64,000 nucleotides of DNA from Fructilactobacillus cliffordii. GTDB lineage: Bacteria > Bacillota > Bacilli > Lactobacillales > Lactobacillaceae. Below, piece by piece: positions 1-64,000 of this stretch. The translations under genes and the position numbers were made by a program. Within the stretch, counting starts at the first letter, position 1; the number at the start of each line of letters is the position of its first letter. The notes beneath the pieces are model-generated. The model searched no databases, was not told the origin of the DNA, and saw only the letters and a program-made list of their open reading frames with translations. The stretch lies in assembly GCF_024029355.1 (NCBI RefSeq), contig NZ_CP097117.1, positions 1,240,001-1,304,000 on the forward strand. The letters run 5' to 3'.

Positions 1-2492
1 ACGCTAAGCGCGAAATTGAACGAAAGGACGACGTGGTCTTTGATGTCTTGCCAGATGTCATTAAGGAACACCCCGTGCTGTTAAACCGGGCCCCAACCTT
101 GCACCGGTTAGGAATTCAAGCCTTTGAACCTGTGCTGGTTAGTGGAAACTCGATGCGATTGCATCCTTTAGTTTGTGCCGCTTACAACGCCGACTTTGAT
201 GGGGACCAAATGGCCATTCACGTGCCACTGTCAGAAGAGGCACAAGCAGAATCACGACTCTTGATGGCTGCTGCGGGACACATTTTGGCTCCTAAAGATG
301 GAAAACCAGTTGTGGCTCCATCACAAGATATGGTAATTGGGAACTACTACCTCACCATGGAAGAACCCAACCGTGAAGGGGAAGGCATGATCTTCAATGA
401 TCCTGATGAAGTGGAATTAGCTTATCGGGATGGCTTGGTACACTGGCACAGTCGGATTGGAATTCCAGCGGCTGCTTACCCAGACAAGCCGTTTACGGAT
501 GACCAACAAGATAAAATTATGGTAACTTCCGTCGGAAAGGTTCTCTTTAACCAAATCTTACCGAAGGCCTTTACCTACCTCAACGAACCAACTGATACCA
601 ACCTACATGGTTACGTTCCGGATGAATACTTCTTGGAACCAGGCGAAGACATTCACGAACACATTGCCAATGCCGAATTAGTTCGTCCTTTCAAGAAAGG
701 CTTCTTATCTGACATCATTGCCGAAGTTTACGATCAATACAAGGTAACGGAAACTTCCGAACTCTTGGATCGCATCAAAGATCTTGGTAACGATGAATCA
801 ACGAAGTCGGGATTAACGGTCGGAATGTCTGACATCATGGACCTCCATGAAAAGCCTAAGGTTGTGGCAGCTGCCCACAAGAAGGTTGACACCATTACCA
901 AGCAATTCCGGCGTGGTTTGATTACTGATCAAGAACGTTACGAACGAGTTGTGAACGTTTGGAACGAAGCTCGTGACGAAATCCAAGATCAATTGATGAA
1001 GAACTTCGATCCCGAAAACCCAATCTTCATGATGAGTGATTCTGGGGCCCGGGGTAATATCTCTAACTTTACGCAGTTGGCCGGAATGCGGGGCTTGATG
1101 GCTTCTCCTGATGGTAAAATCATGGAACTGCCCATCACTTCGAACTTCCGGGAAGGAATGTCCGTTTTGGAAATGTTCATTTCGACCCACGGTGCTCGGA
1201 AAGGGATGACCGATACGGCCTTGAAGACGGCCAACTCTGGTTACTTAACCCGGCGGTTAGTTGACGTGGCGCAAGACGTTATCATTCGGGAAAAGGACTG
1301 TGGAACTGATCGTGGTTTGACGGTTACCGCCATTACGGAAGGTAACGAAATGATCGAACCACTTTACGACCGAATCTTGGGCCGAAACGCCATGAAGACC
1401 GTTACGAACCCACAAACTGGTGAAGTAATTGTGGATCGAAACGAGATGATTGACGACAAGAAGGCCCAAGCTATCGTGGATGCAGGGATTGAAGCCGTTG
1501 AAATTCGTTCGGCCTTCACTTGCAACACGCCCCACGGGGTTTGTGAACGTTGTTATGGTCAAAACTTGGCTACTGGTGACGAAGTGGAAGTTGGAGAAGC
1601 AGTCGGAACGGTTGCTGCTCAATCCATCGGGGAACCCGGAACGCAGTTAACGTTACGGACTTTCCATACCGGTGGGGTTGCAAGTAACACCGATATCACC
1701 CAGGGACTTCCCCGGGTGCAAGAAATCTTTGAAGCACGGAATCCAAAAGGTAAGTCAACCATCAGTGAAGTTACTGGGGTCGTTGAATTAATTGAAGAGG
1801 ATCCGGCTGAAGGGGTTAAGGAAATCACCATCCAAGGAAAAGCCGATACCAGAAAGTACAAGGTTCCATTGACAGCTCGGATGCGGGTTGCTGAAGGTGA
1901 CACGGTTCGCCGTGGGGAAGCCTTGAACGAAGGTTCGATTGATCCAAAGGAATTGCTGAAGATCAGAGATACTCTGTCTACGGAAACCTACCTGTTAACG
2001 GCGGTGCAAGAAGTTTACCGGCGTCAAGGGGTGGAAGTGAACGATAAGCATGCCGAAATCATGGTTCGGCAGATGTTGCGGAAAGTTCGGGTCATGGATC
2101 CGGGTGATACGGACATCTTGCCAGGAACTTTGATTGACATTGATGATTTCAAGGAACAGAACCGGGATGCAGTTATGACTGGCAAGGTTCCAGCCACGGC
2201 TCGTCCGGTGCTCCTCGGGATTACGAAGGCTGCCCTAGAAACGAACAGTTTCTTGTCAGCTGCTTCCTTCCAAGAAACGACGCGGGTTCTGACCGACGCT
2301 GCTATTCGTGGTAAGGTTGATCCGTTGATTGGATTGAAAGAAAATGTAATTATCGGGAAGTTGTTACCAGCTGGAACGGGTGTTCATGAATATGAAGACA
2401 TCGAACCAGAAGAACTGGGGCAAACTGCTGATCAAGGAGTGACTGCTCCTTCTGACCAGACGACCAGTGTTGATGGCGACGACGCTGAATAA
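1..2492 (+). CDS. rpoC: DNA-directed RNA polymerase subunit beta' (3' part, 5' end outside window)
   Basis: This is the C-terminal two thirds or so of the RNA polymerase beta' subunit. The reading frame is open from the first bases of the window, so the true start lies upstream; the internal GTG at 33 is not the start. The catalytic Mg-binding motif [10 protein letters not shown] is visible near the left edge. The bridge helix and trigger loop regions follow, with the zinc-cysteine cluster [13 protein letters not shown] near the middle and the switch segment [16 protein letters not shown] after it. The protein ends in an acidic tail. A terminator hairpin follows 12 bases after the stop. Identity is certain. 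Confidence 0.98.
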
Positions 2493-2503
2493 TTAACCAA
2501 ACG

Positions 2504-2537
2504 AAAAGGACGATTACAAAAGTAATCGTCCTTTTTT
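2504..2537 (+). terminator. rho-independent terminator after rpoC
   Basis: A 14-base stem (AAAAGGACGATTAC and its complement) closes a short A-rich loop and runs into a T tract. It ends the rpo transcript; the A-rich left arm could also serve xpt, which converges from the other strand. Confidence 0.9.
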
Positions 2538-2555
2538 GTGCTTTATTTCTCTAAA

Positions 2556-3128
2556 CTAGTTTGCAAATTTGACCTGCTGGTTATCTAAAGAGGCAATTTG
2601 AGCTAGCGACAGTACGTCGTAACCATGATCACGCAGGTATGTTCCTCCAGGTTGGAAGGTCTTTTCAATCACGATGCCGATGCCGCCCACGCTGGCCCCA
2701 GCGGCTTCCGTAATCTTAATCAAACCCTTGGTGGCTTCCCCGTTGGCTAAAAAGTCATCAATGATGAGCACGCGATCGGTATTATCTAAAAATGGCTTTT
2801 CAACGTAAATGTGGTTGTTGGTATTTTTCGTGTAGGAATAAACTTCCGCACTGTACACGTCGTCCTTAACTACTAGTGATTTACTTTTCCGGGCAAACAC
2901 GACGGGAAGGTGCATGGCTAAGCCAGTTAAAACGGCTGGCGCAATTCCAGAGGCTTCTACCGTTAGAATCTTGGTGATGCCAGCCTTTTGAAAGTAATCC
3001 GCAAAAGCTTGCCCAATTTGTTGCATCAGTTGGGGATCAATTTGATGATTTAAAAAGGAATTAACCTTTAAAATGTTCCCCGGTAAAACGGTTCCGTTCG
3101 TTTCAATGGCGTGTTTTAGTGCGTCCAT
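2556..3128 (-). CDS. xpt: xanthine phosphoribosyltransferase
   Basis: Converts xanthine and PRPP to XMP in cytoplasmic purine salvage. The 190-residue protein starts MDALKHAIETNG, the normal Xpt start and length. The ATG at 3128 is preceded by GGAGGAAGAGAGC, a strong ribosome binding site. The frame stays open 51 bases further upstream, but that part reads through the riboswitch terminator and is not coding. The PRPP-binding loop is seen as VLIIDDFLANGEATKG near residues 118-133. Xpt enzymes use this DDFLA(N/H)G form. The gene is transcribed against rpoC and rpsL and is controlled by the purine riboswitch upstream. Confidence 0.96.
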   Translation of the reverse strand: MDALKHAIETNGTVLPGNILKVNSFLNHQIDPQLMQQIGQAFADYFQKAGITKILTVEASGIAPAVLTGLAMHLPVVFARKSKSLVVKDDVYSAEVYSYTKNTNNHIYVEKPFLDNTDRVLIIDDFLANGEATKGLIKITEAAGASVGGIGIVIEKTFQPGGTYLRDHGYDVLSLAQIASLDNQQVKFAN

Positions 3129-3143
3129 GCTCTCTTCCTCCAT

Positions 3144-3239
3144 AAAAAAAGCCCACGTTGATAGTGGGCAACTTCCCACTTATAGTTCAGAATTCCGGTT
3201 CTGAGTAGAGACGGTCAGCCGATTCTGACCATATATAAG
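3144..3239 (-). promoter_or_regulatory. guanine riboswitch with terminator/antiterminator controlling xpt
   Basis: Read on the minus strand, 3239-3179 folds as a purine aptamer. P1 is CTTATA/TATAAG. P2 is GGTCAG/CTGACC with a loop containing GG. J2/3 is GTCTCTAC. P3 is TCAGAA/TTCTGA with a loop containing CC, giving the loop-loop GG-CC kissing pair. J3/1 is ACTAT, whose C at the position that pairs with ligand indicates guanine or xanthine rather than adenine. Downstream, AGTGGG/CCCACT (3180-3163) is an antiterminator that competes both with P1 and with the terminator GCCCAC/GTGGGC plus T7 (3169-3144). Guanine binding should therefore turn xpt off. Confidence 0.88.
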
Positions 3240-3270
3240 CAGTAACAATTTTCTTTAATCTTACTCTGAA

Positions 3271-3945
3271 TCAAGCTGAGAAGCAAACCAGTCCGGTGAG
3301 GTAGAGGAGAGTACTGTCAAATAATAGGGGCAAAAAGGGCAACGCGCGCTTACGCATGACCAGTAGCCAACCCAAGCCAAATAGTGAGGCTAGTAAGATG
3401 ATGCCACACCAGGCGGTTAGAGGAAAAACGAGAAGCAGGAGCCACAATAAATCGAGATCACCGTTGCCAATCCAATTTCCCTTGCGATTAATCATGAGGA
3501 GTAGGAGGTATAGCAAAGTATAGCTGATGATTAATGATAGTGGTTTTTGACTAGTCACGAAGGCCAAGCCGCTTGGAAAAACTAATAACCACGTGGGAAA
3601 GCCCCAGCAGATGCTGTCAAAGGTGCTCAGCAGTTGAAAACTCAGTAAAAAGAGGAGCCAATCGCAACTGGCTTGATTGACGGGCGGACTAAGCCAAAAG
3701 CACCACCCAGCGGTTACCTCCCAGATTAATAAAGACCACGGGAGCCGCTGGTGGCAGGTGCGACAACGACCCCGTTGGCAGGTGAAACTGAGAACGGGCA
3801 GTAGTTCCCACCATCGTAACGGTCGTTGGCACCACTGACAATGAGATCGCCCCGTTTGAAATGATGTTCCTTGCACGGTGCGGGTGGCGACTACGGTCAG
3901 AAACGAACCACAGCAGCAACCGACGTAAAACCAAAAAAATAACAT
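3271..3945 (-). CDS. comC: prepilin peptidase (A24 family, ComC/PilD type)
   Basis: An integral membrane aspartyl protease that cleaves and may methylate type IV prepilin-like leader peptides; in lactobacilli it would process the ComG competence pseudopilins. The 224-residue protein begins with a hydrophobic segment containing GSFL, has paired CxxC motifs (CQWC and CRTC) in the first cytoplasmic loop, and then several membrane helices. A GDLD motif supplies one catalytic Asp and DSICWG the other. The ATG at 3945 is chosen because GGAGG lies eight bases upstream; a TTG at 3951 is also in frame. No comG genes are in the window. Confidence 0.85.
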   Translation of the reverse strand: MLFFWFYVGCCCGSFLTVVATRTVQGTSFQTGRSHCQWCQRPLRWWELLPVLSFTCQRGRCRTCHQRLPWSLLIWEVTAGWCFWLSPPVNQASCDWLLFLLSFQLLSTFDSICWGFPTWLLVFPSGLAFVTSQKPLSLIISYTLLYLLLLMINRKGNWIGNGDLDLLWLLLLVFPLTAWCGIILLASLFGLGWLLVMRKRALPFLPLLFDSTLLYLTGLVCFSA

Positions 3946-3988
3946 GCACAATTCCTCCTTCTGAATAAGGAGAAATACGCAAGGGCAG

Positions 3989-4017
3989 TTGACATCTTTT
4001 CTGTGCCGTGGTATTCT
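3989..4017 (+). promoter_or_regulatory. promoter of the str operon
   Basis: TTGACA at 3989-3994 and TATTCT at 4012-4017 are separated by 17 bases. A weak hairpin GCTTA/TAAGC followed by seven T (4027-4052) lies just downstream and might act as an attenuator; no known leader class was recognised there. Confidence 0.75.
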
Positions 4018-4121
4018 ACTTATTGTGCTTATCTATGTTAAGCGATTTTTTTATTTTAAAAAATGGTTCACCTGGATGTGTGGACTTACAACTCAAATTT
4101 TACGAAAGGAGGACTTTTTAG

Positions 4122-4541
4122 ATGCCTACAATTAACCAATTAGTTAGAAAAGGTCGTAAATCTAGAAGTTCTAAATCAAAGTCCCCAGCTTTGGGCTTTG
4201 GTTACAACAGTTACAAGAAGAAACCAACTCGCAACCCTTCACCACAAAAACGGGGAGTTGCTACCCGTGTGGGTACGATGACACCAAAGAAGCCTAACTC
4301 TGCTTTGCGGAAATACGCTCGTGTGCGTCTTTCTAACTTGTACGAAGTTACGGCGTACATTCCTGGTATCGGTCACAACTTGCAAGAACATAGTGTGGTC
4401 TTAATCCGTGGTGGTCGTGTTAAGGATTTGCCTGGGGTTCGTTACCACGTCATTCGTGGTGCGCTTGATACTGCCGGTGTTCAAGATCGTCGTCAAGGAC
4501 GTTCAAAGTACGGTACGAAGCGGCCTAAGGACAAAAAATAA
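4122..4541 (+). CDS. rpsL: 30S ribosomal protein S12
   Basis: Decoding-centre protein of the small subunit. At 139 residues it has the usual Firmicutes length, and it carries the conserved loops [11 protein letters not shown] and [13 protein letters not shown], where streptomycin-resistance changes occur in other species; both keep wild-type lysines. AAAGGAGG lies ahead of the ATG. First gene of the str operon, 26 bases before rpsG. Confidence 0.98.
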
Positions 4542-4567
4542 ATCGACTAATTGAGGAGGACCTTTAG

Positions 4568-5038
4568 ATGCCTAGAAAAGGAAAAGTTCAACAACGTGAA
4601 ATCCTTCCTGATCCAATCTATAACTCAAAGTTGGTTTCCAAATTAATCAACCACTTGATGTTAGATGGTAAGCGAGGAACTGCATCAGAAATCTTATATG
4701 GTGCATTTGAAGAAATCAAAGACCAAACTGGTAACGATCCAGTGGAAGTTTTTGAAGAAGCAATGAAAAACGTAATGCCAGTGCTAGAAGTTAAGGCACG
4801 GCGGGTTGGTGGATCAAACTACCAGGTTCCAATCGAAGTTCGTCCGAACCGGAGAACTACTTTAGGATTACGTTGGATTGTAAGTTATGCTCGGCTTCGT
4901 GGTGAACACACCATGACGGAACGACTTGCAAAAGAAATTATCGATGCTTCAAATAATACTGGAGCAGCAGTTAAGAAACGGGAAGATACCCACAAGATGG
5001 CCGAAGCCAACCGGGCTTTCGCTCACTACCGTTGGTAA
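4568..5038 (+). CDS. rpsG: 30S ribosomal protein S7
   Basis: Primary 16S rRNA-binding protein that nucleates the head of the small subunit and contacts E-site tRNA. The 156-residue protein begins [16 protein letters not shown] and contains the conserved [11 protein letters not shown] loop, with a [20 protein letters not shown] ending. It follows rpsL with its own GAGGA site and precedes fusA, with a stem-loop between them. Confidence 0.98.
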
Positions 5039-5068
5039 TCAGCTGCTGATTACAGGTTGGCAAGGCGA

Positions 5069-5094
5069 GTGGCTAATTATTTAGCCACTTTTTT
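5069..5094 (+). terminator. stem-loop between rpsG and fusA (attenuator or partial terminator)
   Basis: AGTGGCTAA pairs with TTAGCCACT across a four-base loop and is followed by T6. No separate promoter was recognised before fusA, so it probably only reduces read-through or stabilises the upstream message. Confidence 0.7.
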
Positions 5095-5123
5095 CGAATG
5101 TTTAAAAATTAAAGGAGTTTAAA

Positions 5124-7217
5124 ATGGCTAACAAACGTGCATTTCCGTTAGACAAAACCCGTAATATCGGGATCGTAGCCCACATTGATGCTGGGAAAAC
5201 GACCACCACGGAACGGGTTTTGTACTACACGGGTCGCATTCACAAAATCGGTGAAACCCATGATGGTGCTTCACAAATGGATTTCATGGAAGAAGAAAAA
5301 GAACGGGGAATCACCATCCAGTCTGCCGCAACCACGGCAGAATGGAAGGGTTACCGGGTTAACATCATCGATACTCCTGGGCACGTGGACTTCACTGCCG
5401 AAGTGGAACGTTCTCTGCGGGTGCTTGATGGTGGAATCGTGGTAATGGATGGTGAAGCCGGAGTTGAACCTCAAACTGAAACGGTTTGGCGTCAATGTTC
5501 TGACTTTAGTGTTCCTCGGATTGTGTTCATTAATAAGATGGACAAGATGGGGGCTGACTTTGATTGGTCCGTGCAAACCATCAAAGATCGTTTACACGCT
5601 AACGCCGTTCCGGTTCAAGTTCCAATTGGTGCTGAATCAGACTTCGAAGGGGTCATTGACCTTGTAACAATGAAGGCCTACGTGTACGACGAAGATAAAG
5701 AAGGAGAAAACTGGGATACAGTTGAAATCCCAGCTGATTACCAAGAAAAGGCTCAAGCAGCACGCGAAAGTATGATTGAAGCCGTTGCCGACGTTGATGA
5801 TGACGTAATGGGCAAGTTCTTGGAAGGTGAAGAAATCACCGAAGAAGACATCAAGGCCGGAATTCGTCGGGCTACTTTGAACTTGGAACTTTACCCAGTT
5901 TACGCTGGATCTGCTTACAAGAACAAAGGGGTTCAAATGATGATGGACGGTGTGATTGACTACCTCCCATCTCCATTGGAAGTTCGTCCTTACATGGCTA
6001 CGGATCCAGAAAATGGCGATGAACAAGTTGAAGTTCGGGCCGATGACAAAGGACCTTTCGCTGCCTTGGCCTTCAAGATTATGACGGACCCATACGTTGG
6101 TCGGTTAACCTTTATCCGGGTTTACCGGGGAACTTTGGAATCTGGTTCATACATCTTAAATGCAACAAAGGACAAACGGGAACGGGCCGGTCGGCTAGTG
6201 CAAATGCACTCTGACCAACGGCAAGAAATCCCAGAGGTATTCTCTGGTGATATCGCCGCTACCATCGGTTTGAAGAACACCACGACGGGTGACTCTTTAA
6301 CTGACGTTGACCACCCACTGATCTTAGAATCAATGGAATTCCCAGAACCAGTGATCCAAGTTTCGATCGAACCAAAGACCAAGGCCGACCAAAACAAGAT
6401 GAACACTGCTTTGCAAAAACTGTCTGAAGAAGACCCAACTTTCCAAGCAAACACTGATCCAGAAACGGGTCAAACGATCATTGCCGGAATGGGTGAATTA
6501 CAGTTGAACATCATTATCGAACGGATGCGCCGTGAATTCGGTGTGGATGCTTCGATTGGTGCTCCACAAGTTGCTTACCGGGAAGCATTTGGCAAGCAAG
6601 TTAGTGCCGAAGGTAAGTTCGTTCGTCAGTCTGGTGGTAAAGGTCAATATGGTGATGTTTACATCGAATTTACTCCTAATGCCGAAGGTGAAGGTTTCGA
6701 ATTTGAAGACGCCATCGTCGGTGGGGTTGTTCCTCGTGAATACATTCCATCCGTTGAACAAGGTTTGAAAGAAGCCATGGAAAACGGTGTCTTAGCCGGT
6801 TACCCATTGATTGACTTGAAAGCCAAGTTATACGATGGTAGTTACCACGATGTCGATTCTAGTGAAGCAGCCTTCAAGATTGCCGCTTCATTAGCATTGC
6901 GTGAAGCTGCTAAGAAGGCCGATCCAAAGATCTTGGAACCAATCATGAAGGTTGATATCCGAGTTCCAGAAGAATACATGGGTGACGTAATGGGTCAAGT
7001 TACCGCTCGTCGTGGTAACATTGAAGGAATGGAAGCTCGTGATGGTGCCGAAGATATTCACGCCATGGTTCCATTGGCTGAAATGTTTGGATACGTGACG
7101 GACTTACGTTCTGCTACCCAAGGTCGGGGAACGTTTACGATGTCATTTGACCACTACACGGCCGTTCCTAAGAACATTCAAGAAGACATTATTAAACAAA
7201 ACGGTGGCGAAGCTTAG
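5124..7217 (+). CDS. fusA: translation elongation factor G
   Basis: GTPase that drives translocation of tRNAs and mRNA on the ribosome. The 697-residue protein has P-loop AHIDAGKT at 19-26, the switch II DTPGH motif near 83-87 and NKMD near 137-140. Domains II to V follow, including the GGKGQYGDV segment of domain IV. Length and motifs match canonical EF-G rather than the TetM-like or EF-G2 paralogues. It is the last gene of the str operon; no tuf gene follows. A strong terminator lies 23 bases after the stop. Confidence 0.98.
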
Positions 7218-7239
7218 GCATAAGTTACCCTAGTGAGAA

Positions 7240-7277
7240 AAAAGTTTTACAAGCATTTTGCTTGTAAAACTTTTTTT
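7240..7277 (+). terminator. rho-independent terminator of the str operon
   Basis: AAAGTTTTACAAGC and GCTTGTAAAACTTT form a 14-bp stem around a short ATTTT loop, followed by a T-rich tract. Confidence 0.92.
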
Positions 7278-7296
7278 GTTTATTCAGGGAAAAACC

Positions 7297-7325
7297 TTGA
7301 AATATCAGCGTTTATCAAGTAAGAT
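7297..7325 (+). promoter_or_regulatory. promoter of the S10-spc-alpha operon
   Basis: TTGAAA at 7297-7302 and TAAGAT at 7320-7325 with a 17-base spacer, placed just after the str terminator and about 165 bases ahead of rpsJ. Confidence 0.7.
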
Positions 7326-7487
7326 GGAATAGTGCTTAAATTTGTGGGGACAGTGTGCCCTCAAATAAGCGAGAATAGCGATGATGTAGAAGGTTGCGGC
7401 ACACCCGGCCGCTTTGCCATGGCAGATGCGCCGGTAATTTCTACGGAGTTAGTCAATTTTTGGAAAAGAGACGAAGGAGGGATAATT
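7326..7487 (+). ncRNA. structured 5' leader of the S10 operon (candidate r-protein leader)
   Basis: The 160-base leader has nested complementary segments. GTGTGCC (7353-7359) pairs with GGCACAC (7398-7404), CCGGC (7405-7409) with GCCGG (7430-7434), and GTAGAA (near 7386-7391) with TTCTAC (near 7437-7442), the last excluding some of the others. Firmicute S10 operons are known to be autoregulated by L4 through such a leader; that this is one is inference. The frame upstream of rpsJ is open here but does not encode S10. Confidence 0.6.
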
Positions 7488-7796
7488 ATGGCAAAAGAAA
7501 AAATTCGGATCCGGTTAAAGGCTTACGAACACCGTAGTTTAGATCAAGCTGCGGACAAGATTGTAGCAACGGCACAAAGAACTGGGGCAACGATTTCTGG
7601 CCCAATTCCATTGCCAACTGAACGAGCTTTATACACTGTGTTGGCATCACCATTTAAATACAGTAAGGCTCAAGAACAATTTGAAATGTTAACCCACAAA
7701 CGGTTAATTGACATTTTGAACCCCACTCCCAAGACGGTCGACTCATTAATGAAGTTAGACTTGCCTAGTGGTGTGGATATCGAAATCAAACTTTAA
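7488..7796 (+). CDS. rpsJ: 30S ribosomal protein S10
   Basis: Small-subunit head protein, also NusE in antitermination complexes. The 102-residue protein starts [16 protein letters not shown] at the ATG preceded by GGAGGGATAATT. An upstream in-frame start at 7332 would add 52 residues unlike any S10 and is rejected. The loop THKRLIDI and the ending [11 protein letters not shown] are typical. First gene of a 28-gene operon-like run ending with rplQ. Confidence 0.98.
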
Positions 7797-7825
7797 TTTA
7801 ATTACAAAACATTGGAGGTGTACTC

Positions 7826-8461
7826 ATGACCAAAAAAGGAATCTTAGGGAAAAAGGTCGGGATGACCCAAGTTTTTACTGATAACGGGGAATTAGTTCCA
7901 GTTACGGTAGTTGACGTTACGCCCAACGTTGTCTTACAAGTTAAGAACAACGAAACGGACGGTTACGAAGCAATTCAACTTGGATTTGACGACAAACGTT
8001 CAGTATTAAGCAACAAGCCTGAACAAGGTCATGTTAAAAAGGCAAATACTACTCCTAAGCGCTTCATTCGTGAAATCAGCGATGTCGACTTGGGAGACTA
8101 CAAAGTTGGTGACGAAGTTAAGGCTGATACATTTGCAGCTGGTGACATCGTTGACGTTACGGGTACTACTAAAGGTCATGGTTACCAAGGTAACATCCAC
8201 AAAGATGGTCAACGTCGTGGACCTACTACTCACGGTTCTCGTTACCACCGTCGTCCTGGTTCATTAGGGGTTATCATCAACCGGGTTGTTAAAGGAATGA
8301 AATTACCTGGCCGGATGGGTAACAAGACGGTTACCATTCAAAACCTGGAAATTATTAAAGCCGATGTTGATAACAACGTTTTATTGATCAAAGGAAATGT
8401 TCCAGGTGCTAACAAGACGCTAGTTACGGTCAGAACGGCTGCTAGCGAATCCAGAAAATAA
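7826..8461 (+). CDS. rplC: 50S ribosomal protein L3
   Basis: Early-assembling 23S rRNA-binding protein whose extended loop reaches the peptidyl transferase centre. The 211-residue product starts [17 protein letters not shown] and holds the glycine- and histidine-rich loop [21 protein letters not shown] precedes the ATG; rplD follows 18 bases after the stop. Confidence 0.98.
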
Positions 8462-8479
8462 GGAAAGGAGGAACCGTAA

Positions 8480-9103
8480 ATGACAAGCGTATCATTATAC
8501 AAACAAGATGGAAGCAAAAATGGTGAAGTTGAATTAAACGAAGCCATTTTCAACATTGAACCCAATGAATCCGTTGTCTTTGACACAGTTGTAATGCAAC
8601 GTGCTTCACTTCGTCAGGGAACAAACGGGACTAAGTCTCGGGGACAAGTTCGCGGTGGTGGAAAGAAGCCATGGAGACAAAAGGGAACTGGTCGGGCTCG
8701 TCAAGGATCAATCCGTTCACCACAATGGGTTGGTGGAGGAGTTGTCTTTGGACCACAAGCTCGTTCATACAGCTACCACCTTCCAAAGAAGGTTACTCGA
8801 TTAGCCGTTAAATCAGTTCTATCCGAAAAAGTTGCTAACGGTGATTTACTCGTAGTTGATTCTTTAAACTTTGATACTCCAAAGACTAAAGAATTCGCTA
8901 ACTTGTTGAAGAATCTTGATGCAGCTACGAAGACGCTGGTAGTTTTGGAAGACGACAACGAAAACGCTGTTCGTTCCGCACGTAACATTGATAACGTTAA
9001 GGTTATTAGTGGTAAAGGGGTTAATACCTTAGACGTCTTGAACAGTAAGAAAGTTATCATTACCAAGGCTGCCCTTTCTCAAGTAGAGGAGGTGCTCGCA
9101 TAA
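8480..9103 (+). CDS. rplD: 50S ribosomal protein L4
   Basis: Lines the nascent peptide exit tunnel and is the usual autogenous repressor of S10 operons. The 207-residue protein carries the tunnel loop with [19 protein letters not shown] near residues 60-80, where macrolide-resistance changes arise elsewhere; the loop is intact. Its stop overlaps the rplW start by one base (TAATG). Confidence 0.98.
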
Positions 9104-9390
9104 TGGATGCACGAGATATCATTTTACGTCCGGTGATTACTGAAGCTTCAACTGACCGGATGGACGAAAAGAAATATACGTTTGACGTTGATTTACGAGC
9201 AAACAAAAACCAAGTTCGCGACGCTGTGGAAGCAGTTTTCGGCGTTAAAGTTAAGAAAGTGAACTTGATGAACGTTCGCGGAAAAGAAAAACGCCAAGGT
9301 CGTTACGTTGGTTTCACCAAGAAACGGAAAAAAGCAATCGTAACGTTAACCAATGATTCAGACGAAATTAAATTATTCTCTGAAGAATAA
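9103..9390 (+). CDS. rplW: 50S ribosomal protein L23
   Basis: Exit-tunnel rim protein that docks trigger factor and SRP. The 95-residue protein starts [16 protein letters not shown], has the [12 protein letters not shown] core and a basic KRKKAIVTL segment. Translation is probably coupled to rplD because the start overlaps its stop; an AGAGGAGG site lies inside the end of rplD. Confidence 0.97.
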
Positions 9391-9414
9391 ATCATAGAAT
9401 AGGAGGGAAACAAC

Positions 9415-10260
9415 GTGGCTTTAAAGAAATATAAACCAACCACCAACGGTCGGCGTAACATGACTAGTATTGACTACAGTCAAATTACTACGAACAAGCC
9501 AGAAAAGAGTTTAGTGACTGCTAACTCTAAGACTGCTGGTCGGAACAACTCTGGTCGGATGACCGTTCGTCACCGTGGTGGTGGAAACAAACACAAGTAC
9601 CGTGTGATTGATTTCAAGCGGAACCATGATGATGTTCCTGCAACTGTAAAAACGATTGAATACGATCCTAACCGGAGCGCTAACATTGCTTTGGTAGTTT
9701 ACGAAGATGGGATTAAATCATACATCTTGGCACCAAAGGGCTTGAAGGTCGGAGATGTCATTGAATCTGGTAAAGATGCTGATATCAAGGTCGGAAACGC
9801 CTTAGCTTTACAAGACATTCCCGTGGGAAGTACCATTCACAACATCGAATTAAAACCAGGTAAGGGTGGCCAATTAGCTCGTTCTGCTGGGAACTCTGCT
9901 CAATTATTGAGTAACGAACCAGGCAGCAAGTACTCATTGGTTAAACTTCCTTCTGGTGAAGTTCGGATGATTCTCTCCGTTTGCCGGGCTACGATTGGAA
10001 CGGTTGGAAACGAAGAACATTCCTTGATTAATTGGGGTAAAGCTGGTCGGACTCGTTACCGTGGTCAAAGACCTCACGTTCGTGGATCAGTAATGAATCC
10101 TAACGATCACCCCCATGGTGGTGGGGAAGGGAAAGCCCCAGTTGGTTACCCATCTCCTTTATCCCCATGGCACAAGAAGACGGTCGGAAAGAAAACGCGG
10201 AAGAAATCTGCACGTTCAACTAAGTTTATTGTCCGTCGTCGTAAAGGTTCGAAGATGTAA
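9415..10260 (+). CDS. rplB: 50S ribosomal protein L2
   Basis: One of the most conserved ribosomal proteins, needed for subunit association and close to the peptidyl transferase centre. The 281-residue protein starts at GTG after AGGAGGGAAACAAC. It contains the C-terminal [12 protein letters not shown] segment with the conserved histidine, and ends in a basic tail. Confidence 0.98.
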
Positions 10261-10309
10261 TTTCGTTACATCTTAAGTACAACAAGTACACGAAGAGGAG
10301 GTTTCATTA

Positions 10310-10585
10310 ATGAGTCGTAGTTTAAAAAAGGGCCCTTTTGCCGATCAATCTTTATTAAAGAAGATTGATGCTCAAAAAGACCAAGAAAAGAAAACGGTTA
10401 TCAAGACTTGGTCACGCCGTTCAACTATTTTCCCAAGTTTCATTGGATACACTATCTCAGTTTACAACGGTAGAACCCACGTCCCAGTTTACATTCAAGA
10501 AGACATGGTAGGCCACAAACTTGGTGAATTCGTACCAACTCGGACATTCCATGGGCATGGAAATACCGATAAGAAAACTGTATAA
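10310..10585 (+). CDS. rpsS: 30S ribosomal protein S19
   Basis: Small-subunit head protein that forms a complex with S13. The 91-residue product starts [18 protein letters not shown] and contains [14 protein letters not shown] and [15 protein letters not shown], all diagnostic. GAGGAGG precedes the ATG. Confidence 0.98.
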
Positions 10586-10600
10586 CAAGGAGGATATCTA

Positions 10601-10957
10601 ATGGCTGAACAAGTTACATCAGCAAAAGCAATCGCTAGAACTGTTCGCATTGCCCCTCGTAAGGTCCGCCTTGTTTTAGATCTTATTAGAGGCAAGAACG
10701 TTGCGGAAGCAACTTCGATTCTGAAGTTCACCCCTCGTGGTGCATCTCCAGTTGTGGAAAAGGTGCTGCGCTCTGCCGTTGCTAACGCAGAAAATAACTT
10801 TGACCTTGATGGTCAAAACCTGGTTGTAAGCGAAGCTTATGCCGACGAAGGACCAACCTTAAAACGGTTCCGTCCTCGGGCAAAAGGTTCTGCTTCTCCG
10901 ATTAACAAACGTACTAGTCACATCACAATCGTAGTATCAGAAAAGAAGGAGGGATAG
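10601..10957 (+). CDS. rplV: 50S ribosomal protein L22
   Basis: Binds several 23S rRNA domains and extends a beta hairpin into the exit tunnel. The 118-residue protein contains the [17 protein letters not shown] motif and the hairpin with [20 protein letters not shown]. It sits 15 bases after rpsS with an AAGGAGG site. Confidence 0.98.
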
Positions 10958-10960
10958 AAC

Positions 10961-11623
10961 ATGGGTCAAAAAATTAATCCTAATGGTTTACGAATTGGTG
11001 TTACCCGTGGTTGGCAAGCACAATGGTTTGCAAATGACGATAAATTCGCTTCATACTTAAATGAAGATTTGAAGATTCGTGGCTACCTCGAAAAACGTTT
11101 AGCAGACGCTTCTGTGTCAGAAATTGACATTGAACGGGCTGCTAAACGGGTTAACATCTCCATTCACACCGCTAAACCAGGAATGGTAATCGGTAAGGGT
11201 GGTTCCGAAGTAGAAAGCCTTCGGCAAGCCTTGAACAAATTGACTGGACGTCGAGTTCACATCAACATTGTGGAAATCAAGAAGCCAGACTTAGAAGCTG
11301 ACTTAGTTGGTGAAAACATTGCTCGTCAGCTCGAAGGCCGGGTTGCATTCCGTCGGGCGATGCGTGGTGCCATGAAGGGTGTTATGCGTGCCGGTGCTAC
11401 CGGAGTTAAGACTCAATCAGCTGGTCGTTTGAACGGAGCTGATATGGCTCGAATCGAAAGTTATTCCGAAGGTCGAGTTCCACTGCACACTTTACGGGCA
11501 GATATCGATTACTCATGGAACGAAGCTCACACTACTTACGGATCAATCGGAGTTAAAACTTGGATTAACCGGGGTGAAGTTTTACCTGACAAACCTGAGG
11601 AAAATCGTAAGGGAGGTAAGTAA
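10961..11623 (+). CDS. rpsC: 30S ribosomal protein S3
   Basis: Forms part of the mRNA entry channel and its helicase activity. The 220-residue protein starts [18 protein letters not shown] and holds the KH type II motif [13 protein letters not shown] near residue 75. It begins three bases after the rplV stop, consistent with coupled translation. Confidence 0.98.
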
Positions 11624-11625
11624 AC

Positions 11626-12060
11626 ATGCTTGTACCAAAACGTGTTAAGCACCGTCGTGAACACCGTGGTAAATTGCGCGGTCACTCTAAGGGCGGAAAC
11701 AGCGTTGCTTTCGGTGAATATGGTTTACAGGCCATTGATTCACATTGGATTACTAACAGACAAATTGAAGCTTGCCGGATCGCCATTACCCGTTGCATGA
11801 AGCGTGGTGGGAAAGTTTGGATTAAAATCTTCCCCCAAAAGTCATACACGGAAAAAGGGATTGGTGTTCGAATGGGTAAAGGTAAAGGTAGTCCAGCTGG
11901 ATGGGTTGCCCCAGTTAAGCGCGGAAAGATTCTTTTCGAAGTTGCTGGTGTTAACGAAGAAACAGCTATCAAAGCCTTAACTTTAGCTTCAAACAAGTTG
12001 CCAATTCGTACTAAGATTATTAAACGTGAGGAAGTAGGTGGCGAATCAAATGAAGGCTAA
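11626..12060 (+). CDS. rplP: 50S ribosomal protein L16
   Basis: Organises the A-site tRNA binding region of the large subunit. The 144-residue protein starts [16 protein letters not shown] and contains [17 protein letters not shown]. Its last 11 bases overlap the start of rpmC in a different frame. Confidence 0.98.
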
Positions 12061-12244
12061 AGAAATCAGTAAATTAACCACTGACGAAATGTTGGCTAAG
12101 GAACAAGATTACAAAAAAGAATTGTTTAATCTTCGTTTTCAATTAGCCACTGGTCAATTAGAAAACACCGCTCGTTTGAGAACTGTCCGGAAAACAATCG
12201 CCCGGCTCAAAACAGCTTTGCGGCAAAAGGAATTGAACAAGTAA
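12050..12244 (+). CDS. rpmC: 50S ribosomal protein L29
   Basis: Small helical protein at the exit-tunnel rim next to L23. The 64-residue start [13 protein letters not shown] at the ATG (12050) matches the family. An in-frame GTG at 12038 would add four residues but has worse ribosome binding site spacing. The helix with [18 protein letters not shown] is diagnostic. The start lies inside the end of rplP. Confidence 0.96.
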
Positions 12245-12272
12245 GAATCCGAAAAAAGGAGGGTTTATTTAG

Positions 12273-12539
12273 ATGAGCACAGAACGTAATGAACGTAAAC
12301 GTTACAGAGGTCGCGTTGTTTCTGACAAAATGGACAAAACCATTACCGTTGCCGTAGAAACAACAAAGACACATCCTACTTATGGAAAACGGATTAAGTA
12401 CACAAAGAAGTACAAAGCTCGTGACGAAGACAATCGCGCCAAGGTAAACGATATTGTTGAAATCATGGAAACGCGTCCACTATCAAAAACGGTCCACTTC
12501 CGTCTTGTTGACGTTGTTGAAGAAGCTGTCATCATCTAG
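12273..12539 (+). CDS. rpsQ: 30S ribosomal protein S17
   Basis: OB-fold primary 16S rRNA-binding protein. The 88-residue product contains [20 protein letters not shown] and [19 protein letters not shown], both typical. AAAGGAGG lies 13 bases upstream of the ATG. A 57-base gap precedes rplN. Confidence 0.98.
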
Positions 12540-12596
12540 CTTTGTGTCATTTTGATCGTATTCTGATTTTAAAGTTGAAGGGAGGACACACTTACC

Positions 12597-12965
12597 ATGA
12601 TCCAACAAGAAAGTCGTTTAAAGGTTGCTGATAACTCTGGAGCCCGTGAACTCTTAACTATCAAAGTTTTAGGTGGTTCACGAGTTCGTTACGCCGGTAC
12701 TGGTGATGTAATTGTTGCTACTGTTAAACAAGCAACACCAGGTGGCGTTGTCAAAAAAGGGGACGTCGTTAAAGCCGTAATCGTAAGAACTAAAGCTGTT
12801 TCTCGTCGTAACGATGGTTCTTACATTCGTTTTGATGAAAACGCCGCCGTTTTAATTAATGATGACAAGAGCCCGAAAGGTACCCGTATTTTTGGACCGG
12901 TTGCTCGTGAATTACGGAACAACAATTTTATGAAGATCGTTTCATTAGCGCCCGAAGTACTCTAA
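12597..12965 (+). CDS. rplN: 50S ribosomal protein L14
   Basis: Intersubunit-bridge protein and docking site for the silencing factor RsfS. The 122-residue protein starts [19 protein letters not shown] and ends with [18 protein letters not shown], both canonical. GGGAGG precedes the ATG. Confidence 0.98.
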
Positions 12966-12999
12966 AACCAATTCACAAAAATAAGGAGGTGCCAGATTA

Positions 13000-13308
13000 A
13001 TGTTCTTGAAAACTGGTGACAAAGTTCGTGTAATTGCAGGTAAAGACAAGGGTAAAGATGGGAACATCACCAAGGTCATTGCTGCTGATAATCGCGTAGT
13101 TGTTGAAGGAATCAACAAAGTAAAACAACACAAAAAAGCTTCCCAAGGTAACCCCCAAGGCGGAGTTTTTGACGTTGAAGCACCAATTAACGCATCTAAC
13201 GTCATGTTAATCGACCCATCAACTAACGAACCAACTCGGGTTGGCATCGAAGTTAAAGATGGTAAAAAAGTTCGTATTTCAAAGAAATCACACAAAGCAA
13301 TCGACTAA
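13000..13308 (+). CDS. rplX: 50S ribosomal protein L24
   Basis: Assembly initiator protein of the large subunit with an N-terminal KOW motif ([17 protein letters not shown], residues 7-23). The 102-residue length is normal. AAGGAGGTG precedes the ATG at 13000. Confidence 0.98.
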
Positions 13309-13339
13309 CGATTGTCAGTGAAAGGAGGAAACAATTCGC

Positions 13340-13882
13340 ATGTCTACTCGTTTAGAAGAAAGATATAAGAAAGAAATTCTCCCAGCACTAGTAGAAAAAT
13401 TCAACTATTCATCAATTATGCAAGGACCAAAACTTGAAAAAATTGTTTTGAATATGGGTGTTGGTGATGCCGTAACAAATTCCAAGAACTTAGATGAGGC
13501 TGTTAACGAACTCACTCTAATTTCTGGTCAAAAGCCTTTGGTTACTAAGGCAAAGAAATCCATCGCTGCTTTCCGGCTGCGTGAAGGAATGCCAATCGGG
13601 GCTAAAGTTACCTTACGAGGTGACAAAATGTACGACTTCTTGGACAAATTAATTAACGTTTCGTTACCACGAGTTCGTGACTTCCACGGGGTTCCTAACC
13701 GTTCTTTTGATGGACGCGGGAACTACACGTTGGGAATCAAGGAACAATTAATTTTCCCAGAAATCAACTACGATGATGTTAACCGTGTCCGCGGTTTAGA
13801 CATCGTCCTGGTTACTACCGCTGAAACTGATGAAGAAGGCCACGAATTGCTCAAACAATTTGGCATGCCTTTTGCTAAATAG
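13340..13882 (+). CDS. rplE: 50S ribosomal protein L5
   Basis: Binds 5S rRNA and contacts P-site tRNA. The 180-residue protein contains [38 protein letters not shown] and the [14 protein letters not shown] segment of the family. AAAGGAGG precedes the ATG; rpsN follows 11 bases after the stop. Confidence 0.98.
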
Positions 13883-13893
13883 GAGGTTTTAAT

Positions 13894-14079
13894 TTGGCTA
13901 AAAAATCAATGGTAGAAAAGAACAAGCGTCCAGCTAAGTTCTCTACTCAAAACTACACTCGTTGCGAACGTTGTGGTCGACCTCGTGCGGTTTACCAAAA
14001 GTTCCACTTATGCCGAGTTTGCTTACGGCAACTTGCTCACCGGGGCCAAATTCCTGGCATGAAGAAAGCTAGTTGGTAG
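13894..14079 (+). CDS. rpsN: 30S ribosomal protein S14, zinc-binding (type Z)
   Basis: Small-subunit head protein. The 61-residue form with CERC and CRVC is the zinc-ribbon C+ paralogue that bacilli use when zinc is available; the longer C- form is not in this window. It starts at TTG after AGGAGGTTTTAA. The ending [12 protein letters not shown] is diagnostic. Confidence 0.97.
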
Positions 14080-14110
14080 AAAAACAAACTAAAAGGGAGG
14101 TTCCACGCTT

Positions 14111-14509
14111 ATGGCAATGACAGATCCAATTGCAGATTTTTTAACTCGAATTCGGAATGCCAACATGGCACGCCATGCTTCGGTTGATGTACCTGCATCT
14201 AAAATTAAACGTAATATTGCTGAAATCTTGAAGCGCGAAGGATTTATCAGTCGAGTAGAATACATCGAAGACGATAAACAAGGCGTAATTCGAGTGTACC
14301 TTAAATATGGTAAGAACAACGAACGGGTTATTTCCGGCTTAAAACGGATTTCCAAACCAGGTTTACGTTCTTATGTTAAATCAGATGACGTTCCGAAGGT
14401 CTTAAATGGTTTAGGAATTGCAATCATCTCAACTTCAAACGGAGTTATTACTGACAAAGAAGCCCGCGACAAAAAAGTTGGTGGCGAAGTCTTAGCTTAC
14501 GTTTGGTAA
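14111..14509 (+). CDS. rpsH: 30S ribosomal protein S8
   Basis: Primary 16S rRNA-binding protein and, in many bacteria, the autogenous regulator of the spc genes. The 132-residue protein starts [18 protein letters not shown]; a second ATG two codons later would give the commoner MTDPIADF start. The C-terminal [23 protein letters not shown]-binding segment is present. Confidence 0.98.
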
Positions 14510-14540
14510 TAAATAAAACGGAAACGGAGGTGTCTAACAG

Positions 14541-15080
14541 ATGAGTAGAATTGGTTACAAAACAGTTGTAATTCCAGAAGGTGTTACTGTAACTCGTGAT
14601 GGTGATCAAGTGACCGTTAAGGGTCCTAAGGGTGAATTAACGGAAACTTTCTCTCCATTAGTAGAAATGAAAGTTGATGGTAACGAAGTAAACTTTGAAC
14701 CTACTGGTAAGTACGATAACAAGGAACGTGCTATGCACGGAACTTCCCGCGCAAACTTCAACAACATGATTGAAGGAGTCGCAAACGGATTCAAGAAAAA
14801 CCTGAAATTAGTTGGGGTTGGTTACCGGACTCAATTAAAGGGTAAGACGTTAATTTTAAACGTTGGTTACTCAAACCCAGTTGAAGTTCCGCTTCCAGAA
14901 GACTTAGACGTTAAAGTTCCTGACAACACGACGATTGAAATCGAAGGAATTAACAAGCAACACGTTGGTGACTTTGCGGCTAAAGTTCGCGCCATTCGTT
15001 CTCCAGAACCTTACAAGGGTAAAGGAATTCGTTACGAAGGCGAACGGATCGTCCTTAAAGAAGGTAAGACTGGTAAGTAG
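14541..15080 (+). CDS. rplF: 50S ribosomal protein L6
   Basis: Two-domain protein next to the GTPase-associated centre. The 179-residue protein starts [17 protein letters not shown] and has the C-terminal family signature [23 protein letters not shown] precedes the ATG. Confidence 0.98.
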
Positions 15081-15111
15081 TTTTTAAATTGATAATATAG
15101 AGGTGACTATT

Positions 15112-15468
15112 TTGATTACAAAACCAAGCAAGAACAAAACACGAAAAGTAAGACATGCTCGTGTTCGTAGTAAAATTGCTGGTACTGCTGAGTGCCCACG
15201 TTTAGACGTTTTCCGTTCTAACAAAAACATCTACGCTCAAGTTATTGATGACGTAGCGGGTGTAACGCTAGCTAGTGCCTCAACTCTTGACAAAGAAGTA
15301 ACTGGAAGCAACAAGACGGAACAAGCCGCTAGTGTTGGGAAGTTAGTTGCTGAACGAGCCGCTGCCAAAAACATCAAAAAAGTTGTTTTTGACCGTGGTG
15401 GTTACTTATACCATGGTCGTGTGGCTGCCTTAGCTACGGGCGCTCGCGAAAATGGACTCGAATTTTAA
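15112..15468 (+). CDS. rplR: 50S ribosomal protein L18
   Basis: Delivers 5S rRNA to the large subunit. The TTG at 15112 gives a 118-residue protein starting [19 protein letters not shown], as in the family, and has GAGGTG six bases upstream. The GTG at 15103 lies within that ribosome binding site and is rejected. The C-terminal [16 protein letters not shown] motif is diagnostic. Confidence 0.95.
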
Positions 15469-15489
15469 TCAAAGGAGGAAGACACACGC

Positions 15490-15993
15490 ATGGCTAAATT
15501 TATTGATCCAAACAAATTGGATTTAGATGATAACGTAGTTGCCATCAACCGGATTACTAAGGTTGTTAAAGGTGGACGTCGGTTACGGTTTGCTGCCTTA
15601 GCCGTAGTTGGTGACAAAAATGGTCACGTTGGTTTCGGAACGGGGAAAGCCCAAGAAGTTCCAGAAGCCATTCGGAAAGCCGTTGAAGCTGCTAAAAAGA
15701 ACCTGATCGAAGTTCCAATCGTGGGAACGACCATTCCTCACGAAATTCTGGGAGTTTACGGCGGGGGTAAGATTTTATTAAAACCTGCTGAAGAAGGTTC
15801 TGGAGTAGCCGCTGGTGGTGCCGTTCGTGCCGTGATGGACTTAGCCGGAATCAACGATGTTACTAGTAAACGACTTGGTTCTGACACTGCTATCAACGTT
15901 ATCCGGGCAACTTTCGAAGGCCTTAAAGGTCTGAAGAGCGCCGAAGAAGTTTCTGAACTTCGTGGTGTTTCTGCTGACCACTTAGCTGAATAA
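15490..15993 (+). CDS. rpsE: 30S ribosomal protein S5
   Basis: Part of the mRNA entry channel with S3 and S4, affecting accuracy. The 167-residue protein contains the double-stranded RNA-binding segment [20 protein letters not shown] and [27 protein letters not shown] precedes the ATG. Confidence 0.98.
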
Positions 15994-16006
15994 GGAGGAG
16001 ATACAG

Positions 16007-16192
16007 ATGGCTCAATTAAAGATTACTTTAGTTCACAGTGCTGCTCATCGTCTTCCCAAGCAACGTAAGATTGTGGAAGCCTTAGGATTAGGTCGGATTA
16101 ACAGTAGTGTGATCAAGCCTGATAACGCAGCTACTCGAGGAGCATTGTTTAAAATTGCTCACTTGATTGAAGTGGAACAGGTTAAAGATTAA
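16007..16192 (+). CDS. rpmD: 50S ribosomal protein L30
   Basis: Small large-subunit protein of 61 residues. It contains [25 protein letters not shown]-type sequence in its first half, typical of bacterial L30, and ends [10 protein letters not shown]. It starts 13 bases after rpsE with an AAGGAGG site. Confidence 0.97.
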
Positions 16193-16222
16193 TTACATTT
16201 AAAGTAAGAGGAGGTGCAATTC

Positions 16223-16654
16223 ATGAAGTTAGACGAATTAAAAGCTGCTGCAGGTTCTCGTGCCAGCCGGACTCGTAAGGGTCGTGGGCTTGGTAGTAAA
16301 GGTAAGACCTCTGGTCGGGGACAAAAAGGGCAAAAAGCTCGTGGCAAGACCCGTTTAGGTTTTGAAGGGGGTCAAATGCCATTGTACCGTCGGATTCCTA
16401 AGCGTGGTTTCACAAACATCAATCGCAAGGACATTGTGATTGTGAACGTGAACGAATTAAACGCTTTTGACAACGGTGCAGAAGTAACTCCTGAAGCATT
16501 AGTAGAAACGGGAATTATTCGGAACTTAAAGGATGGCGTAAAAATCCTTGGTAACGGTCAACTTGACAAGCAGTTAACGGTTCAAGCCAACAAATTCTCA
16601 GCAACTGCTAAACAAGCAATTGAAAATGCCGGCGGTAAAGCTGAGGTGATCTAA
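16223..16654 (+). CDS. rplO: 50S ribosomal protein L15
   Basis: Late assembly protein of the large subunit. The ATG at 16223 gives 143 residues starting [13 protein letters not shown] and is preceded by GAGGAGGTG; an in-frame GTG at 16214 lies inside that site. The glycine-rich [20 protein letters not shown] segment is diagnostic. The stop overlaps the secY start by one base. Confidence 0.97.
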
Positions 16655-17967
16655 TGTTATCAACCTTAAAAAGTGCCTTTCAGGACAAGAGCATTCGGAA
16701 CAAAATGTTGTTCACGCTGTTAGTTCTTGCCGTTTTTCGGCTTGGTGCTTACATTACAGTTCCCGGGATTAACGCGAAAGCACTTCAAGAAGTCGCTTCT
16801 TCAGGGTTAGTTAACGTTTTGAACATGTTCAGTGGTGGAGGTTTGACGAATTATTCCATCTTTGCGATGGGGGTCTCGCCTTACATTACTGCCCAAATTG
16901 TGGTTCAGTTATTACAAATGGACATCGTTCCGAAGTTTGTCGAATGGGGGAAGCAAGGTGAAGTTGGTCGGCTCAAGCTGGACAAGGTTACCAAGCGGCT
17001 AACGATTGTGTTAGCCTTTGCCCAATCGATTGGGATTACCGCTGGATTTAACGCTTTGAGTAGTTTAAATCTGGTGCAAAATCCCGGAATCATGACTTAC
17101 ATTAGCATTGGTTTGATTTTAACGGCCGGAACCATGTTGACCACCTGGATGGGTGATATGATCACTGATAAAGGGGTCGGCCAAGGGGTTTCCATGATTA
17201 TCTTTGCCGGGATTGTGGCTAACATCCCGACTGGATTCCAAAGCATCTATCGAGAATACGTGCAAGGCACGCCGATGGATCAAATCTGGAAACCACTGCT
17301 CTTTTTGGGAGCATTAGTCGTTGTAATGTTAATCGTTGTTACGTTTGTTACTTGGGTGCAACAAGCGGAACGGCGGATTCCAATTCAATATACCCGCCGG
17401 GCGGCTGGATCTGCTAAATCTAGTTACTTACCACTTAAAGTGAACGTTGCAGGTGTGATTCCCGTGATTTTCGCAAGTGCCTTTATTTCAACGCCACAAA
17501 CCATTTTGATGTTCTTTACGAAGAACTATGGTGATGCTGGCTGGTTCCAATTCATGACCCAATTGTTTAACATGCAAACTCCAATGGGAGCAACCTTTTA
17601 CACAATTTTGATTGTGGTCTTTACGTTTTTCTATGCTTTTGTTCAGGTTAATCCCCAGAAATTGGCTGAAAACTTGCAAAAGCAAGGTAGTTACATTCCT
17701 GGAGTTTGGCCCGGCAAGGGCACTCAGGACTATGTTTCTCGTTTATTGATGCGGTTAAGTACGATTGGAGCACTTTTCTTAGGAATCGTTTCCATTATTC
17801 CGTTAATCGCGCAAAACGTTTGGAATTTAAATAGTTCGATTGGATTAGGAGGAACCAACCTCCTGATTATCGTCGGAGTAACGATCGAATTCATGAACCA
17901 GATTAAAGGATTAACGATGCGGCAAGAATACACTGGATTTATTCAGAATGATTCAGACGCAAAGTAG
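16654..17967 (+). CDS. secY: preprotein translocase subunit SecY
   Basis: Membrane channel of the Sec translocon. The 437-residue protein has ten predicted membrane helices, the plug segment after the first helix (SGGGLTNYSIFAMGVSPYI) and the cytoplasmic loop QQAERRIPIQYTRRAAG. It sits between rplO and adk, its usual place, and is probably translationally coupled to rplO through the TAATG overlap. Confidence 0.98.
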   Translation: MLSTLKSAFQDKSIRNKMLFTLLVLAVFRLGAYITVPGINAKALQEVASSGLVNVLNMFSGGGLTNYSIFAMGVSPYITAQIVVQLLQMDIVPKFVEWGKQGEVGRLKLDKVTKRLTIVLAFAQSIGITAGFNALSSLNLVQNPGIMTYISIGLILTAGTMLTTWMGDMITDKGVGQGVSMIIFAGIVANIPTGFQSIYREYVQGTPMDQIWKPLLFLGALVVVMLIVVTFVTWVQQAERRIPIQYTRRAAGSAKSSYLPLKVNVAGVIPVIFASAFISTPQTILMFFTKNYGDAGWFQFMTQLFNMQTPMGATFYTILIVVFTFFYAFVQVNPQKLAENLQKQGSYIPGVWPGKGTQDYVSRLLMRLSTIGALFLGIVSIIPLIAQNVWNLNSSIGLGGTNLLIIVGVTIEFMNQIKGLTMRQEYTGFIQNDSDAK

Positions 17968-17979
17968 GAGGACGATGGA

Positions 17980-18639
17980 ATGTCAATGAATTTGTTAATT
18001 ATGGGACTTCCCGGTGCCGGGAAAGGAACCCAAGCAGATTTTATTGTTGAGAAATATGGGATTCCCCATATTTCCACCGGAGACATCTTCCGGGCGGCCA
18101 TTAAGCAACAAACGCCGTTGGGGGTTAAAGCCCAAGGGTATATTGATCAAGGGGAATTAGTTCCTGATGATGTAACCTGTGGCATCGTGAAAGAACGGTT
18201 GCAACAACCGGATACGAAAGCCGGTTACCTGTTAGATGGATTTCCCCGTACGATTGTTCAGGCAGAACAATTAGAAAAGATGACGCAGAAGTTAAATAAA
18301 CCACTGGATGCCGTGTTAAACGTTGACGTTGATCCGGAGACATTGGTCGAACGACTTTCTGGTCGGTTCATTTGTAAGAACTGTGGTGCTACTTATCATA
18401 AATTGTACAAAAAACCTCGAGTTGAAGGTACATGTGATGTTTGTGGTGGACATGCCTTTTATCAACGGAGCGATGATAAACCGGAAACCGTTAAGAATCG
18501 GTTAGAAGTTAATTTAAAGATGAATACCCCTTTAATTGACTTTTATTCACAACGCAACTTGTTGCACACGGTGAACGGAAATCAACCAATCGCAGATGTT
18601 ACGCAGGAAATCAACCAAGTTCTGTCTGATCTTCATTAA
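17980..18639 (+). CDS. adk: adenylate kinase
   Basis: Interconverts ATP plus AMP and two ADP in the cytoplasm. The 219-residue protein has the P-loop GLPGAGKGT at 9-17, the AMP-binding [10 protein letters not shown] segment, and a long lid. The lid carries four cysteines (CKNC and CDVC), the zinc-binding form common in Gram-positives. A second ATG two codons inside (17986) could also be the start. No map gene lies between adk and infA. Confidence 0.97.
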
Positions 18640-18654
18640 CAAATAACAGCTTCG

Positions 18655-18683
18655 TTGTCGAATCACCGCTAATATGCTATATT
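18655..18683 (+). promoter_or_regulatory. possible internal promoter ahead of infA
   Basis: TTGTCG at 18655-18660 and TATATT at 18678-18683 are 17 bases apart in the 106-base gap between adk and infA, where the operon otherwise has tight spacing. Confidence 0.5.
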
Positions 18684-18745
18684 GGTAGGTATTGATAACG
18701 GTTTTTGGAACAGAACTTGATGGATTTAATTTTTGGAGGATTGTT

Positions 18746-18964
18746 GTGGCGAAAGACAACGTAATTGAAATTGAAGGAAAAATTACTGAAACACTACCCA
18801 ATGCAATGTTTCGAGTAGAACTGGAAAATGGACACGAAATTTTAGCCCATGTTTCTGGGAAAATTAGAATGCATTACATTAAGATACTTCCAGGAGACCG
18901 TGTAACTGTTGAAATGTCACCATATGATTTAACTAAGGGTCGCATTACTTATCGATTTAAGTAA
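18746..18964 (+). CDS. infA: translation initiation factor IF-1
   Basis: Binds the A site during initiation with IF-2 and IF-3. The GTG at 18746 follows GGAGGATTGTT and gives the canonical 72-residue protein starting (M)[11 protein letters not shown]. An upstream in-frame start at 18692 would add 18 unrelated residues. It is an S1-like OB fold ending [14 protein letters not shown]. Confidence 0.97.
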
Positions 18965-18990
18965 GACCTTTTATCTAGGAGGGTTATAAA

Positions 18991-19110
18991 ATGAAAGTAA
19001 GACCATCAGTCAAAAAGATGTGCGAAAATTGCAAAATCATTAAGCGGAAAGGCCGTGTAATGGTCATTTGCTCAGCTAATGCTAAGCACAAACAACGCCA
19101 AGGAAAATAA
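18991..19110 (+). CDS. rpmJ: 50S ribosomal protein L36
   Basis: A 39-residue zinc-ribbon protein ([20 protein letters not shown] at the start, then [12 protein letters not shown]). The cysteine/histidine set C-C-C-H is complete, the zinc-binding C+ form. AGGAGGG lies ahead of the ATG. It sits in its normal place between infA and rpsM. Confidence 0.97.
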
Positions 19111-19136
19111 TTACTATATAGAGGAGGTGGACATTA

Positions 19137-19487
19137 ATGGCTCGTATTGCCGGAGTAGATTTACCACGTAACAAGCGTGTTGTAATTGCCCTTACTTACA
19201 TTTACGGAATTGGAAACACAACTGCTCAAAAAGTATTGAAACAAGCTGGGGTTTCAGAAGACGTTCGGACACAAGATTTAACTCCTGAACAAGAAGATAA
19301 GATCCGGGTGGTTATCGACGACTACACCATCGAAGGTGACTTACGTCGTGAAGTTAGTATGAACATCAAACGGTTGTCAGAAATCGGTTCATACCGTGGA
19401 TTACGTCACCGTCGTGGTTTGCCTTCTAGAGGTCAACACACTAAGAACAACGCTCGGACCAGAAAAGGTAAGAGAACGAAAAAATAA
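19137..19487 (+). CDS. rpsM: 30S ribosomal protein S13
   Basis: Small-subunit head protein at the intersubunit bridge. The 116-residue product starts [20 protein letters not shown] and ends in the basic [19 protein letters not shown] tail that contacts P-site tRNA. GAGGAGGTG precedes the ATG. Confidence 0.98.
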
Positions 19488-19514
19488 TAATTAAAAAGGA
19501 GGTTATCAGTCCCT

Positions 19515-19901
19515 ATGGTTAAGAAGAATACTCGTAAGCGTAAAGCAAGAAAGCACGTTGAATCTGGTGTGGCTCACATTCACTCAACGTTCAACAACAC
19601 CTTGGTTATGATTACTGACGTTCAAGGAAATGCGATTGCTTGGTCATCAGCTGGTGCATTAGGTTTCCGTGGTAGTCGTAAATCAACTCCATTTGCTGCT
19701 CAAATGGCTGCTGAAGCAGCTGCTAAGGCCGCAATGGAACATGGTATGAAGACTGTGGAAGTTTCAGTTAAGGGTCCTGGTTCAGGTCGTGAATCTGCAA
19801 TCCGGGCTTTACAAACTACTGGTCTGGAAGTTGCCGCAATTCGTGACGTTACTCCAGTTCCTCATAACGGTTGCCGTCCTCCAAAACGTCGTCGAGTTTA
19901 G
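19515..19901 (+). CDS. rpsK: 30S ribosomal protein S11
   Basis: Platform protein of the small subunit. The 128-residue protein contains [19 protein letters not shown] and the ending [18 protein letters not shown], both diagnostic. Confidence 0.98.
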
Positions 19902-19961
19902 TATTAATGCAAGCTCATTTTGTAATGGACTCAACGCTGTTTGAAGGGGGTAGAGGTTAGA

Positions 19962-20918
19962 ATGATTGAGTTTGAAAAGCCAAACATTCATAAAATTGAA
20001 GAAACAAATAACTATGGTGAAGTAGTTGTAGAACCATTAGAACGTGGTTATGGAACAACCTTAGGGAACTCGTTACGGCGGGTTTTGCTAGCTTCTTTAC
20101 CAGGCGCTGCAGTTACCAGTGTTCAAATTGATGGTGTTTTACACGAATTTTCAACTGTTAAAGGTGTCACAGAAGATGTGACCAAGATCATTTTGAACTT
20201 GAAAAAGTTGAAGTTGAAAATCGATGGTGACGACGATCAGAACGAAACTCACACGATGAGTATCAACGTAACTGGTCCGGCCGATGTAACCGGAGCTGAT
20301 TTGGTAACTGATAGTGATACAACGGTTCTAAATCCTGATTTACACATCGCAACGGTTGCTGAAGGTGCCACCTTACACATGACGGTCACGGCCAACAAGG
20401 GTCGCGGTTATGTCTCAGCTGAAGAAAACAAGGCTAGAAATGACGATATGCCCATTGGTGTGCTACCAGTCGATTCTATCTATACCCCAATCGAACGTGT
20501 TAACTATCAAGTTGAAGACACGCGTGTTGGACAGCGTGATGACTTCGATAAATTGACTCTCGATGTTTGGACTAATGGTTCAATTACTCCTTCTGAAGCG
20601 ATTAGTTTAGCTGCCAAGGTGTTATCACAACACTTGGAAATGTTTGTGGACTTGACCGACAAGGCCCAACAAGCTAACGTCATGGTGGAAAAAGAAGAAA
20701 GCCATAAAGAAAAAATGCTCGAAATGTCAATTGAAGAACTGGATCTTTCCGTTCGTTCTTACAATTGTTTGAAACGGGCTGGAATTAATACCGTCCAAGA
20801 ATTAACTGATAAATCTATGGCTGATATGATGAAAGTTCGTAACTTGGGACGTAAGTCACTCGAAGAAATCGAACAGAAATTAGAAGCACTTGGATTATCA
20901 TTTCGGAAAGAAGACTAA
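19962..20918 (+). CDS. rpoA: DNA-directed RNA polymerase subunit alpha
   Basis: Assembles RNA polymerase and contacts upstream promoter DNA and activators through its C-terminal domain. The ATG at 19962 gives 318 residues starting [14 protein letters not shown], near the usual length. An upstream TTG at 19941 would add seven residues and is less likely. The N-terminal domain has the [21 protein letters not shown] segment (split across residues 29-49); the C-terminal domain has [17 protein letters not shown]. Confidence 0.97.
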
Positions 20919-20940
20919 TTAAAAAAGGAGGCTCCCACTT

Positions 20941-21321
20941 ATGAGTTATCGTAAATTTGGTCGCGAATCAGGCCCTCGTCGTGCTATGCTTCGTAACTTA
21001 ACTACTGACTTAATTGTTAACGATCGGATTGAAACCACGGAAGCAAAAGCTAAGACGGTTCGCTCTTTAGCTGAACAAATGGTGACATTAGGTAAGAAGG
21101 GTGATTTAGCTGCTCGTCGGCGTGCTGCTGCTTACTTACAAAACCAAATTGCTGACGTTCAAGAAGACGGAGATGACATCAAAGTTACGACGGCATTGCA
21201 AAAATTATTTGACGAAATTGCACCTAAGTACCAAGATCGTCAAGGTGGCTACACGCGGATTTTGAAGACCATGCCCCGTCGCGGTGATGGTGCCCAAATG
21301 GTTATCTTAGAATTCGTTTAA
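20941..21321 (+). CDS. rplQ: 50S ribosomal protein L17
   Basis: Large-subunit protein near the exit tunnel. The 126-residue product starts [20 protein letters not shown], with the [19 protein letters not shown] ending typical of the family. It is the last gene of the S10-spc-alpha run and is followed by a structured 3' element. Confidence 0.98.
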
Positions 21322-21354
21322 TGGTAACGAACCACTAATTTCATATTTTCACTG

Positions 21355-21454
21355 AATCACTAAGGTTGAGGTATAAAGCGTTATGATGATGGAAGGTCCA
21401 AGTCTAGCTTGAATGTGGTCTAACCATGCGCCTCAATCTTTTAGTGATTTTTTT
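21355..21454 (+). ncRNA. L17 downstream element-like RNA with terminator
   Basis: A long outer stem pairs AATCACTAA-GTTGAGG (21355-21371) with CCTCAA-TTTTAGTGATT (21431-21449), enclosing about 60 bases, and is followed by T7. A conserved structure of this kind downstream of rplQ in Lactobacillales is known as the L17DE motif; position and shape fit, but the assignment has not been tested against the covariance model. It should end the ribosomal operon. Confidence 0.65.
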
Positions 21455-21487
21455 ATACATAAATTTAAGCCAAAAGAGGTGTGAGTG

Positions 21488-22312
21488 ATGCAACCAAAAA
21501 TTGAATTTCGAAAAGTGGATTTTGCCTACCAGACGGAGGTCTCGGTGCTAAAGCACGTTTCGTTTCAAGTGCAGCCGGGCCAAACCGTGGCCTTGGTCGG
21601 CGCTAACGGAAGCGGGAAAAGCACGATTGCTAAGTTATTGACCGGCTTATTAACGCCCAACCAGGGTTCGATTTTGGTTGATCAAACCACCCTCACACCG
21701 CAAAACATGGCGGAACTGCGCCAACGCATCGGACTGGTCTTTCAGAATCCCGATGATCAAATTGTCGGAGCAACTGTTGCCGAAAACACGGCCTTTGGAC
21801 TGGAGAACCGGAACGTTTCCCGTCCGGAGATGCAACGGCGGGTCCAGATGGCGTTGGAGCAGGTCGAAATGTGGGAGTACCGGGATCGTGAACCAGGACT
21901 TCTATCGGGCGGGCAAAAGCAACGGGTCGCGCTAGCTAGTGCCCTGGCCATTACGCCCGAAATTTTGATTTTAGACGAAGCGACGAGCATGTTGGATCCG
22001 CAGGCCAAGCAGGAGTTGAACCAGATCATTCAACGCCTCCAACAACAGGTTGGCTTAACCATCATCCTAATTACGCACGATTTAGAGATGCTAGCGTTGG
22101 CAGAACGAGTGATTGCGCTTGATCGGCAACAGGTGGCGTTCACGGGCACGGCCGCCGAGTTGTTTCATCAGGAAGATTTGCTAATGCGCATGCAACTGGA
22201 ACTTCCCTTTAGTTTGCAGGTGCAACGCGACTTAGCTGCCCAGCAGGTGCCACTCCCTGCTAATGATTTAAACGAAAAGGAATTGATTGCATGGCTCACC
22301 AAGTTACTTTAA
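21488..22312 (+). CDS. ecfA1: ECF transporter ATPase EcfA1
   Basis: One of two ABC ATPases that power vitamin and metal uptake through exchangeable S components. The 274-residue protein has Walker A GANGSGKST at 38-46, signature LSGGQKQR near 138 and Walker B LILDEATS. The ATG at 21488 is chosen because GAGGTG ends six bases upstream; an in-frame GTG just before it is too close. It overlaps ecfA2 by 22 bases. No S component lies next to it, so this is a shared group II energy module. Confidence 0.96.
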   Translation: MQPKIEFRKVDFAYQTEVSVLKHVSFQVQPGQTVALVGANGSGKSTIAKLLTGLLTPNQGSILVDQTTLTPQNMAELRQRIGLVFQNPDDQIVGATVAENTAFGLENRNVSRPEMQRRVQMALEQVEMWEYRDREPGLLSGGQKQRVALASALAITPEILILDEATSMLDPQAKQELNQIIQRLQQQVGLTIILITHDLEMLALAERVIALDRQQVAFTGTAAELFHQEDLLMRMQLELPFSLQVQRDLAAQQVPLPANDLNEKELIAWLTKLL

Positions 22313-23151
22313 AACACGTTAACTATACCTATGGCGAAAAGACGACCGTAGCGCACCAAGCCTTACGCGACGTTAGTTTAACTGTGGAGCAAGGTGACTT
22401 TGTGACTATTATTGGGACAACCGGGAGTGGAAAGTCAACGTTAATTAAGCTCCTAAATGGTCTCCAGTTTGCCCAATCCGGTACGGTGGAGGTGCTAGGG
22501 GTAACTCTACGTCCCAAGGTGAAAGCAGCTGCTTTAAAGCAGCTGCGTTCCCAGGTGGGGCTGGTATTTCAATCCCCTGAGCAGCAACTTTTCGCTGACA
22601 ACGTCTTGCAGGACGTCCAATTTGGCCCGCTGAACTTTGGCGCCAGTTCTACGGAAGCCGAGCAGCAAGCCCGGGCAAGTTTAGATCAAGTTGGGATTCC
22701 GGTTGAATTGTTGGATCGTTCGCCCTTTGAACTTTCCGGCGGTCAGATGCGGCGGGTCGCGATTGCCGGCGTTTTAGCTAGTCAACCACGGGTATTAGTC
22801 TTAGACGAGCCTACGGTTGGTTTGGATGGCCGGGGACGCCGTTCCATTCTGGAAATGTTGCGGCGCTTAAATCAGGAACAGCACATCACGATTATCATGA
22901 TTACCCACGAGATGGACATTGTGGCGCGGTACGCACAACGGGTGGTCGTGATGAAGCATGGTCGGATTGAACAAGATACGACACCCCGTCAGTTCTTTCA
23001 AACCACCCAGAACCAGTTTGTGTTACCCGGCGCCGTTCGAGTGGGACGGGCGCTACAAGCCAATGGGGTTGATCTCGACCAACTTCCGTTAACGCGTCGC
23101 GAGCTGGTGGAAAGCATTGTGCACCGGTTAGCAAAGGGGGGAACGGCATGA
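22291..23151 (+). CDS. ecfA2: ECF transporter ATPase EcfA2
   Basis: Second ATPase of the ECF energy-coupling module, forming a heterodimer with EcfA1. The 286-residue protein has Walker A GTTGSGKST at 42-50, signature LSGGQMRR and Walker B LVLDEPTVGLD. It starts inside the end of ecfA1 and overlaps ecfT by four bases (ATGA), so all three genes are probably translated in a coupled way. Confidence 0.96.
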   Translation: MAHQVTLKHVNYTYGEKTTVAHQALRDVSLTVEQGDFVTIIGTTGSGKSTLIKLLNGLQFAQSGTVEVLGVTLRPKVKAAALKQLRSQVGLVFQSPEQQLFADNVLQDVQFGPLNFGASSTEAEQQARASLDQVGIPVELLDRSPFELSGGQMRRVAIAGVLASQPRVLVLDEPTVGLDGRGRRSILEMLRRLNQEQHITIIMITHEMDIVARYAQRVVVMKHGRIEQDTTPRQFFQTTQNQFVLPGAVRVGRALQANGVDLDQLPLTRRELVESIVHRLAKGGTA

Positions 23152-23945
23152 ATCACATGGTTTTTGGAAACTATTTGCCGGGCCATTCCCTGCTGCACTG
23201 TCTGCATCCGTCCGGAAAAATTGTCGGGTTAGTGCTGTTGATTACCTGGACCTTATTAGCCAATAATTGGGCCAATTACGCGGTGCTAACCGTGATGATT
23301 CTAGCGTTAGTGAAAATGGCCCAAGTGCCGTTTGGGATGCTCTTTTCGTCGCTCCGTCCCTTTGTGTGGCTAATCGCGTTTACCGTCTTGATTCAGCTTG
23401 GATTTGGGCACGGCGGAACGACGTACTGGCACTGGGGCCCCTTGAACGTGACCAGCGTTGGTGTCACCACGGCCGGATTGATTTTTGTCCGGTTTCTGTT
23501 GATTATCATCGTGGCCATGCTCCTGACGGTGACAACTTCCCCTAATGCGATTGCGAAAGGGGTGGAAACGCTCCTGACGCCGTTGAAAAAGCTGGGGGTG
23601 CCGGTGGCCATGATTGGGATTATGCTGTCGATTGCGCTCCGGTTTATTCCCACGTTATTGTCCGAAATGCAGACAATTATGAACGCCCAACGCTCGCGAG
23701 GGGTGGTCTTTAACGGTGGTAGTCTCTGGCAACGGGTTAAAAACGTGTTGTCGCTGATCATTCCATTGCTGGTGTCGGCCTTTCGCCATGCGGATAACCT
23801 GGCGGACGCGCTGGGCGCGAGTGGCTATGATGCCAGTCAACCGCGGAGTAGTTATTATCAATACCAATGGCACCTTTTGGACACGCTGGCGTTAGTGGGC
23901 GTGTTTCTGATTGGGGTCCTGGTAGTGGGATTGCGAGGGGTGTAG
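23148..23945 (+). CDS. ecfT: ECF transporter transmembrane protein EcfT
   Basis: Membrane scaffold linking the ATPases to substrate-binding S components. The 265-residue protein has about six hydrophobic helices and cytoplasmic coupling helices with the family motifs AQRSRG (near residues 180-185) and ADALGASGYD. It begins in an ATGA overlap with ecfA2 and ends directly against truA. Confidence 0.95.
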   Translation: MNHMVFGNYLPGHSLLHCLHPSGKIVGLVLLITWTLLANNWANYAVLTVMILALVKMAQVPFGMLFSSLRPFVWLIAFTVLIQLGFGHGGTTYWHWGPLNVTSVGVTTAGLIFVRFLLIIIVAMLLTVTTSPNAIAKGVETLLTPLKKLGVPVAMIGIMLSIALRFIPTLLSEMQTIMNAQRSRGVVFNGGSLWQRVKNVLSLIIPLLVSAFRHADNLADALGASGYDASQPRSSYYQYQWHLLDTLALVGVFLIGVLVVGLRGV

Positions 23946-24746
23946 ATGACACAACGTTATAAGATTACGTTTGCCTACGACGGCACGCAGTTTGCCGGCT
24001 TTCAGCGCCAACCACACCAACGGACCGTGGAGGGCGTGCTCACTAAGATTGTGAACCAGATGGCTAAGCAGCCGGAGGGAACGTTGGGAGTTTACGGCTC
24101 TGGTCGGACTGACTCCGGGGTTCATGCCCTAGCTCAGGTCGCTCATTTTGACTTCCCGTTTCCGATTCCCGCTGACAAGATGTTGAAGGGTCTTAACAGC
24201 ATGTGTCCCTTGGATATTCAGATTAAGGACGTAGAAATAGTTCCTGACACTTTTCATGCTCGTTACGATGTGACCGGGAAGAGGTATCTCTACCGGTTGT
24301 CACTAGGTCCGTTTACCGATCCGTTTAAGCGTTTTTATACGGCGCACTGGCGCTTTCCGTTGGATTTTGGGCTGATGGAAACAGCGATTCAGGACTTGGT
24401 TGGCACCCATAACTTTGCGTCGTTTGTGGCGTCCGGGGCCAAACCCGGAAGTCGGGTGCGCACCATCTTTAGTACCAAAGCGATTAATGACGAAGCCAAT
24501 CATGAGATTCAGTTGGAATTCTATGGGGACGGCTTTATGTACAATCAGGTCCGGATTATGACCGCGGTCCTGGTCGAAATTGGAATGAAGAAGCGGCCAG
24601 TTGACGACATTCAGCGCTTGCTAGCCGTCCAGGATCGGCAGCAGGCTCGACTCACGATGCCGGCCCACGGCTTATTTTTAGAACGCGTTTATTATCCAGG
24701 GGATGATCCAGAACACAACGAAAAAAAGCACCCAGTTCGGGATTAA
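23946..24746 (+). CDS. truA: tRNA pseudouridine(38-40) synthase
   Basis: Makes pseudouridine at positions 38-40 of the anticodon stem-loop. The 266-residue protein holds the catalytic Asp (D56) in GSGRTDSGVHA and the FYGDGFMYNQVR motif. It abuts ecfT with no gap. The truA-rplM-rpsI order is common in Firmicutes, though rplM has its own promoter here. Confidence 0.96.
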   Translation: MTQRYKITFAYDGTQFAGFQRQPHQRTVEGVLTKIVNQMAKQPEGTLGVYGSGRTDSGVHALAQVAHFDFPFPIPADKMLKGLNSMCPLDIQIKDVEIVPDTFHARYDVTGKRYLYRLSLGPFTDPFKRFYTAHWRFPLDFGLMETAIQDLVGTHNFASFVASGAKPGSRVRTIFSTKAINDEANHEIQLEFYGDGFMYNQVRIMTAVLVEIGMKKRPVDDIQRLLAVQDRQQARLTMPAHGLFLERVYYPGDDPEHNEKKHPVRD

Positions 24747-24759
24747 TTCTGGGAATGGA

Positions 24760-24788
24760 TTGACATTCTGGGGGATTATTTGTATTAT
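24760..24788 (+). promoter_or_regulatory. promoter of rplM-rpsI
   Basis: Consensus TTGACA at 24760-24765, 17-base spacer, and TATTAT at 24783-24788, in the gap after truA. Confidence 0.85.
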
Positions 24789-24870
24789 GGTAGTTGGTAT
24801 TGTTTGCCCCACATAAGCCCCGGAAACTTATAAGGTGTCGAACAAACACAGAAACATGGAGGAAGAAAAA
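24789..24870 (+). ncRNA. candidate L13 leader
   Basis: The 80-base untranslated leader contains a hairpin ATAAG/CTTAT around CCCCGGAAA, just upstream of rplM. Firmicute rplM-rpsI messages are known to carry an L13-binding leader. Assignment here rests on position and a small stem, so it is tentative. Confidence 0.45.
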
Positions 24871-25314
24871 GTGCGTACAACATACATGGCTAAGCCCGGT
24901 GAAATTGAACACAAATGGTACATCATTGACGCAGCAGGCGTTCCTTTAGGTCGTCTTGCTAGTGTTACTGCTTCAGTTTTACGCGGTAAAAATAAACCCA
25001 CATACACACCACACGTTGACTCTGGTGACCACGTCATTATTATCAACGCTTCAAAAGTGGCTTTAACGGGTCACAAAGCAAAAGATAAGATGCACTACCA
25101 CCACACTCAATACATTGGTGGGATTAAGCAAGAATCATTTGGCATGTTACGCGAAGAAAAGCCAGCTAAGCTAATTGAGCAATCCGTAAAAGGAATGCTT
25201 CCTCATGGTACATTAGGACGTAAGATTGCTAAGAAACTTCACGTTTATGCAGGTGAAGAACACAAAAATGATGCTCAAAAACCCGAAGTTTTAGATATTA
25301 ACAACCTAATTTAA
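24871..25314 (+). CDS. rplM: 50S ribosomal protein L13
   Basis: Early assembly protein of the large subunit. The GTG at 24871 follows GGAGGAAGAAAAA and gives 147 residues starting (M)[17 protein letters not shown], the family start; 12 upstream in-frame codons are rejected. The segment [19 protein letters not shown] is diagnostic. rpsI follows 13 bases later. Confidence 0.97.
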
Positions 25315-25327
25315 GGAGGAAACACAA

Positions 25328-25720
25328 TTGGCTAAAGTACAATATACTGGCACAGGTCGCCGTAAAGATTCAGTTGCTCGTGTACGCTTAGTACCTGGTA
25401 CTGGTAAAGTGATTGTCAACAAACGCGATGTTGAAGATTACATTCCATTCCCAAACTTGCGTGAAGTTATTTTACAACCATACAACGTTACGGAAACGCT
25501 CGGTAACTACGATACGTTAGTTAACGTAAATGGTGGTGGATTCTCAGGTCAAGCCGGTGCAATCCGTCTCGGAATTGCTCGTGCTTTACTCGAAGTAGAT
25601 CCTGACTTCCGTGAAGCTTTGAAGACTGCTGGTCTGTTAACTCGTGACCCACGGATGAAAGAACGGAAGAAGCCAGGGCTTAAGAAAGCTCGTAAGGCTG
25701 GTCAATTCTCAAAACGTTAA
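25328..25720 (+). CDS. rpsI: 30S ribosomal protein S9
   Basis: Head protein whose C-terminal tail reaches P-site tRNA. The 130-residue protein starts at TTG after AAGGAGGAAACACAA, begins (M)[19 protein letters not shown], and ends with the canonical [12 protein letters not shown]. Confidence 0.97.
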
Positions 25721-25743
25721 GATTTATGCGAATCTTATTTTGG

Positions 25744-25774
25744 ACACTCACACGTTGGTGTGGGTGTTTTTTTG
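25744..25774 (+). terminator. terminator after rpsI
   Basis: ACACTCACAC and GTGTGGGTGT pair around a short loop, followed by T7. It marks the boundary between core DNA and the AT-rich block. Confidence 0.9.
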
Positions 25775-25801
25775 TTATTGAATTGGAAGGATCTCTATAA
25801 G

Positions 25802-27013
25802 ATGGACTTAAAAACATATTTATTAGAAATACTAAAAAATTATGATAATGAAAAAAATAAAGAATTTAAATCCAATGAATTAGCAAATTTTGTTCGAAAC
25901 CAAGTAGTAAATACTATTCCATCTATAATTTTAGGGAATGATCTTGAAGTACGCGCCTCATGTGGTCAAAGTAAATGGGCATTAGTTCCTTGGATGGGTC
26001 TTTTTAATAAGAATATTAGTACATCTGCTCAAAAGGGTTATTATATTGTCTTCTTATTTAGGTCTGATATGAAGGGTGTTTATTTGTCTTTAAATCAAGG
26101 ATACACATTTTTTAAAACAAGATTTAAACATAATTTCCCAAAACAAAAAATCAAAGAAGTTGGTAATTATTGGAAATCTAATTTAAAGTTTATAAAAAAG
26201 GAGGATACGTTTGGTTTTACTACTAATCCAATAAATTTAATTGGTGATAGTATAGTCAAAACTGATTTACCGGAAGGATATGAATTAGGAAATATATACA
26301 GTAAATATTATAGTTTTGATTATTTATCTAATTCTGACAATAATGAATTGTTGTATGATTTAAAACATATAATCGAAGTTTTTAATGAATTAATTGCTTG
26401 TTTAATTAATGAAAAAGATTTTGTAAAAACTAATGATCAAATCATAAATAATGATAAATATAATGAGTCTAATCATGAATTAATCAATAATAAGTATAGT
26501 GATGAAATGACATTGGGGATAGAGACAAAAATTCCTAATGATCAAAAGTTGAAAAAAATTGATCATGTTGTGAAAATTAGTAAACATGATTATGTTAAAG
26601 AACTAAGCGAAAACATAAAATTGGGTTTGGAAACTGAAGATTTAGTAGTAGCGAATGAAAAAGAACGACTTGATAAGGATCCTAATGTTTATGATTTTGG
26701 GGTTCACCATATTTCTAAAGATTGTGGTGACGGTTATGGTTATGACATTGAAACAATAATATTTAATGATCGTGGAGAGATAATAAAAAGATTATTTATC
26801 GAAGTTAAAGCAACAGCGGAAACTAAAGAAACCCCCTTTTTTATGTCTAAAAATGAAATTCAAATAGCTAAGAAAAAAGGGGAGGATTATTTAATATATA
26901 GGTTATATAGAAATGAAGCAGAAACCGCCAAATTTAATTTTTATATAATTAGAAATCCATATAGATATCTAAATTTCAAACCGATTAATTACATCGTATA
27001 CCCCAAAAAATAA
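25802..27013 (+). CDS. DUF3578 (McrB N-terminal-like) plus DUF3883 putative restriction nuclease
   Basis: A 403-residue protein with two recognisable parts. Residues about 25-185 resemble the McrB N-terminal/DUF3578 domain: ASCGQSKWALVPWMG at 52-66 and GYYIVFLFRSDMKGVYLSLN after it, a module linked in some family members to binding modified DNA. Residues about 290-403 match DUF3883, a PD-(D/E)XK-like fold: YDIE at 314-317 and FIEVKATA at 332-339 supply the D...ExK set. A low-complexity Asn-rich linker joins them. The ATG at 25802 is used because the 14 codons upstream overlap the rpsI terminator. There is no partner GTPase or methylase nearby. A stand-alone type IV-like restriction role is inferred. 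Strongly AT-rich, unlike the ribosomal genes before it. Confidence 0.75.
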   Translation: MDLKTYLLEILKNYDNEKNKEFKSNELANFVRNQVVNTIPSIILGNDLEVRASCGQSKWALVPWMGLFNKNISTSAQKGYYIVFLFRSDMKGVYLSLNQGYTFFKTRFKHNFPKQKIKEVGNYWKSNLKFIKKEDTFGFTTNPINLIGDSIVKTDLPEGYELGNIYSKYYSFDYLSNSDNNELLYDLKHIIEVFNELIACLINEKDFVKTNDQIINNDKYNESNHELINNKYSDEMTLGIETKIPNDQKLKKIDHVVKISKHDYVKELSENIKLGLETEDLVVANEKERLDKDPNVYDFGVHHISKDCGDGYGYDIETIIFNDRGEIIKRLFIEVKATAETKETPFFMSKNEIQIAKKKGEDYLIYRLYRNEAETAKFNFYIIRNPYRYLNFKPINYIVYPKK

Positions 27014-27137
27014 ATAAATTAATTGATGCTAATGTGCTTAAATATGATCATATATGTACAAATAATTTAACGAATTTATTTTAATTTGAATACTATAATT
27101 AACTGAAACAAAGATATTAAGTATAATACATGCAAAC

Positions 27138-27169
27138 AAAAATCGTCGTCCATTTGGACGACGATTTTG
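27138..27169. terminator. bidirectional terminator
   Basis: AAAATCGTCGTCC and GGACGACGATTTT form a 13-bp stem around ATTT. It can serve both the DUF3578 gene on the plus strand and the yjdF pseudogene on the minus strand. Confidence 0.88.
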
Positions 27170-27589
27170 TTAATGCCCACAATGTCTTTGCTTTCCTTTC
27201 TGTTGCTTTAGCTCAAACTGTTGTTGTTTCAGCTCGCGTTTTAATCGTGCATGACGGTGCTTGCGTTGGTTCTTATGCTGTTCAAATTCAGTTTGCAAAA
27301 CAGCCTTAGCTTTGGTGACCGGATGCTTCTGCTTTAATTGTTTTTGCACAGCACGCTGCTGACGTTTGGGATTGATTTTCCTTTGCTGATTGATCTCATT
27401 TTGTTCTACTTAAGTGAAGTGTAACTGCCGATAATGACGATTCAAATAATGACAAAGTTGCGGTGAGGTAGGAACGGAACTTCCTAAAATAATCTGGGCT
27501 ACTTGATATTTCTTTTCTGCCTGCACCTCAAAAATACCACGATAAAAAGAGCCATCGAAAATGATGGTTAACTTATTTTGAACAAACAT
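27170..27589 (-). pseudogene. yjdF: yjdF-family (DUF2992) gene interrupted by an in-frame stop
   Basis: Read on the minus strand from the ATG at 27589 (preceded by AGGAGGAATAAAACAA), the frame gives MFVQNKLTIIFDGSFYRGIF and so on for 59 codons. It then meets TAA at 27412-27410 and continues in the same frame as VEQNEINQQRKINPKRQQR. It ends in a basic coiled tail KQQKGKQRHCGH with a stop at 27172. The whole matches the YjdF/DUF2992 family: N-terminal globular part, the KINPKRQQR motif, then a charged helix. Only one nonsense codon breaks it, so loss is recent, or the stop is suppressed, or it is a sequencing error. YjdF function is unknown. Confidence 0.8.
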
Positions 27590-27599
27590 TTGTTTTATT

Positions 27600-27715
27600 C
27601 CTCCTATAAATTTAATTCAAAAACGGGACATCCCTAGGAGGAAGGATACTGATAGCGAATGAGCTACGTCCGGACTACCAACCGGAGCTGTGTTTTTGCT
27701 TTGAGTTTAGTGTAT
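27600..27715 (-). promoter_or_regulatory. structured leader of yjdF (candidate yjdF-motif riboswitch)
   Basis: The minus-strand leader holds CCGG-TTGGTAGT-CCGG, TAGC-TCATT-CGCTA and GGGA-TG-TCCC stems before the ribosome binding site. Genes of this family usually sit behind the yjdF RNA motif, a riboswitch class that responds to azaaromatic compounds. Position supports this assignment; the consensus could not be checked here. Confidence 0.5.
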
Positions 27716-27767
27716 CATTAAATTATAAATTATTTGATATAGAATATTTATAATTAGGAAGAATATC

Positions 27768-28379
27768 ATGTTATTTGGAACATCAGTATTTTTTAGAATT
27801 TCATATTTTTTTACAGCATTTTCTCCACCTATTGTTTTGGTTATTATCTTAAATTATAATAAGCATTACAAAAATCTTGTATTGATCTTATTTTTATTTG
27901 TAATATTAATTTTGTCCATCTACATTAGACAAAAAATAAGTAGAATTAGTAAGGATAAAAATCATAGTCAAACTTTTTTAATTAATTTCGATTTTGATAA
28001 TGATAACTCTATTGATGGATATCAAATTATAGATGCCACAAAAAAACCTGAAGTTAATGGAGATTTTATTAAATTTGCTATCTCGATTTTATTTCCGTCA
28101 TTTACTAGTATCTATTCGAGTAAGTTAACTCTATCATTTATTATTATAATTCTCTTATTTACTTTGCTAATGTTAAGTAATGAAACATTCCCGAATATTA
28201 TTCTTCCTATTTTTGGGGTTCAACTTTTGAATACAGAAGATGGATTTCATATCTTTTATATTAGTAAAAATCAACAGGTTCTTACTGGTATAAAGTATTT
28301 GAATTATTTGGGAAATAGTGGGCCTATGTCAAGAACATTCGTTTTAACAGATGATGAATATGAAAAAAATAGGAGTTAA
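27768..28379 (+). CDS. kwaA: four-helix membrane protein, KwaA-like (Kiwa defence)
   Basis: A 203-residue membrane protein with two hydrophobic segments near residues 10-52, a polar cytoplasmic stretch to about 95, and two more near 97-145. The C-terminal tail is soluble and ends with GVQLLNTEDGFHIFYISKNQ and further charged sequence. It lies seven bases before a DUF4868-like gene. Kiwa systems consist of a four-helix membrane sensor (KwaA) of about 200 residues and a DUF4868 effector (KwaB), and the size, topology and partner all fit. Sequence similarity to KwaA itself is not obvious by eye, so the name rests on architecture and context. Very AT-rich. Confidence 0.6.
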   Translation: MLFGTSVFFRISYFFTAFSPPIVLVIILNYNKHYKNLVLILFLFVILILSIYIRQKISRISKDKNHSQTFLINFDFDNDNSIDGYQIIDATKKPEVNGDFIKFAISILFPSFTSIYSSKLTLSFIIIILLFTLLMLSNETFPNIILPIFGVQLLNTEDGFHIFYISKNQQVLTGIKYLNYLGNSGPMSRTFVLTDDEYEKNRS

Positions 28380-28385
28380 TTACTT

Positions 28386-29375
28386 ATGTTTAAAAAATTT
28401 TATGCAGTTGGGTGGCAAAGTGAAAAAAATGGTGGAATTCCGAAGGACTTTAGAATTGTTGATTTCAAAAGCGGACTTGAAAATTTTATAGATTCATTAG
28501 AGTTTTCTGGATTTGATAAATCTGGGGATGATATAATTGAATATTTTAATTATTGTAAATCTCAATTAAATGATCTTGAAAATAACGGAAATGATACTGA
28601 TGAACCATTTTTTAGAACTTTGAATAATAATAATAATATTGAATTTAGCAAAATAAAAATAATAACTAATAAAATAAACCAAGATCAGAATTATTTGAGC
28701 AATTTTGACGGTATCAGATTTTATATTTTAAATTTTGAAGACAATGAAAAAAATTTACAATACAGATTTTATATAAAAGCGGTTAGAACCGCTAAAATAA
28801 ATTCAAGATTTGTCTTGTCTAGGTTAGATCATAAATTTAAAATAACTGATTTAAAGAGTGATGGTAAAGTTATGCCCTCTAAAATATCATATGCGGAAGT
28901 TATGGATAAGGAAAATAACTCTATTACACAGTATGTTTTTAACGTTAGTGATTATGAAAGTATTTTTGGATTAAATGAAATTAAAGTTAAAGGAGCGACG
29001 AACGTAATTAATAAATTTGTTGGGATTAACAATTCAGAAAAAGTTTTTTTAATTTCTAATAATTATAAAGTTAATATTAATGATATAGAGTTAAATAAAA
29101 TATATGAAAAAATAAATGATAATCGTAGACTTGCAAATGCATTATATAAATACAACAATGAGGCTGAAAATTATAAATTAGATGATGTTAAACTGGCAAA
29201 TGAAACGTCTAAACAGTTCTTCAATAACCCTTTTACCATTAATGAAGAAAGTAAAACAATAAATGTGACTAGTGACTCATTTGAAACATTTGTATCTGTG
29301 ATAACCAATCTGACTAAATTAGGAATAGCAGCTCATGATTATGAGAATAAAATAGCTCCGTCAAAGAAAAAATAA
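28386..29375 (+). CDS. kwaB: DUF4868 protein, KwaB-like (Kiwa defence effector)
   Basis: A 329-residue soluble protein. The middle part (about 105-215) shows the pattern I associate with DUF4868: a YRFYIKAVRTAKI strand pair, then KFKITDLKSDGK, then YVFNVSDYESIFGL, where an F/Y-E-x-I-F motif is characteristic. The N-terminal third is acidic and Asn-rich; the C-terminal third is helical. In the E. coli system KwaB binds DNA and acts with membrane KwaA against phages that inhibit host nucleases. Here the upstream membrane gene is only seven bases away, so the two form an operon. An alternative is another DUF4868 system not yet named. Confidence 0.62.
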   Translation: MFKKFYAVGWQSEKNGGIPKDFRIVDFKSGLENFIDSLEFSGFDKSGDDIIEYFNYCKSQLNDLENNGNDTDEPFFRTLNNNNNIEFSKIKIITNKINQDQNYLSNFDGIRFYILNFEDNEKNLQYRFYIKAVRTAKINSRFVLSRLDHKFKITDLKSDGKVMPSKISYAEVMDKENNSITQYVFNVSDYESIFGLNEIKVKGATNVINKFVGINNSEKVFLISNNYKVNINDIELNKIYEKINDNRRLANALYKYNNEAENYKLDDVKLANETSKQFFNNPFTINEESKTINVTSDSFETFVSVITNLTKLGIAAHDYENKIAPSKKK

Positions 29376-29410
29376 TTTATTATGAGATATTCCATAGAAG
29401 GAGGTCCCGA

Positions 29411-29752
29411 ATGCCCGACCACAGCGACCTCAACATCCAACTCAACAACGATCTCCTTCGTACTATCACCATGCTAGCCAGCGCTAAGGGTATCAGCGTT
29501 TCTGCTGAAATTGAATCAATTCTCACCCAGCACTTTGCCAAGCCCGAGCTCGTTGGTATCACCGATTTAGTGGGCACCGAAATCACGGATCAGCAATTGC
29601 AGGATGACGGCTTAGTGAAACTCCACGGTGTGTTATACTTTTACCAACTCGTGGACACGAAACGGCACCGGCACGAAACGTACGTGGTGGCGGATGTGAC
29701 TGACCAAAAAGTTTATTTAGTCGCTAAAGGAGAATATCATGCTGGGAATTAA
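29411..29752 (+). CDS. small protein of unknown function encoded with an SPFH protein
   Basis: A 113-residue protein that I do not recognise as a named family. The first 45 residues (LNIQLNNDLLRTITMLASAK, then an ISVSAEIESILTQHF helix) look like a ribbon-helix-helix or helical dimerisation unit. The second half is a small beta-rich domain (KLHGVLYFYQLVDTKRHRHE). GAAGGAGG precedes the ATG. Its last 14 bases overlap the SPFH gene, so the two are translationally coupled and probably act together. GC content returns to the core level here. Confidence 0.7.
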   Translation: MPDHSDLNIQLNNDLLRTITMLASAKGISVSAEIESILTQHFAKPELVGITDLVGTEITDQQLQDDGLVKLHGVLYFYQLVDTKRHRHETYVVADVTDQKVYLVAKGEYHAGN

Positions 29753-30584
29753 AATTGTGCAACAAAATAACGTCGGATTGGTAACTTTCTTGGGAAAGTA
29801 CGCCCGTCAGTTTGAAAGTGGACTGCACTTCTACATTCCGTTTTTTGAACGGGTGAAAACGGTCAGCCTTCAGTCACAACCGCTGGCATTACCCGTGCAA
29901 ACCGGAATTACCCGCGATAACGCCAGCATCAGCATCCAGGTTACGTTGAACTACCGGATTACCAACGCTGAACGTTACACCTTTGGGAACAGCAACTCAA
30001 TTCAATCGATGGCATACCAGGTGAGTGGGACGTTGCGGGATATTATCGGAAGCATGGATCTGGATGACGTTCTGAATTCGACTGACAAAATTAATACCAA
30101 GTTGATGCAAAATATTGGGGATCTTACCAACACCTACGGAATCATGATTGAACGGGTGCAAATTGGCGACCTGACTCCTTCCAAAGGAGTGAGTGAAGCG
30201 ATGGAAAATCAAATCACAGCTTCGAAGAACAAACAGGCTACGATTTCGGAAGCGCAAGGTAACGCCGAACAGATTCGTTTGAACACCGAAGCTAAAAATG
30301 CGGCTAAGATTGCGACTGCCAAGGCTGACAAGCAACAGACGGAGATTCACGCGGATGCCGCTGCTTATGCCACCAAGGTGCAAGCGGAAGCCGACCAGTA
30401 TCGGATTGAGCAATTGCAAGCTGCTTTGGCTAACATTGACCAGAAGTATTTGAACGCGCAGTCCATTGACGCATTGAAGTCGGCCGGAGAACAGGGGAAC
30501 CTGATTATTGTTCCGAACGACAGCAACGCTGATTATGGACAACTCGCTACTTTCAGCAAACTGCTCCACAAACCAGACCAATAA
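29739..30584 (+). CDS. SPFH/Band 7 family protein
   Basis: A 281-residue stomatin/prohibitin-like protein. Residues 1-30 are moderately hydrophobic (VGLVTFLGKYARQFESGLHF). The SPFH domain follows to about 165 with TRDNASISIQVTLNYRIT and a LRDIIGSMDLDDVLN segment. A long alanine-, glutamate- and lysine-rich coiled coil runs to about 240, and the ending is KSAGEQGNLIIVPND. Such proteins form ring-like scaffolds on the inner face of the membrane. There is no NfeD partner; a 113-residue protein overlaps upstream instead. Confidence 0.88.
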   Translation: MLGIKIVQQNNVGLVTFLGKYARQFESGLHFYIPFFERVKTVSLQSQPLALPVQTGITRDNASISIQVTLNYRITNAERYTFGNSNSIQSMAYQVSGTLRDIIGSMDLDDVLNSTDKINTKLMQNIGDLTNTYGIMIERVQIGDLTPSKGVSEAMENQITASKNKQATISEAQGNAEQIRLNTEAKNAAKIATAKADKQQTEIHADAAAYATKVQAEADQYRIEQLQAALANIDQKYLNAQSIDALKSAGEQGNLIIVPNDSNADYGQLATFSKLLHKPDQ

Positions 30585-30624
30585 AAAAATGACCACCAAT
30601 TTGAAGTTGGTGGTCATTTTTTAC
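30585..30624. terminator. bidirectional terminator between the SPFH gene and the DUF2187 gene
   Basis: AAAAATGACCACCAA pairs with TTGGTGGTCATTTTT around a seven-base loop between two converging genes. Confidence 0.9.
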
Positions 30625-30630
30625 GTAACT

Positions 30631-30900
30631 CTATTTATCATCCTCAGCGGGCTCGTCTGCTTTTTTCGGCCTTGGACCTTGCTTCACCATTTTCAGGTTT
30701 TGCCAGTTAATCACGGTTTTGTTGTGGTAGGTATCAATGATGTCTGGATCACTGCTTTCAAACCCAATTAGAAAAGAATTTTTGTATGCTTTTTCAATCG
30801 TTCCCGTAAAGTCTTGTTTCTTAATTTGAAAGGCTACTTCATCGCCGACTTCAAAGGGTGATTTTTCGGTTGCGGTTTGTTCATCGTTTTTCTTTGGCAC
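30631..30900 (-). CDS. DUF2187 (KOW-like) protein
   Basis: An acidic 89-residue protein. The core FEVGDEVAFQIKKQDFTGTI, followed by an NSFLIGF strand and KTVINWQNLKMV, matches DUF2187, a small KOW/SH3-like fold of unknown function common in bacilli. GGAGG lies eight bases from a GTG at 30900. An ATG two codons earlier (30906) is an alternative but sits almost on the ribosome binding site. The C-terminus is lysine- and glutamate-rich. Convergent with the SPFH gene. Confidence 0.72.
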   Translation of the reverse strand: MPKKNDEQTATEKSPFEVGDEVAFQIKKQDFTGTIEKAYKNSFLIGFESSDPDIIDTYHNKTVINWQNLKMVKQGPRPKKADEPAEDDK

Positions 30901-31018
30901 AATCATCGCCTCCTCAAGGATTGCTAACCTATGAAATATAAACGATTCCCGTACTTTTGTCAATTCTTAACTATTTTGTAGTACAATTTATACATCTAAG
31001 ACAAGCTAGGTGGTAAAT

Positions 31019-31675
31019 GTGACAAAAAAGCGACGGCGCCCCCGCCGGAAACGAAAAACAACTAAGAAGAAACGACCCCAGTCCAATAATTTTAGCGGTT
31101 TTATTCTCATTATTGTGATTGTCACTTTGTTAGCCGGGACCATCTGGGGGATTAATTACATCACTCAACCTCGTTATTCCCAATCAAACGTCAGCCAACA
31201 GCACCAAAAGTTTATCAATCAAATTTTACCGGCTTCGTTACGAGCTCAGCGGGAGTATAAAATTCTGCCCAGCATCACGATTGCCCAGGCGATTTTGGAA
31301 TCGAACTGGGGGCAAAGTCAATTGTCTTCCCAGTACCACAATCTGTTTGGTGTGAAAGCTACTTCCAACCAACCTAGTGTAGAGTTAAGTACCACGGAGT
31401 TTACCAACGGCAAGGCGGAAAACGTGACGGGGCGCTTCCGAGTTTACGCTAGCTGGGACGAGTCGATTGAAGCACACGCCAAACTACTGGCAAACGGAAC
31501 AGATTGGAATAACCTGCAGTACCAGGATGTCGTTCGTGCCAACAACTATCAGGACGCTGCACGAGCTTTAAGTACGGGTGGTTATGCGACCGATCCCGCT
31601 TATGCCGACAAAGTCATTGCCATCATTGAAAAGTATCACCTTAATCAATACGATCACCAGGAGGGCCAGCGATAA
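31019..31675 (+). CDS. membrane-anchored glucosaminidase (GH73 family)
   Basis: Cell-wall hydrolase cutting N-acetylglucosaminyl bonds. A very basic N-terminus (KKRRRPRRKRKTTKKKR) is followed by a single membrane anchor near residues 27-45 (FILIIVIVTLLAGTIWG), so the enzyme faces outward. The GH73 domain runs from about 60 to the end, with SITIAQAILESNWGQS holding the catalytic Glu and YHNLFGVKA the next motif. The GTG at 31019 follows AGGTGG by five bases; an upstream GTG at 31010 overlaps that site. There are no wall-binding repeats. The stop overlaps the next start. Confidence 0.9.
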   Translation: MTKKRRRPRRKRKTTKKKRPQSNNFSGFILIIVIVTLLAGTIWGINYITQPRYSQSNVSQQHQKFINQILPASLRAQREYKILPSITIAQAILESNWGQSQLSSQYHNLFGVKATSNQPSVELSTTEFTNGKAENVTGRFRVYASWDESIEAHAKLLANGTDWNNLQYQDVVRANNYQDAARALSTGGYATDPAYADKVIAIIEKYHLNQYDHQEGQR

Positions 31676-32772
31676 TGAAACTATTAAATCCAGGAATGAC
31701 ACTGGGAATCATCGGAAAAGGATATCAACTACAACAGCTCGCGGATGCCGCACGCAGGACGGACTTAAAGGTTTTATTGTATCCCACTTCGACGTCTGAA
31801 CATCCGCATTCCTTAACTGATGCGGATTTCTTACACGCCTTTGCCGAGCAAAGTGACGTGACGACCGCCATTACGGAGTCGGTTCCGTTGGCATCGTTGG
31901 AAACCATCGCGACCGGATCGGAATTTCCGCAGGGAACGGAACTGACCGAAATCAGTCAAGACCGGGCGTTAGAACAAGCCTTTTTCCAATCCCTGAATCT
32001 GAACGGGGTGCCGTTTAGCACAGTCATTAACACGAGCGACGTGGAACAAGGGATTGAAACACTAGGCTTACCAGCCCAAATTATTCCAATTTCAAAACGA
32101 AGTGCCAACCAGCAACCGTTGGATCTAAAGACGAAGGATGACTTGGTCAAGTTTAACCCATTAGCTGGACACGGCAGTTATTTGTTTATTCCCGACCTAC
32201 CGGTTAAGCACCATTTGGTTGCTAGCGCCACGAAGAGTGTCCAAGGAAAAATTGAATCGTTTCCACTGGTCCAAATCAACCAGCCGGGACGCTCATTTAC
32301 CAGCCTCACTGAGGACACTAAGTTAATCTCACCGGATGTCCAAATGGAAATTGAAACAACGATGCAAAAGATTGGGGAAGCACTCCACGTGGTCGGTAAC
32401 TTTGCGGTGTCACTGTTAGTCACCACTACCGACATTTTGTACGTTCAGGGATTATTGCCGGCGCTTGACCTACCGGTGAACGTCTTGCAACGGGGACTCA
32501 ACACCACGCCGGCGGAGCAACACTTACGAGCCATTCGGGGGTTACCACTAACACCGATTCACCAATTTCAGTCCGAACGATGGCTTAGTTTAACCAAGTA
32601 CCAACGTGCAGCAGCGCTCGAGGCGCAACGGCAATACCCGGACTGGAATTTTGACTTTAGCTATCGGGATGACAATCCAGGAACCAGTGGAGACGTTTGG
32701 ATTCCTGTCGATGAACCGGCGTTGACCAACGACCGGATTCAACGAGCCCGGTTACTAACACATGAAGAATAA
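31675..32772 (+). CDS. degenerate PurK-like ATP-grasp protein
   Basis: A 365-residue protein that follows the overall layout of N5-carboxyaminoimidazole ribonucleotide synthase: a pre-ATP-grasp start, then an ATP-grasp-sized region, and a C-terminal LRAIRGLPL segment like that of PurK. The key residues look lost. The N-terminal glycine loop reads GIIGKGYQLQQLADAA instead of the GGGQLG type. No GYDGKGQ-like ATP loop is seen. The usual NEIAPRPHNSGH motif is replaced by YVQGLLPALDLPVNV. The start overlaps the glucosaminidase stop and the gene sits before pcrA. No other purine biosynthesis gene is near. Enzyme activity is doubtful; a new or regulatory role is possible. Confidence 0.7.
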   Translation: MKLLNPGMTLGIIGKGYQLQQLADAARRTDLKVLLYPTSTSEHPHSLTDADFLHAFAEQSDVTTAITESVPLASLETIATGSEFPQGTELTEISQDRALEQAFFQSLNLNGVPFSTVINTSDVEQGIETLGLPAQIIPISKRSANQQPLDLKTKDDLVKFNPLAGHGSYLFIPDLPVKHHLVASATKSVQGKIESFPLVQINQPGRSFTSLTEDTKLISPDVQMEIETTMQKIGEALHVVGNFAVSLLVTTTDILYVQGLLPALDLPVNVLQRGLNTTPAEQHLRAIRGLPLTPIHQFQSERWLSLTKYQRAAALEAQRQYPDWNFDFSYRDDNPGTSGDVWIPVDEPALTNDRIQRARLLTHEE

Positions 32773-32785
32773 ATCAGAAAAAAGG

Positions 32786-32814
32786 GAGTCAGCAAATCAG
32801 CTGGCTCTATTTTT
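32786..32814 (+). terminator. terminator after the PurK-like gene
   Basis: GAGTCAGC pairs with GCTGGCTC (one G-T pair) around AAATCA, followed by TATTTTT. Confidence 0.75.
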
Positions 32815-32822
32815 GCTATAAT
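32814..32822 (+). promoter_or_regulatory. extended -10 promoter of pcrA
   Basis: TGC-TATAAT, an extended -10 element, lies about 38 bases before the pcrA start; no good -35 box is visible. Confidence 0.55.
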
Positions 32823-32859
32823 TGAACTACGTATTGAGAAATTTGAAAGGACGAATCGA

Positions 32860-35121
32860 ATGGCGCGTGCAGACTTGCTACAGAACATGAATGAGAAACA
32901 ACGAGAAGCCGTCGAACACGTCGATGGCCCGTTGTTAATCATGGCCGGAGCCGGCAGTGGGAAAACCCGGGTGCTGACCCACCGCATTGCCTATTTAATT
33001 GAAGAAAAACACGTTTTGCCTTGGAACATTTTGGCGATTACATTCACGAACAAGGCGGCGCGCGAAATGAAAGAACGAGTTAACCAACTCTTAGAGGTGG
33101 GTGGCGATGACGTGTGGGTTTCGACTTTCCACGCGTTAGGGGTTCGAATTCTGCGCCGTCACATCGAAAAGTTAGGGTATAACCAAGCCTTTTCAATTGC
33201 CGGAACTAGTGAACAAAAGACGCTTGTAAAACGAATTTTGGCGGATCTTAACTTAGATCCGAAAAAGAACGATCCCAGAGCGATTCTGGGCGCGATTTCC
33301 AACGCCAAAAACGATTTGGAAACGCCAGCTGATTACCGCCAAAAGCACGATGACGGCAATCCGTTTCACACGGTAGTCGCGGACGTTTACGCGGAGTACC
33401 AAAAACGTCTCCACGCCAACGATTCGGTCGACTTCGACGATTTAATCATGTTGACCATCCAGCTGTTGGAACAATTTCCAGACGTTTTGGATTACTACCA
33501 ACAAAAATTCCGCTACATTCACGTGGATGAATACCAGGATACGAACGAAGCCCAGTATCGGTTAGTAACGATGCTCGCGGACAAGTACCACAACCTCTGT
33601 GTTGTAGGGGACGCTGACCAGAGTATCTACGGTTGGCGGGGCGCCAACATGAACAACATTCTGGACTTTGAAAACGATTATCCGGATGCACACGTGACCC
33701 TCTTGGAACAAAACTACCGGTCGACTAAAACGATTTTAAAGGCCGCCAACGAAGTGATTCAAAATAACGAGGAACGTAAGGATAAAAACCTGTGGACGGA
33801 AAACCAGCAGGGCGAAAAGATTACCTACTACCGGGCGCAAAGTGAACGGGACGAAACCCAGTACGTAGTTGCTAAGATTAAGGAAGAAATGAAGCAACAC
33901 CACTACAAGTACAGTGACTTTGCCGTCCTCTACCGGACCAATGCCCAATCCCGGGTAATCGAAGAAACTTTCCTGAAAGCAAACGTTCCCTACACCATGG
34001 TTGGGGGTCACAAGTTCTACGAACGTAAAGAAATTATGGATATTCTGTCCTATCTAACCTTGGCCGCTAATCCCAACGATTCGCTCAGTTTTGAACGGGT
34101 GATTAACGTCCCGAAACGGGGAATTGGGGCCACCAGTTTTCAGAAACTTCGTGACTTTGCGGAGGAAAACGGCTGGGGACTCTCCGAAGCCGCTCAAAAC
34201 GTGGCTTTGGCTACTAACATCTCTACTCGAGCTCGAAACGCGATTGAGGACTTCGGAGTCACGATGGCGCAATTGCACGGCGAAGTAGCCGACAAATCGG
34301 TCACAGAGATTACCGAAACGTTACTGGAAAAAACGGGTTACGTAGCTAGCCTGCGTCAGGAAAACAACTTGGAATCCCAGGCCCGTCTTGAAAATATTGA
34401 GGAATTTCTAACCGTGACCCAGGACTTTGACGAAAAATTTGATCCGGATCAGAGTGAAACGGGGAACCGGTTGGTGGACTTCTTAGCCGATCTGGCCTTG
34501 GTTTCCGCTCAGGATGACGTCGACGAAACGGCTCCGCAGGTCACGTTGATGACGTTACACGCTGCTAAGGGACTCGAATTCCCAGTCGTTTTCATGGTCG
34601 GAATGGAAGAAAATCTCTTCCCATTGGCCCGCGCTGCGGAGAACCCCGATGAATTAGAAGAAGAACGTCGCTTAGCGTACGTTGGGATTACCAGAGCCCA
34701 ACAAAAGCTATACATGACAAACGCTTATGCTCGCACGTTATACGGTCGGCAACAAAATAACCCCGCGTCGCGCTTTATGGATGAAATTAATACCGATTTA
34801 TTAGAAAATGAGATGAGCCAACCTACGACCACACAGGGACCGCGGACGCCGTTTGATAGTGATCGTTACCGACGTCGGACCGCCACTGCCACCCAACCGA
34901 CGTATCAATCTCGGCAAACAGTGGCAAAACCACAGGGAACCGGAGCTGACCAGCAAAGCTGGCAAGTGGGGGATCAAGTGACCCACAAAGCCTGGGGCAC
35001 CGGAACGGTCGTGAAGGTCAACGGGACTGGCGAAGACATGGAACTAGACATTGCGTTTGAGGCGAAGGGAGTCAAACGACTTCTGGCGGCCTTTGCGCCC
35101 ATTCAAAAAGTAGAACAATAG
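32860..35121 (+). CDS. pcrA: ATP-dependent DNA helicase PcrA
   Basis: SF1A 3'-5' helicase for repair and rolling-circle replication. The 753-residue protein has Walker A AGAGSGKT at 29-36, motif II DEYQDTNEAQ, QNYRSTKTI (motif IV), LMTLHAAKGLEFPVVF (motif V) and VGITRAQQKLY (motif VI). The C-terminal extension with WQVGDQVTHKAWGTGTVVKV is the RNA-polymerase-binding Tudor-like domain typical of PcrA. It is followed 15 bases later by ligA, the usual pair in Firmicutes. Confidence 0.98.
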   Translation: MARADLLQNMNEKQREAVEHVDGPLLIMAGAGSGKTRVLTHRIAYLIEEKHVLPWNILAITFTNKAAREMKERVNQLLEVGGDDVWVSTFHALGVRILRRHIEKLGYNQAFSIAGTSEQKTLVKRILADLNLDPKKNDPRAILGAISNAKNDLETPADYRQKHDDGNPFHTVVADVYAEYQKRLHANDSVDFDDLIMLTIQLLEQFPDVLDYYQQKFRYIHVDEYQDTNEAQYRLVTMLADKYHNLCVVGDADQSIYGWRGANMNNILDFENDYPDAHVTLLEQNYRSTKTILKAANEVIQNNEERKDKNLWTENQQGEKITYYRAQSERDETQYVVAKIKEEMKQHHYKYSDFAVLYRTNAQSRVIEETFLKANVPYTMVGGHKFYERKEIMDILSYLTLAANPNDSLSFERVINVPKRGIGATSFQKLRDFAEENGWGLSEAAQNVALATNISTRARNAIEDFGVTMAQLHGEVADKSVTEITETLLEKTGYVASLRQENNLESQARLENIEEFLTVTQDFDEKFDPDQSETGNRLVDFLADLALVSAQDDVDETAPQVTLMTLHAAKGLEFPVVFMVGMEENLFPLARAAENPDELEEERRLAYVGITRAQQKLYMTNAYARTLYGRQQNNPASRFMDEINTDLLENEMSQPTTTQGPRTPFDSDRYRRRTATATQPTYQSRQTVAKPQGTGADQQSWQVGDQVTHKAWGTGTVVKVNGTGEDMELDIAFEAKGVKRLLAAFAPIQKVEQ

Positions 35122-37164
<2,043 letters not shown>

Positions 37165-37183
37165 AGAAGAGGAAGGTGCAGTT

Positions 37184-38299
37184 GTGAAGAAAGTCGGCAT
37201 TGGGATTATGCTGGCGGTCAGTGCGGTCGTACTGGCAGCCTGTGGTAATCAAAATAAGATGAGCTCTAACAGTGGCTCGACCAAAACCGAATTAACTGGT
37301 TCAAATTCCAGTGGAAACTACCAAAGTGTGATCCAGGACGGCCACTATCAAACCAGTAAGTCGTCTGGAGTCAATGAACAACAAACGAGTAACCAGTTTA
37401 ATCTAGAAGGATTTCAACACGGCTTGCTCGACATTTCCAAAAAGGAATTTGACCCGAGCAAGTACGTTTTTCAAGAAGGTCAACAAATCTCAACCGAACA
37501 AACCTATAACTGGTTGGGTCGCAAGACCAAGGATAATCCGGATGGGTTAAATCCCGAACAACCGGACAAACAAGTGGTGCCGGAATACCTGCAACAAATC
37601 GACGAACAGGATTTCTTGCAGCAAACCGGTGGCAAGCTCCAGTTAAAGGGAATGACGATTGGTTTAGGCTTGAATTCAGTGTACTATTACACTAAGGAAA
37701 AGTACGGAGCACAATATTCTAAGAAACTGAGCGACGACGAGATTCAAGCCAAAGGAAAAGAAATGGCTAACGAGATCTTGAAACGGATGCGCGAGAAACC
37801 GGAAACTAAAGACATTCCGATTGTGATTGCTCTATACAAGGCCGCTCCGGATGACAGCTTGGTCGGCGGGAACTTCTTTGCCTACTCCATGAATCGAGCC
37901 GGCTCGAAGAGCGTTGATACTTGGAATAAGATCAACCAAAAGAACTACGTATTTCCAACGGCTGGGAACGAAAAGGTACCAAACGCCAATGATGAGTCCG
38001 CTTTTGAACAATTCAAGAACAAGGCGCAAAGTTACTTCCCGAACCTGAGTGGGGTCACTGCCCAAGCACAATACACGGACGGTACCTTGACTGGGATGCA
38101 CGTGAACATCACGACTCAGTTCTACAGCTACACGGAAATTAATAGTTTCACCCAATATTTGCAGACCGCCGCGCAGAAGTACTTGCCACGCAACGTTCCG
38201 ATTGAAATCACGGTCGGTTCCACGAACGGGGTCCAAAGTTACCTAAACCGGGATCGGGATGCCCGGAAGTTTACCACGCATGTATTTAACAACTATTAG
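37184..38299 (+). CDS. camS: CamS-family sex pheromone lipoprotein
   Basis: A 371-residue lipoprotein. The signal peptide MKKVGIGIMLAVSAVVLAAC ends in lipobox LAAC with the modified Cys at 20. A Ser/Asn-rich spacer precedes the CamS domain, which begins near residue 60. In enterococci the signal peptide of the homologue is the source of a conjugation pheromone, and here the hydrophobic part ends VVLAA. The gene lies in the conserved pcrA-ligA-camS-gatCAB order. Start is GTG after AGGAAGGTG. Confidence 0.92.
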   Translation: MKKVGIGIMLAVSAVVLAACGNQNKMSSNSGSTKTELTGSNSSGNYQSVIQDGHYQTSKSSGVNEQQTSNQFNLEGFQHGLLDISKKEFDPSKYVFQEGQQISTEQTYNWLGRKTKDNPDGLNPEQPDKQVVPEYLQQIDEQDFLQQTGGKLQLKGMTIGLGLNSVYYYTKEKYGAQYSKKLSDDEIQAKGKEMANEILKRMREKPETKDIPIVIALYKAAPDDSLVGGNFFAYSMNRAGSKSVDTWNKINQKNYVFPTAGNEKVPNANDESAFEQFKNKAQSYFPNLSGVTAQAQYTDGTLTGMHVNITTQFYSYTEINSFTQYLQTAAQKYLPRNVPIEITVGSTNGVQSYLNRDRDARKFTTHVFNNY

Positions 38300-38323
38300 G
38301 AAATCAGGTAAGGAGAAAGTTTG

Positions 38324-38632
38324 ATGAGTGAAAAAGTAGATCAAGCCCGGACCCAACACATTGCCGGGTTAGCCAAGCTGAAAATTGCTGACGCAGAACT
38401 CGATCAGTTTACGGAACAATTAAACGACATGCTCGACATGTTGGATCAACTTGGAACGGTGGATACGGAAGGGGTGGAACCTACCTACTCCGTAACCGAC
38501 CAAATCAACGTGATGCGACCAGACGTTGCTAACAACTGGGGTGAACGCGATGCCTTATTGCGTAACGCACCAGAATCTGTTGATGGTTTGATTCGGGTTC
38601 CTACCATTATTGACGAAAGCGAGGACGAATAA
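38324..38632 (+). CDS. gatC: Asp-tRNA(Asn)/Glu-tRNA(Gln) amidotransferase subunit C
   Basis: Small subunit that stabilises the GatA-GatB interface. The 102-residue protein starts [20 protein letters not shown] at the ATG at 38324, after AAGGAGAAAG; the TTG one codon earlier is not used. The stop overlaps the gatA start by one base. Confidence 0.96.
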
Positions 38633-40089
38633 TGAACTATTTTGACCGTGATTTAGAGTCCGTCCACCAAATGCTGGTCGACGGCGAGCTTACTTCCGCC
38701 GAACTGACGAAACAAACGTTAGCTAACATTGATGCTCATGAAGCAGATTTGCAAGCCTACCTCGCCATGAACGACGAGGCCTTAGCACAAGCAGAAAAAA
38801 TTGATGCGGCTGGGATTGATCCTGACAACGTACTCTCTGGGGTACCAGTGGCCATTAAGGATAACCTGGTGACGACTAACATGCCCACGACGGCAGCTTC
38901 CAAGATGCTAGAAAACTTCCACTCCCTCTTTAATGCCACTGTAGTCGAAAAGCTGCAAGCTGCTGGCGCTGTGATCGTCGGCAAGACCAACCTTGATGAA
39001 TTTGCGATGGGCAGTTCGACCGAAAAATCAGCCTACAAGACCACGCGCAATCCCTGGGATACTAACACGGTGCCTGGTGGTTCGTCTGGTGGTTCAGCTA
39101 CGACCGTTGCGGCCGGCGAAGTTCCCGCTAGTTTGGGATCCGATACCGGTGGTTCGATTCGGCAACCCGCTTCCTTTACCGGAGTGGTTGGAATGAAACC
39201 TACCTACGGACGAGTTTCGCGGTGGGGATTAATCGCATTTGGATCTAGTTTTGACCAAATTGGACCGTTCACGCGGACGGTGAAGGACAACGCCTACCTC
39301 TTAAACACGATTGCCGGTCACGACGACCACGATGCCACTTCCTCTGACAAAGAAGTACCGGACTTTACGGCTGGGATCGACCAAGGAGTCCAGGGCATGC
39401 GGATTGCGCTACCGAAGGAATACCTGAGCGATGGCATTGATCAATCCGTGAAGGATGCCATTCAAGTCGCTGCCAAAAAGTACGAAGAACTGGGCGCTAC
39501 TGTTGACGAAGTTTCCTTACCGCACGCTCAGTACGGTGTGATGGCTTACTACGCCTTGGCTTCTTCAGAAGCTTCCTCTAACTTGGAACGGTTTGACGGA
39601 ATTCGCTACGGTTACCGCGCCGAAGATCCGAAGAACCTGGAAGATCTGTACGTGAAAACCCGTTCGACGGGCTTTGGTGACGAAGTGAAGCGCCGGATCA
39701 TGCTGGGAACCTTTGCGCTTTCCGCTGGTTCGTTTGACAAGTACTTTAAGAAGGCCGCTCAAATTCGGACGTTGATCATCGAGGATTTCCAAAAGGTGTT
39801 CCAAGATCATGACCTGATTATGGGACCTACAGCACCAACGACGGCTTTTGCAGTGGGTGCTGAAAGTACCGACCCGACCGAAATGTACATGAACGACGTG
39901 ATGACAATTCCGGTCAACCTCGCGGGGCTACCGGGAATGTCGTTACCCGCTGGCTTTAGCAACGGTCTCCCAATTGGAATGCAGTTGATTGGAAAACCCT
40001 TCGCCGAAAGTACAATTTACCAAGCGGGGCACGCCTTTGAACAAAACACTGATTTTCACAAGCAAACCCCACAGTTGGGAGGTAAATAA
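38632..40089 (+). CDS. gatA: Asp-tRNA(Asn)/Glu-tRNA(Gln) amidotransferase subunit A
   Basis: Amidase that frees ammonia from glutamine for transamidation of mischarged tRNA. The 485-residue protein carries the amidase signature with the Ser-cisSer-Lys triad: Lys in GVPVAIKDN, and the serines in PGGSSGGSA and [13 protein letters not shown]. It lies between gatC and gatB with no more than two bases of spacing. Confidence 0.98.
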
Positions 40090-40091
40090 GG

Positions 40092-41516
40092 ATGAACTTT
40101 GAAACAACAATTGGACTAGAAGTCCACGTGGAATTAAAGACCAAGTCGAAGATTTTCAGTCCTTCACCAGTCAGCTACGGAGCAGAAGCCAACGAAAATA
40201 CTAACGTGATTGATTGGGGATATCCAGGAACCTTACCTCGGGTTAATAAGCAAGTGATTGCCAACGGAATTACGGCTGCTTTAGCCCTGCACGCTGACAT
40301 CGAAAAGCACCCCCACTTTGACCGGAAGAACTATTTCTATCCGGATAATCCCAAGGGGTACCAGGTCACGGAAAACGACACTCCGGCTGCTACTAACGGT
40401 TGGATTGAAGTTCAGACCGCTGATGGCGGGACCAAGAAAATTGGGATTGAAGAGATGCACGTCGAAGAAGATGCCGGAAAGAATACCCACGGAAACAAGT
40501 ACTCCTACGTGGATTTGAACCGGCAGGGAACCCCGTTGATTGAAATTGTTTCTAAACCAGAGATGACAACTCCCCAAGAAGCCTACGACTACCTTGAAGG
40601 TCTCCGGGAACGGATTCAGTTTACCGGGATTTCCGACGTGCGGATGGAAGAAGGTTCGATGCGGGTGGACTGTAACATCTCAATTCGACCAGTGGGTAGT
40701 GACAAACTCGGTCAAAAGATCGAATTGAAGAACCTGAACTCCTTTAACTACGTCCGCAAAGCATTGGCCTACGAAGAACAACGTCAGGCGCAAGTGATTA
40801 TGGCCGGGGGTACAATTGGGGCTGAAACCCGTCGTTTCGACGAATTAACCGGTAAAACCTATCTGATGCGGGTTAAGGAAGGGAAAGACGATTACCGTTA
40901 CTTCCCTGAACCAGACCTGCCTAGTTTGGACATTTCGGATGCTTGGATTGACGAATTACGCGCTGCCTTGCCAGAAATGCCAGGGAAACGGCGCGCTCGC
41001 TACGTCAACGAACTTGGTTTAACTGACTACGACGCCATGGTTTTAACACAGACCAAGGAAATGTCTGACTTCTTTGACCGGTTGATTGAACTAGGCAGCG
41101 ATCCGAAGATGGCTTCAAACTACCTACAAGGGGACGTAAACGCCTATTTGAACGACCAACAAGTGAAGTTGGAAGACACTAAGATTACGCCGGAAGCCTT
41201 GGCGGCCATGATTAAGATGTTGATGGACGAAACCATTTCCACTAAAATGGCAAAGAAGGTCTTTAAGGCCATCACCAAGGGTGAAGATCCCGAAGCCTTC
41301 GTGAAGGAAAAGGGCTTAATTCAACTGTCTGATCCAGCCGAATTGAAACCAATCGTGGACGACGTTTTAGCTAACAATCCTCAATCAATCGAAGACTTCC
41401 ACAACGGGAAGGATCGGGCGGTAGGCTTCCTCGTGGGTCAAATCATGAAACGGACCCAAGGAAAGGCCAACCCGAAGATTGTGAACCAAATCCTGATGCA
41501 AGCACTAAACCAATAG
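40092..41516 (+). CDS. gatB: Asp-tRNA(Asn)/Glu-tRNA(Gln) amidotransferase subunit B
   Basis: tRNA-binding kinase subunit of GatCAB. The 474-residue protein starts [20 protein letters not shown]. It contains [16 protein letters not shown] and [18 protein letters not shown], the conserved catalytic-site segments, and a C-terminal helical YqeY-like tail that binds the tRNA D-loop. It starts two bases after gatA. Confidence 0.98.
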
Positions 41517-41532
41517 AAAGCGGTGGCACCAC

Positions 41533-42477
41533 ATGCGAAAACGAGCACGCGTAATTTATAACCCAACCTCTGGACGAGAAACGCTGAAGTCCAAGTTGGT
41601 CGATATTTTAGACGTTTTGGAACGGGGTGGCTACGAAACCAGTGCCTACGCTACGACCCCCCAGGAAAATTCAGCTCGTGATGAGGCCACTCGGGTCGCT
41701 CGGGAAGGTTTTGATTTGGTGGTGGCTGCTGGTGGTGACGGTACGATTAACCAGGTGATTAACGGGATTGCGCCGTTGGAACACCGCCCCAAGCTCGGGA
41801 TTATCCCGGCCGGAACGACCAATGACTTTGCCCGGGCCCTCGGGATTCCGCGCGACGACCTGGTTGAAGCCGCCCGGGTAATGACACGGGGACAGTTACT
41901 GCCGATGGACGTCGGCAAGGCCAGCAATGACGAGATGACGCAGTACTTCATTAACATCGCTGCTGGTGGTCGGTTAACCGAACTGACCTACGATGTTCCG
42001 TCCGACTTAAAGACCGTCTTTGGCTACATTGCCTACCTGGTAAAAGCCGTGGAAATGTTGCCCCAAGCACGTCCGATCGACATGAAGGTGACGTACGATG
42101 GCGGTCACTACGAAGGGAAAGCCTCGATGTTCTTCCTCGCCATGACCAACTCGGTCGGTGGGTTTGAACAAGCGGTGCCTAATGCTTCTTTGAATGATGG
42201 GAATTTCACCATGATCATCGTGAAAACCGGGAACATGATGGAGATTCTCCAACTATTGACGAAAGCCCTGAATGGGGGGCGGCACGTGAATGATTCGCGG
42301 ATTATCTACAAGAAAACGCGGCACTTCACGGTGGAGCAACAGGACACGAAACGCCCGATGCCCATCAATCTCGACGGGGAATACGGCGGGAGTGCACCGA
42401 TGCAGTTTGAAAATTTGAAGGAACACCTGTCGATTTTTTCGAACCTGCCCCAGCAACCGCAACAACTATTAGAATAA
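41533..42477 (+). CDS. dagK: diacylglycerol kinase (DagK/DgkB family lipid kinase)
   Basis: Soluble, membrane-associated kinase that returns diacylglycerol to phospholipid synthesis during lipoteichoic acid turnover. The 314-residue protein has RVIYNPTSGRE at its start, the ATP-binding AAGGDGTINQVING motif near residues 72-85 and GIIPAGTTNDFARALG. It follows gatB by 16 bases, the usual lactobacillus order. Confidence 0.95.
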   Translation: MRKRARVIYNPTSGRETLKSKLVDILDVLERGGYETSAYATTPQENSARDEATRVAREGFDLVVAAGGDGTINQVINGIAPLEHRPKLGIIPAGTTNDFARALGIPRDDLVEAARVMTRGQLLPMDVGKASNDEMTQYFINIAAGGRLTELTYDVPSDLKTVFGYIAYLVKAVEMLPQARPIDMKVTYDGGHYEGKASMFFLAMTNSVGGFEQAVPNASLNDGNFTMIIVKTGNMMEILQLLTKALNGGRHVNDSRIIYKKTRHFTVEQQDTKRPMPINLDGEYGGSAPMQFENLKEHLSIFSNLPQQPQQLLE

Positions 42478-42481
42478 ATCA

Positions 42482-42516
42482 AAAAAGTTTTGTCGTGATC
42501 GGCGGCAAAACTTTTT
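42482..42516 (+). terminator. terminator after dagK
   Basis: AAAAAGTTTTGYCG pairs with CGGCAAAACTTTTT around a short loop, in the 53-base gap before the methyltransferase. Confidence 0.85.
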
Positions 42517-42530
42517 GTTAAGGAGTAAGA

Positions 42531-43910
42531 ATGAGCAAAACTAAACAAGCACCAGTAACCAAAAACGAAACGCTCGACGTGGACGTGACCGACCTGACTT
42601 ACAAAGGAATGGGCGTGTCCAAAGTCGACGGTGGGTATCCGCTCTTCATCGAAGACGCGTTACCGGGTGAACAAGTGACGGTGAAGGTAATTAAGGTGAA
42701 GAAAAACTTTGCCTTTGCCAAGTTACTGAAGATCAATCAAGCCAGCCCTGATCGGGTCGCCATCGTGAACAAAAAGCTGACGCAATCGGGAATTTCCCCA
42801 TTGCAACACCTGAGTTACGCTAAGCAACTGGAGTTTAAGCAACACCAGATTGCCGAATTGTTCCAAAAGGCCCATCTGGATCAGGTTCAGGTAGAACCCA
42901 CGATTGGGATGGATCATCCGGTCCAATATCGCAACAAAGCCCAGATTCCAGTCCGGGAACTTCACGGACAACTGGAAACCGGGTTTTACCGTCGGCACAG
43001 TCACGATTTGATTCCAATCGAGGATTTTTACATTCAGGAACCCGCGATCGATGATGCAATCGTGAAGGTCCGGGACGTCCTACGGGAATTTCAACTTCCG
43101 GCGTACAACGAAACGACGCACCAGGGTCTGATTCGGAACATTATGGTGCGTTACGGCAAGTACAGTCATGAATTGATGGTGGTGTTGGTAATTAACGCCA
43201 AGCATCTGCCACGAGCTGCCGAAATTACGGCCGCCATTCAGGAAAAATTGCCGCACCTGGACAGTTTAATTGTGAACGTTAATCAGAGTACCGGGAACCG
43301 GTTGTTAGGCGAAAAGAACACGGTGCTGGCAGGAAAAGACTACATCATGGACCAGCTGTTGGGCACCAAGTTCTTAATTTCACCACTGTCGTTTTATCAG
43401 GTCAACCCGGTCCAGACGGAAAGACTGTACTCGTTAGCGATTGAAAAAGCTCAGTTGACAAAGGATGACATCGTAATCGATGCCTACTGTGGGATCGGAA
43501 CGATTTCATTGGCAATGGCACCGCAAGTCAAGCACGTTTACGGAGTCGACGTGGTCAAGGAAGCGATTCAAGATGCGCGCACAAACGCCAAGTTGAACCA
43601 CATTGAAAACGCCACTTTTGTTACCGGCAAGGCCGAAGACCAGATGCAAAAGTGGGAAGTGGAAGGCATTAAACCAAATGTAATTGTGGTTGATCCGCCC
43701 CGCAAAGGACTTGACGCCAGTTTCATTGAAAGTGCATTGAAGATGCGGCCAGAACGACTGGTGTACGTTTCCTGTAATCCAGCCACGTTGGTGCGCGATG
43801 CCCAGTTGTTGATTGATGGTGGTTACACGATTGATCAGCCGGTCCAACCGGTAGACCAGTTTCCGCAGACGCCACATGTGGAGAGTGTGACGGTGTTTAC
43901 GCGGAAATAG
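42531..43910 (+). CDS. rlmD: 23S rRNA (uracil-5-)-methyltransferase, RlmD/RlmCD type
   Basis: SAM-dependent enzyme making 5-methyluridine in 23S rRNA. The 459-residue protein has an N-terminal TRAM domain (DVDVTDLTYKGMGVSKVDGG). Methylase motifs follow: VIDAYCGIGTISLAM (motif I), VVDPPRKGLD (motif IV), and YVSCNPATLVRD with the catalytic Cys. The iron-sulfur cysteines of E. coli RlmD are not seen, as is usual in Gram-positive homologues. An AT-rich block begins right after the stop. Confidence 0.94.
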   Translation: MSKTKQAPVTKNETLDVDVTDLTYKGMGVSKVDGGYPLFIEDALPGEQVTVKVIKVKKNFAFAKLLKINQASPDRVAIVNKKLTQSGISPLQHLSYAKQLEFKQHQIAELFQKAHLDQVQVEPTIGMDHPVQYRNKAQIPVRELHGQLETGFYRRHSHDLIPIEDFYIQEPAIDDAIVKVRDVLREFQLPAYNETTHQGLIRNIMVRYGKYSHELMVVLVINAKHLPRAAEITAAIQEKLPHLDSLIVNVNQSTGNRLLGEKNTVLAGKDYIMDQLLGTKFLISPLSFYQVNPVQTERLYSLAIEKAQLTKDDIVIDAYCGIGTISLAMAPQVKHVYGVDVVKEAIQDARTNAKLNHIENATFVTGKAEDQMQKWEVEGIKPNVIVVDPPRKGLDASFIESALKMRPERLVYVSCNPATLVRDAQLLIDGGYTIDQPVQPVDQFPQTPHVESVTVFTRK

Positions 43911-44002
43911 GATAAATATTTAATTCGTTGTAATATTTATATATTGTAATTTCAAATTTTTATTAGTGATGGTTTTATAAAATAAGGGTAAGTAGATACA
44001 TT

Positions 44003-44743
44003 ATGGATAATGAAGAGATTAATCTTTTTGATGATCATCTATTTGAAAATAAGGAAGAAAAATTTAAATTAAATCCTGTAACAGAAGATGGGTTCTTAAT
44101 AAAATCAAAAAATCGTGTGCAACATCACGGAGAAGTGTTTACTCCTAAATGGATGGTTAAAAAAATGTTATCAGAACCCTCTATTCAAAATAAACTACAT
44201 GATTTACATGCTACTTTTTTTGAGCCAAGTGCAGGAGAAGGTGCTTTTTTGAAAGAAATATTACACCAAAAGTTAAACTATGTAGATCAAGTATCTAATA
44301 AAAGAAATTGGAATATTAACGCACTTTGGGCGTTGATGAGTATTTATGCTGTTGAATTATTGAATGATAATTTATTTAAGGCCAGACAAAGTATGATTGA
44401 TATTTTTGTAAATCATTATCAATCTTTTCTCCAACGTAAATTAAGTATTAATACTGATATTTATAAATCTGTTAATTTTATTATTAACGTGAATATTGTG
44501 CAAGGAAATACTTTAACTTATAAAAATGATGAAAATAAACTAATTGAATTTAGTGAATGGATTCCAGTTGGCAATCTAGTTGAAAGGTCAATATTTACTT
44601 ACAAATCATTGTTTGAAAATGATGATGTTAAATCTAATAACAAACAATTAAGCCTTTTTGATGAGTTAAAAAATTACAATGATCAAGAAAATAATTTAAT
44701 GTTAATAACTAAAGTATATAAGGGGGGATGTATGAATGGATAG
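44003..44743 (+). CDS. split adenine methyltransferase, SAM-binding half
   Basis: A 246-residue protein that carries only the front half of an Eco57I-like N6-adenine methylase. Motif X is HGEVFTPKWMV (42-52), motif I is FEPSAGEGAFL (73-83), and NIVQGNTLTY sits near 170-180. It has no NPPY motif; that begins the next gene, whose ATG lies eight bases before this stop. The last codons include a run of six G that serves as the ribosome binding site of the next gene. The two proteins should form one active enzyme protecting host DNA. Very AT-rich, with AAGGG as the only upstream ribosome-binding-like sequence. Confidence 0.82.
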   Translation: MDNEEINLFDDHLFENKEEKFKLNPVTEDGFLIKSKNRVQHHGEVFTPKWMVKKMLSEPSIQNKLHDLHATFFEPSAGEGAFLKEILHQKLNYVDQVSNKRNWNINALWALMSIYAVELLNDNLFKARQSMIDIFVNHYQSFLQRKLSINTDIYKSVNFIINVNIVQGNTLTYKNDENKLIEFSEWIPVGNLVERSIFTYKSLFENDDVKSNNKQLSLFDELKNYNDQENNLMLITKVYKGGCMNG

Positions 44744-45791
44744 TAAAGATTTTAAATTTGATGTTGTAATTGGTAATCCACCGTACCAAGATGAAACAAT
44801 TGGAGATAATAAAGGATATGCTCCTCCTATTTACCATAAATTTTTAGATGATGCGTATAAGGTTGGCAAAATTGTTGAAATGATTCATCCGGGTCGTTTT
44901 CTTTTTGATGCTGGAAGTACTCCTAAATCCTGGAATAAAAAAATGCTCAATAATAATCATATTAAGGTTATTTACTATGAACAAAATAGTAATAAAGTTT
45001 TTAACGGAACCGATATTAAGGGTGGAGTTGCAGTAACATATTATGATGAAAATAAAATTTTTAAAAAGATTGGTATTTTTACACCATTTAAAGAATTAAG
45101 AAGCATATTTGATAAAGTTGTGAGCAAGAAAAATTTTGTTCCATTTAGTAAAATAATTTTTTCGCCAGAAAATTATAAATTTACTAATAAAATGCATCAA
45201 GATTATCCTGATGCTAATAATAAACTTAGTAATGGTCATAAGTATGATCTTAAATCTAATGTTTTTGATAAATTGCCTGATGTATTTTTGACTAATATTC
45301 CAGAAAAATCAAATAAAACAGAATTCATTAAAATTTATGGATTAAAAAATAGGAAGAGAACATATAGATATATAAAAAGTGAATATATAAAAAATGAAAC
45401 AAATTTAAATGGTTGGAAAGTATTTGTTCCTAAAGCCAATGGAAATGGTGAGCTTGGAGAGGTGTTATCAACGCCAGTAATTGGAAATCCCTTGGTTGGT
45501 AATACTCAAACATTTATAAGTATTGGGAATTTTGTATCTAGGTATGAAGCAAGTGCTGTAATGAGTTACATTAAGACTAAATTTTGTAGGACATTACTAG
45601 GAATTTTAAAAATAACTCAGGATAACACGCAAAGTAAATGGTCATGTGTCCCTTTACAAGATTTCAGTACTGATTCTGACATTGATTGGTCAAAATCAAT
45701 ACCAGAAATTGATAAGCAATTATACAAAAAGTACGGGTTAGATACGCAAGAGATAAACTTCATTGAAACTAGGGTAAAGGAGATGAAGTAA
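44736..45791 (+). CDS. split adenine methyltransferase, catalytic/target-recognition half
   Basis: A 351-residue protein beginning MDSKDFKFDVVIGNPPYQDE, so the NPPY catalytic motif (14-17) is at the extreme N-terminus. The remainder (about 90-340) lacks recognisable motifs and is likely the target recognition region, with a segment around GNPLVGNTQTFISIGNF near 240. AAGGGGGG lies eight bases before the ATG. A TGA in this frame directly precedes the ATG, so the split from the upstream gene is not a simple frameshift. The next gene starts one base after the stop. It should dimerise with the SAM-binding half. Confidence 0.82.
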   Translation: MDSKDFKFDVVIGNPPYQDETIGDNKGYAPPIYHKFLDDAYKVGKIVEMIHPGRFLFDAGSTPKSWNKKMLNNNHIKVIYYEQNSNKVFNGTDIKGGVAVTYYDENKIFKKIGIFTPFKELRSIFDKVVSKKNFVPFSKIIFSPENYKFTNKMHQDYPDANNKLSNGHKYDLKSNVFDKLPDVFLTNIPEKSNKTEFIKIYGLKNRKRTYRYIKSEYIKNETNLNGWKVFVPKANGNGELGEVLSTPVIGNPLVGNTQTFISIGNFVSRYEASAVMSYIKTKFCRTLLGILKITQDNTQSKWSCVPLQDFSTDSDIDWSKSIPEIDKQLYKKYGLDTQEINFIETRVKEMK

Positions 45792-45792
45792 A

Positions 45793-48700
45793 ATGAGTTC
45801 TCCAAAAATAAAAGCATATAAACGATTTATCCCAATGATATATGCATACACAACTCCTAATGATATTTCTCATAATGGGTGGTCTAAAATTGGTTATACT
45901 GCTTATCAATCGGTGGAAGATAGAATTAATCAACAAAGTCATACTGTAGACGTAAAAACTGAATTACTATGGCAAGCAAATGCTCGTTATAATGACGGGA
46001 CAGATGAAACTTTCACTGATCATGAATTTCATGATTATTTAGTTCAGAAACGAAATGTTGAACGAAAAAATCATACGGAATGGTTTCATATTGATAAAGA
46101 TACGTCTCGTAGATATTTTTATGAATTTGCTGCTCGTGATTATGAAAATATACAAGGTGATAAAAGTCATATTCAATATGAACTTCGTAAAGAACAAAAA
46201 AGTGCGGTAGATAAAACAATTTCTTATTTCAAGAAGAACGGTAAAGGAAGCGAATTCTTGTGGAACGCTAAACCTCGTTTTGGAAAAACTTTAACTGCAT
46301 ACGATTTGATCCGTAAGATGCAAATGAAAAATGTATTAGTGGTAACTAATCGTCCTAGTATTGCTAATTCATGGTTTGATGATTTTGATAAATTTATTGC
46401 TTGTCAAAGTAATCTTAAATTTGTTAGCGAAACAGATGCGTTGAAAGATAGACCGGTTCTTTCCCGACAAGAATTTATCAATTTAATTTCTGATGGCAAT
46501 GACTATGGACAAATAGTATTTGAAAGTCTTCAGGGATTAAAAGGTTCTGTTTATTTTGGTGGCAACTACGATAAACTTAAATGGATTAAAGATTTAAATT
46601 GGGATCTTCTAATTATTGATGAGGCCCATGAAGGTGTAGATACTTATAAGACTAGTAATGCATTTGATAATATTAAACGTAAATATACACTTCACTTAAC
46701 TGGAACCCCCTTTAAAGCATTGGCAAATGGAAAGTTTGCAGAAAATCAGATCTTTAATTGGTCTTATGCTGATGAACAAAAGGCTAAAGCTGATTGGAAT
46801 GAAGAAGTTGAAGGTGATAGTAATCCATATTCAATGATGCCACGGTTAAATATGTTTACTTATCAATTATCTAAAATGCTTTCTAATACATTAAAAAAAG
46901 GAATTGATGTAGGGAATGAAGATAGAGTTAATCCTGCATTTGATTTAAATGAATTTTTCAAAGTTGAAAATGGAAAATTTAAGTATGATCATGAAATTGA
47001 TTGTTTCTTGAAGATGTTAACTACTGGGGAAAAGTATCCATTTTCTACTCCTAAATTACGTAGAGAATTGTCACATACTTTCTGGATTTTAAATCGAGTG
47101 GATAGTGCTAAAGAATTAGCTAAGAAGCTACAGGATCATCCAGTATTTAAGGAATATAAAGTTATTCTTGCTGTAGGTAATGGTAAATTTGATGATAATC
47201 AACTAAATGATGACCAGTTAGATAGTGCAAATGAAAAGGCATTTGACAAGGTTCAAAAAGCAATAAAAGAAAATGATAAGACAATTACATTAAGTGTTGG
47301 ACAACTTACTACTGGTGTTACAGTTAAACCTTGGTCAGCTGTCCTAATGCTTTCGAACATGCATAGCCCTGCTGAATATATGCAAGCGGCTTTTAGGGCA
47401 CAAAATCCATATACTGCTAGACTTGAGAATGGTGAATTATTTCAAAAAGAAAATGCATATGTATTTGATTTTGATCCAACTAGAACTTTAACCATTTTTG
47501 ATGAATTTGCTAATGATTTAATGGCTAAAACTTCTAATGGAAAGGGAACGATTGCCGACCATAAAAATAATATTTCTAAATTATTGAACTTTTTCCCAGT
47601 AATTGGGGAAGATAAAAATGGTAAGATGGTTGAACTTGATGAAGAACAAGTATTGTCCATCCCTCGTCAATTGAAGTCTCAAGAAGTTGTAAATCGTGGA
47701 TTTATGAGTAATTTCCTTTTTGCTAATATTTCTAGAATTTTTGCTGCTCCGACTGAAGTACGTGAAATTTTGAATGAATTAGTGACTATCAAAGAAGGTA
47801 AAATTCAAAGAAATGATCACGATGCTATTGAAAATGCTGAAGATGTTTCAGTTGATAATAATGGTGAAATTGAAATTCCTAAAGAGCTTGTTATAGGTAA
47901 ATACAAGGATCTTTTTGGTGATAAAGTTTATTCTGATCTAGGGGATCAGTTAATTAGTTCTGTAAATAATAATGATAGCACTGATTTTAAAACAGTTGTT
48001 AATGATATTTCTAAGCAAATTAATGATACGTTGGGAAAAGAGGTTATTAATCGAGTTTCCAATAATTCTGAATTAAATAAGAATGAAGTAAAACGGCAGC
48101 AAAAGCATGTTATAAAAGAGAATAATCAGGAATTAAATAAAATTGCTGAAGAGTCAAATAATCAAAATGAAATTGCTAAAACTGAATATAAAAAAGCGCT
48201 GTCGACTGATCTTAATCAAAAAGAGTTAAATGAAGCTAAAAATAAATATGAAACTACATTTCAAAATATTCTCGATAATTTTAATCAGAAAATACATGAT
48301 CATGTAAAAAATGCTGTTGAAGAAATTCCAGTTAAAGTTGTTGAGAGAGTTGAAAAAAATGAAGAAAAGAAAAAATTAAATAATATTGAAGAAGATGCTA
48401 GATCTCATTTACGTGGTTTTTCTCGAACAATTCCAAGTTTTATAATGGCATATGGGGATAAAAATCTAACACTCCAAAACTTTGATGATTACACAGAAGA
48501 TGATGTTTTTAAAGAAGTAACAGGAATTACAGAGAATCAGTTCCGATTCTTGCGTGATGGTGGTGATTACGTTGATTCCGGAACGGGAGAAAATAAACAT
48601 TTTGAAGGTCATCTGTTTGATGAAGTTGTTTTTAATGATTCAATTCAACAATTTTTAGAAAAAAAGAATCAATTAAGTAACTATTTTGAAGATAATAGTA

Positions 48701-49140
48701 ATGAAGATATCTTTGATTACATTCCATCACAAAAAAACAATCAAATTTTTACTCCAAAAGCGGTGGTAAAACATATGGTTGATGATTTAGAGAAAAATAA
48801 TCCCGGAATATTTGACGATCCTAATAAAACATTTGCTGATCTGTATATGAAGTCTGGATTATATATTACGGAGATTATAAAACGTTTATTCCGTAATAAT
48901 AAAATGAAGCAACTTTTCCCAGATAAGAATGAGCGAATTAAACATATTGTAGAAAATCAAGTTTATGGACTTGCTCCGACAAGAATTATTTACTTGATTG
49001 CTATAAATTATATTTTTGGTTTTGATGAAAATTTAAAAAACTCAATTGGGCAAAATCATTTTAAGCAAGTAGATGCCGCAAAATATGCTAAAGAAGGCAC
49101 ACTAAAGGAAATTGTAGAAAAAGAATTTGGAAATGGATGA
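45793..49140 (+). CDS. GIY-YIG nuclease, DEAH helicase and methylase-like fusion protein
   Basis: A 1115-residue protein with at least four parts. Residues 13-110 resemble a GIY-YIG nuclease of the T5orf172 type: IYAYTTP, KIGYT at 32-36, R45 in VEDRINQQ, Glu in HEFH (77-80) and TEWF (95-98). Residues about 120-570 are an SF2 helicase: PRFGKT (161-166), DEAH (276-279), LTGTPF (302-307) and AEYMQAAFRAQ. Residues about 740-870 are charged coiled coil. Residues about 985-1115 look like a methylase front end, with IFTPKAVVKHMV and ADLYMKSG in place of a classical motif I, and have no NPPY. With the two methylase genes it forms a restriction-modification operon; translocation followed by GIY-YIG cleavage is inferred. 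Confidence 0.8.
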   Translation: MSSPKIKAYKRFIPMIYAYTTPNDISHNGWSKIGYTAYQSVEDRINQQSHTVDVKTELLWQANARYNDGTDETFTDHEFHDYLVQKRNVERKNHTEWFHIDKDTSRRYFYEFAARDYENIQGDKSHIQYELRKEQKSAVDKTISYFKKNGKGSEFLWNAKPRFGKTLTAYDLIRKMQMKNVLVVTNRPSIANSWFDDFDKFIACQSNLKFVSETDALKDRPVLSRQEFINLISDGNDYGQIVFESLQGLKGSVYFGGNYDKLKWIKDLNWDLLIIDEAHEGVDTYKTSNAFDNIKRKYTLHLTGTPFKALANGKFAENQIFNWSYADEQKAKADWNEEVEGDSNPYSMMPRLNMFTYQLSKMLSNTLKKGIDVGNEDRVNPAFDLNEFFKVENGKFKYDHEIDCFLKMLTTGEKYPFSTPKLRRELSHTFWILNRVDSAKELAKKLQDHPVFKEYKVILAVGNGKFDDNQLNDDQLDSANEKAFDKVQKAIKENDKTITLSVGQLTTGVTVKPWSAVLMLSNMHSPAEYMQAAFRAQNPYTARLENGELFQKENAYVFDFDPTRTLTIFDEFANDLMAKTSNGKGTIADHKNNISKLLNFFPVIGEDKNGKMVELDEEQVLSIPRQLKSQEVVNRGFMSNFLFANISRIFAAPTEVREILNELVTIKEGKIQRNDHDAIENAEDVSVDNNGEIEIPKELVIGKYKDLFGDKVYSDLGDQLISSVNNNDSTDFKTVVNDISKQINDTLGKEVINRVSNNSELNKNEVKRQQKHVIKENNQELNKIAEESNNQNEIAKTEYKKALSTDLNQKELNEAKNKYETTFQNILDNFNQKIHDHVKNAVEEIPVKVVERVEKNEEKKKLNNIEEDARSHLRGFSRTIPSFIMAYGDKNLTLQNFDDYTEDDVFKEVTGITENQFRFLRDGGDYVDSGTGENKHFEGHLFDEVVFNDSIQQFLEKKNQLSNYFEDNSNEDIFDYIPSQKNNQIFTPKAVVKHMVDDLEKNNPGIFDDPNKTFADLYMKSGLYITEIIKRLFRNNKMKQLFPDKNERIKHIVENQVYGLAPTRIIYLIAINYIFGFDENLKNSIGQNHFKQVDAAKYAKEGTLKEIVEKEFGNG

Positions 49141-49170
49141 CATTAATTTCCAAATCATTGGGAAATCAAA

Positions 49171-49554
49171 ATGAAATTAAATCATGATTTAGTTAGAGAG
49201 ATCTTGTTAGTAATTGAAGATACAGATAATCCTTCTGGACCTGATAGTCAATATCTAATAAATAGGCTTAATAAAAATAATAATTGGACTTATAATGAAA
49301 TTGCTTATACTATTGGTAAATTAAAAGAAGCTAGATTTATTGATGGGGATGTTACATGGGGAGATAATATGCCATTGCGAATTTCCCCAGGCAATTTAAC
49401 ATATTATGGACATAAGTTTTTAGATAACATCAGAGATAATAATGTATGGAGAGAAACTAAAAAAATAGTTTCTGGATTTTCAAGCGTTTCATTAGGAATA
49501 CTTTCTAATGTTTCTGCAGGAGTAATTACTGAATTAATAAAAAGGAATTTATAA
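49171..49554 (+). CDS. DUF2513 protein
   Basis: A 127-residue protein. The start MKLNHDLVREILLVIEDTDN and the ending segment LTYYGHKFLDNIRDNNVWRE, then SGFSSVSLGILSNV, are the DUF2513 pattern. The first 90 residues look like a winged helix (helix pair, then DGDVTWGDN wing); the rest is an amphipathic helix. Function is unknown; such genes are frequent near phage and restriction loci. It starts 30 bases after the fusion gene and is probably in the same transcript, which ends at the hairpin that follows. Confidence 0.82.
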   Translation: MKLNHDLVREILLVIEDTDNPSGPDSQYLINRLNKNNNWTYNEIAYTIGKLKEARFIDGDVTWGDNMPLRISPGNLTYYGHKFLDNIRDNNVWRETKKIVSGFSSVSLGILSNVSAGVITELIKRNL

Positions 49555-49570
49555 TATATATATTTAAATT

Positions 49571-49617
49571 TGGATTCATTCGATTCTCTGAAAATGAGAT
49601 GGAATGAATCCATTTTT
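49571..49617 (+). terminator. terminator after the restriction-modification block
   Basis: TGGATTCATT pairs exactly with AATGAATCCA, with inner CTC/GAG pairs, followed by T5. Confidence 0.85.
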
Positions 49618-49729
49618 CATGGAAATAAATTCACATTAAATCAATTTATAATAATAGATTAATTATTTACGTAATTCTCGTAGTTGTGGTTAAAAAAATT
49701 AAATTTTTGTACAAAATAATTTATAGATT

Positions 49730-49772
49730 TTGAAATCCATAAAGTTTCCAATTATAATAGCATATATGCTAT
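49730..49772 (+). promoter_or_regulatory. promoter and palindromic operator of the toxin-antitoxin operon
   Basis: TTGAAA (49730-49735), 17-base spacer, TATAAT (49753-49758). A perfect 16-bp palindrome, ATAGCATA/TATGCTAT (49757-49772), overlaps the end of the -10 box. It is a likely site for autorepression by the Xre antitoxin. Confidence 0.75.
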
Positions 49773-49803
49773 ATTTAATGTATAGCTAAGTAAGGATTAT
49801 TTA

Positions 49804-50148
49804 ATGAATTTTATTTATCAGGATCCAAAAAAATTTAAACATTTTTTATTAGAATTACCAGAAAAAGACCGAGTTAAATTGTTGCATACAATCTCAAATA
49901 TTGAAAAATATGGGTATGCAGTTGCTCAAAAAATGGGTTGGACGAAAAAAATTAATGATAATTTATATGAAATTAGATCGAAATTTTCATCTAATATTCA
50001 AAGAGGAATTTATTTTCATTTGGAAAATAATAAGTATGTAATTACTCATGGATTTACGAAGAAAACGCAAGTAACGCCTAAAAAGGAAATTAAGAAAGCT
50101 AAGCAACTTCGTAGCGATTATTTAAGGCATAAACACGCAGGGAGATGA
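49804..50148 (+). CDS. higB: HigB-type toxin (RelE/ParE superfamily, Gp49-like)
   Basis: A 114-residue basic protein with the RelE-fold pattern. It has an N-terminal helix pair (KKFKHFLLELPEKDRVKLLH), LYEIRSKFSSNIQRGIYFHL, and a C-terminal HGFTKKTQVTPKKEIKKA segment, as in HigB toxins that cut mRNA on the ribosome. It precedes the antitoxin, the order typical of higBA, and overlaps its upstream region. Confidence 0.88.
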   Translation: MNFIYQDPKKFKHFLLELPEKDRVKLLHTISNIEKYGYAVAQKMGWTKKINDNLYEIRSKFSSNIQRGIYFHLENNKYVITHGFTKKTQVTPKKEIKKAKQLRSDYLRHKHAGR

Positions 50149-50153
50149 TATTA

Positions 50154-50426
50154 ATGACGCAAACTGATGAATTTATTAAAGAATTTTCTAAGGATTCTAA
50201 ATTTAAACGAGATTTTGAAGAAGCAGATATGAGAACGGAAGCAGCTCTTGCTGTTCGCTCCTTAAGAGAACAGTTAGGACTGACGCAAGCAGAATTTGCT
50301 GAATTAGTGGGCAAACCACAATCTACCATCTCAAGAATTGAAACAGAAGAAATGAATCCAACTTTTAAATTGCTAGAAGAAATTGGAGCAAAGACAAATC
50401 GACGGTTAAACATTAAATATGTTTAG
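50154..50426 (+). CDS. higA: HigA-type Xre-family antitoxin
   Basis: A 90-residue helix-turn-helix protein: SLREQLGLTQAEFAELVGKP then QSTISRIETEEMNPTFKLLE. It should bind the toxin and the palindrome upstream of the operon. The ATG at 50154 has AGGGAG about ten bases upstream; the ATG at 50145 would start inside the toxin stop and is too close to that site. Confidence 0.9.
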   Translation: MTQTDEFIKEFSKDSKFKRDFEEADMRTEAALAVRSLREQLGLTQAEFAELVGKPQSTISRIETEEMNPTFKLLEEIGAKTNRRLNIKYV

Positions 50427-50482
50427 GATTAGTAGCTTTTTATTGTTAGTGTTTGAACTTTTGAGAACTAGATAGAAATGAC

Positions 50483-50526
50483 AAAAGTACGATCTTCGTT
50501 TGATAAGAGCATCGTACTTTTATTTT
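50483..50526 (+). terminator. terminator after higBA
   Basis: AAAAGTACGAT pairs with ATCGTACTTTT around a 17-base loop, followed by a T-rich stretch. Confidence 0.85.
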
Positions 50527-50640
50527 TGTTATAACTTACTAAAAGTAGGCAATATCATTGCTATTTCTCGGAATCCAGCTATAATTTAGCTACAAATGTT
50601 AGCTTATTAAGAACGAGATTTTGAGAAGGAGGAATCCATC

Positions 50641-51789
50641 ATCACACGTAAACTAACGGATTCAGTTACATTTCGCCGCGGAGTTACAGTAAACGGGCGG
50701 TTGTTTATGCCACCGATGTTGACCTCGTCGGGAACGGCGGATGGAAGAGCAACTGCAGATACGTTGCAATACTATGCGGCTCGTAGTAAGACCGCCGGGA
50801 TGTTGATTACTGAATATCACTACGTCAGTGAAAATGGAGGACCTAGTGGCGGCGGTCCCTTTGGGCAACAACTCGGGATTTATGATAATCAGCACTTGGA
50901 ATCGATTAAGGCGCTTGCCACCACGATGAAACAAGACGGCGCAAAAGCCATTTTGCAAATTAACCACGGTGGGCTACGCAGTAACGGCTTTGGCGCAGAA
51001 CACGGATATACGTTTGGTCCGAGCGCCATTCATTTCCCGAAGTTGGATTATCAAGTTTTAGAATTAACCACTGATCAAATTCATTCAATTATCCGTGACT
51101 TTGGTTTAGCTACGAAACGGGCCATTGACGCAGGTTTTGATGGCGTTGAAATTCATGGAGCTAATCATTATTTGTTACAACAATTTATGTCGACGTATTC
51201 GAACCGGCGTACAGACGAGTGGGGAGGCTCATTGACCAATCGGATGCGTTTTCCTCTAGCAGTTACGAAGGAAGTTTTGCGGATAGTCAATCAGTACGCT
51301 CCCCAATACTTTATTGTCGGTTACCGGATTAGTCCTGAAGAACTGCATCATGACGGCAGTGGTTACACAATTGCTGATTCTAACCAGTTAGTGAAGGAAC
51401 TGAACAAGTTGAAGCTGGATTACCTGCACGTTTCCATCTTTGGCCACTATTACGATGGTCCCAAGGACAGCAAGCTGAGTTACACGCAAATTTACCGGGA
51501 ATCGCTCGATGACGAAACGAAATTGTTGGCGGTTGGCGGTATATTTAGTGTCGAAGCAGCGCTGGATGCCGTTAACCACTATATGGACATGGTCGGGATG
51601 GCCCGGGGCAGTTTGATTGATCCGTTGTTTGGTTATAAAGTGGACAATGATCAGGCGGATGAAATTGTACATGAGATTTCACCGGAACAGTTGAAACAAA
51701 CGTCCTGGACCAAGGGCTTGTTAGATTCGTTCTCATTGCCCGACAATGGGTTACCACCGTTGCCAAATGGGGATTCGATTAAAAAATAG
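50641..51789 (+). CDS. NADH:flavin oxidoreductase (old yellow enzyme family) with a non-standard start
   Basis: FMN-dependent enoate reductase-like TIM barrel. GGAGAACGG-type residues are replaced but the family marks are clear: MPPMLTSSG near the start, ILQINHGGLRS, FDGVEIHGANHYLLQQF, SNRRTDEWGGSLTNRMRFP and GMARGSLIDP. An N-terminus like that of homologues (TRKLTDSVTFRRGVTVNGR) is encoded in frame upstream of the first standard start codon, TTG at 50701. AGGAGG ends eight bases before an ATC codon at 50641, exactly where a start is expected. Either ATC is the initiator or the original ATG has mutated. From TTG the product is 362 residues; from ATC it is 382. Confidence 0.85.
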   Translation: MTRKLTDSVTFRRGVTVNGRLFMPPMLTSSGTADGRATADTLQYYAARSKTAGMLITEYHYVSENGGPSGGGPFGQQLGIYDNQHLESIKALATTMKQDGAKAILQINHGGLRSNGFGAEHGYTFGPSAIHFPKLDYQVLELTTDQIHSIIRDFGLATKRAIDAGFDGVEIHGANHYLLQQFMSTYSNRRTDEWGGSLTNRMRFPLAVTKEVLRIVNQYAPQYFIVGYRISPEELHHDGSGYTIADSNQLVKELNKLKLDYLHVSIFGHYYDGPKDSKLSYTQIYRESLDDETKLLAVGGIFSVEAALDAVNHYMDMVGMARGSLIDPLFGYKVDNDQADEIVHEISPEQLKQTSWTKGLLDSFSLPDNGLPPLPNGDSIKK

Positions 51790-51795
51790 AGCAGC

Positions 51796-51837
51796 AAAAA
51801 ACTCGCAGAAATGAGATTTCATTTCTACGAGTTTTTT
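51796..51837. terminator. bidirectional terminator between the flavin oxidoreductase gene and gpx
   Basis: AAAAAACTCG and CGAGTTTTTT close a long stem with inner AGAAATGA/TCATTTCT, between converging genes. Confidence 0.9.
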
Positions 51838-51839
51838 AT

Positions 51840-52313
51840 TTAGGCTTGTAATGCCTTTTGAATTTCAGGTTCCAATTTTTCTGGGTTCGTAATTGGAGCG
51901 TAACGGTGAATCAACTTGCCGTCCTTGCCAATCAAGAACTTGGTGTAGTTCCATTTGAGGGGACCGTGGCCGGATTCTTTCTTCAGGTAGGAGAATAACG
52001 GGTCGGTGTCTGCGCCATTGACCTTAATGGTTTGGGTGATGGGGAAAGTGACGCCGTAGTGAATCTGGCAATATTCGGTAATGTTTTTCGAATCCTTCAG
52101 TTCCGTTAAGAATTGGTTGGAAGGAAAGCCGATTACTTCTAAACCTTGGTTGTGGTATTTTTTGTATAGCTTTTCCAAATCCTTTAATTGTCCGGCTAAA
52201 CCGCACTTGCTGGCGGTGTTAACCACGAGGATGACCTTACCTTTAAAGTCGGAAAAATCAATCGGATCGCCGTTTAGTTCTTTGGTTTTGTAATCATAAA
52301 CTGAGTTAAGCAT
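51840..52313 (-). CDS. gpx: glutathione peroxidase-like thiol peroxidase
   Basis: Reduces hydroperoxides, in bacteria such as these probably with thioredoxin rather than glutathione. The 157-residue protein has the peroxidatic Cys in NTASKCGLAGQ, Gln in the GFPSNQF segment and Trp in PLKWNYTKFLI, the catalytic set. The ATG at 52313 has GGAG eight bases upstream; the 12 codons before it are rejected. There is no signal peptide. Confidence 0.94.
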   Translation of the reverse strand: MLNSVYDYKTKELNGDPIDFSDFKGKVILVVNTASKCGLAGQLKDLEKLYKKYHNQGLEVIGFPSNQFLTELKDSKNITEYCQIHYGVTFPITQTIKVNGADTDPLFSYLKKESGHGPLKWNYTKFLIGKDGKLIHRYAPITNPEKLEPEIQKALQA

Positions 52314-52402
52314 GAGAAGGACTCCAATCTGTTGAATTTGATGGTGCACAATTAAAACTGTATCACTTTTGGCTGGGATTGGCTAATGATTGAATTTGAG
52401 GA

Positions 52403-52408
52403 TATAAT
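52403..52408 (+). promoter_or_regulatory. -10 box ahead of the 47-residue acidic gene
   Basis: TATAAT at 52403-52408 with TTGGCT 18 bases upstream (52379-52384). It lies 45 bases before the small gene. Confidence 0.5.
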
Positions 52409-52453
52409 ACCACTAATTAAATAATTAGAGTGATTGATATTAGAGGAGAAACC

Positions 52454-52597
52454 ATGGAGCAAAAATTTCCAAGTGCAGATGATTGGAAGCAAGTACTAAG
52501 CCAAATTCCAATTGAAACCGTTGAATTTGACGAGAATGGCAATTATGATGACGAGAAGCATCCAGAGTTTCATGACTGGATGAAAAATTATAACTAG
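52454..52597 (+). CDS. small acidic protein of unknown function
   Basis: A 47-residue protein, MEQKFPSADDWKQVLSQIPI then an acidic segment ending HDWMKNYN. Net charge is strongly negative and there are three tryptophan-containing amphipathic stretches. GAGGAG lies nine bases before the ATG. I do not recognise a family. It sits between gpx and the Gabija genes but has base composition closer to core genes, so it is probably not part of the defence unit. Confidence 0.65.
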   Translation: MEQKFPSADDWKQVLSQIPIETVEFDENGNYDDEKHPEFHDWMKNYN

Positions 52598-52728
52598 TTA
52601 GTCTTTTAAGAAAAAAGTTACTTATATATAAGAATAATTTGTAAAAATAATGCAAAAATATGTTTTAAATGTTATAGTTTCATAAACTAATTTATTTACT
52701 GTTAATTTATTACAATAGGAGAAAATCA

Positions 52729-54351
52729 GTGGGTTATTTAGAAAAAATTAAAATACATAATTATAAAACCTTTAAAGATTTCGAAATGGATTTTAATAAG
52801 GATTTAAATATTATTGTTGGTGAAAATGGAGTTGGAAAAACAAGTATATTAGAATCAATTGGTATAGTGCTCAACCAATACATATTCTTTAACAATCCCA
52901 ACTTCGTCAATCATTTATTTAATAAAAGTTCTATAGACGAATTTAAAAATAATGACATTAAAGATATAAAAGAGCTACCCTATATAAAAATAGAAGCATA
53001 CTTTAATTTTGATAATGAACAAGATATTAATTTAAGTAAATTCAATGGAACCAATTATTCTGAATTACATTCCTATAATAATGAACCTAAATATGGGATT
53101 ACTTTTGAATTTAAATTCGATGAAAGTTTTGAGGATGTTATTAGTATTGATGAACTAAATTCAAGTTATATTATCCCAACTGATTATTATAAGTCAACGT
53201 GGACTACTTTTGCTGGTTGCTCATATAAAAGATTCCAAAATCCTTTAAAATCAATAATTATTGATAATTCTATAAATAAAAATGATGTTTATGGATCATA
53301 TTCTCGAAATCTGTTTAACAGTAAAATTGATTCAATAGAAAGAACAAAAATTGAATATAAATTTAGTAATCAAATGAAAAAGTTAATTAATGAAATTTCT
53401 TATGAGCATAAAGAGTCTTTATTTTTGGATGATGATAAAAAATTTTCTGTTAATGAAGAAAAAAGCAAACTAGATAAATTATTAGATATTGAAGAAAATG
53501 ACATTTCGATAAGTGATATGGGTTCTGGTGAAGAGGAACTTTTAAAAACGGAGCTTTCTTTAAATAATAAAAACGATTCAAAATTGATTTTAATTGAAGA
53601 ACCTGAGAATCATCTAAGTTTTTCAAATACCAAAAAGCAAATTTCATTGATTATAAAAAGAAAAAATGATTGCCAAATAATTTTAACTACACATGAATCT
53701 ATGATTTTGAATAAGTTAAATTTGAGTAAAGCAATTTGGATTAACAATTCTAAATCTAAATCATTGAAGAATCTTCATGAAGATACACAATCGTTTTTTG
53801 AAAAAGCTGGTAATTTTGACATATTAACATTTATTTTAGCTAATAAAGTTATGTTAGTTGAAGGTCCATCGGAATTTATTTTATTTCCAATATTTTTTCA
53901 AAAAATGTATGAAGAAAAAACACTTGATAGTGAAAAAATAGAAATATTAACTATGAATGGAATAAAATATAAACGATTTGTAGAAATAGCAAACGATTTA
54001 AAAAAGTATACGGCTGCTTTCATAGATAATGATGGGAATCAAAATAGAATAAATTATTTTGATTCATTCAACGATAGTGAGAATTATATCAATGTTTTTA
54101 CAGAAGCTGACAAAAGTAATTTAACATTTGAAAATGCTTTATATAACGAGTCTAATGCAAATAAAGATCTTATAAAGAGTATTTTAAATTTAAGCGATGA
54201 AAATCCAGAAGAGATTATCAGTAAAATGAAGAATGATAAAACGGGTTTTGCAATAAAACTTTTTGACCATATGAAGGATAATATGGACACTAATATTGAT
54301 ATTCCTAATTATATAAAAAGAGGTTTTGAATATCTTGAAAAAGGGAAATAA
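52729..54351 (+). CDS. gajA: GajA: OLD-family ATPase/TOPRIM nuclease of a Gabija system
   Basis: A 540-residue protein. The ABC-type ATPase has Walker A GENGVGKT at 31-38, the signature region DMGSGEEELL and Walker B LILIEEPENHLS. A C-terminal TOPRIM nuclease domain begins near residue 380 with VMLVEGPSEFILFP and has AAFIDNDGN as the second metal site. In Gabija, GajA nicks DNA when nucleotide pools fall during phage infection. The GTG start follows AGGAG by eight bases. The next gene starts inside its last 26 bases, so the two are translated together. Very AT-rich. Confidence 0.9.
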   Translation: MGYLEKIKIHNYKTFKDFEMDFNKDLNIIVGENGVGKTSILESIGIVLNQYIFFNNPNFVNHLFNKSSIDEFKNNDIKDIKELPYIKIEAYFNFDNEQDINLSKFNGTNYSELHSYNNEPKYGITFEFKFDESFEDVISIDELNSSYIIPTDYYKSTWTTFAGCSYKRFQNPLKSIIIDNSINKNDVYGSYSRNLFNSKIDSIERTKIEYKFSNQMKKLINEISYEHKESLFLDDDKKFSVNEEKSKLDKLLDIEENDISISDMGSGEEELLKTELSLNNKNDSKLILIEEPENHLSFSNTKKQISLIIKRKNDCQIILTTHESMILNKLNLSKAIWINNSKSKSLKNLHEDTQSFFEKAGNFDILTFILANKVMLVEGPSEFILFPIFFQKMYEEKTLDSEKIEILTMNGIKYKRFVEIANDLKKYTAAFIDNDGNQNRINYFDSFNDSENYINVFTEADKSNLTFENALYNESNANKDLIKSILNLSDENPEEIISKMKNDKTGFAIKLFDHMKDNMDTNIDIPNYIKRGFEYLEKGK

Positions 54352-55426
54352 TTCTAAAATTGTATTTGCAGTAGCGGGTTCCGGTAAGACGACAGAAATT
54401 GGAAAAGAAATAAGTTATAACAAAGATAAAAATAATTTATTAATTACTTTTACTAATCAAAATGTCGAAAATATAAAAATAGGAATACAGAAATTTTGTG
54501 ATGAAGGAATACCTGAAAATACAATTGTTTTAACTTATACAAAATTTTTATATTATTGGCTTATAATACCTTTTAAAAAAATTATTAAAGTCGGTAAAGA
54601 TAATTTTTGTATATCAGAAGGAATTACAATTGAAACTCCAGAACCTCAAAGAATAAATGGTAAATCTAATCATAAGTATCGTAAAAATGACGATTATAGA
54701 CATTACGTTAATAGAAATAAACAACTATATGCATCTAGATTATCGGAATTGTTTAATAATCAAAAGGCTTGTACAAAAAAGTTGATAATAAAAAGATTGA
54801 ATTACTTCACAGACAATATATATATAGATGAATTTCAGGATTTTACGGGTAAAGATTTTGATTTACTTATGCAAATATCTGATTATTTGAATGATGCAAA
54901 ATTAACAATGTTTGGAGATTTTTTTCAAAGCCAGGTTTCTATGTCTGATCAAAGGAATCTTTCTCCGTATAAAGAAGGTAATTTTGATAAATTCAAATTC
55001 GATTTAAAAACGAAGCATAATATTGCAATAGATGAAAATAGTTTAAAAAGATCATATAGATGTCCTCCGAAAACTTGTGATTTTATTAGAGATAATTTGG
55101 GAATTAACATATTTTCTAAATCAAATGGTGATGGTGAAGTAACTATTGAAAAAGACTCAAAACGAATTACTGAAATATTAAATGATAAAAATATTGTAAA
55201 GTTATATTGGAATAGTAATCATAATGAATATGGCAATTTTGAGCCATATAATAAATGGGGATATTCAAAAGGAGATACTTATAATAATGTCGCAATAATT
55301 CTAACTAAAACGGTGAAAACAAAATTAAGAGAAAATAATCTATATAATCTAAACCCAAAAACAAAAAATAGTTTTTATGTTGCTCTAACAAGATCAAAAG
55401 GAAATACCTATTTAATCTGTAATTAA
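54326..55426 (+). CDS. gajB: GajB: UvrD-like helicase of a Gabija system
   Basis: A 366-residue SF1 helicase: Walker A AGSGKTT at 17-23, LLITFTNQNVENI (motif Ia), IYIDEFQDF (motif II), TMFGDFFQSQ (motif III), RSYRCPP (motif IV) and FYVALTRSKGNTYLI (motif VI) at the very C-terminus. It is shorter than typical GajB of about 490 residues, yet it has the first and last motifs, so a subdomain is likely missing rather than the gene cut. It starts at TTG 54326; a second TTG at 54335 is possible. GajB should sense single-stranded ends and activate GajA. Confidence 0.88.
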   Translation: MNILKKGNNSKIVFAVAGSGKTTEIGKEISYNKDKNNLLITFTNQNVENIKIGIQKFCDEGIPENTIVLTYTKFLYYWLIIPFKKIIKVGKDNFCISEGITIETPEPQRINGKSNHKYRKNDDYRHYVNRNKQLYASRLSELFNNQKACTKKLIIKRLNYFTDNIYIDEFQDFTGKDFDLLMQISDYLNDAKLTMFGDFFQSQVSMSDQRNLSPYKEGNFDKFKFDLKTKHNIAIDENSLKRSYRCPPKTCDFIRDNLGINIFSKSNGDGEVTIEKDSKRITEILNDKNIVKLYWNSNHNEYGNFEPYNKWGYSKGDTYNNVAIILTKTVKTKLRENNLYNLNPKTKNSFYVALTRSKGNTYLICN

Positions 55427-55729
55427 TTATTGTATCTTAAACAGTATTCCTCATCAGATATCTATACCTTATAAGTTAAAGTGAACATTTATTATAATTA
55501 GGCGGATTGTTTCTGATATTTTATCAGCGATAATCTGCCTAATTTTATTTTATTTCTTTCTATTTTATGGCATTTAATCCATTTTTAAATATTATCGATT
55601 TTTACTTTTAATTTTTCGAAGAAACTTTCAGTTCAGGAATTGTCTAATTAGCAATCTGTATAGTAATTCAATTTAATCATTGATAAAATGAAATAAAAAT
55701 AACTTAAATTTTTATTAGGAGAACTTGTC
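55427..55729. other. AT-rich intergenic region holding one hairpin repeat
   Basis: No open reading frame or RNA gene is seen in this 303-base gap apart from the hairpin repeat described separately. Its composition matches the Gabija block. Confidence 0.6.
55497..55543 (+). repeat. hairpin repeat, copy 1 (downstream of gajB)
   Basis: ATTAGGC...GCCTAAT arms enclose an inner CTGATA/TATCAG hairpin and are followed by TTTTATTTTATTT. The core TCTGATATTTTATCAGCGAT is shared with copy 2. It may act as a terminator for gajB. Confidence 0.8.
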
Positions 55730-56557
55730 GTGAGACCTTTTTATTTTATTGTCGGAATTATTTTAATTGCTGTTGGAATTTACTATTTAAATAAAAACCG
55801 TAATAATTCTAAATCTCCAGCAGAAAAAAACTTTTGGTTAATATATGGTAGTTTAGTTTTAGGGAGCGTACTGCTAATTGGTTCACTAAGAATAGAAATA
55901 CTAACTAGTTTAGGCATTTTAGTATTGTTTATTCTATTGATTTATTGTGGCATTCAACTTTATCAAAATCGAAATAAAGCCAAAGAGAAAAGAAAATCAC
56001 AATGGACATCCAGATTGATTCTAGTTATTATTGCATTATTTGCAATTGGATTTGCTGGTGAAACAAATGGTAATCAAAAAGCTAATCATTCAAGTAATCA
56101 GCAAACAAGCCAAAAGCATAATAACAATAAACAAAAACCTAAACCTAAAAAAAGTGAAAATAGCAACGACCAAAAAGAAAAGAATGATAAAGAAACTGAA
56201 AATAAAAAACAAAAAGATGATAATCCTGAACAAAAGAAAGATGACGTTCAAAAGCAAAACGAAAATAATCAACAAGAAGATAAAAATAATCAGCAAGAAC
56301 AAAATCAACAAAATGATGATTCAGACAAGCAAAATAGCAATCAACCTGTTAATCAATCAAATTCTTCTCTCAACAATCAGCAAGCAGATGATTCAACAAA
56401 AGTTAACAGTACGTCCGGATCAGTTGTTGGTAATAGTAAAACCATGACTTATCATACTGCCGATCAAGCAAACTATCGAATTAGTAGTAGCAACGTAGTT
56501 TACTTTAATTCTGAAGCAGATGCGCAAGCGGCCGGTTATCATAAGTCTTTACGCTAA
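55730..56557 (+). CDS. membrane protein with low-complexity linker and C-terminal sunset-like domain
   Basis: A 275-residue protein. There are four hydrophobic segments near residues 4-20, 36-52, 56-76 and 93-110. A highly repetitive hydrophilic linker rich in Lys, Asn, Gln, Glu and Asp spans about 115-225. The C-terminal domain (about 230-275) with TADQANYRISSSNVVYFNSE and then ADAQAAGYHKS is the small Ada-like 'sunset' module common at the end of lactobacillus secreted or membrane proteins and nucleases. It starts at GTG after AGGAG. The linker is composition-biased, not an exact tandem repeat. Function unknown. It lies between two copies of the same hairpin element. Confidence 0.75.
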   Translation: MRPFYFIVGIILIAVGIYYLNKNRNNSKSPAEKNFWLIYGSLVLGSVLLIGSLRIEILTSLGILVLFILLIYCGIQLYQNRNKAKEKRKSQWTSRLILVIIALFAIGFAGETNGNQKANHSSNQQTSQKHNNNKQKPKPKKSENSNDQKEKNDKETENKKQKDDNPEQKKDDVQKQNENNQQEDKNNQQEQNQQNDDSDKQNSNQPVNQSNSSLNNQQADDSTKVNSTSGSVVGNSKTMTYHTADQANYRISSSNVVYFNSEADAQAAGYHKSLR

Positions 56558-56608
56558 AATGGATCATTTTGATCTGTACCATATGATTTAAAATAAATAT
56601 TTATTGTA

Positions 56609-56655
56609 ATTAGGTGATTTGTTCCTGATATTTTATCAGCGATAAGCCACCTAAT
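56609..56655 (+). repeat. hairpin repeat, copy 2 (downstream of the sunset-domain gene)
   Basis: ATTAGGTG...CACCTAAT arms around the same CTGATATTTTATCAGCGATA core as copy 1, followed by TTTTATTT. The outer stem differs from copy 1 by paired changes (C-G to T-A), which keeps the fold. Confidence 0.8.
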
Positions 56656-56773
56656 TTTATTTGAAATTGTTCCTTGTTGTAGAATTTAATTCATTTTTGA
56701 TTATCTTCGTTAGTTCATATTTTTCCTTATATAACTAAGAGGATTATCATCATAAAAATACTCTACCGCTGCT

Positions 56774-57367
56774 TTATATTTCATTATTTTCATATACAAT
56801 CTTCAAAAAATTCTCCACAATCCGTTCCCCCAAACCAGCTTCCGTCAAAATCGATTCCGGATGAAACTGAACGCCATACATCCGTTGGCTGGGAATTTCA
56901 GCCGCCATTAATTCTTGATGCTCATCGACGGCTGTTATCCTAAACTCAACCGGAAGGGAAGCTCGTTCACCGACTAGGGAGTGATAACGAGCGACCGTTC
57001 CAGTTGTTCCCGCCCCGCGAAAGAGGACACTGGTATCATCAAGTTGTAACCGGGAAGTTTTTCCGTGCATCAAGTGTTGGGCGGGAACTACCTGTCCGTC
57101 ACAAGCTTGAATCATGACTTGTAAGCCCATGCAGACGCCGAGCATTGGAATCTGACCTTGTAACTGGCGCACCACGTCCAAACTCACTCCCGCATCATCC
57201 GGATTTCCAGGACCGGGAGAAAGGACGATTCCGGCTGGGTGGAGTGCCTGAATCTCAGTCACCGTCAGCTCGTCGTTTTTGATCACCTGGATGTCGGTTG
57301 TAAACTGACCGAGCAGTTGATACAGGTTATACGTAAAACTGTCGTAGTTATCAATCAATAAAATCAT
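56774..57367 (-). CDS. trpG: anthranilate synthase component II (glutamine amidotransferase)
   Basis: Class I glutamine amidotransferase supplying ammonia to TrpE. The 197-residue protein starts MILLIDNYDSFTYNL. It has the catalytic Cys79 in GVCMGLQ (GVCLGHQ is commoner), the LSPGPGNPDDAG oxyanion segment and the QFHPES His/Glu pair near residue 170. It overlaps the 3' end of trpE by 17 bases. As in many bacilli it may also serve folate synthesis, but the T-box upstream of trpE points to tryptophan. Confidence 0.94.
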   Translation of the reverse strand: MILLIDNYDSFTYNLYQLLGQFTTDIQVIKNDELTVTEIQALHPAGIVLSPGPGNPDDAGVSLDVVRQLQGQIPMLGVCMGLQVMIQACDGQVVPAQHLMHGKTSRLQLDDTSVLFRGAGTTGTVARYHSLVGERASLPVEFRITAVDEHQELMAAEIPSQRMYGVQFHPESILTEAGLGERIVENFLKIVYENNEI

Positions 57368-58757
57368 CTGCTAGGACCTCCTGATGAGTGGCTCCTGCCA
57401 GTGCCTGGTGCACCACTCGAGTTTTATTGAAACATTCTTGATATTCGTGCTTTCCAACGCTGTCAGCCACGATTCCCGCGCCCGATTGCACCAGCAGTTG
57501 GTCTCCTTTTTGCTGCGCCAAACGAATTCCGATGGCAAAGTCACAGTCGCCGTTAAAGTCGAGGTAGCCAAAGGTCCCACCGTAGAGCCCGCGTTTTTGT
57601 TGCTCGAGTTGGGCAATGATTTTGAGGGCCGAACTCTTGGGCGCTCCGGATAAGGTTCCGGCGGGAAAGACGGCTTGGAGGGCATCAAGTGCAGACTGCT
57701 TGGGCTCAATCTCACTTTCAACGGTCGAAGCGAGGTGCATGACCTGTTGATATTTGTGCAACTGCATGTGTTCGGTGACCCGAACAGAGTTAAACTGGCT
57801 CACAGCTCCCAGATCATTACGACCCAAGTCGACGAGCATGTTGTGCTCGGCACTTTCCTTGGGATCGCTTAGTAGTTCTTGCGCCATTTGTTCGTCCTCG
57901 GCAGTATTTTTGCCCCGGCGCCTGGTTCCGGCTAACGGAAAAGTAGCGAGGTGCGAGCCCTTCTTTCGCAGTAAGGTTTCGGGCGAAGCAGTGGCTGCTT
58001 GAAAGTCGCCACAGCTGAAGTAACAATGGTAGTTTCCCGTGAGTTCCTGGTACAACGCGAGCAGACTCCCCGTGACCTGACCGACCAGGGGATTGGACAA
58101 GATGAGTTGGAAAATGTCACCCCGATAAATATGGTCGACAACTTGATCAATCAATCGGGTATAGGTCGGTTGGTCGTAGCCTGGTTGCAGGGGCTGCGTT
58201 AGGTGCAATGGGGGTGCAGTGGTAAAGCTAGCCTGTAAGCGCTGCAGCTCTTGCCTCAATTCCGCTAACGTGTCTGGTTCACCCGCGGGCAGATTCTGAA
58301 TCAGAGTAACTTCGTTCGTTTCTGTAGCAAAGCCCACTACTTCTGTGAAGAGGAGAAAAACGGCATCATCAAAATCGTATGGATTAGCCACTGCCGGAAT
58401 GTTGGGAAAGAGTTCACGACTATAATCGTAGGACAGGTACCCCACTAATCCGCCAGAAAAGGGGAGTGGTTGGTCTGCTGCATCGAAATGATATTCCTGC
58501 AGTAATTGTTCGAGGTAAGGTTGCAGTTTTTTTGAAACAGAGTTCCCGTTGGTTGTAATCACGTGGTTCCGATAGGTAATCCGTTGTTGCGGATGCAACC
58601 CCAAGTAAATGATGCGCTGATCATTAAAAGCCGGCTGACCTGTGAGATCAAACAGGTAACCAGCGCCGGGATGCTCTTGATGAGCCTGCGCCATGATCTG
58701 AGTGGGATTAAAGTCGGGGTCGTAATACTTAGTAACATGTCTTACATAATTTGTCAT
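57351..58757 (-). CDS. trpE: anthranilate synthase component I
   Basis: Converts chorismate to anthranilate. The 468-residue protein has an N-terminal domain and the chorismate-binding domain, with FPLAGTRRRGKN, ELLSDPKESAEHNMLVDLGRND and the ending QSGAGIVADSVGKHEYQEC. A shorter N-terminus than enteric TrpE is seen, but the feedback-type residues cannot be judged by eye; PabB is the main alternative. The ATG is preceded by GGAGGTTACAC. A tryptophan T-box controls it, which supports TrpE. It is divergent from trpD. Confidence 0.93.
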   Translation of the reverse strand: MTNYVRHVTKYYDPDFNPTQIMAQAHQEHPGAGYLFDLTGQPAFNDQRIIYLGLHPQQRITYRNHVITTNGNSVSKKLQPYLEQLLQEYHFDAADQPLPFSGGLVGYLSYDYSRELFPNIPAVANPYDFDDAVFLLFTEVVGFATETNEVTLIQNLPAGEPDTLAELRQELQRLQASFTTAPPLHLTQPLQPGYDQPTYTRLIDQVVDHIYRGDIFQLILSNPLVGQVTGSLLALYQELTGNYHCYFSCGDFQAATASPETLLRKKGSHLATFPLAGTRRRGKNTAEDEQMAQELLSDPKESAEHNMLVDLGRNDLGAVSQFNSVRVTEHMQLHKYQQVMHLASTVESEIEPKQSALDALQAVFPAGTLSGAPKSSALKIIAQLEQQKRGLYGGTFGYLDFNGDCDFAIGIRLAQQKGDQLLVQSGAGIVADSVGKHEYQECFNKTRVVHQALAGATHQEVLADDFID

Positions 58758-58783
58758 TGTGTAACCTCCAAAATAAAGAGCAT

Positions 58784-59060
58784 AAAAAAAGTCCGCCTAT
58801 AACAAGTAATTGTTAAGGACGGACAGTTTGATCCGCGGTGCCACCTTAATTGGAGGGTGCTTAAAAAAAGCCCCACCCGCCTCAGCGAAGAACAATCATT
58901 CTCCCGGAAACTGACGTATTCCAACACGTCACTAAGTACTCGGTGCTCGGCCTTTGATAGTGCCCTCGGTGGTCCATTTAACTACGGGTTGCTTGACTGA
59001 TCTCTCACCACCATCATTTCGCTGACAAGGTCGCGTAATCTTGATCTCCACGTCATCGGT
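58784..59060 (-). promoter_or_regulatory. tryptophan T-box riboswitch controlling trpEG
   Basis: On the minus strand the T-box sequence AAGGTGGCACCGCGGA (58847-58832) precedes a terminator GTCCGTCC...GGCGGAC with T7 (58824-58784). The specifier region reads AAATGGACC with codon TGG at 58976-58974, so uncharged tRNA-Trp should stabilise the antiterminator. The AGTGA/GAACG-like internal elements lie between. Transcription should begin from the minus-strand promoter near 59110. Confidence 0.92.
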
Positions 59061-59112
59061 TTTAGATAACTAATTTGGTTGTAGTTATCGACGGTTCAAA
59101 TTGATTTTTCTT

Positions 59113-59141
59113 AGCCTAAAACATTTCAAAGTTAATGTCAA
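59113..59141 (-). promoter_or_regulatory. promoter of trpEG
   Basis: TTGACA (59141-59136), 17-base spacer, TAGGCT (59118-59113). The -10 is weak. It is back to back with the trpDCFBA promoter 25 bases away. Confidence 0.6.
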
Positions 59142-59165
59142 TGCTAAAAAAATTTAAATTTATTC

Positions 59166-59194
59166 TTGACAATGATTTTATTGCTCGTTATGAT
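59166..59194 (+). promoter_or_regulatory. promoter of trpDCFBA
   Basis: TTGACA (59166-59171), 17-base spacer, TATGAT (59189-59194): a near-consensus promoter. Confidence 0.85.
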
Positions 59195-59214
59195 TAGCAA
59201 CAATTAAATCCAAC

Positions 59215-59511
59215 CCACAGAAACCGTTGAGATGGAGATTAAAACTAATGTGCCCGCCCAGAGAGTTGCCGGTGGTGAGAATGGCAGCCGAACGCAGTTA
59301 GTTAAATGGACCATCGAGGGCAAACCGGAACGCAGTGCAAGTATGGTTTGACGTGCAGACATACGTCAGTTGTCAGGAGGATGATGGTTCTCTGTTAAGT
59401 GGGGTAAAAGACGATCTTTCGCTGGGAAGGACCGTCTTTTACCCAAATTCAAGGTGGCACCGCGGGAAACCGTCCTTAACTACAACAGTTAGTTAAGGGC
59501 GGTTTTTTTGT
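59215..59511 (+). promoter_or_regulatory. tryptophan T-box riboswitch controlling trpDCFBA
   Basis: The specifier region AAATGGACC has codon TGG at 59307-59309. The T-box sequence AAGGTGGCACCGCGGG is at 59451-59466, followed by a terminator ACCGTCCTTAACT...AGTTAAGGGCGGT with T7 (59469-59509). An additional hairpin GGGTAAAAGACG...CGTCTTTTACCC lies just before the T-box sequence (59402-59443). Several segments are nearly identical to the opposite trpE T-box, which suggests duplication. Confidence 0.93.
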
Positions 59512-59542
59512 TGGTTGGAAAATCCAGGGAGGAATGCAACTT

Positions 59543-59590
59543 ATGGAAAGCAAGCGATGGCAATGCCGGATTGAAGCTGATCAAAACTAG
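59543..59590 (+). CDS. 15-codon open frame between the T-box and trpD
   Basis: MESKRWQCRIEADQN preceded by GGGAGG nine bases upstream and ending 22 bases before trpD. It has one Trp codon. It could be a short upstream peptide coupled to trpD translation or a remnant of a lost gene; no family is recognised. Confidence 0.35.
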   Translation: MESKRWQCRIEADQN

Positions 59591-59611
59591 GAATAATAAA
59601 AGGAGTTAACT

Positions 59612-60634
59612 ATGATTAAAACCGCAATTACGTTATTGAGCCAACGCCACGATTTAACTGCTGCCCAAACCCACGCTGTGTTAGACGAAATGATGAACGA
59701 TGGAACCACCCCCAGCGAACAAGCCGCCTTTTTAATGGGCCTCGCCAGCAAGGGTGCTACGGTAGCTGAAATTAGTGGGGCCGCCGCTTCGTTACGCGAA
59801 CACGCCACCCAGATTCAACCGCAACAGGACGTGCTCGAAATTGTCGGCACGGGTGGAGATCACGCCAATACCTTTAACATTTCGACTACCACGGCATTAG
59901 TGGTAGCTGCTACCGGCATCGTCCCGGTGGCTAAACATGGGAACCGCGCCGCCAGCAGTAAAAGTGGGGCGGCGGATGTGCTCGAGGCCCTGGGCGTCAA
60001 CCTAGCGACGAGTCCTGCCCAAGCAACTCACACTTTGACAACCGAAGGGATTTGTTTCTTATTTGCGCAAAAGTATCACCAAGCCATGCGTTTCGTGGCG
60101 CCGGTGCGTCGTGAACTAGAAATTCCCACTCTGTTTAACTACCTGGGACCGCTGGCCAATCCGGCTGGCGCTACCTACCAATTATTGGGTGTGAACGATG
60201 TTAGTTTGGTAGAACCAATGGCGCAGGTGTTAGACCAACTCGGAGTCAAAGAGGCGTTGGTGGTGCACGGTGACGATGGCTTAGACGAAGTGACCCTGAC
60301 AACCACGACGCATTTTGCTCTGTTACATCAGCACGAAATTACCACGGGAATCATTGATCCGGAAGCACTGGGCCTTTCCCTGTGTCAACCTGAGGACTTA
60401 GTCGGTGGCACTCCACAAGAAAACGCTGAGATTACCCGCGCTATCTTGCGGGGCGAGCGGGGTCCCCGTCGAGACGTGGTGCTACTAAACGTCGCTTGTG
60501 CCTTACACGTGGCTCGACCTGATTTAACGATTGCAGCTGGTTTAAAGGTAGCTGCAGCAACGATTGACAGTAGCAAGGCTGCGCAAAAACTAGCGGAGTT
60601 TGTGGCCGCAACCAACGAGGAGGATGACGCATGA
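59612..60634 (+). CDS. trpD: anthranilate phosphoribosyltransferase
   Basis: Joins anthranilate and PRPP, step two of tryptophan synthesis. The 340-residue protein has the PRPP loop GTGGDHANTFNIST near residues 81-94 and KHGNRAASSKSGAADVLEALG. AAAGGAG precedes the ATG. The stop overlaps the trpC start by four bases (ATGA). Confidence 0.97.
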   Translation: MIKTAITLLSQRHDLTAAQTHAVLDEMMNDGTTPSEQAAFLMGLASKGATVAEISGAAASLREHATQIQPQQDVLEIVGTGGDHANTFNISTTTALVVAATGIVPVAKHGNRAASSKSGAADVLEALGVNLATSPAQATHTLTTEGICFLFAQKYHQAMRFVAPVRRELEIPTLFNYLGPLANPAGATYQLLGVNDVSLVEPMAQVLDQLGVKEALVVHGDDGLDEVTLTTTTHFALLHQHEITTGIIDPEALGLSLCQPEDLVGGTPQENAEITRAILRGERGPRRDVVLLNVACALHVARPDLTIAAGLKVAAATIDSSKAAQKLAEFVAATNEEDDA

Positions 60635-61416
60635 TTTTAGATGATTTAACTAATGTAACCAAAGCACGCGTTGCCCGAGCTAAAGAGCAGCAACCGCTGG
60701 CAGAATTACAATCCCAGGTAGAAGAGCTGGATCTGATCACCGACTTTCCGTTTGAACAAGCCCTGCGCCACCCGCAACTGAGCTTTATTTGTGAAATTAA
60801 GCGCGCCTCCCCTTCCAAAGGGGACATTAAAACCACGATTAACGTATCTCAACTAGCCCGGGATTACGCCACAGCAGGCGCCAGTGCCATTTCGGTTCTG
60901 ACGGAACCTGATTATTTTAAAGGCAGTTTGGCCGATTTAGAGACCGTAACTCAAACCGTCTCGCTGCCAGTGTTGCGCAAGGATTTTACGGTGGATCCGT
61001 ACATGATTTATGCGGCAAAACGGGCCGGCGCCAGTGCCATTTTGTTAATTTGTACCATTTTATCCGATCGGGAACTATGCGAGTTCCTTGCGCTGGCAAA
61101 TCACTTAGGCTTGTCCGCCATCTTTGAAGCGCATAACGCGACGGAGGTCCAACGGGCGGTTGTTGCGGGCGCACGGATCATCGGGATTAATAACCGGAAC
61201 CTAAAAAACTTCACGGTGAACTTTGACAATGCTAAGCAGCTCCGGGCAGCAGTGCCTACCGACACGTTGATGATTGCGGAAAGTGGGGTCAAAACGGCGG
61301 CTGACATCCGTGAATTGAGTAAGATCGGCGTGGACGGCGTTCTGGTCGGTGAAACGATGATGCTGACAGCAGATCCCGTGGCTAAATTGAAGGAGTTGCG
61401 TGATGGTGAAAATTAA
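60631..61416 (+). CDS. trpC: indole-3-glycerol phosphate synthase
   Basis: TIM-barrel enzyme that closes the indole ring. The 261-residue protein has ICEIKRASPSKGDI with the catalytic Glu and Lys, VLRKDFTVDPYMIYAAK and the phosphate site IAESGVKTAADI. Separate from trpF, unlike the fused enteric form. Its end overlaps the trpF start by 14 bases. Confidence 0.97.
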   Translation: MILDDLTNVTKARVARAKEQQPLAELQSQVEELDLITDFPFEQALRHPQLSFICEIKRASPSKGDIKTTINVSQLARDYATAGASAISVLTEPDYFKGSLADLETVTQTVSLPVLRKDFTVDPYMIYAAKRAGASAILLICTILSDRELCEFLALANHLGLSAIFEAHNATEVQRAVVAGARIIGINNRNLKNFTVNFDNAKQLRAAVPTDTLMIAESGVKTAADIRELSKIGVDGVLVGETMMLTADPVAKLKELRDGEN

Positions 61417-61978
61417 ACTGTGTGGCCTCCACACGCTCGCTGACATTGACAAGGCTAACCAAGTGCAACCGGATTTTGTTGGTTTGGTTTTTGCCCCTAG
61501 TTCCCGGCAGGTGGATTTGGCGACGGCTCGGCGGTTAACCCAAGCCTTGGATCCCACCATCCCAGCGGTCGGGGTCTTTGTAGGCGCTGACTTGAAAACG
61601 GTGCTGGCGGCCGTACAGGCTCAGGTAATTCAGCTGGTGCAGTACTACGGCAGCCTGCCTCCGGATTTGATCAATCAGTTGCACCAACACCACGTTCAAC
61701 TAATTCAGGTGGTGCAAACGACCGAGGAAATTGATCCAGCTGCCGACTACGTGATGTTTGACGCTAGTCGCGGCCGAGGCCAAGCTCCCACGCAATTTGA
61801 AGCACATCATTTAGCTAAAACAGAAATTTTATCCGGAGGCATCACCTTAACTAACGTCCGGGAAGCCGTGGCAATCGTAAACCCCGCGGTCGTGGACGTT
61901 TCGAGTGGGGTGGAAACCAACGGACAGAAGGATGTAACGAAAATGCAAGCACCAACGGACTTAGTGCACCAGTTATAG
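61403..61978 (+). CDS. trpF: phosphoribosylanthranilate isomerase
   Basis: Amadori rearrangement step between TrpD and TrpC. The 191-residue TIM barrel starts (M)VKIKLCGLHTLADID with the catalytic Cys, has FVGLVFAPSSRQV, MFDASRGRGQ (FD plus phosphate loop) and the ending VDVSSGVETNGQKD. ATG at 61403 follows AAGGAG by eight bases. Somewhat divergent: the usual KICG motif reads KLCG. Confidence 0.93.
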   Translation: MVKIKLCGLHTLADIDKANQVQPDFVGLVFAPSSRQVDLATARRLTQALDPTIPAVGVFVGADLKTVLAAVQAQVIQLVQYYGSLPPDLINQLHQHHVQLIQVVQTTEEIDPAADYVMFDASRGRGQAPTQFEAHHLAKTEILSGGITLTNVREAVAIVNPAVVDVSSGVETNGQKDVTKMQAPTDLVHQL

Positions 61979-61990
61979 GAGGAAATCAAG

Positions 61991-63178
61991 ATGACAACCA
62001 ACGGTAAATTTGGCGGGTACGGGGGGCAATTTGTCCCGGAAACCCTGATGCAGGAACTGCATGAAATTGAAACCACCTATTTAAAATTACGCGAGGACCC
62101 GAAGTTCCAACGGGAATTACACGACTTACTGGATAACTACGCCAACCGGCCGTCGCTGTTGTATCACGCTCAGCACATGAAGGAAAAATTAGGGGGCGCT
62201 CAGATTTACTTTAAACGGGAAGATCTGAATCATACTGGAGCACACAAGATTAACAACGTCCTGGGGCAAGCCCTAGTGGCGCGCTACATGGGCAAGCGCA
62301 AGCTAATCGCTGAAACCGGAGCCGGTCAGCACGGCGTCGCGACCGCAACGGTAGCCGCTTTACTCGGGATGGATTGTGAAATTTACATGGGGAAAGAAGA
62401 CACTGAACGGCAACGCTTGAACGTTTTTCGGATGGAATTGTTGGGTGCTCAGGTCCACGCGGTGACCAACGGGTCGATGGTCCTGAAGGACGCGGTCAAC
62501 GCGGCCATGCAGGCTTGGGTTGCTGATGTAACCGATGCATTCTACGTGTTGGGATCCGCGGTGGGTCCCCATCCGTTTCCCATGATGGTTCGAGACTTTC
62601 AAAGCGTGATTAGCATTGAAGCCAAACAACAGATTCTGGAAGCCACTGGAAAGCTGCCGGATGCTGTGGTGGCCTGTGTTGGCGGTGGAAGCAACGCGAT
62701 CGGGAGTTTTGCCTCCTTTCTGGATGACGAAACGGTCCAATTAATCGGTTGTGAAGCAGCTGGAAAGGGCGTACATACGCAGCAACAAGCGGCCACGATT
62801 ACCAACGGAACCGATGGAATTTTTCACGGAATGAAGTCCAAATTTCTGCAAAATCCGGCTGGGCAAATTGATGAGGTGTATTCGATTTCAGCCGGTCTGG
62901 ATTATCCGGGGATTGGTCCTGAACATGCGGCGCTATCCCAATCCGGGCGGGCACAGTACGTGCCGATTACGGATGACGAAGCCGTGCAGGCCTTTGAATT
63001 TATTGCCAGGACGGAAGGAATCATCGCGGCGATTGAAAGTTCGCACGCGGTTGCTTACGTGGAAAAATTAGCACCAACGATGCGATCGGACCAGACGATT
63101 ATTTGCACGCTGTCCGGGCGGGGTGACAAGGATGTCGCCGCGATTGCACGCTACAAAGGGGTGAAGATTGATGAGTAA
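61991..63178 (+). CDS. trpB: tryptophan synthase beta chain
   Basis: PLP enzyme joining indole and serine. The 395-residue protein has the PLP lysine in [20 protein letters not shown] near K87, the monovalent/phosphate site [10 protein letters not shown] and the ETGAGQHG loop. It is of the TrpB1 type that pairs with TrpA. AGGAGG precedes the ATG. Its end overlaps trpA by eight bases. Confidence 0.98.
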
Positions 63179-63944
63179 AGTGGAACAGATTTTTGCGAAC
63201 CACAAGGCGTTTGTTGGGTTTGTTGTGGCCGGAGATCCGAGTCTGGACGCAACCGTGGATAACATTCTGGCACTTGCCGCTGGCGGGGCGGATCTGATCG
63301 AAATTGGGATTCCATTCTCGGACCCGGTTGCAGATGGTCCGGTAATCGCAGCGGCCGATAAGCGCGCGCTGGACCGGCAGGTGACGACGGATGACGTCTT
63401 CGCTGTGATTCGGCGGGTCCGGGAGCAGTCGGACGTGCCACTGGTCTTTTTGACCTACGCCAACTTGGTCTACCAGGTTGGGTATCAGGAATTTTGCCGC
63501 CGGTGTGCGGAATTAAACGTGGCCGGAATGATTATTCCAGACTTACCGTACGAGGAACAGGATGAGTTGCTGGTGGTCACACAGGAATTTGATTTGGATC
63601 TGATTCAACTGGTGGCGCCGACTTCCAAGGCCCGAATTAAAAAGATTGCGCAACGGGCGACCGGCTTTATCTACGTGGTTTCGTCCATGGGAACGACCGG
63701 AACGCGGGATAATTTTCAAACTGATTTACGGGCTGTGACGGATGAGATTCGTCAGTACACGGATACGCCCGTTGCAATTGGCTTTGGGATTCATACCCCA
63801 GAACAGGCTTACGCGATGAGTCAAGTGGCCGACGGGGTGATTGTCGGGAGTCAAATCGTGGAATTGATTGATAAAGCCGGTGAGCAAGCGCCGGCGCAAT
63901 TAACTGCCTACGTGCGGGAAATGAAACGAGCGATTACTGAATAA
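63171..63944 (+). CDS. trpA: tryptophan synthase alpha chain
   Basis: Splits indole-glycerol phosphate to indole, which passes to TrpB. The 257-residue protein has the catalytic Glu in [18 protein letters not shown] and Asp in [13 protein letters not shown], the GTTGTRDNF loop and [10 protein letters not shown]. The ATG at 63171 follows GGGGTGAAGATT; the TTG before it is not needed. It ends the trp operon. Confidence 0.97.
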
Positions 63945-63947
63945 ACG

Positions 63948-63983
63948 AAAAAAGTCGAGAAGCACCAAGCTCCTCGACTTTTT
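63948..63983 (+). terminator. terminator of the trp operon
   Basis: AAAAAGTCGAG pairs with CTCGACTTTTT around a loop of about a dozen bases, with T-rich sequence after it. Confidence 0.9.
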
Positions 63984-64000
63984 ATTTTATTTTTTAATCA

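What the first reader, a model, noticed from the sequence alone, without database searches (positions are those of the whole stretch)
44003..49554. Compact restriction-modification-like operon: split methylase, GIY-YIG/helicase/methylase-like fusion, and DUF2513
Four adjacent, tightly packed genes encode motif X/I of an adenine methylase (first gene), its NPPY half (second gene), a 1115-residue GIY-YIG nuclease joined to a DEAH helicase, coiled coil and methylase-like module (third gene), and a DUF2513 protein. The design resembles a type ISP or type III enzyme rebuilt with a GIY-YIG nuclease and a detached methylase. I cannot match it to a named defence class. The motifs are seen directly; the defence role and cleavage mode are inferred.
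Basis: partly seen in the sequence, partly recalled or inferred. Interest (0 to 1): 0.85.

Follow-up and report, generated by a model that had tools for sequence, protein, structure and literature searches.

The report
Restriction system with interchangeable methylase halves
A bacterial DNA-defence-like gene set in which the enzyme that would mark the cell's own DNA is made in two separate halves, and the DNA-cutting motor carries a disabled-looking copy of one half, which suggests that one shared recognition part may be passed between a "mark" complex and a "cut" complex.

Summary
44003-49140 holds three tightly coupled genes. S (246 aa) is a half-methyltransferase with AdoMet motifs X, I, II and no motif IV. 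N (351 aa) begins at motif IV (NPPY) and carries the recognition region. R (1115 aa) is GIY-YIG nuclease, SF2 helicase, helical linker, then a second AdoMet half (K) with Lys for the first motif-I glycine and no motif-II acid. The split is conserved. Among 64 distinct K-bearing proteins fetched, S was found at 58 loci; the other six are at contig ends or broken. N is separate (28), fused to K (29) or to S (3). All 55 S halves compared keep the motif-I glycine and motif-II acid; of 62 K halves none keeps either. N is exchanged like a specificity cassette. Best reading: a translocating adenine restriction-modification system; S+N methylates, and R's pseudo-half probably borrows N for target recognition. 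Shown: architecture, motifs, exchange. Inferred: exclusive partnering, cleavage, defence. Weakly ISP-like by fold; not type ISP or III. DUF2513 is not core; 11 of 13 close relatives have a GmrSD-like gene after R that the window lacks. New variant of translocase-bearing Type IIG-like systems.

The parts
44003..44743 (+). S: half-methyltransferase with the AdoMet site; motif X EVFTPK, motif I EPSAGEG, motif II acid in VELL; no motif IV
   Evidence: an S gene or S half is at the locus of 58 of 64 distinct K-bearing proteins
44736..45791 (+). N: catalytic half starting at motif IV (NPPY at residues 14-17) plus target-recognition region; the exchangeable specificity module
   Evidence: Eco57I 1.2e-17; cassette exchange
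45793..49140 (+). R: nuclease-helicase-linker-pseudo-AdoMet-half (K) protein, 1115 aa
45817..46122 (+). GIY-YIG (T5orf172) nuclease domain, residues 9-110; Asp76, His80, Glu96 invariant in 34 of 34 distinct K1-type R proteins
46147..47658 (+). SF2 helicase (ResIII) motor, residues 119-622; Walker A PRFGKT, DEAH, GTPFK
48670..49104 (+). K: degenerate AdoMet-binding half, residues 960-1104; DLYMKSG (Lys1020 in place of the first Gly of motif I), GLAPT in place of the motif II acid
49171..49554 (+). DUF2513 protein, accessory; in relatives L010 and L012 it follows a GmrSD-like gene that is absent here
43945..50520 (.). variable insertion site; other content between the same flanks in four same-genus genomes

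Best explanation
A three-subunit, ATP-dependent, translocating adenine restriction-modification system whose gamma-class methyltransferase is cut between motif III and motif IV. N carries the catalytic NPPY and the target-recognition region. S supplies a working AdoMet site: S+N is the modification enzyme. The motor R ends in K, an S-like half that has lost AdoMet-binding residues; K+N forms a recognition unit that can find and flip the target base but cannot methylate, and so aims the nuclease-helicase at unmethylated sites, after which the motor translocates and the GIY-YIG domain cuts. Because S and K would both fill the same face of N (in the class I fold, strand beta1 lies beside beta4; established knowledge), the simplest working model is that S and K compete for N. 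Steps and how likely: restriction-modification system of translocating kind 0.85; S+N active methylase 0.85; K a pseudo-half 0.85; K pairs with N 0.75; mutually exclusive exchange of N between S and K 0.45. The first three rest on sequence, fold and gene-fusion evidence; the rest is inferred; cleavage, methylation and phage defence were not tested.
Confidence: 0.6

Rival explanations
1. Stable holoenzyme: S+N is a permanent methylase and K is only a docking domain by which R joins it, as HsdR joins M2S in type I systems. No exchange of N takes place.
For: In the window all three are separate, tightly spaced genes. Three loci have S and N fused beside a K-bearing R, where N is already partnered. 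A pseudo-half could have become a scaffold.
Against: In 29 of 64 K-bearing proteins N is fused directly behind K in the canonical methylase order, and in L016 the Eco57I Pfam domain matches across the K-N joint over its full length (1-171), so K-N looks like one methylase fold. Among those loci a further NPPY half was detected only in L101 (in L020 the one N is reported as two adjacent stretches).
Confidence: 0.27
2. Ordinary Type IIG-like enzyme: K-N is itself an active methylase with an unusual AdoMet site, and S is an activator or acts elsewhere.
For: PADLOC matches fused relatives to REase_MTase_IIG. K keeps the motif-I aspartate, the second glycine and an invariant Asp at the motif-III position in the 18 aligned rows. 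L018 encodes K-N as a free-standing 524-aa protein.
Against: Motif-II acid absent in 62 of 62 and Lys for Gly in 61 of 62 K halves; an intact-looking AdoMet half was found at every fetched locus that is neither cut by a contig end nor broken in R; natural S-N fusions show S belongs in front of N.
Confidence: 0.07
3. BREX-like or abortive mechanism: site recognition and translocation without DNA cutting, the GIY-YIG domain being structural or regulatory.
For: BrxX/PglX is the first Foldseek match of the (low-confidence) S-N model; the nuclease domain is weak by Pfam in L016 and in the K2 branch.
Against: Asp76, His80 and Glu96 are invariant in 34 of 34 distinct K1-type R proteins. Other BREX genes were not searched for in the whole genome.
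Confidence: 0.05
4. Decayed remnant or sequencing error: a single methylase gene split by a frameshift.
For: Genes 1 and 2 overlap by 8 bp in different frames beside a G6 tract.
Against: S and N are separate in 10 of 11 genome relatives with differing junctions and frames, and none of the ten junctions printed shows the G6 run; 53 distinct separate S proteins lack motif IV. The G6 run lies where a ribosome-binding site would be (inference).
Confidence: 0.01

Closest known systems
Type ISP restriction-modification enzymes (LlaGI, LlaBIII)
   Same: Nuclease, SF2 motor, helical coupler, gamma adenine methylase, C-terminal recognition domain, in that order (PMC4872093 and PMC3874165, passages); moderate fold matches of K to LlaGI 839-1010 and LlaBIII 815-1010
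   Different: Here three chains; GIY-YIG in place of the Mrr-type nuclease; the methylase half in the motor lacks AdoMet-binding residues; a separate AdoMet half S exists
PADLOC 'REase_MTase_IIG' PDLC03626 with 'MTase_II' models PDLC03390 (S2-like) and PDLC03375 (N-like)
   Same: PDLC03626 matches both gene 3 (E 2.5e-13) and gene 2 (2e-30); PDLC03375 matches gene 2 (9.5e-32); PDLC03390 matches the S2 protein of L069 (1.9e-77)
   Different: The model names treat them as independent enzymes; PADLOC's system rules and REBASE were not consulted
Type IIG-like systems with translocase and separate GIY-YIG nuclease (OspHL35III and others, Blow et al. 2016, PMC4752239, passages and figure legend)
   Same: Translocase, GIY-YIG nuclease and methylase/recognition functions divided over several chains
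   Different: As described there the methylase/specificity protein is MmeI-like without its nuclease; no split or pseudo-half is mentioned in the passages seen
Type I systems (HsdR, HsdM, HsdS)
   Same: Motor, AdoMet/methylase and specificity functions in three genes; the specificity gene is exchanged by recombination (the type I side recalled)
   Different: N carries the catalytic motif IV as well as recognition; S is only half a methylase; R carries a methylase half

Membership tests
Type ISP | single polypeptide with all activities | tested here: not met
   three chains in the window; relatives that fuse K and N still encode S apart
Type ISP | N-terminal Mrr-family nuclease | tested here: not met
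   N-terminus matches T5orf172/GIY-YIG (E 1.3e-5)
Type ISP | SF2 motor followed by helical coupler and gamma adenine methylase | tested here: inconclusive
Type IIG | one polypeptide with endonuclease, methylase and recognition | tested here: not met
   profile PDLC03626 matches gene 2 and gene 3 apart
Type I | whole HsdM methylase and a separate non-catalytic specificity protein | tested here: not met
   separate S proteins lack motif IV (53 of 53) and N starts with it in 28 of 31; number of recognition domains not tested
Type III | beta-class Mod (motif IV before motif I) plus Res | tested here: not met
   motif order X-I-II-III-IV-TRD across S and N and in natural S-N fusions; the beta-class definition is recalled
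Gamma-class N6-adenine methyltransferase (as S+N) | AdoMet motifs, then motif IV, then target-recognition domain | tested here: met
   Eco57I Pfam; motifs and fusion order; CamA, BrxX, MmeI, BpuSI among fold matches of a low-confidence model
Gamma-class N6-adenine methyltransferase (as S+N) | methylates adenine in a defined motif | not testable with these tools
   no methylome data
Anti-phage defence system | protects against phage | not testable with these tools
   context only: variable site and Gabija-like genes nearby

The most novel reading that the evidence does not exclude
A molecular self/non-self switch made of interchangeable methyltransferase halves. One recognition-and-catalysis half (N) is passed between a cofactor-binding half (S), giving a protector, and a cofactor-blind look-alike built into the nuclease-motor (K), giving an attacker. 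The Lys that replaces the motif-I glycine might occupy the AdoMet site and salt-bridge the retained aspartate, mimicking the cofactor-bound state so that the attacker can close on the flipped base without AdoMet.
Probability: 0.35. Interest if true: 0.86.

Novelty: new variant of a known kind. Interest (0 to 1): 0.68.

Why it matters
How one recognition unit is made to serve both protection and attack is a central question for restriction systems. Here evolution has cut the methylase at the AdoMet/catalysis boundary and kept two versions of one half, one live-looking and one disabled-looking, at 58 of the 64 loci compared, in several gene arrangements. That makes the question directly testable with three genes. 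It also suggests that database models called 'MTase_II' and 'REase_MTase_IIG' cover half-enzymes, and it offers a modular scaffold with natural specificity swapping for enzyme engineering.

Tried and rejected
Frameshift or phase-variable split at the G6 tract: rejected, the run is absent from the ten junctions printed while the split is kept. DUF2513 as a component: rejected, 2 of the 13 other close loci. Glu78 as nuclease residue: rejected. Type III: rejected on motif order. PDB sequence search with each of genes 1-3: 0 hits at E 0.1. A first alignment for folding misplaced the NPPY stretch (A3) and was replaced by A4 with trimmed gene 2 rows; the model was still weak at motif IV and I use it only loosely. 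NCBIfam gave nothing for genes 1, 2 and 4 and one sub-cut-off match for gene 3. Literature: seven full-text searches bearing on this architecture and one on Type ISP showed no title or abstract start describing such a split; several lists were capped (25 of 121, 20 of 99, 15 of 32 and 15 of 25 papers shown). Passages were seen in seven papers and the outline and abstract of one; the rest only as listings. Subscription papers and REBASE were not searchable, so a prior description cannot be excluded.

Rows left out of counts: short genome-search loci L026-L060 were replaced by longer refetched ones where refetched; identical K-bearing proteins were counted once (64 distinct). Matches that were not refetched (among them G455, G470, G533, G555, G784 and the four weak ones G550, G575, G624, G778) and G253 were not counted for architecture. 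Of 83 plasmid records matching P0003 (40 listed) I fetched eight, plus one further stretch of one of them. Three S matches with E near 4e-4 were disregarded. The S of L013, found, is not among the 55 S halves.
Full report
What is there. The window lies in a 1.46-Mb one-contig genome (G000:C1:1240001-1304000). Between an RNA-methyltransferase-like gene (42531-43910; rlmD-like, name recalled) and an oxidoreductase-like gene (50701-51789; name recalled) there is a stretch of GC 0.27-0.31 against 0.48-0.50 to the left with the four genes reported, followed by two small genes that look like a toxin-antitoxin pair (49804-50426). Flanking DNA of six same-genus genomes was fetched. In four of them both flanks are conserved (window to about 43,900-43,945 and from about 50,285-50,523) but no match was found between; in the other two only the left flank matched. 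So this is a variable site. Each of genes 1-3 gave one match in its own genome.

Gene by gene. S, 44003-44743, has motif X (EVFTPK), motif I (EPSAGEG) and the motif II acid (VELL) of an adenine methylase and stops before motif IV. N, 44736-45791, starts at motif IV (NPPY at residues 14-17) and continues into a variable recognition region; Pfam Eco57I matches only its second part, 72-171 of 171. R, 45793-49140, is GIY-YIG (residues 9-110), SF2 helicase (119-622), a linker, and a second AdoMet half, K (960-1104). In K, motif I reads DLYMKSG: Asp1016 and the second glycine are kept, but Lys1020 stands where the first glycine should be, and motif II reads GLAPT without its acid.

Relatives. tblastn in plasmids gave 83 records, of which eight were fetched. 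A scan of genome contigs gave 11 loci; scans of viral contigs with several queries gave 5, 1, 5, 14 and 1 loci, partly overlapping. Whole-genome searches gave 44 of 397 same-family genomes and 7 of 398 of the class, own genome included; four and one of these matches are weak. Module profiles built from these loci were run on open reading frames of all loci. Among 64 distinct K-bearing proteins the gene orders, by locus, are S|N|R 16 (one with R broken, L009), S|R|N 9, S|R-N fused 5, S|(helicase-K-N) 6 (L020 and L101 included), (helicase-K-N)|S 16, S-N fused|R 3, S|K-N|helicase 1 (L018), one decayed copy that still shows S and N (L025), and 7 without S at first. One of those seven (L013) sits at the origin of a circular plasmid, and S was found across the origin, giving 58 of 64. 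The other six are at contig ends (L061, L082, L102) or broken (L068, L096, L099; in L099 serine recombinase genes stand where the front of R should be). In these 64, N is separate in 28, fused to K in 29, fused to S in 3, and not seen in 4 (L068, L082, L096, L099). Most loci were found with R, K or K-N queries; one search used S, and its five loci lie on viral contigs of which four were already known; the fifth carries an R identical to one already counted. Conversely, of 30 same-family genomes with a strong S match (E at or below 2.3e-28), 28 also appear in the R list; G662 (S broken over two matches) and G707 do not.

Two kinds of half. Of 38 S1 and 17 S2 halves, all 55 keep the first motif-I glycine and the motif-II acid. 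Of 62 K halves (40 K1, 22 K2), 61 have Lys at the glycine position (L017 has a different degenerate motif) and none has the motif-II acid. None of 53 distinct separate S proteins has a motif IV pattern, and 28 of 31 distinct separate N proteins start within 30 residues of it (one has it at residue 73 and two lack the pattern). Thus S and N are complementary halves, and K is a conserved pseudo-version of S.

N is the specificity module. Identity to the window of S, N and R in L021 is 70, 26 and 78%. L002 and L023 are 97.2% identical in DNA up to L002 position 1689 and 94.7% from 2046, with an unmatched block (356 bp in L002) inside N. In L002 against L021, S is 77.5%, N 27.7% and R 95.4%. In viral-contig locus L101 a fused helicase-K-N gene is followed by a second N lacking its start and a third N in inverted orientation, a 33-bp 97% inverted repeat, a 315-bp 69% one, and a tyrosine recombinase gene, which looks like a natural cassette switch.

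Mechanism. S+N as the methylase follows from the halves and the three natural S-N fusions. K+N as a recognition unit follows from the 29 K-N fusions and from the Eco57I domain running across the joint in L016. In the class I fold (established knowledge) the cut between motifs III and IV leaves beta1 in one part and its neighbour beta4 in the other, so one N should take only one front half at a time; hence the exchange model. The weak point is that K-N fused loci require S to act on a tethered N, and no complex has been modelled or isolated. The motor and nuclease steps are by analogy with Type ISP (PMC4872093 and PMC3874165, passages). R keeps Walker A Lys165 and Asp76, His80 and Glu96 of the GIY-YIG domain in 34 of 34 distinct K1-type R proteins, although Pfam does not report T5orf172 in L016 and only weakly in L104.

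Accessory genes. In 11 of the 13 other distinct close loci (L002-L010, L012, L021, L023, L061) a GmrSD-like gene (in L010 Pfam GmrSD_N 8.1e-41, GmrSD_C 5.1e-25) follows R directly; it was not found in L006 and L008, and the 30 bp between R and DUF2513 leave no room for it in the window. DUF2513 follows it in L010 and L012 (and in viral contigs carrying the same R as L010). A modification-dependent nuclease beside a methylation-sensing one would cover phages with modified DNA; this is inference.

What is known. PADLOC models for Type IIG and Type II methylases match the fused relatives and the separate halves. Blow et al. [quoted passage not shown] I saw no description of split or pseudo-half methylases in the (partly capped) listings, nor in the passages seen. 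Filing: new variant of translocase-bearing Type IIG-like/ISP-like systems.

Noticed in passing
52729-55426: GajA/GajB-like pair (Gabija; PADLOC E 9.7e-89 and 3.6e-42), also low in GC, just beyond the site.
   Followed up: partly
49804-50426: Gp49-like protein (Pfam 1.5e-21) and HTH_3 protein, a likely HigBA-like toxin-antitoxin pair (the HigBA name is recalled).
   Followed up: no
43945-50520: Variable insertion site: four same-genus genomes keep both flanks but hold other DNA of about 1.6-4.5 kb between them.
   Followed up: partly
L002, L003, L004, L005, L007, L009, L010, L012, L021, L023, L061, directly after R: GmrSD-like gene (Orf5/HEC-06 models in PADLOC) as fourth gene in 11 of the 13 close loci other than the window.
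   Followed up: partly
L101:7433-10492: Partial and inverted N cassettes with inverted repeats and a tyrosine recombinase beside a fused helicase-K-N gene: possible specificity switch.
   Followed up: partly
L017:5001-8297: Arthrobacter plasmid R whose K half has neither the Gly nor the Lys (STAG), showing the Lys is not strictly needed.
   Followed up: no
L009:8001-11235: R broken into two frames (124 aa with part of the nuclease domain, and 1061 aa with helicase and K).
   Followed up: no
L099:554-6426: Two serine recombinase genes stand where the front of R should be.
   Followed up: no
L018:4372-9204: Alphaproteobacterial plasmid with S, K-N and helicase as three separate proteins: the helicase lies outside the K-bearing protein.
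   Followed up: no
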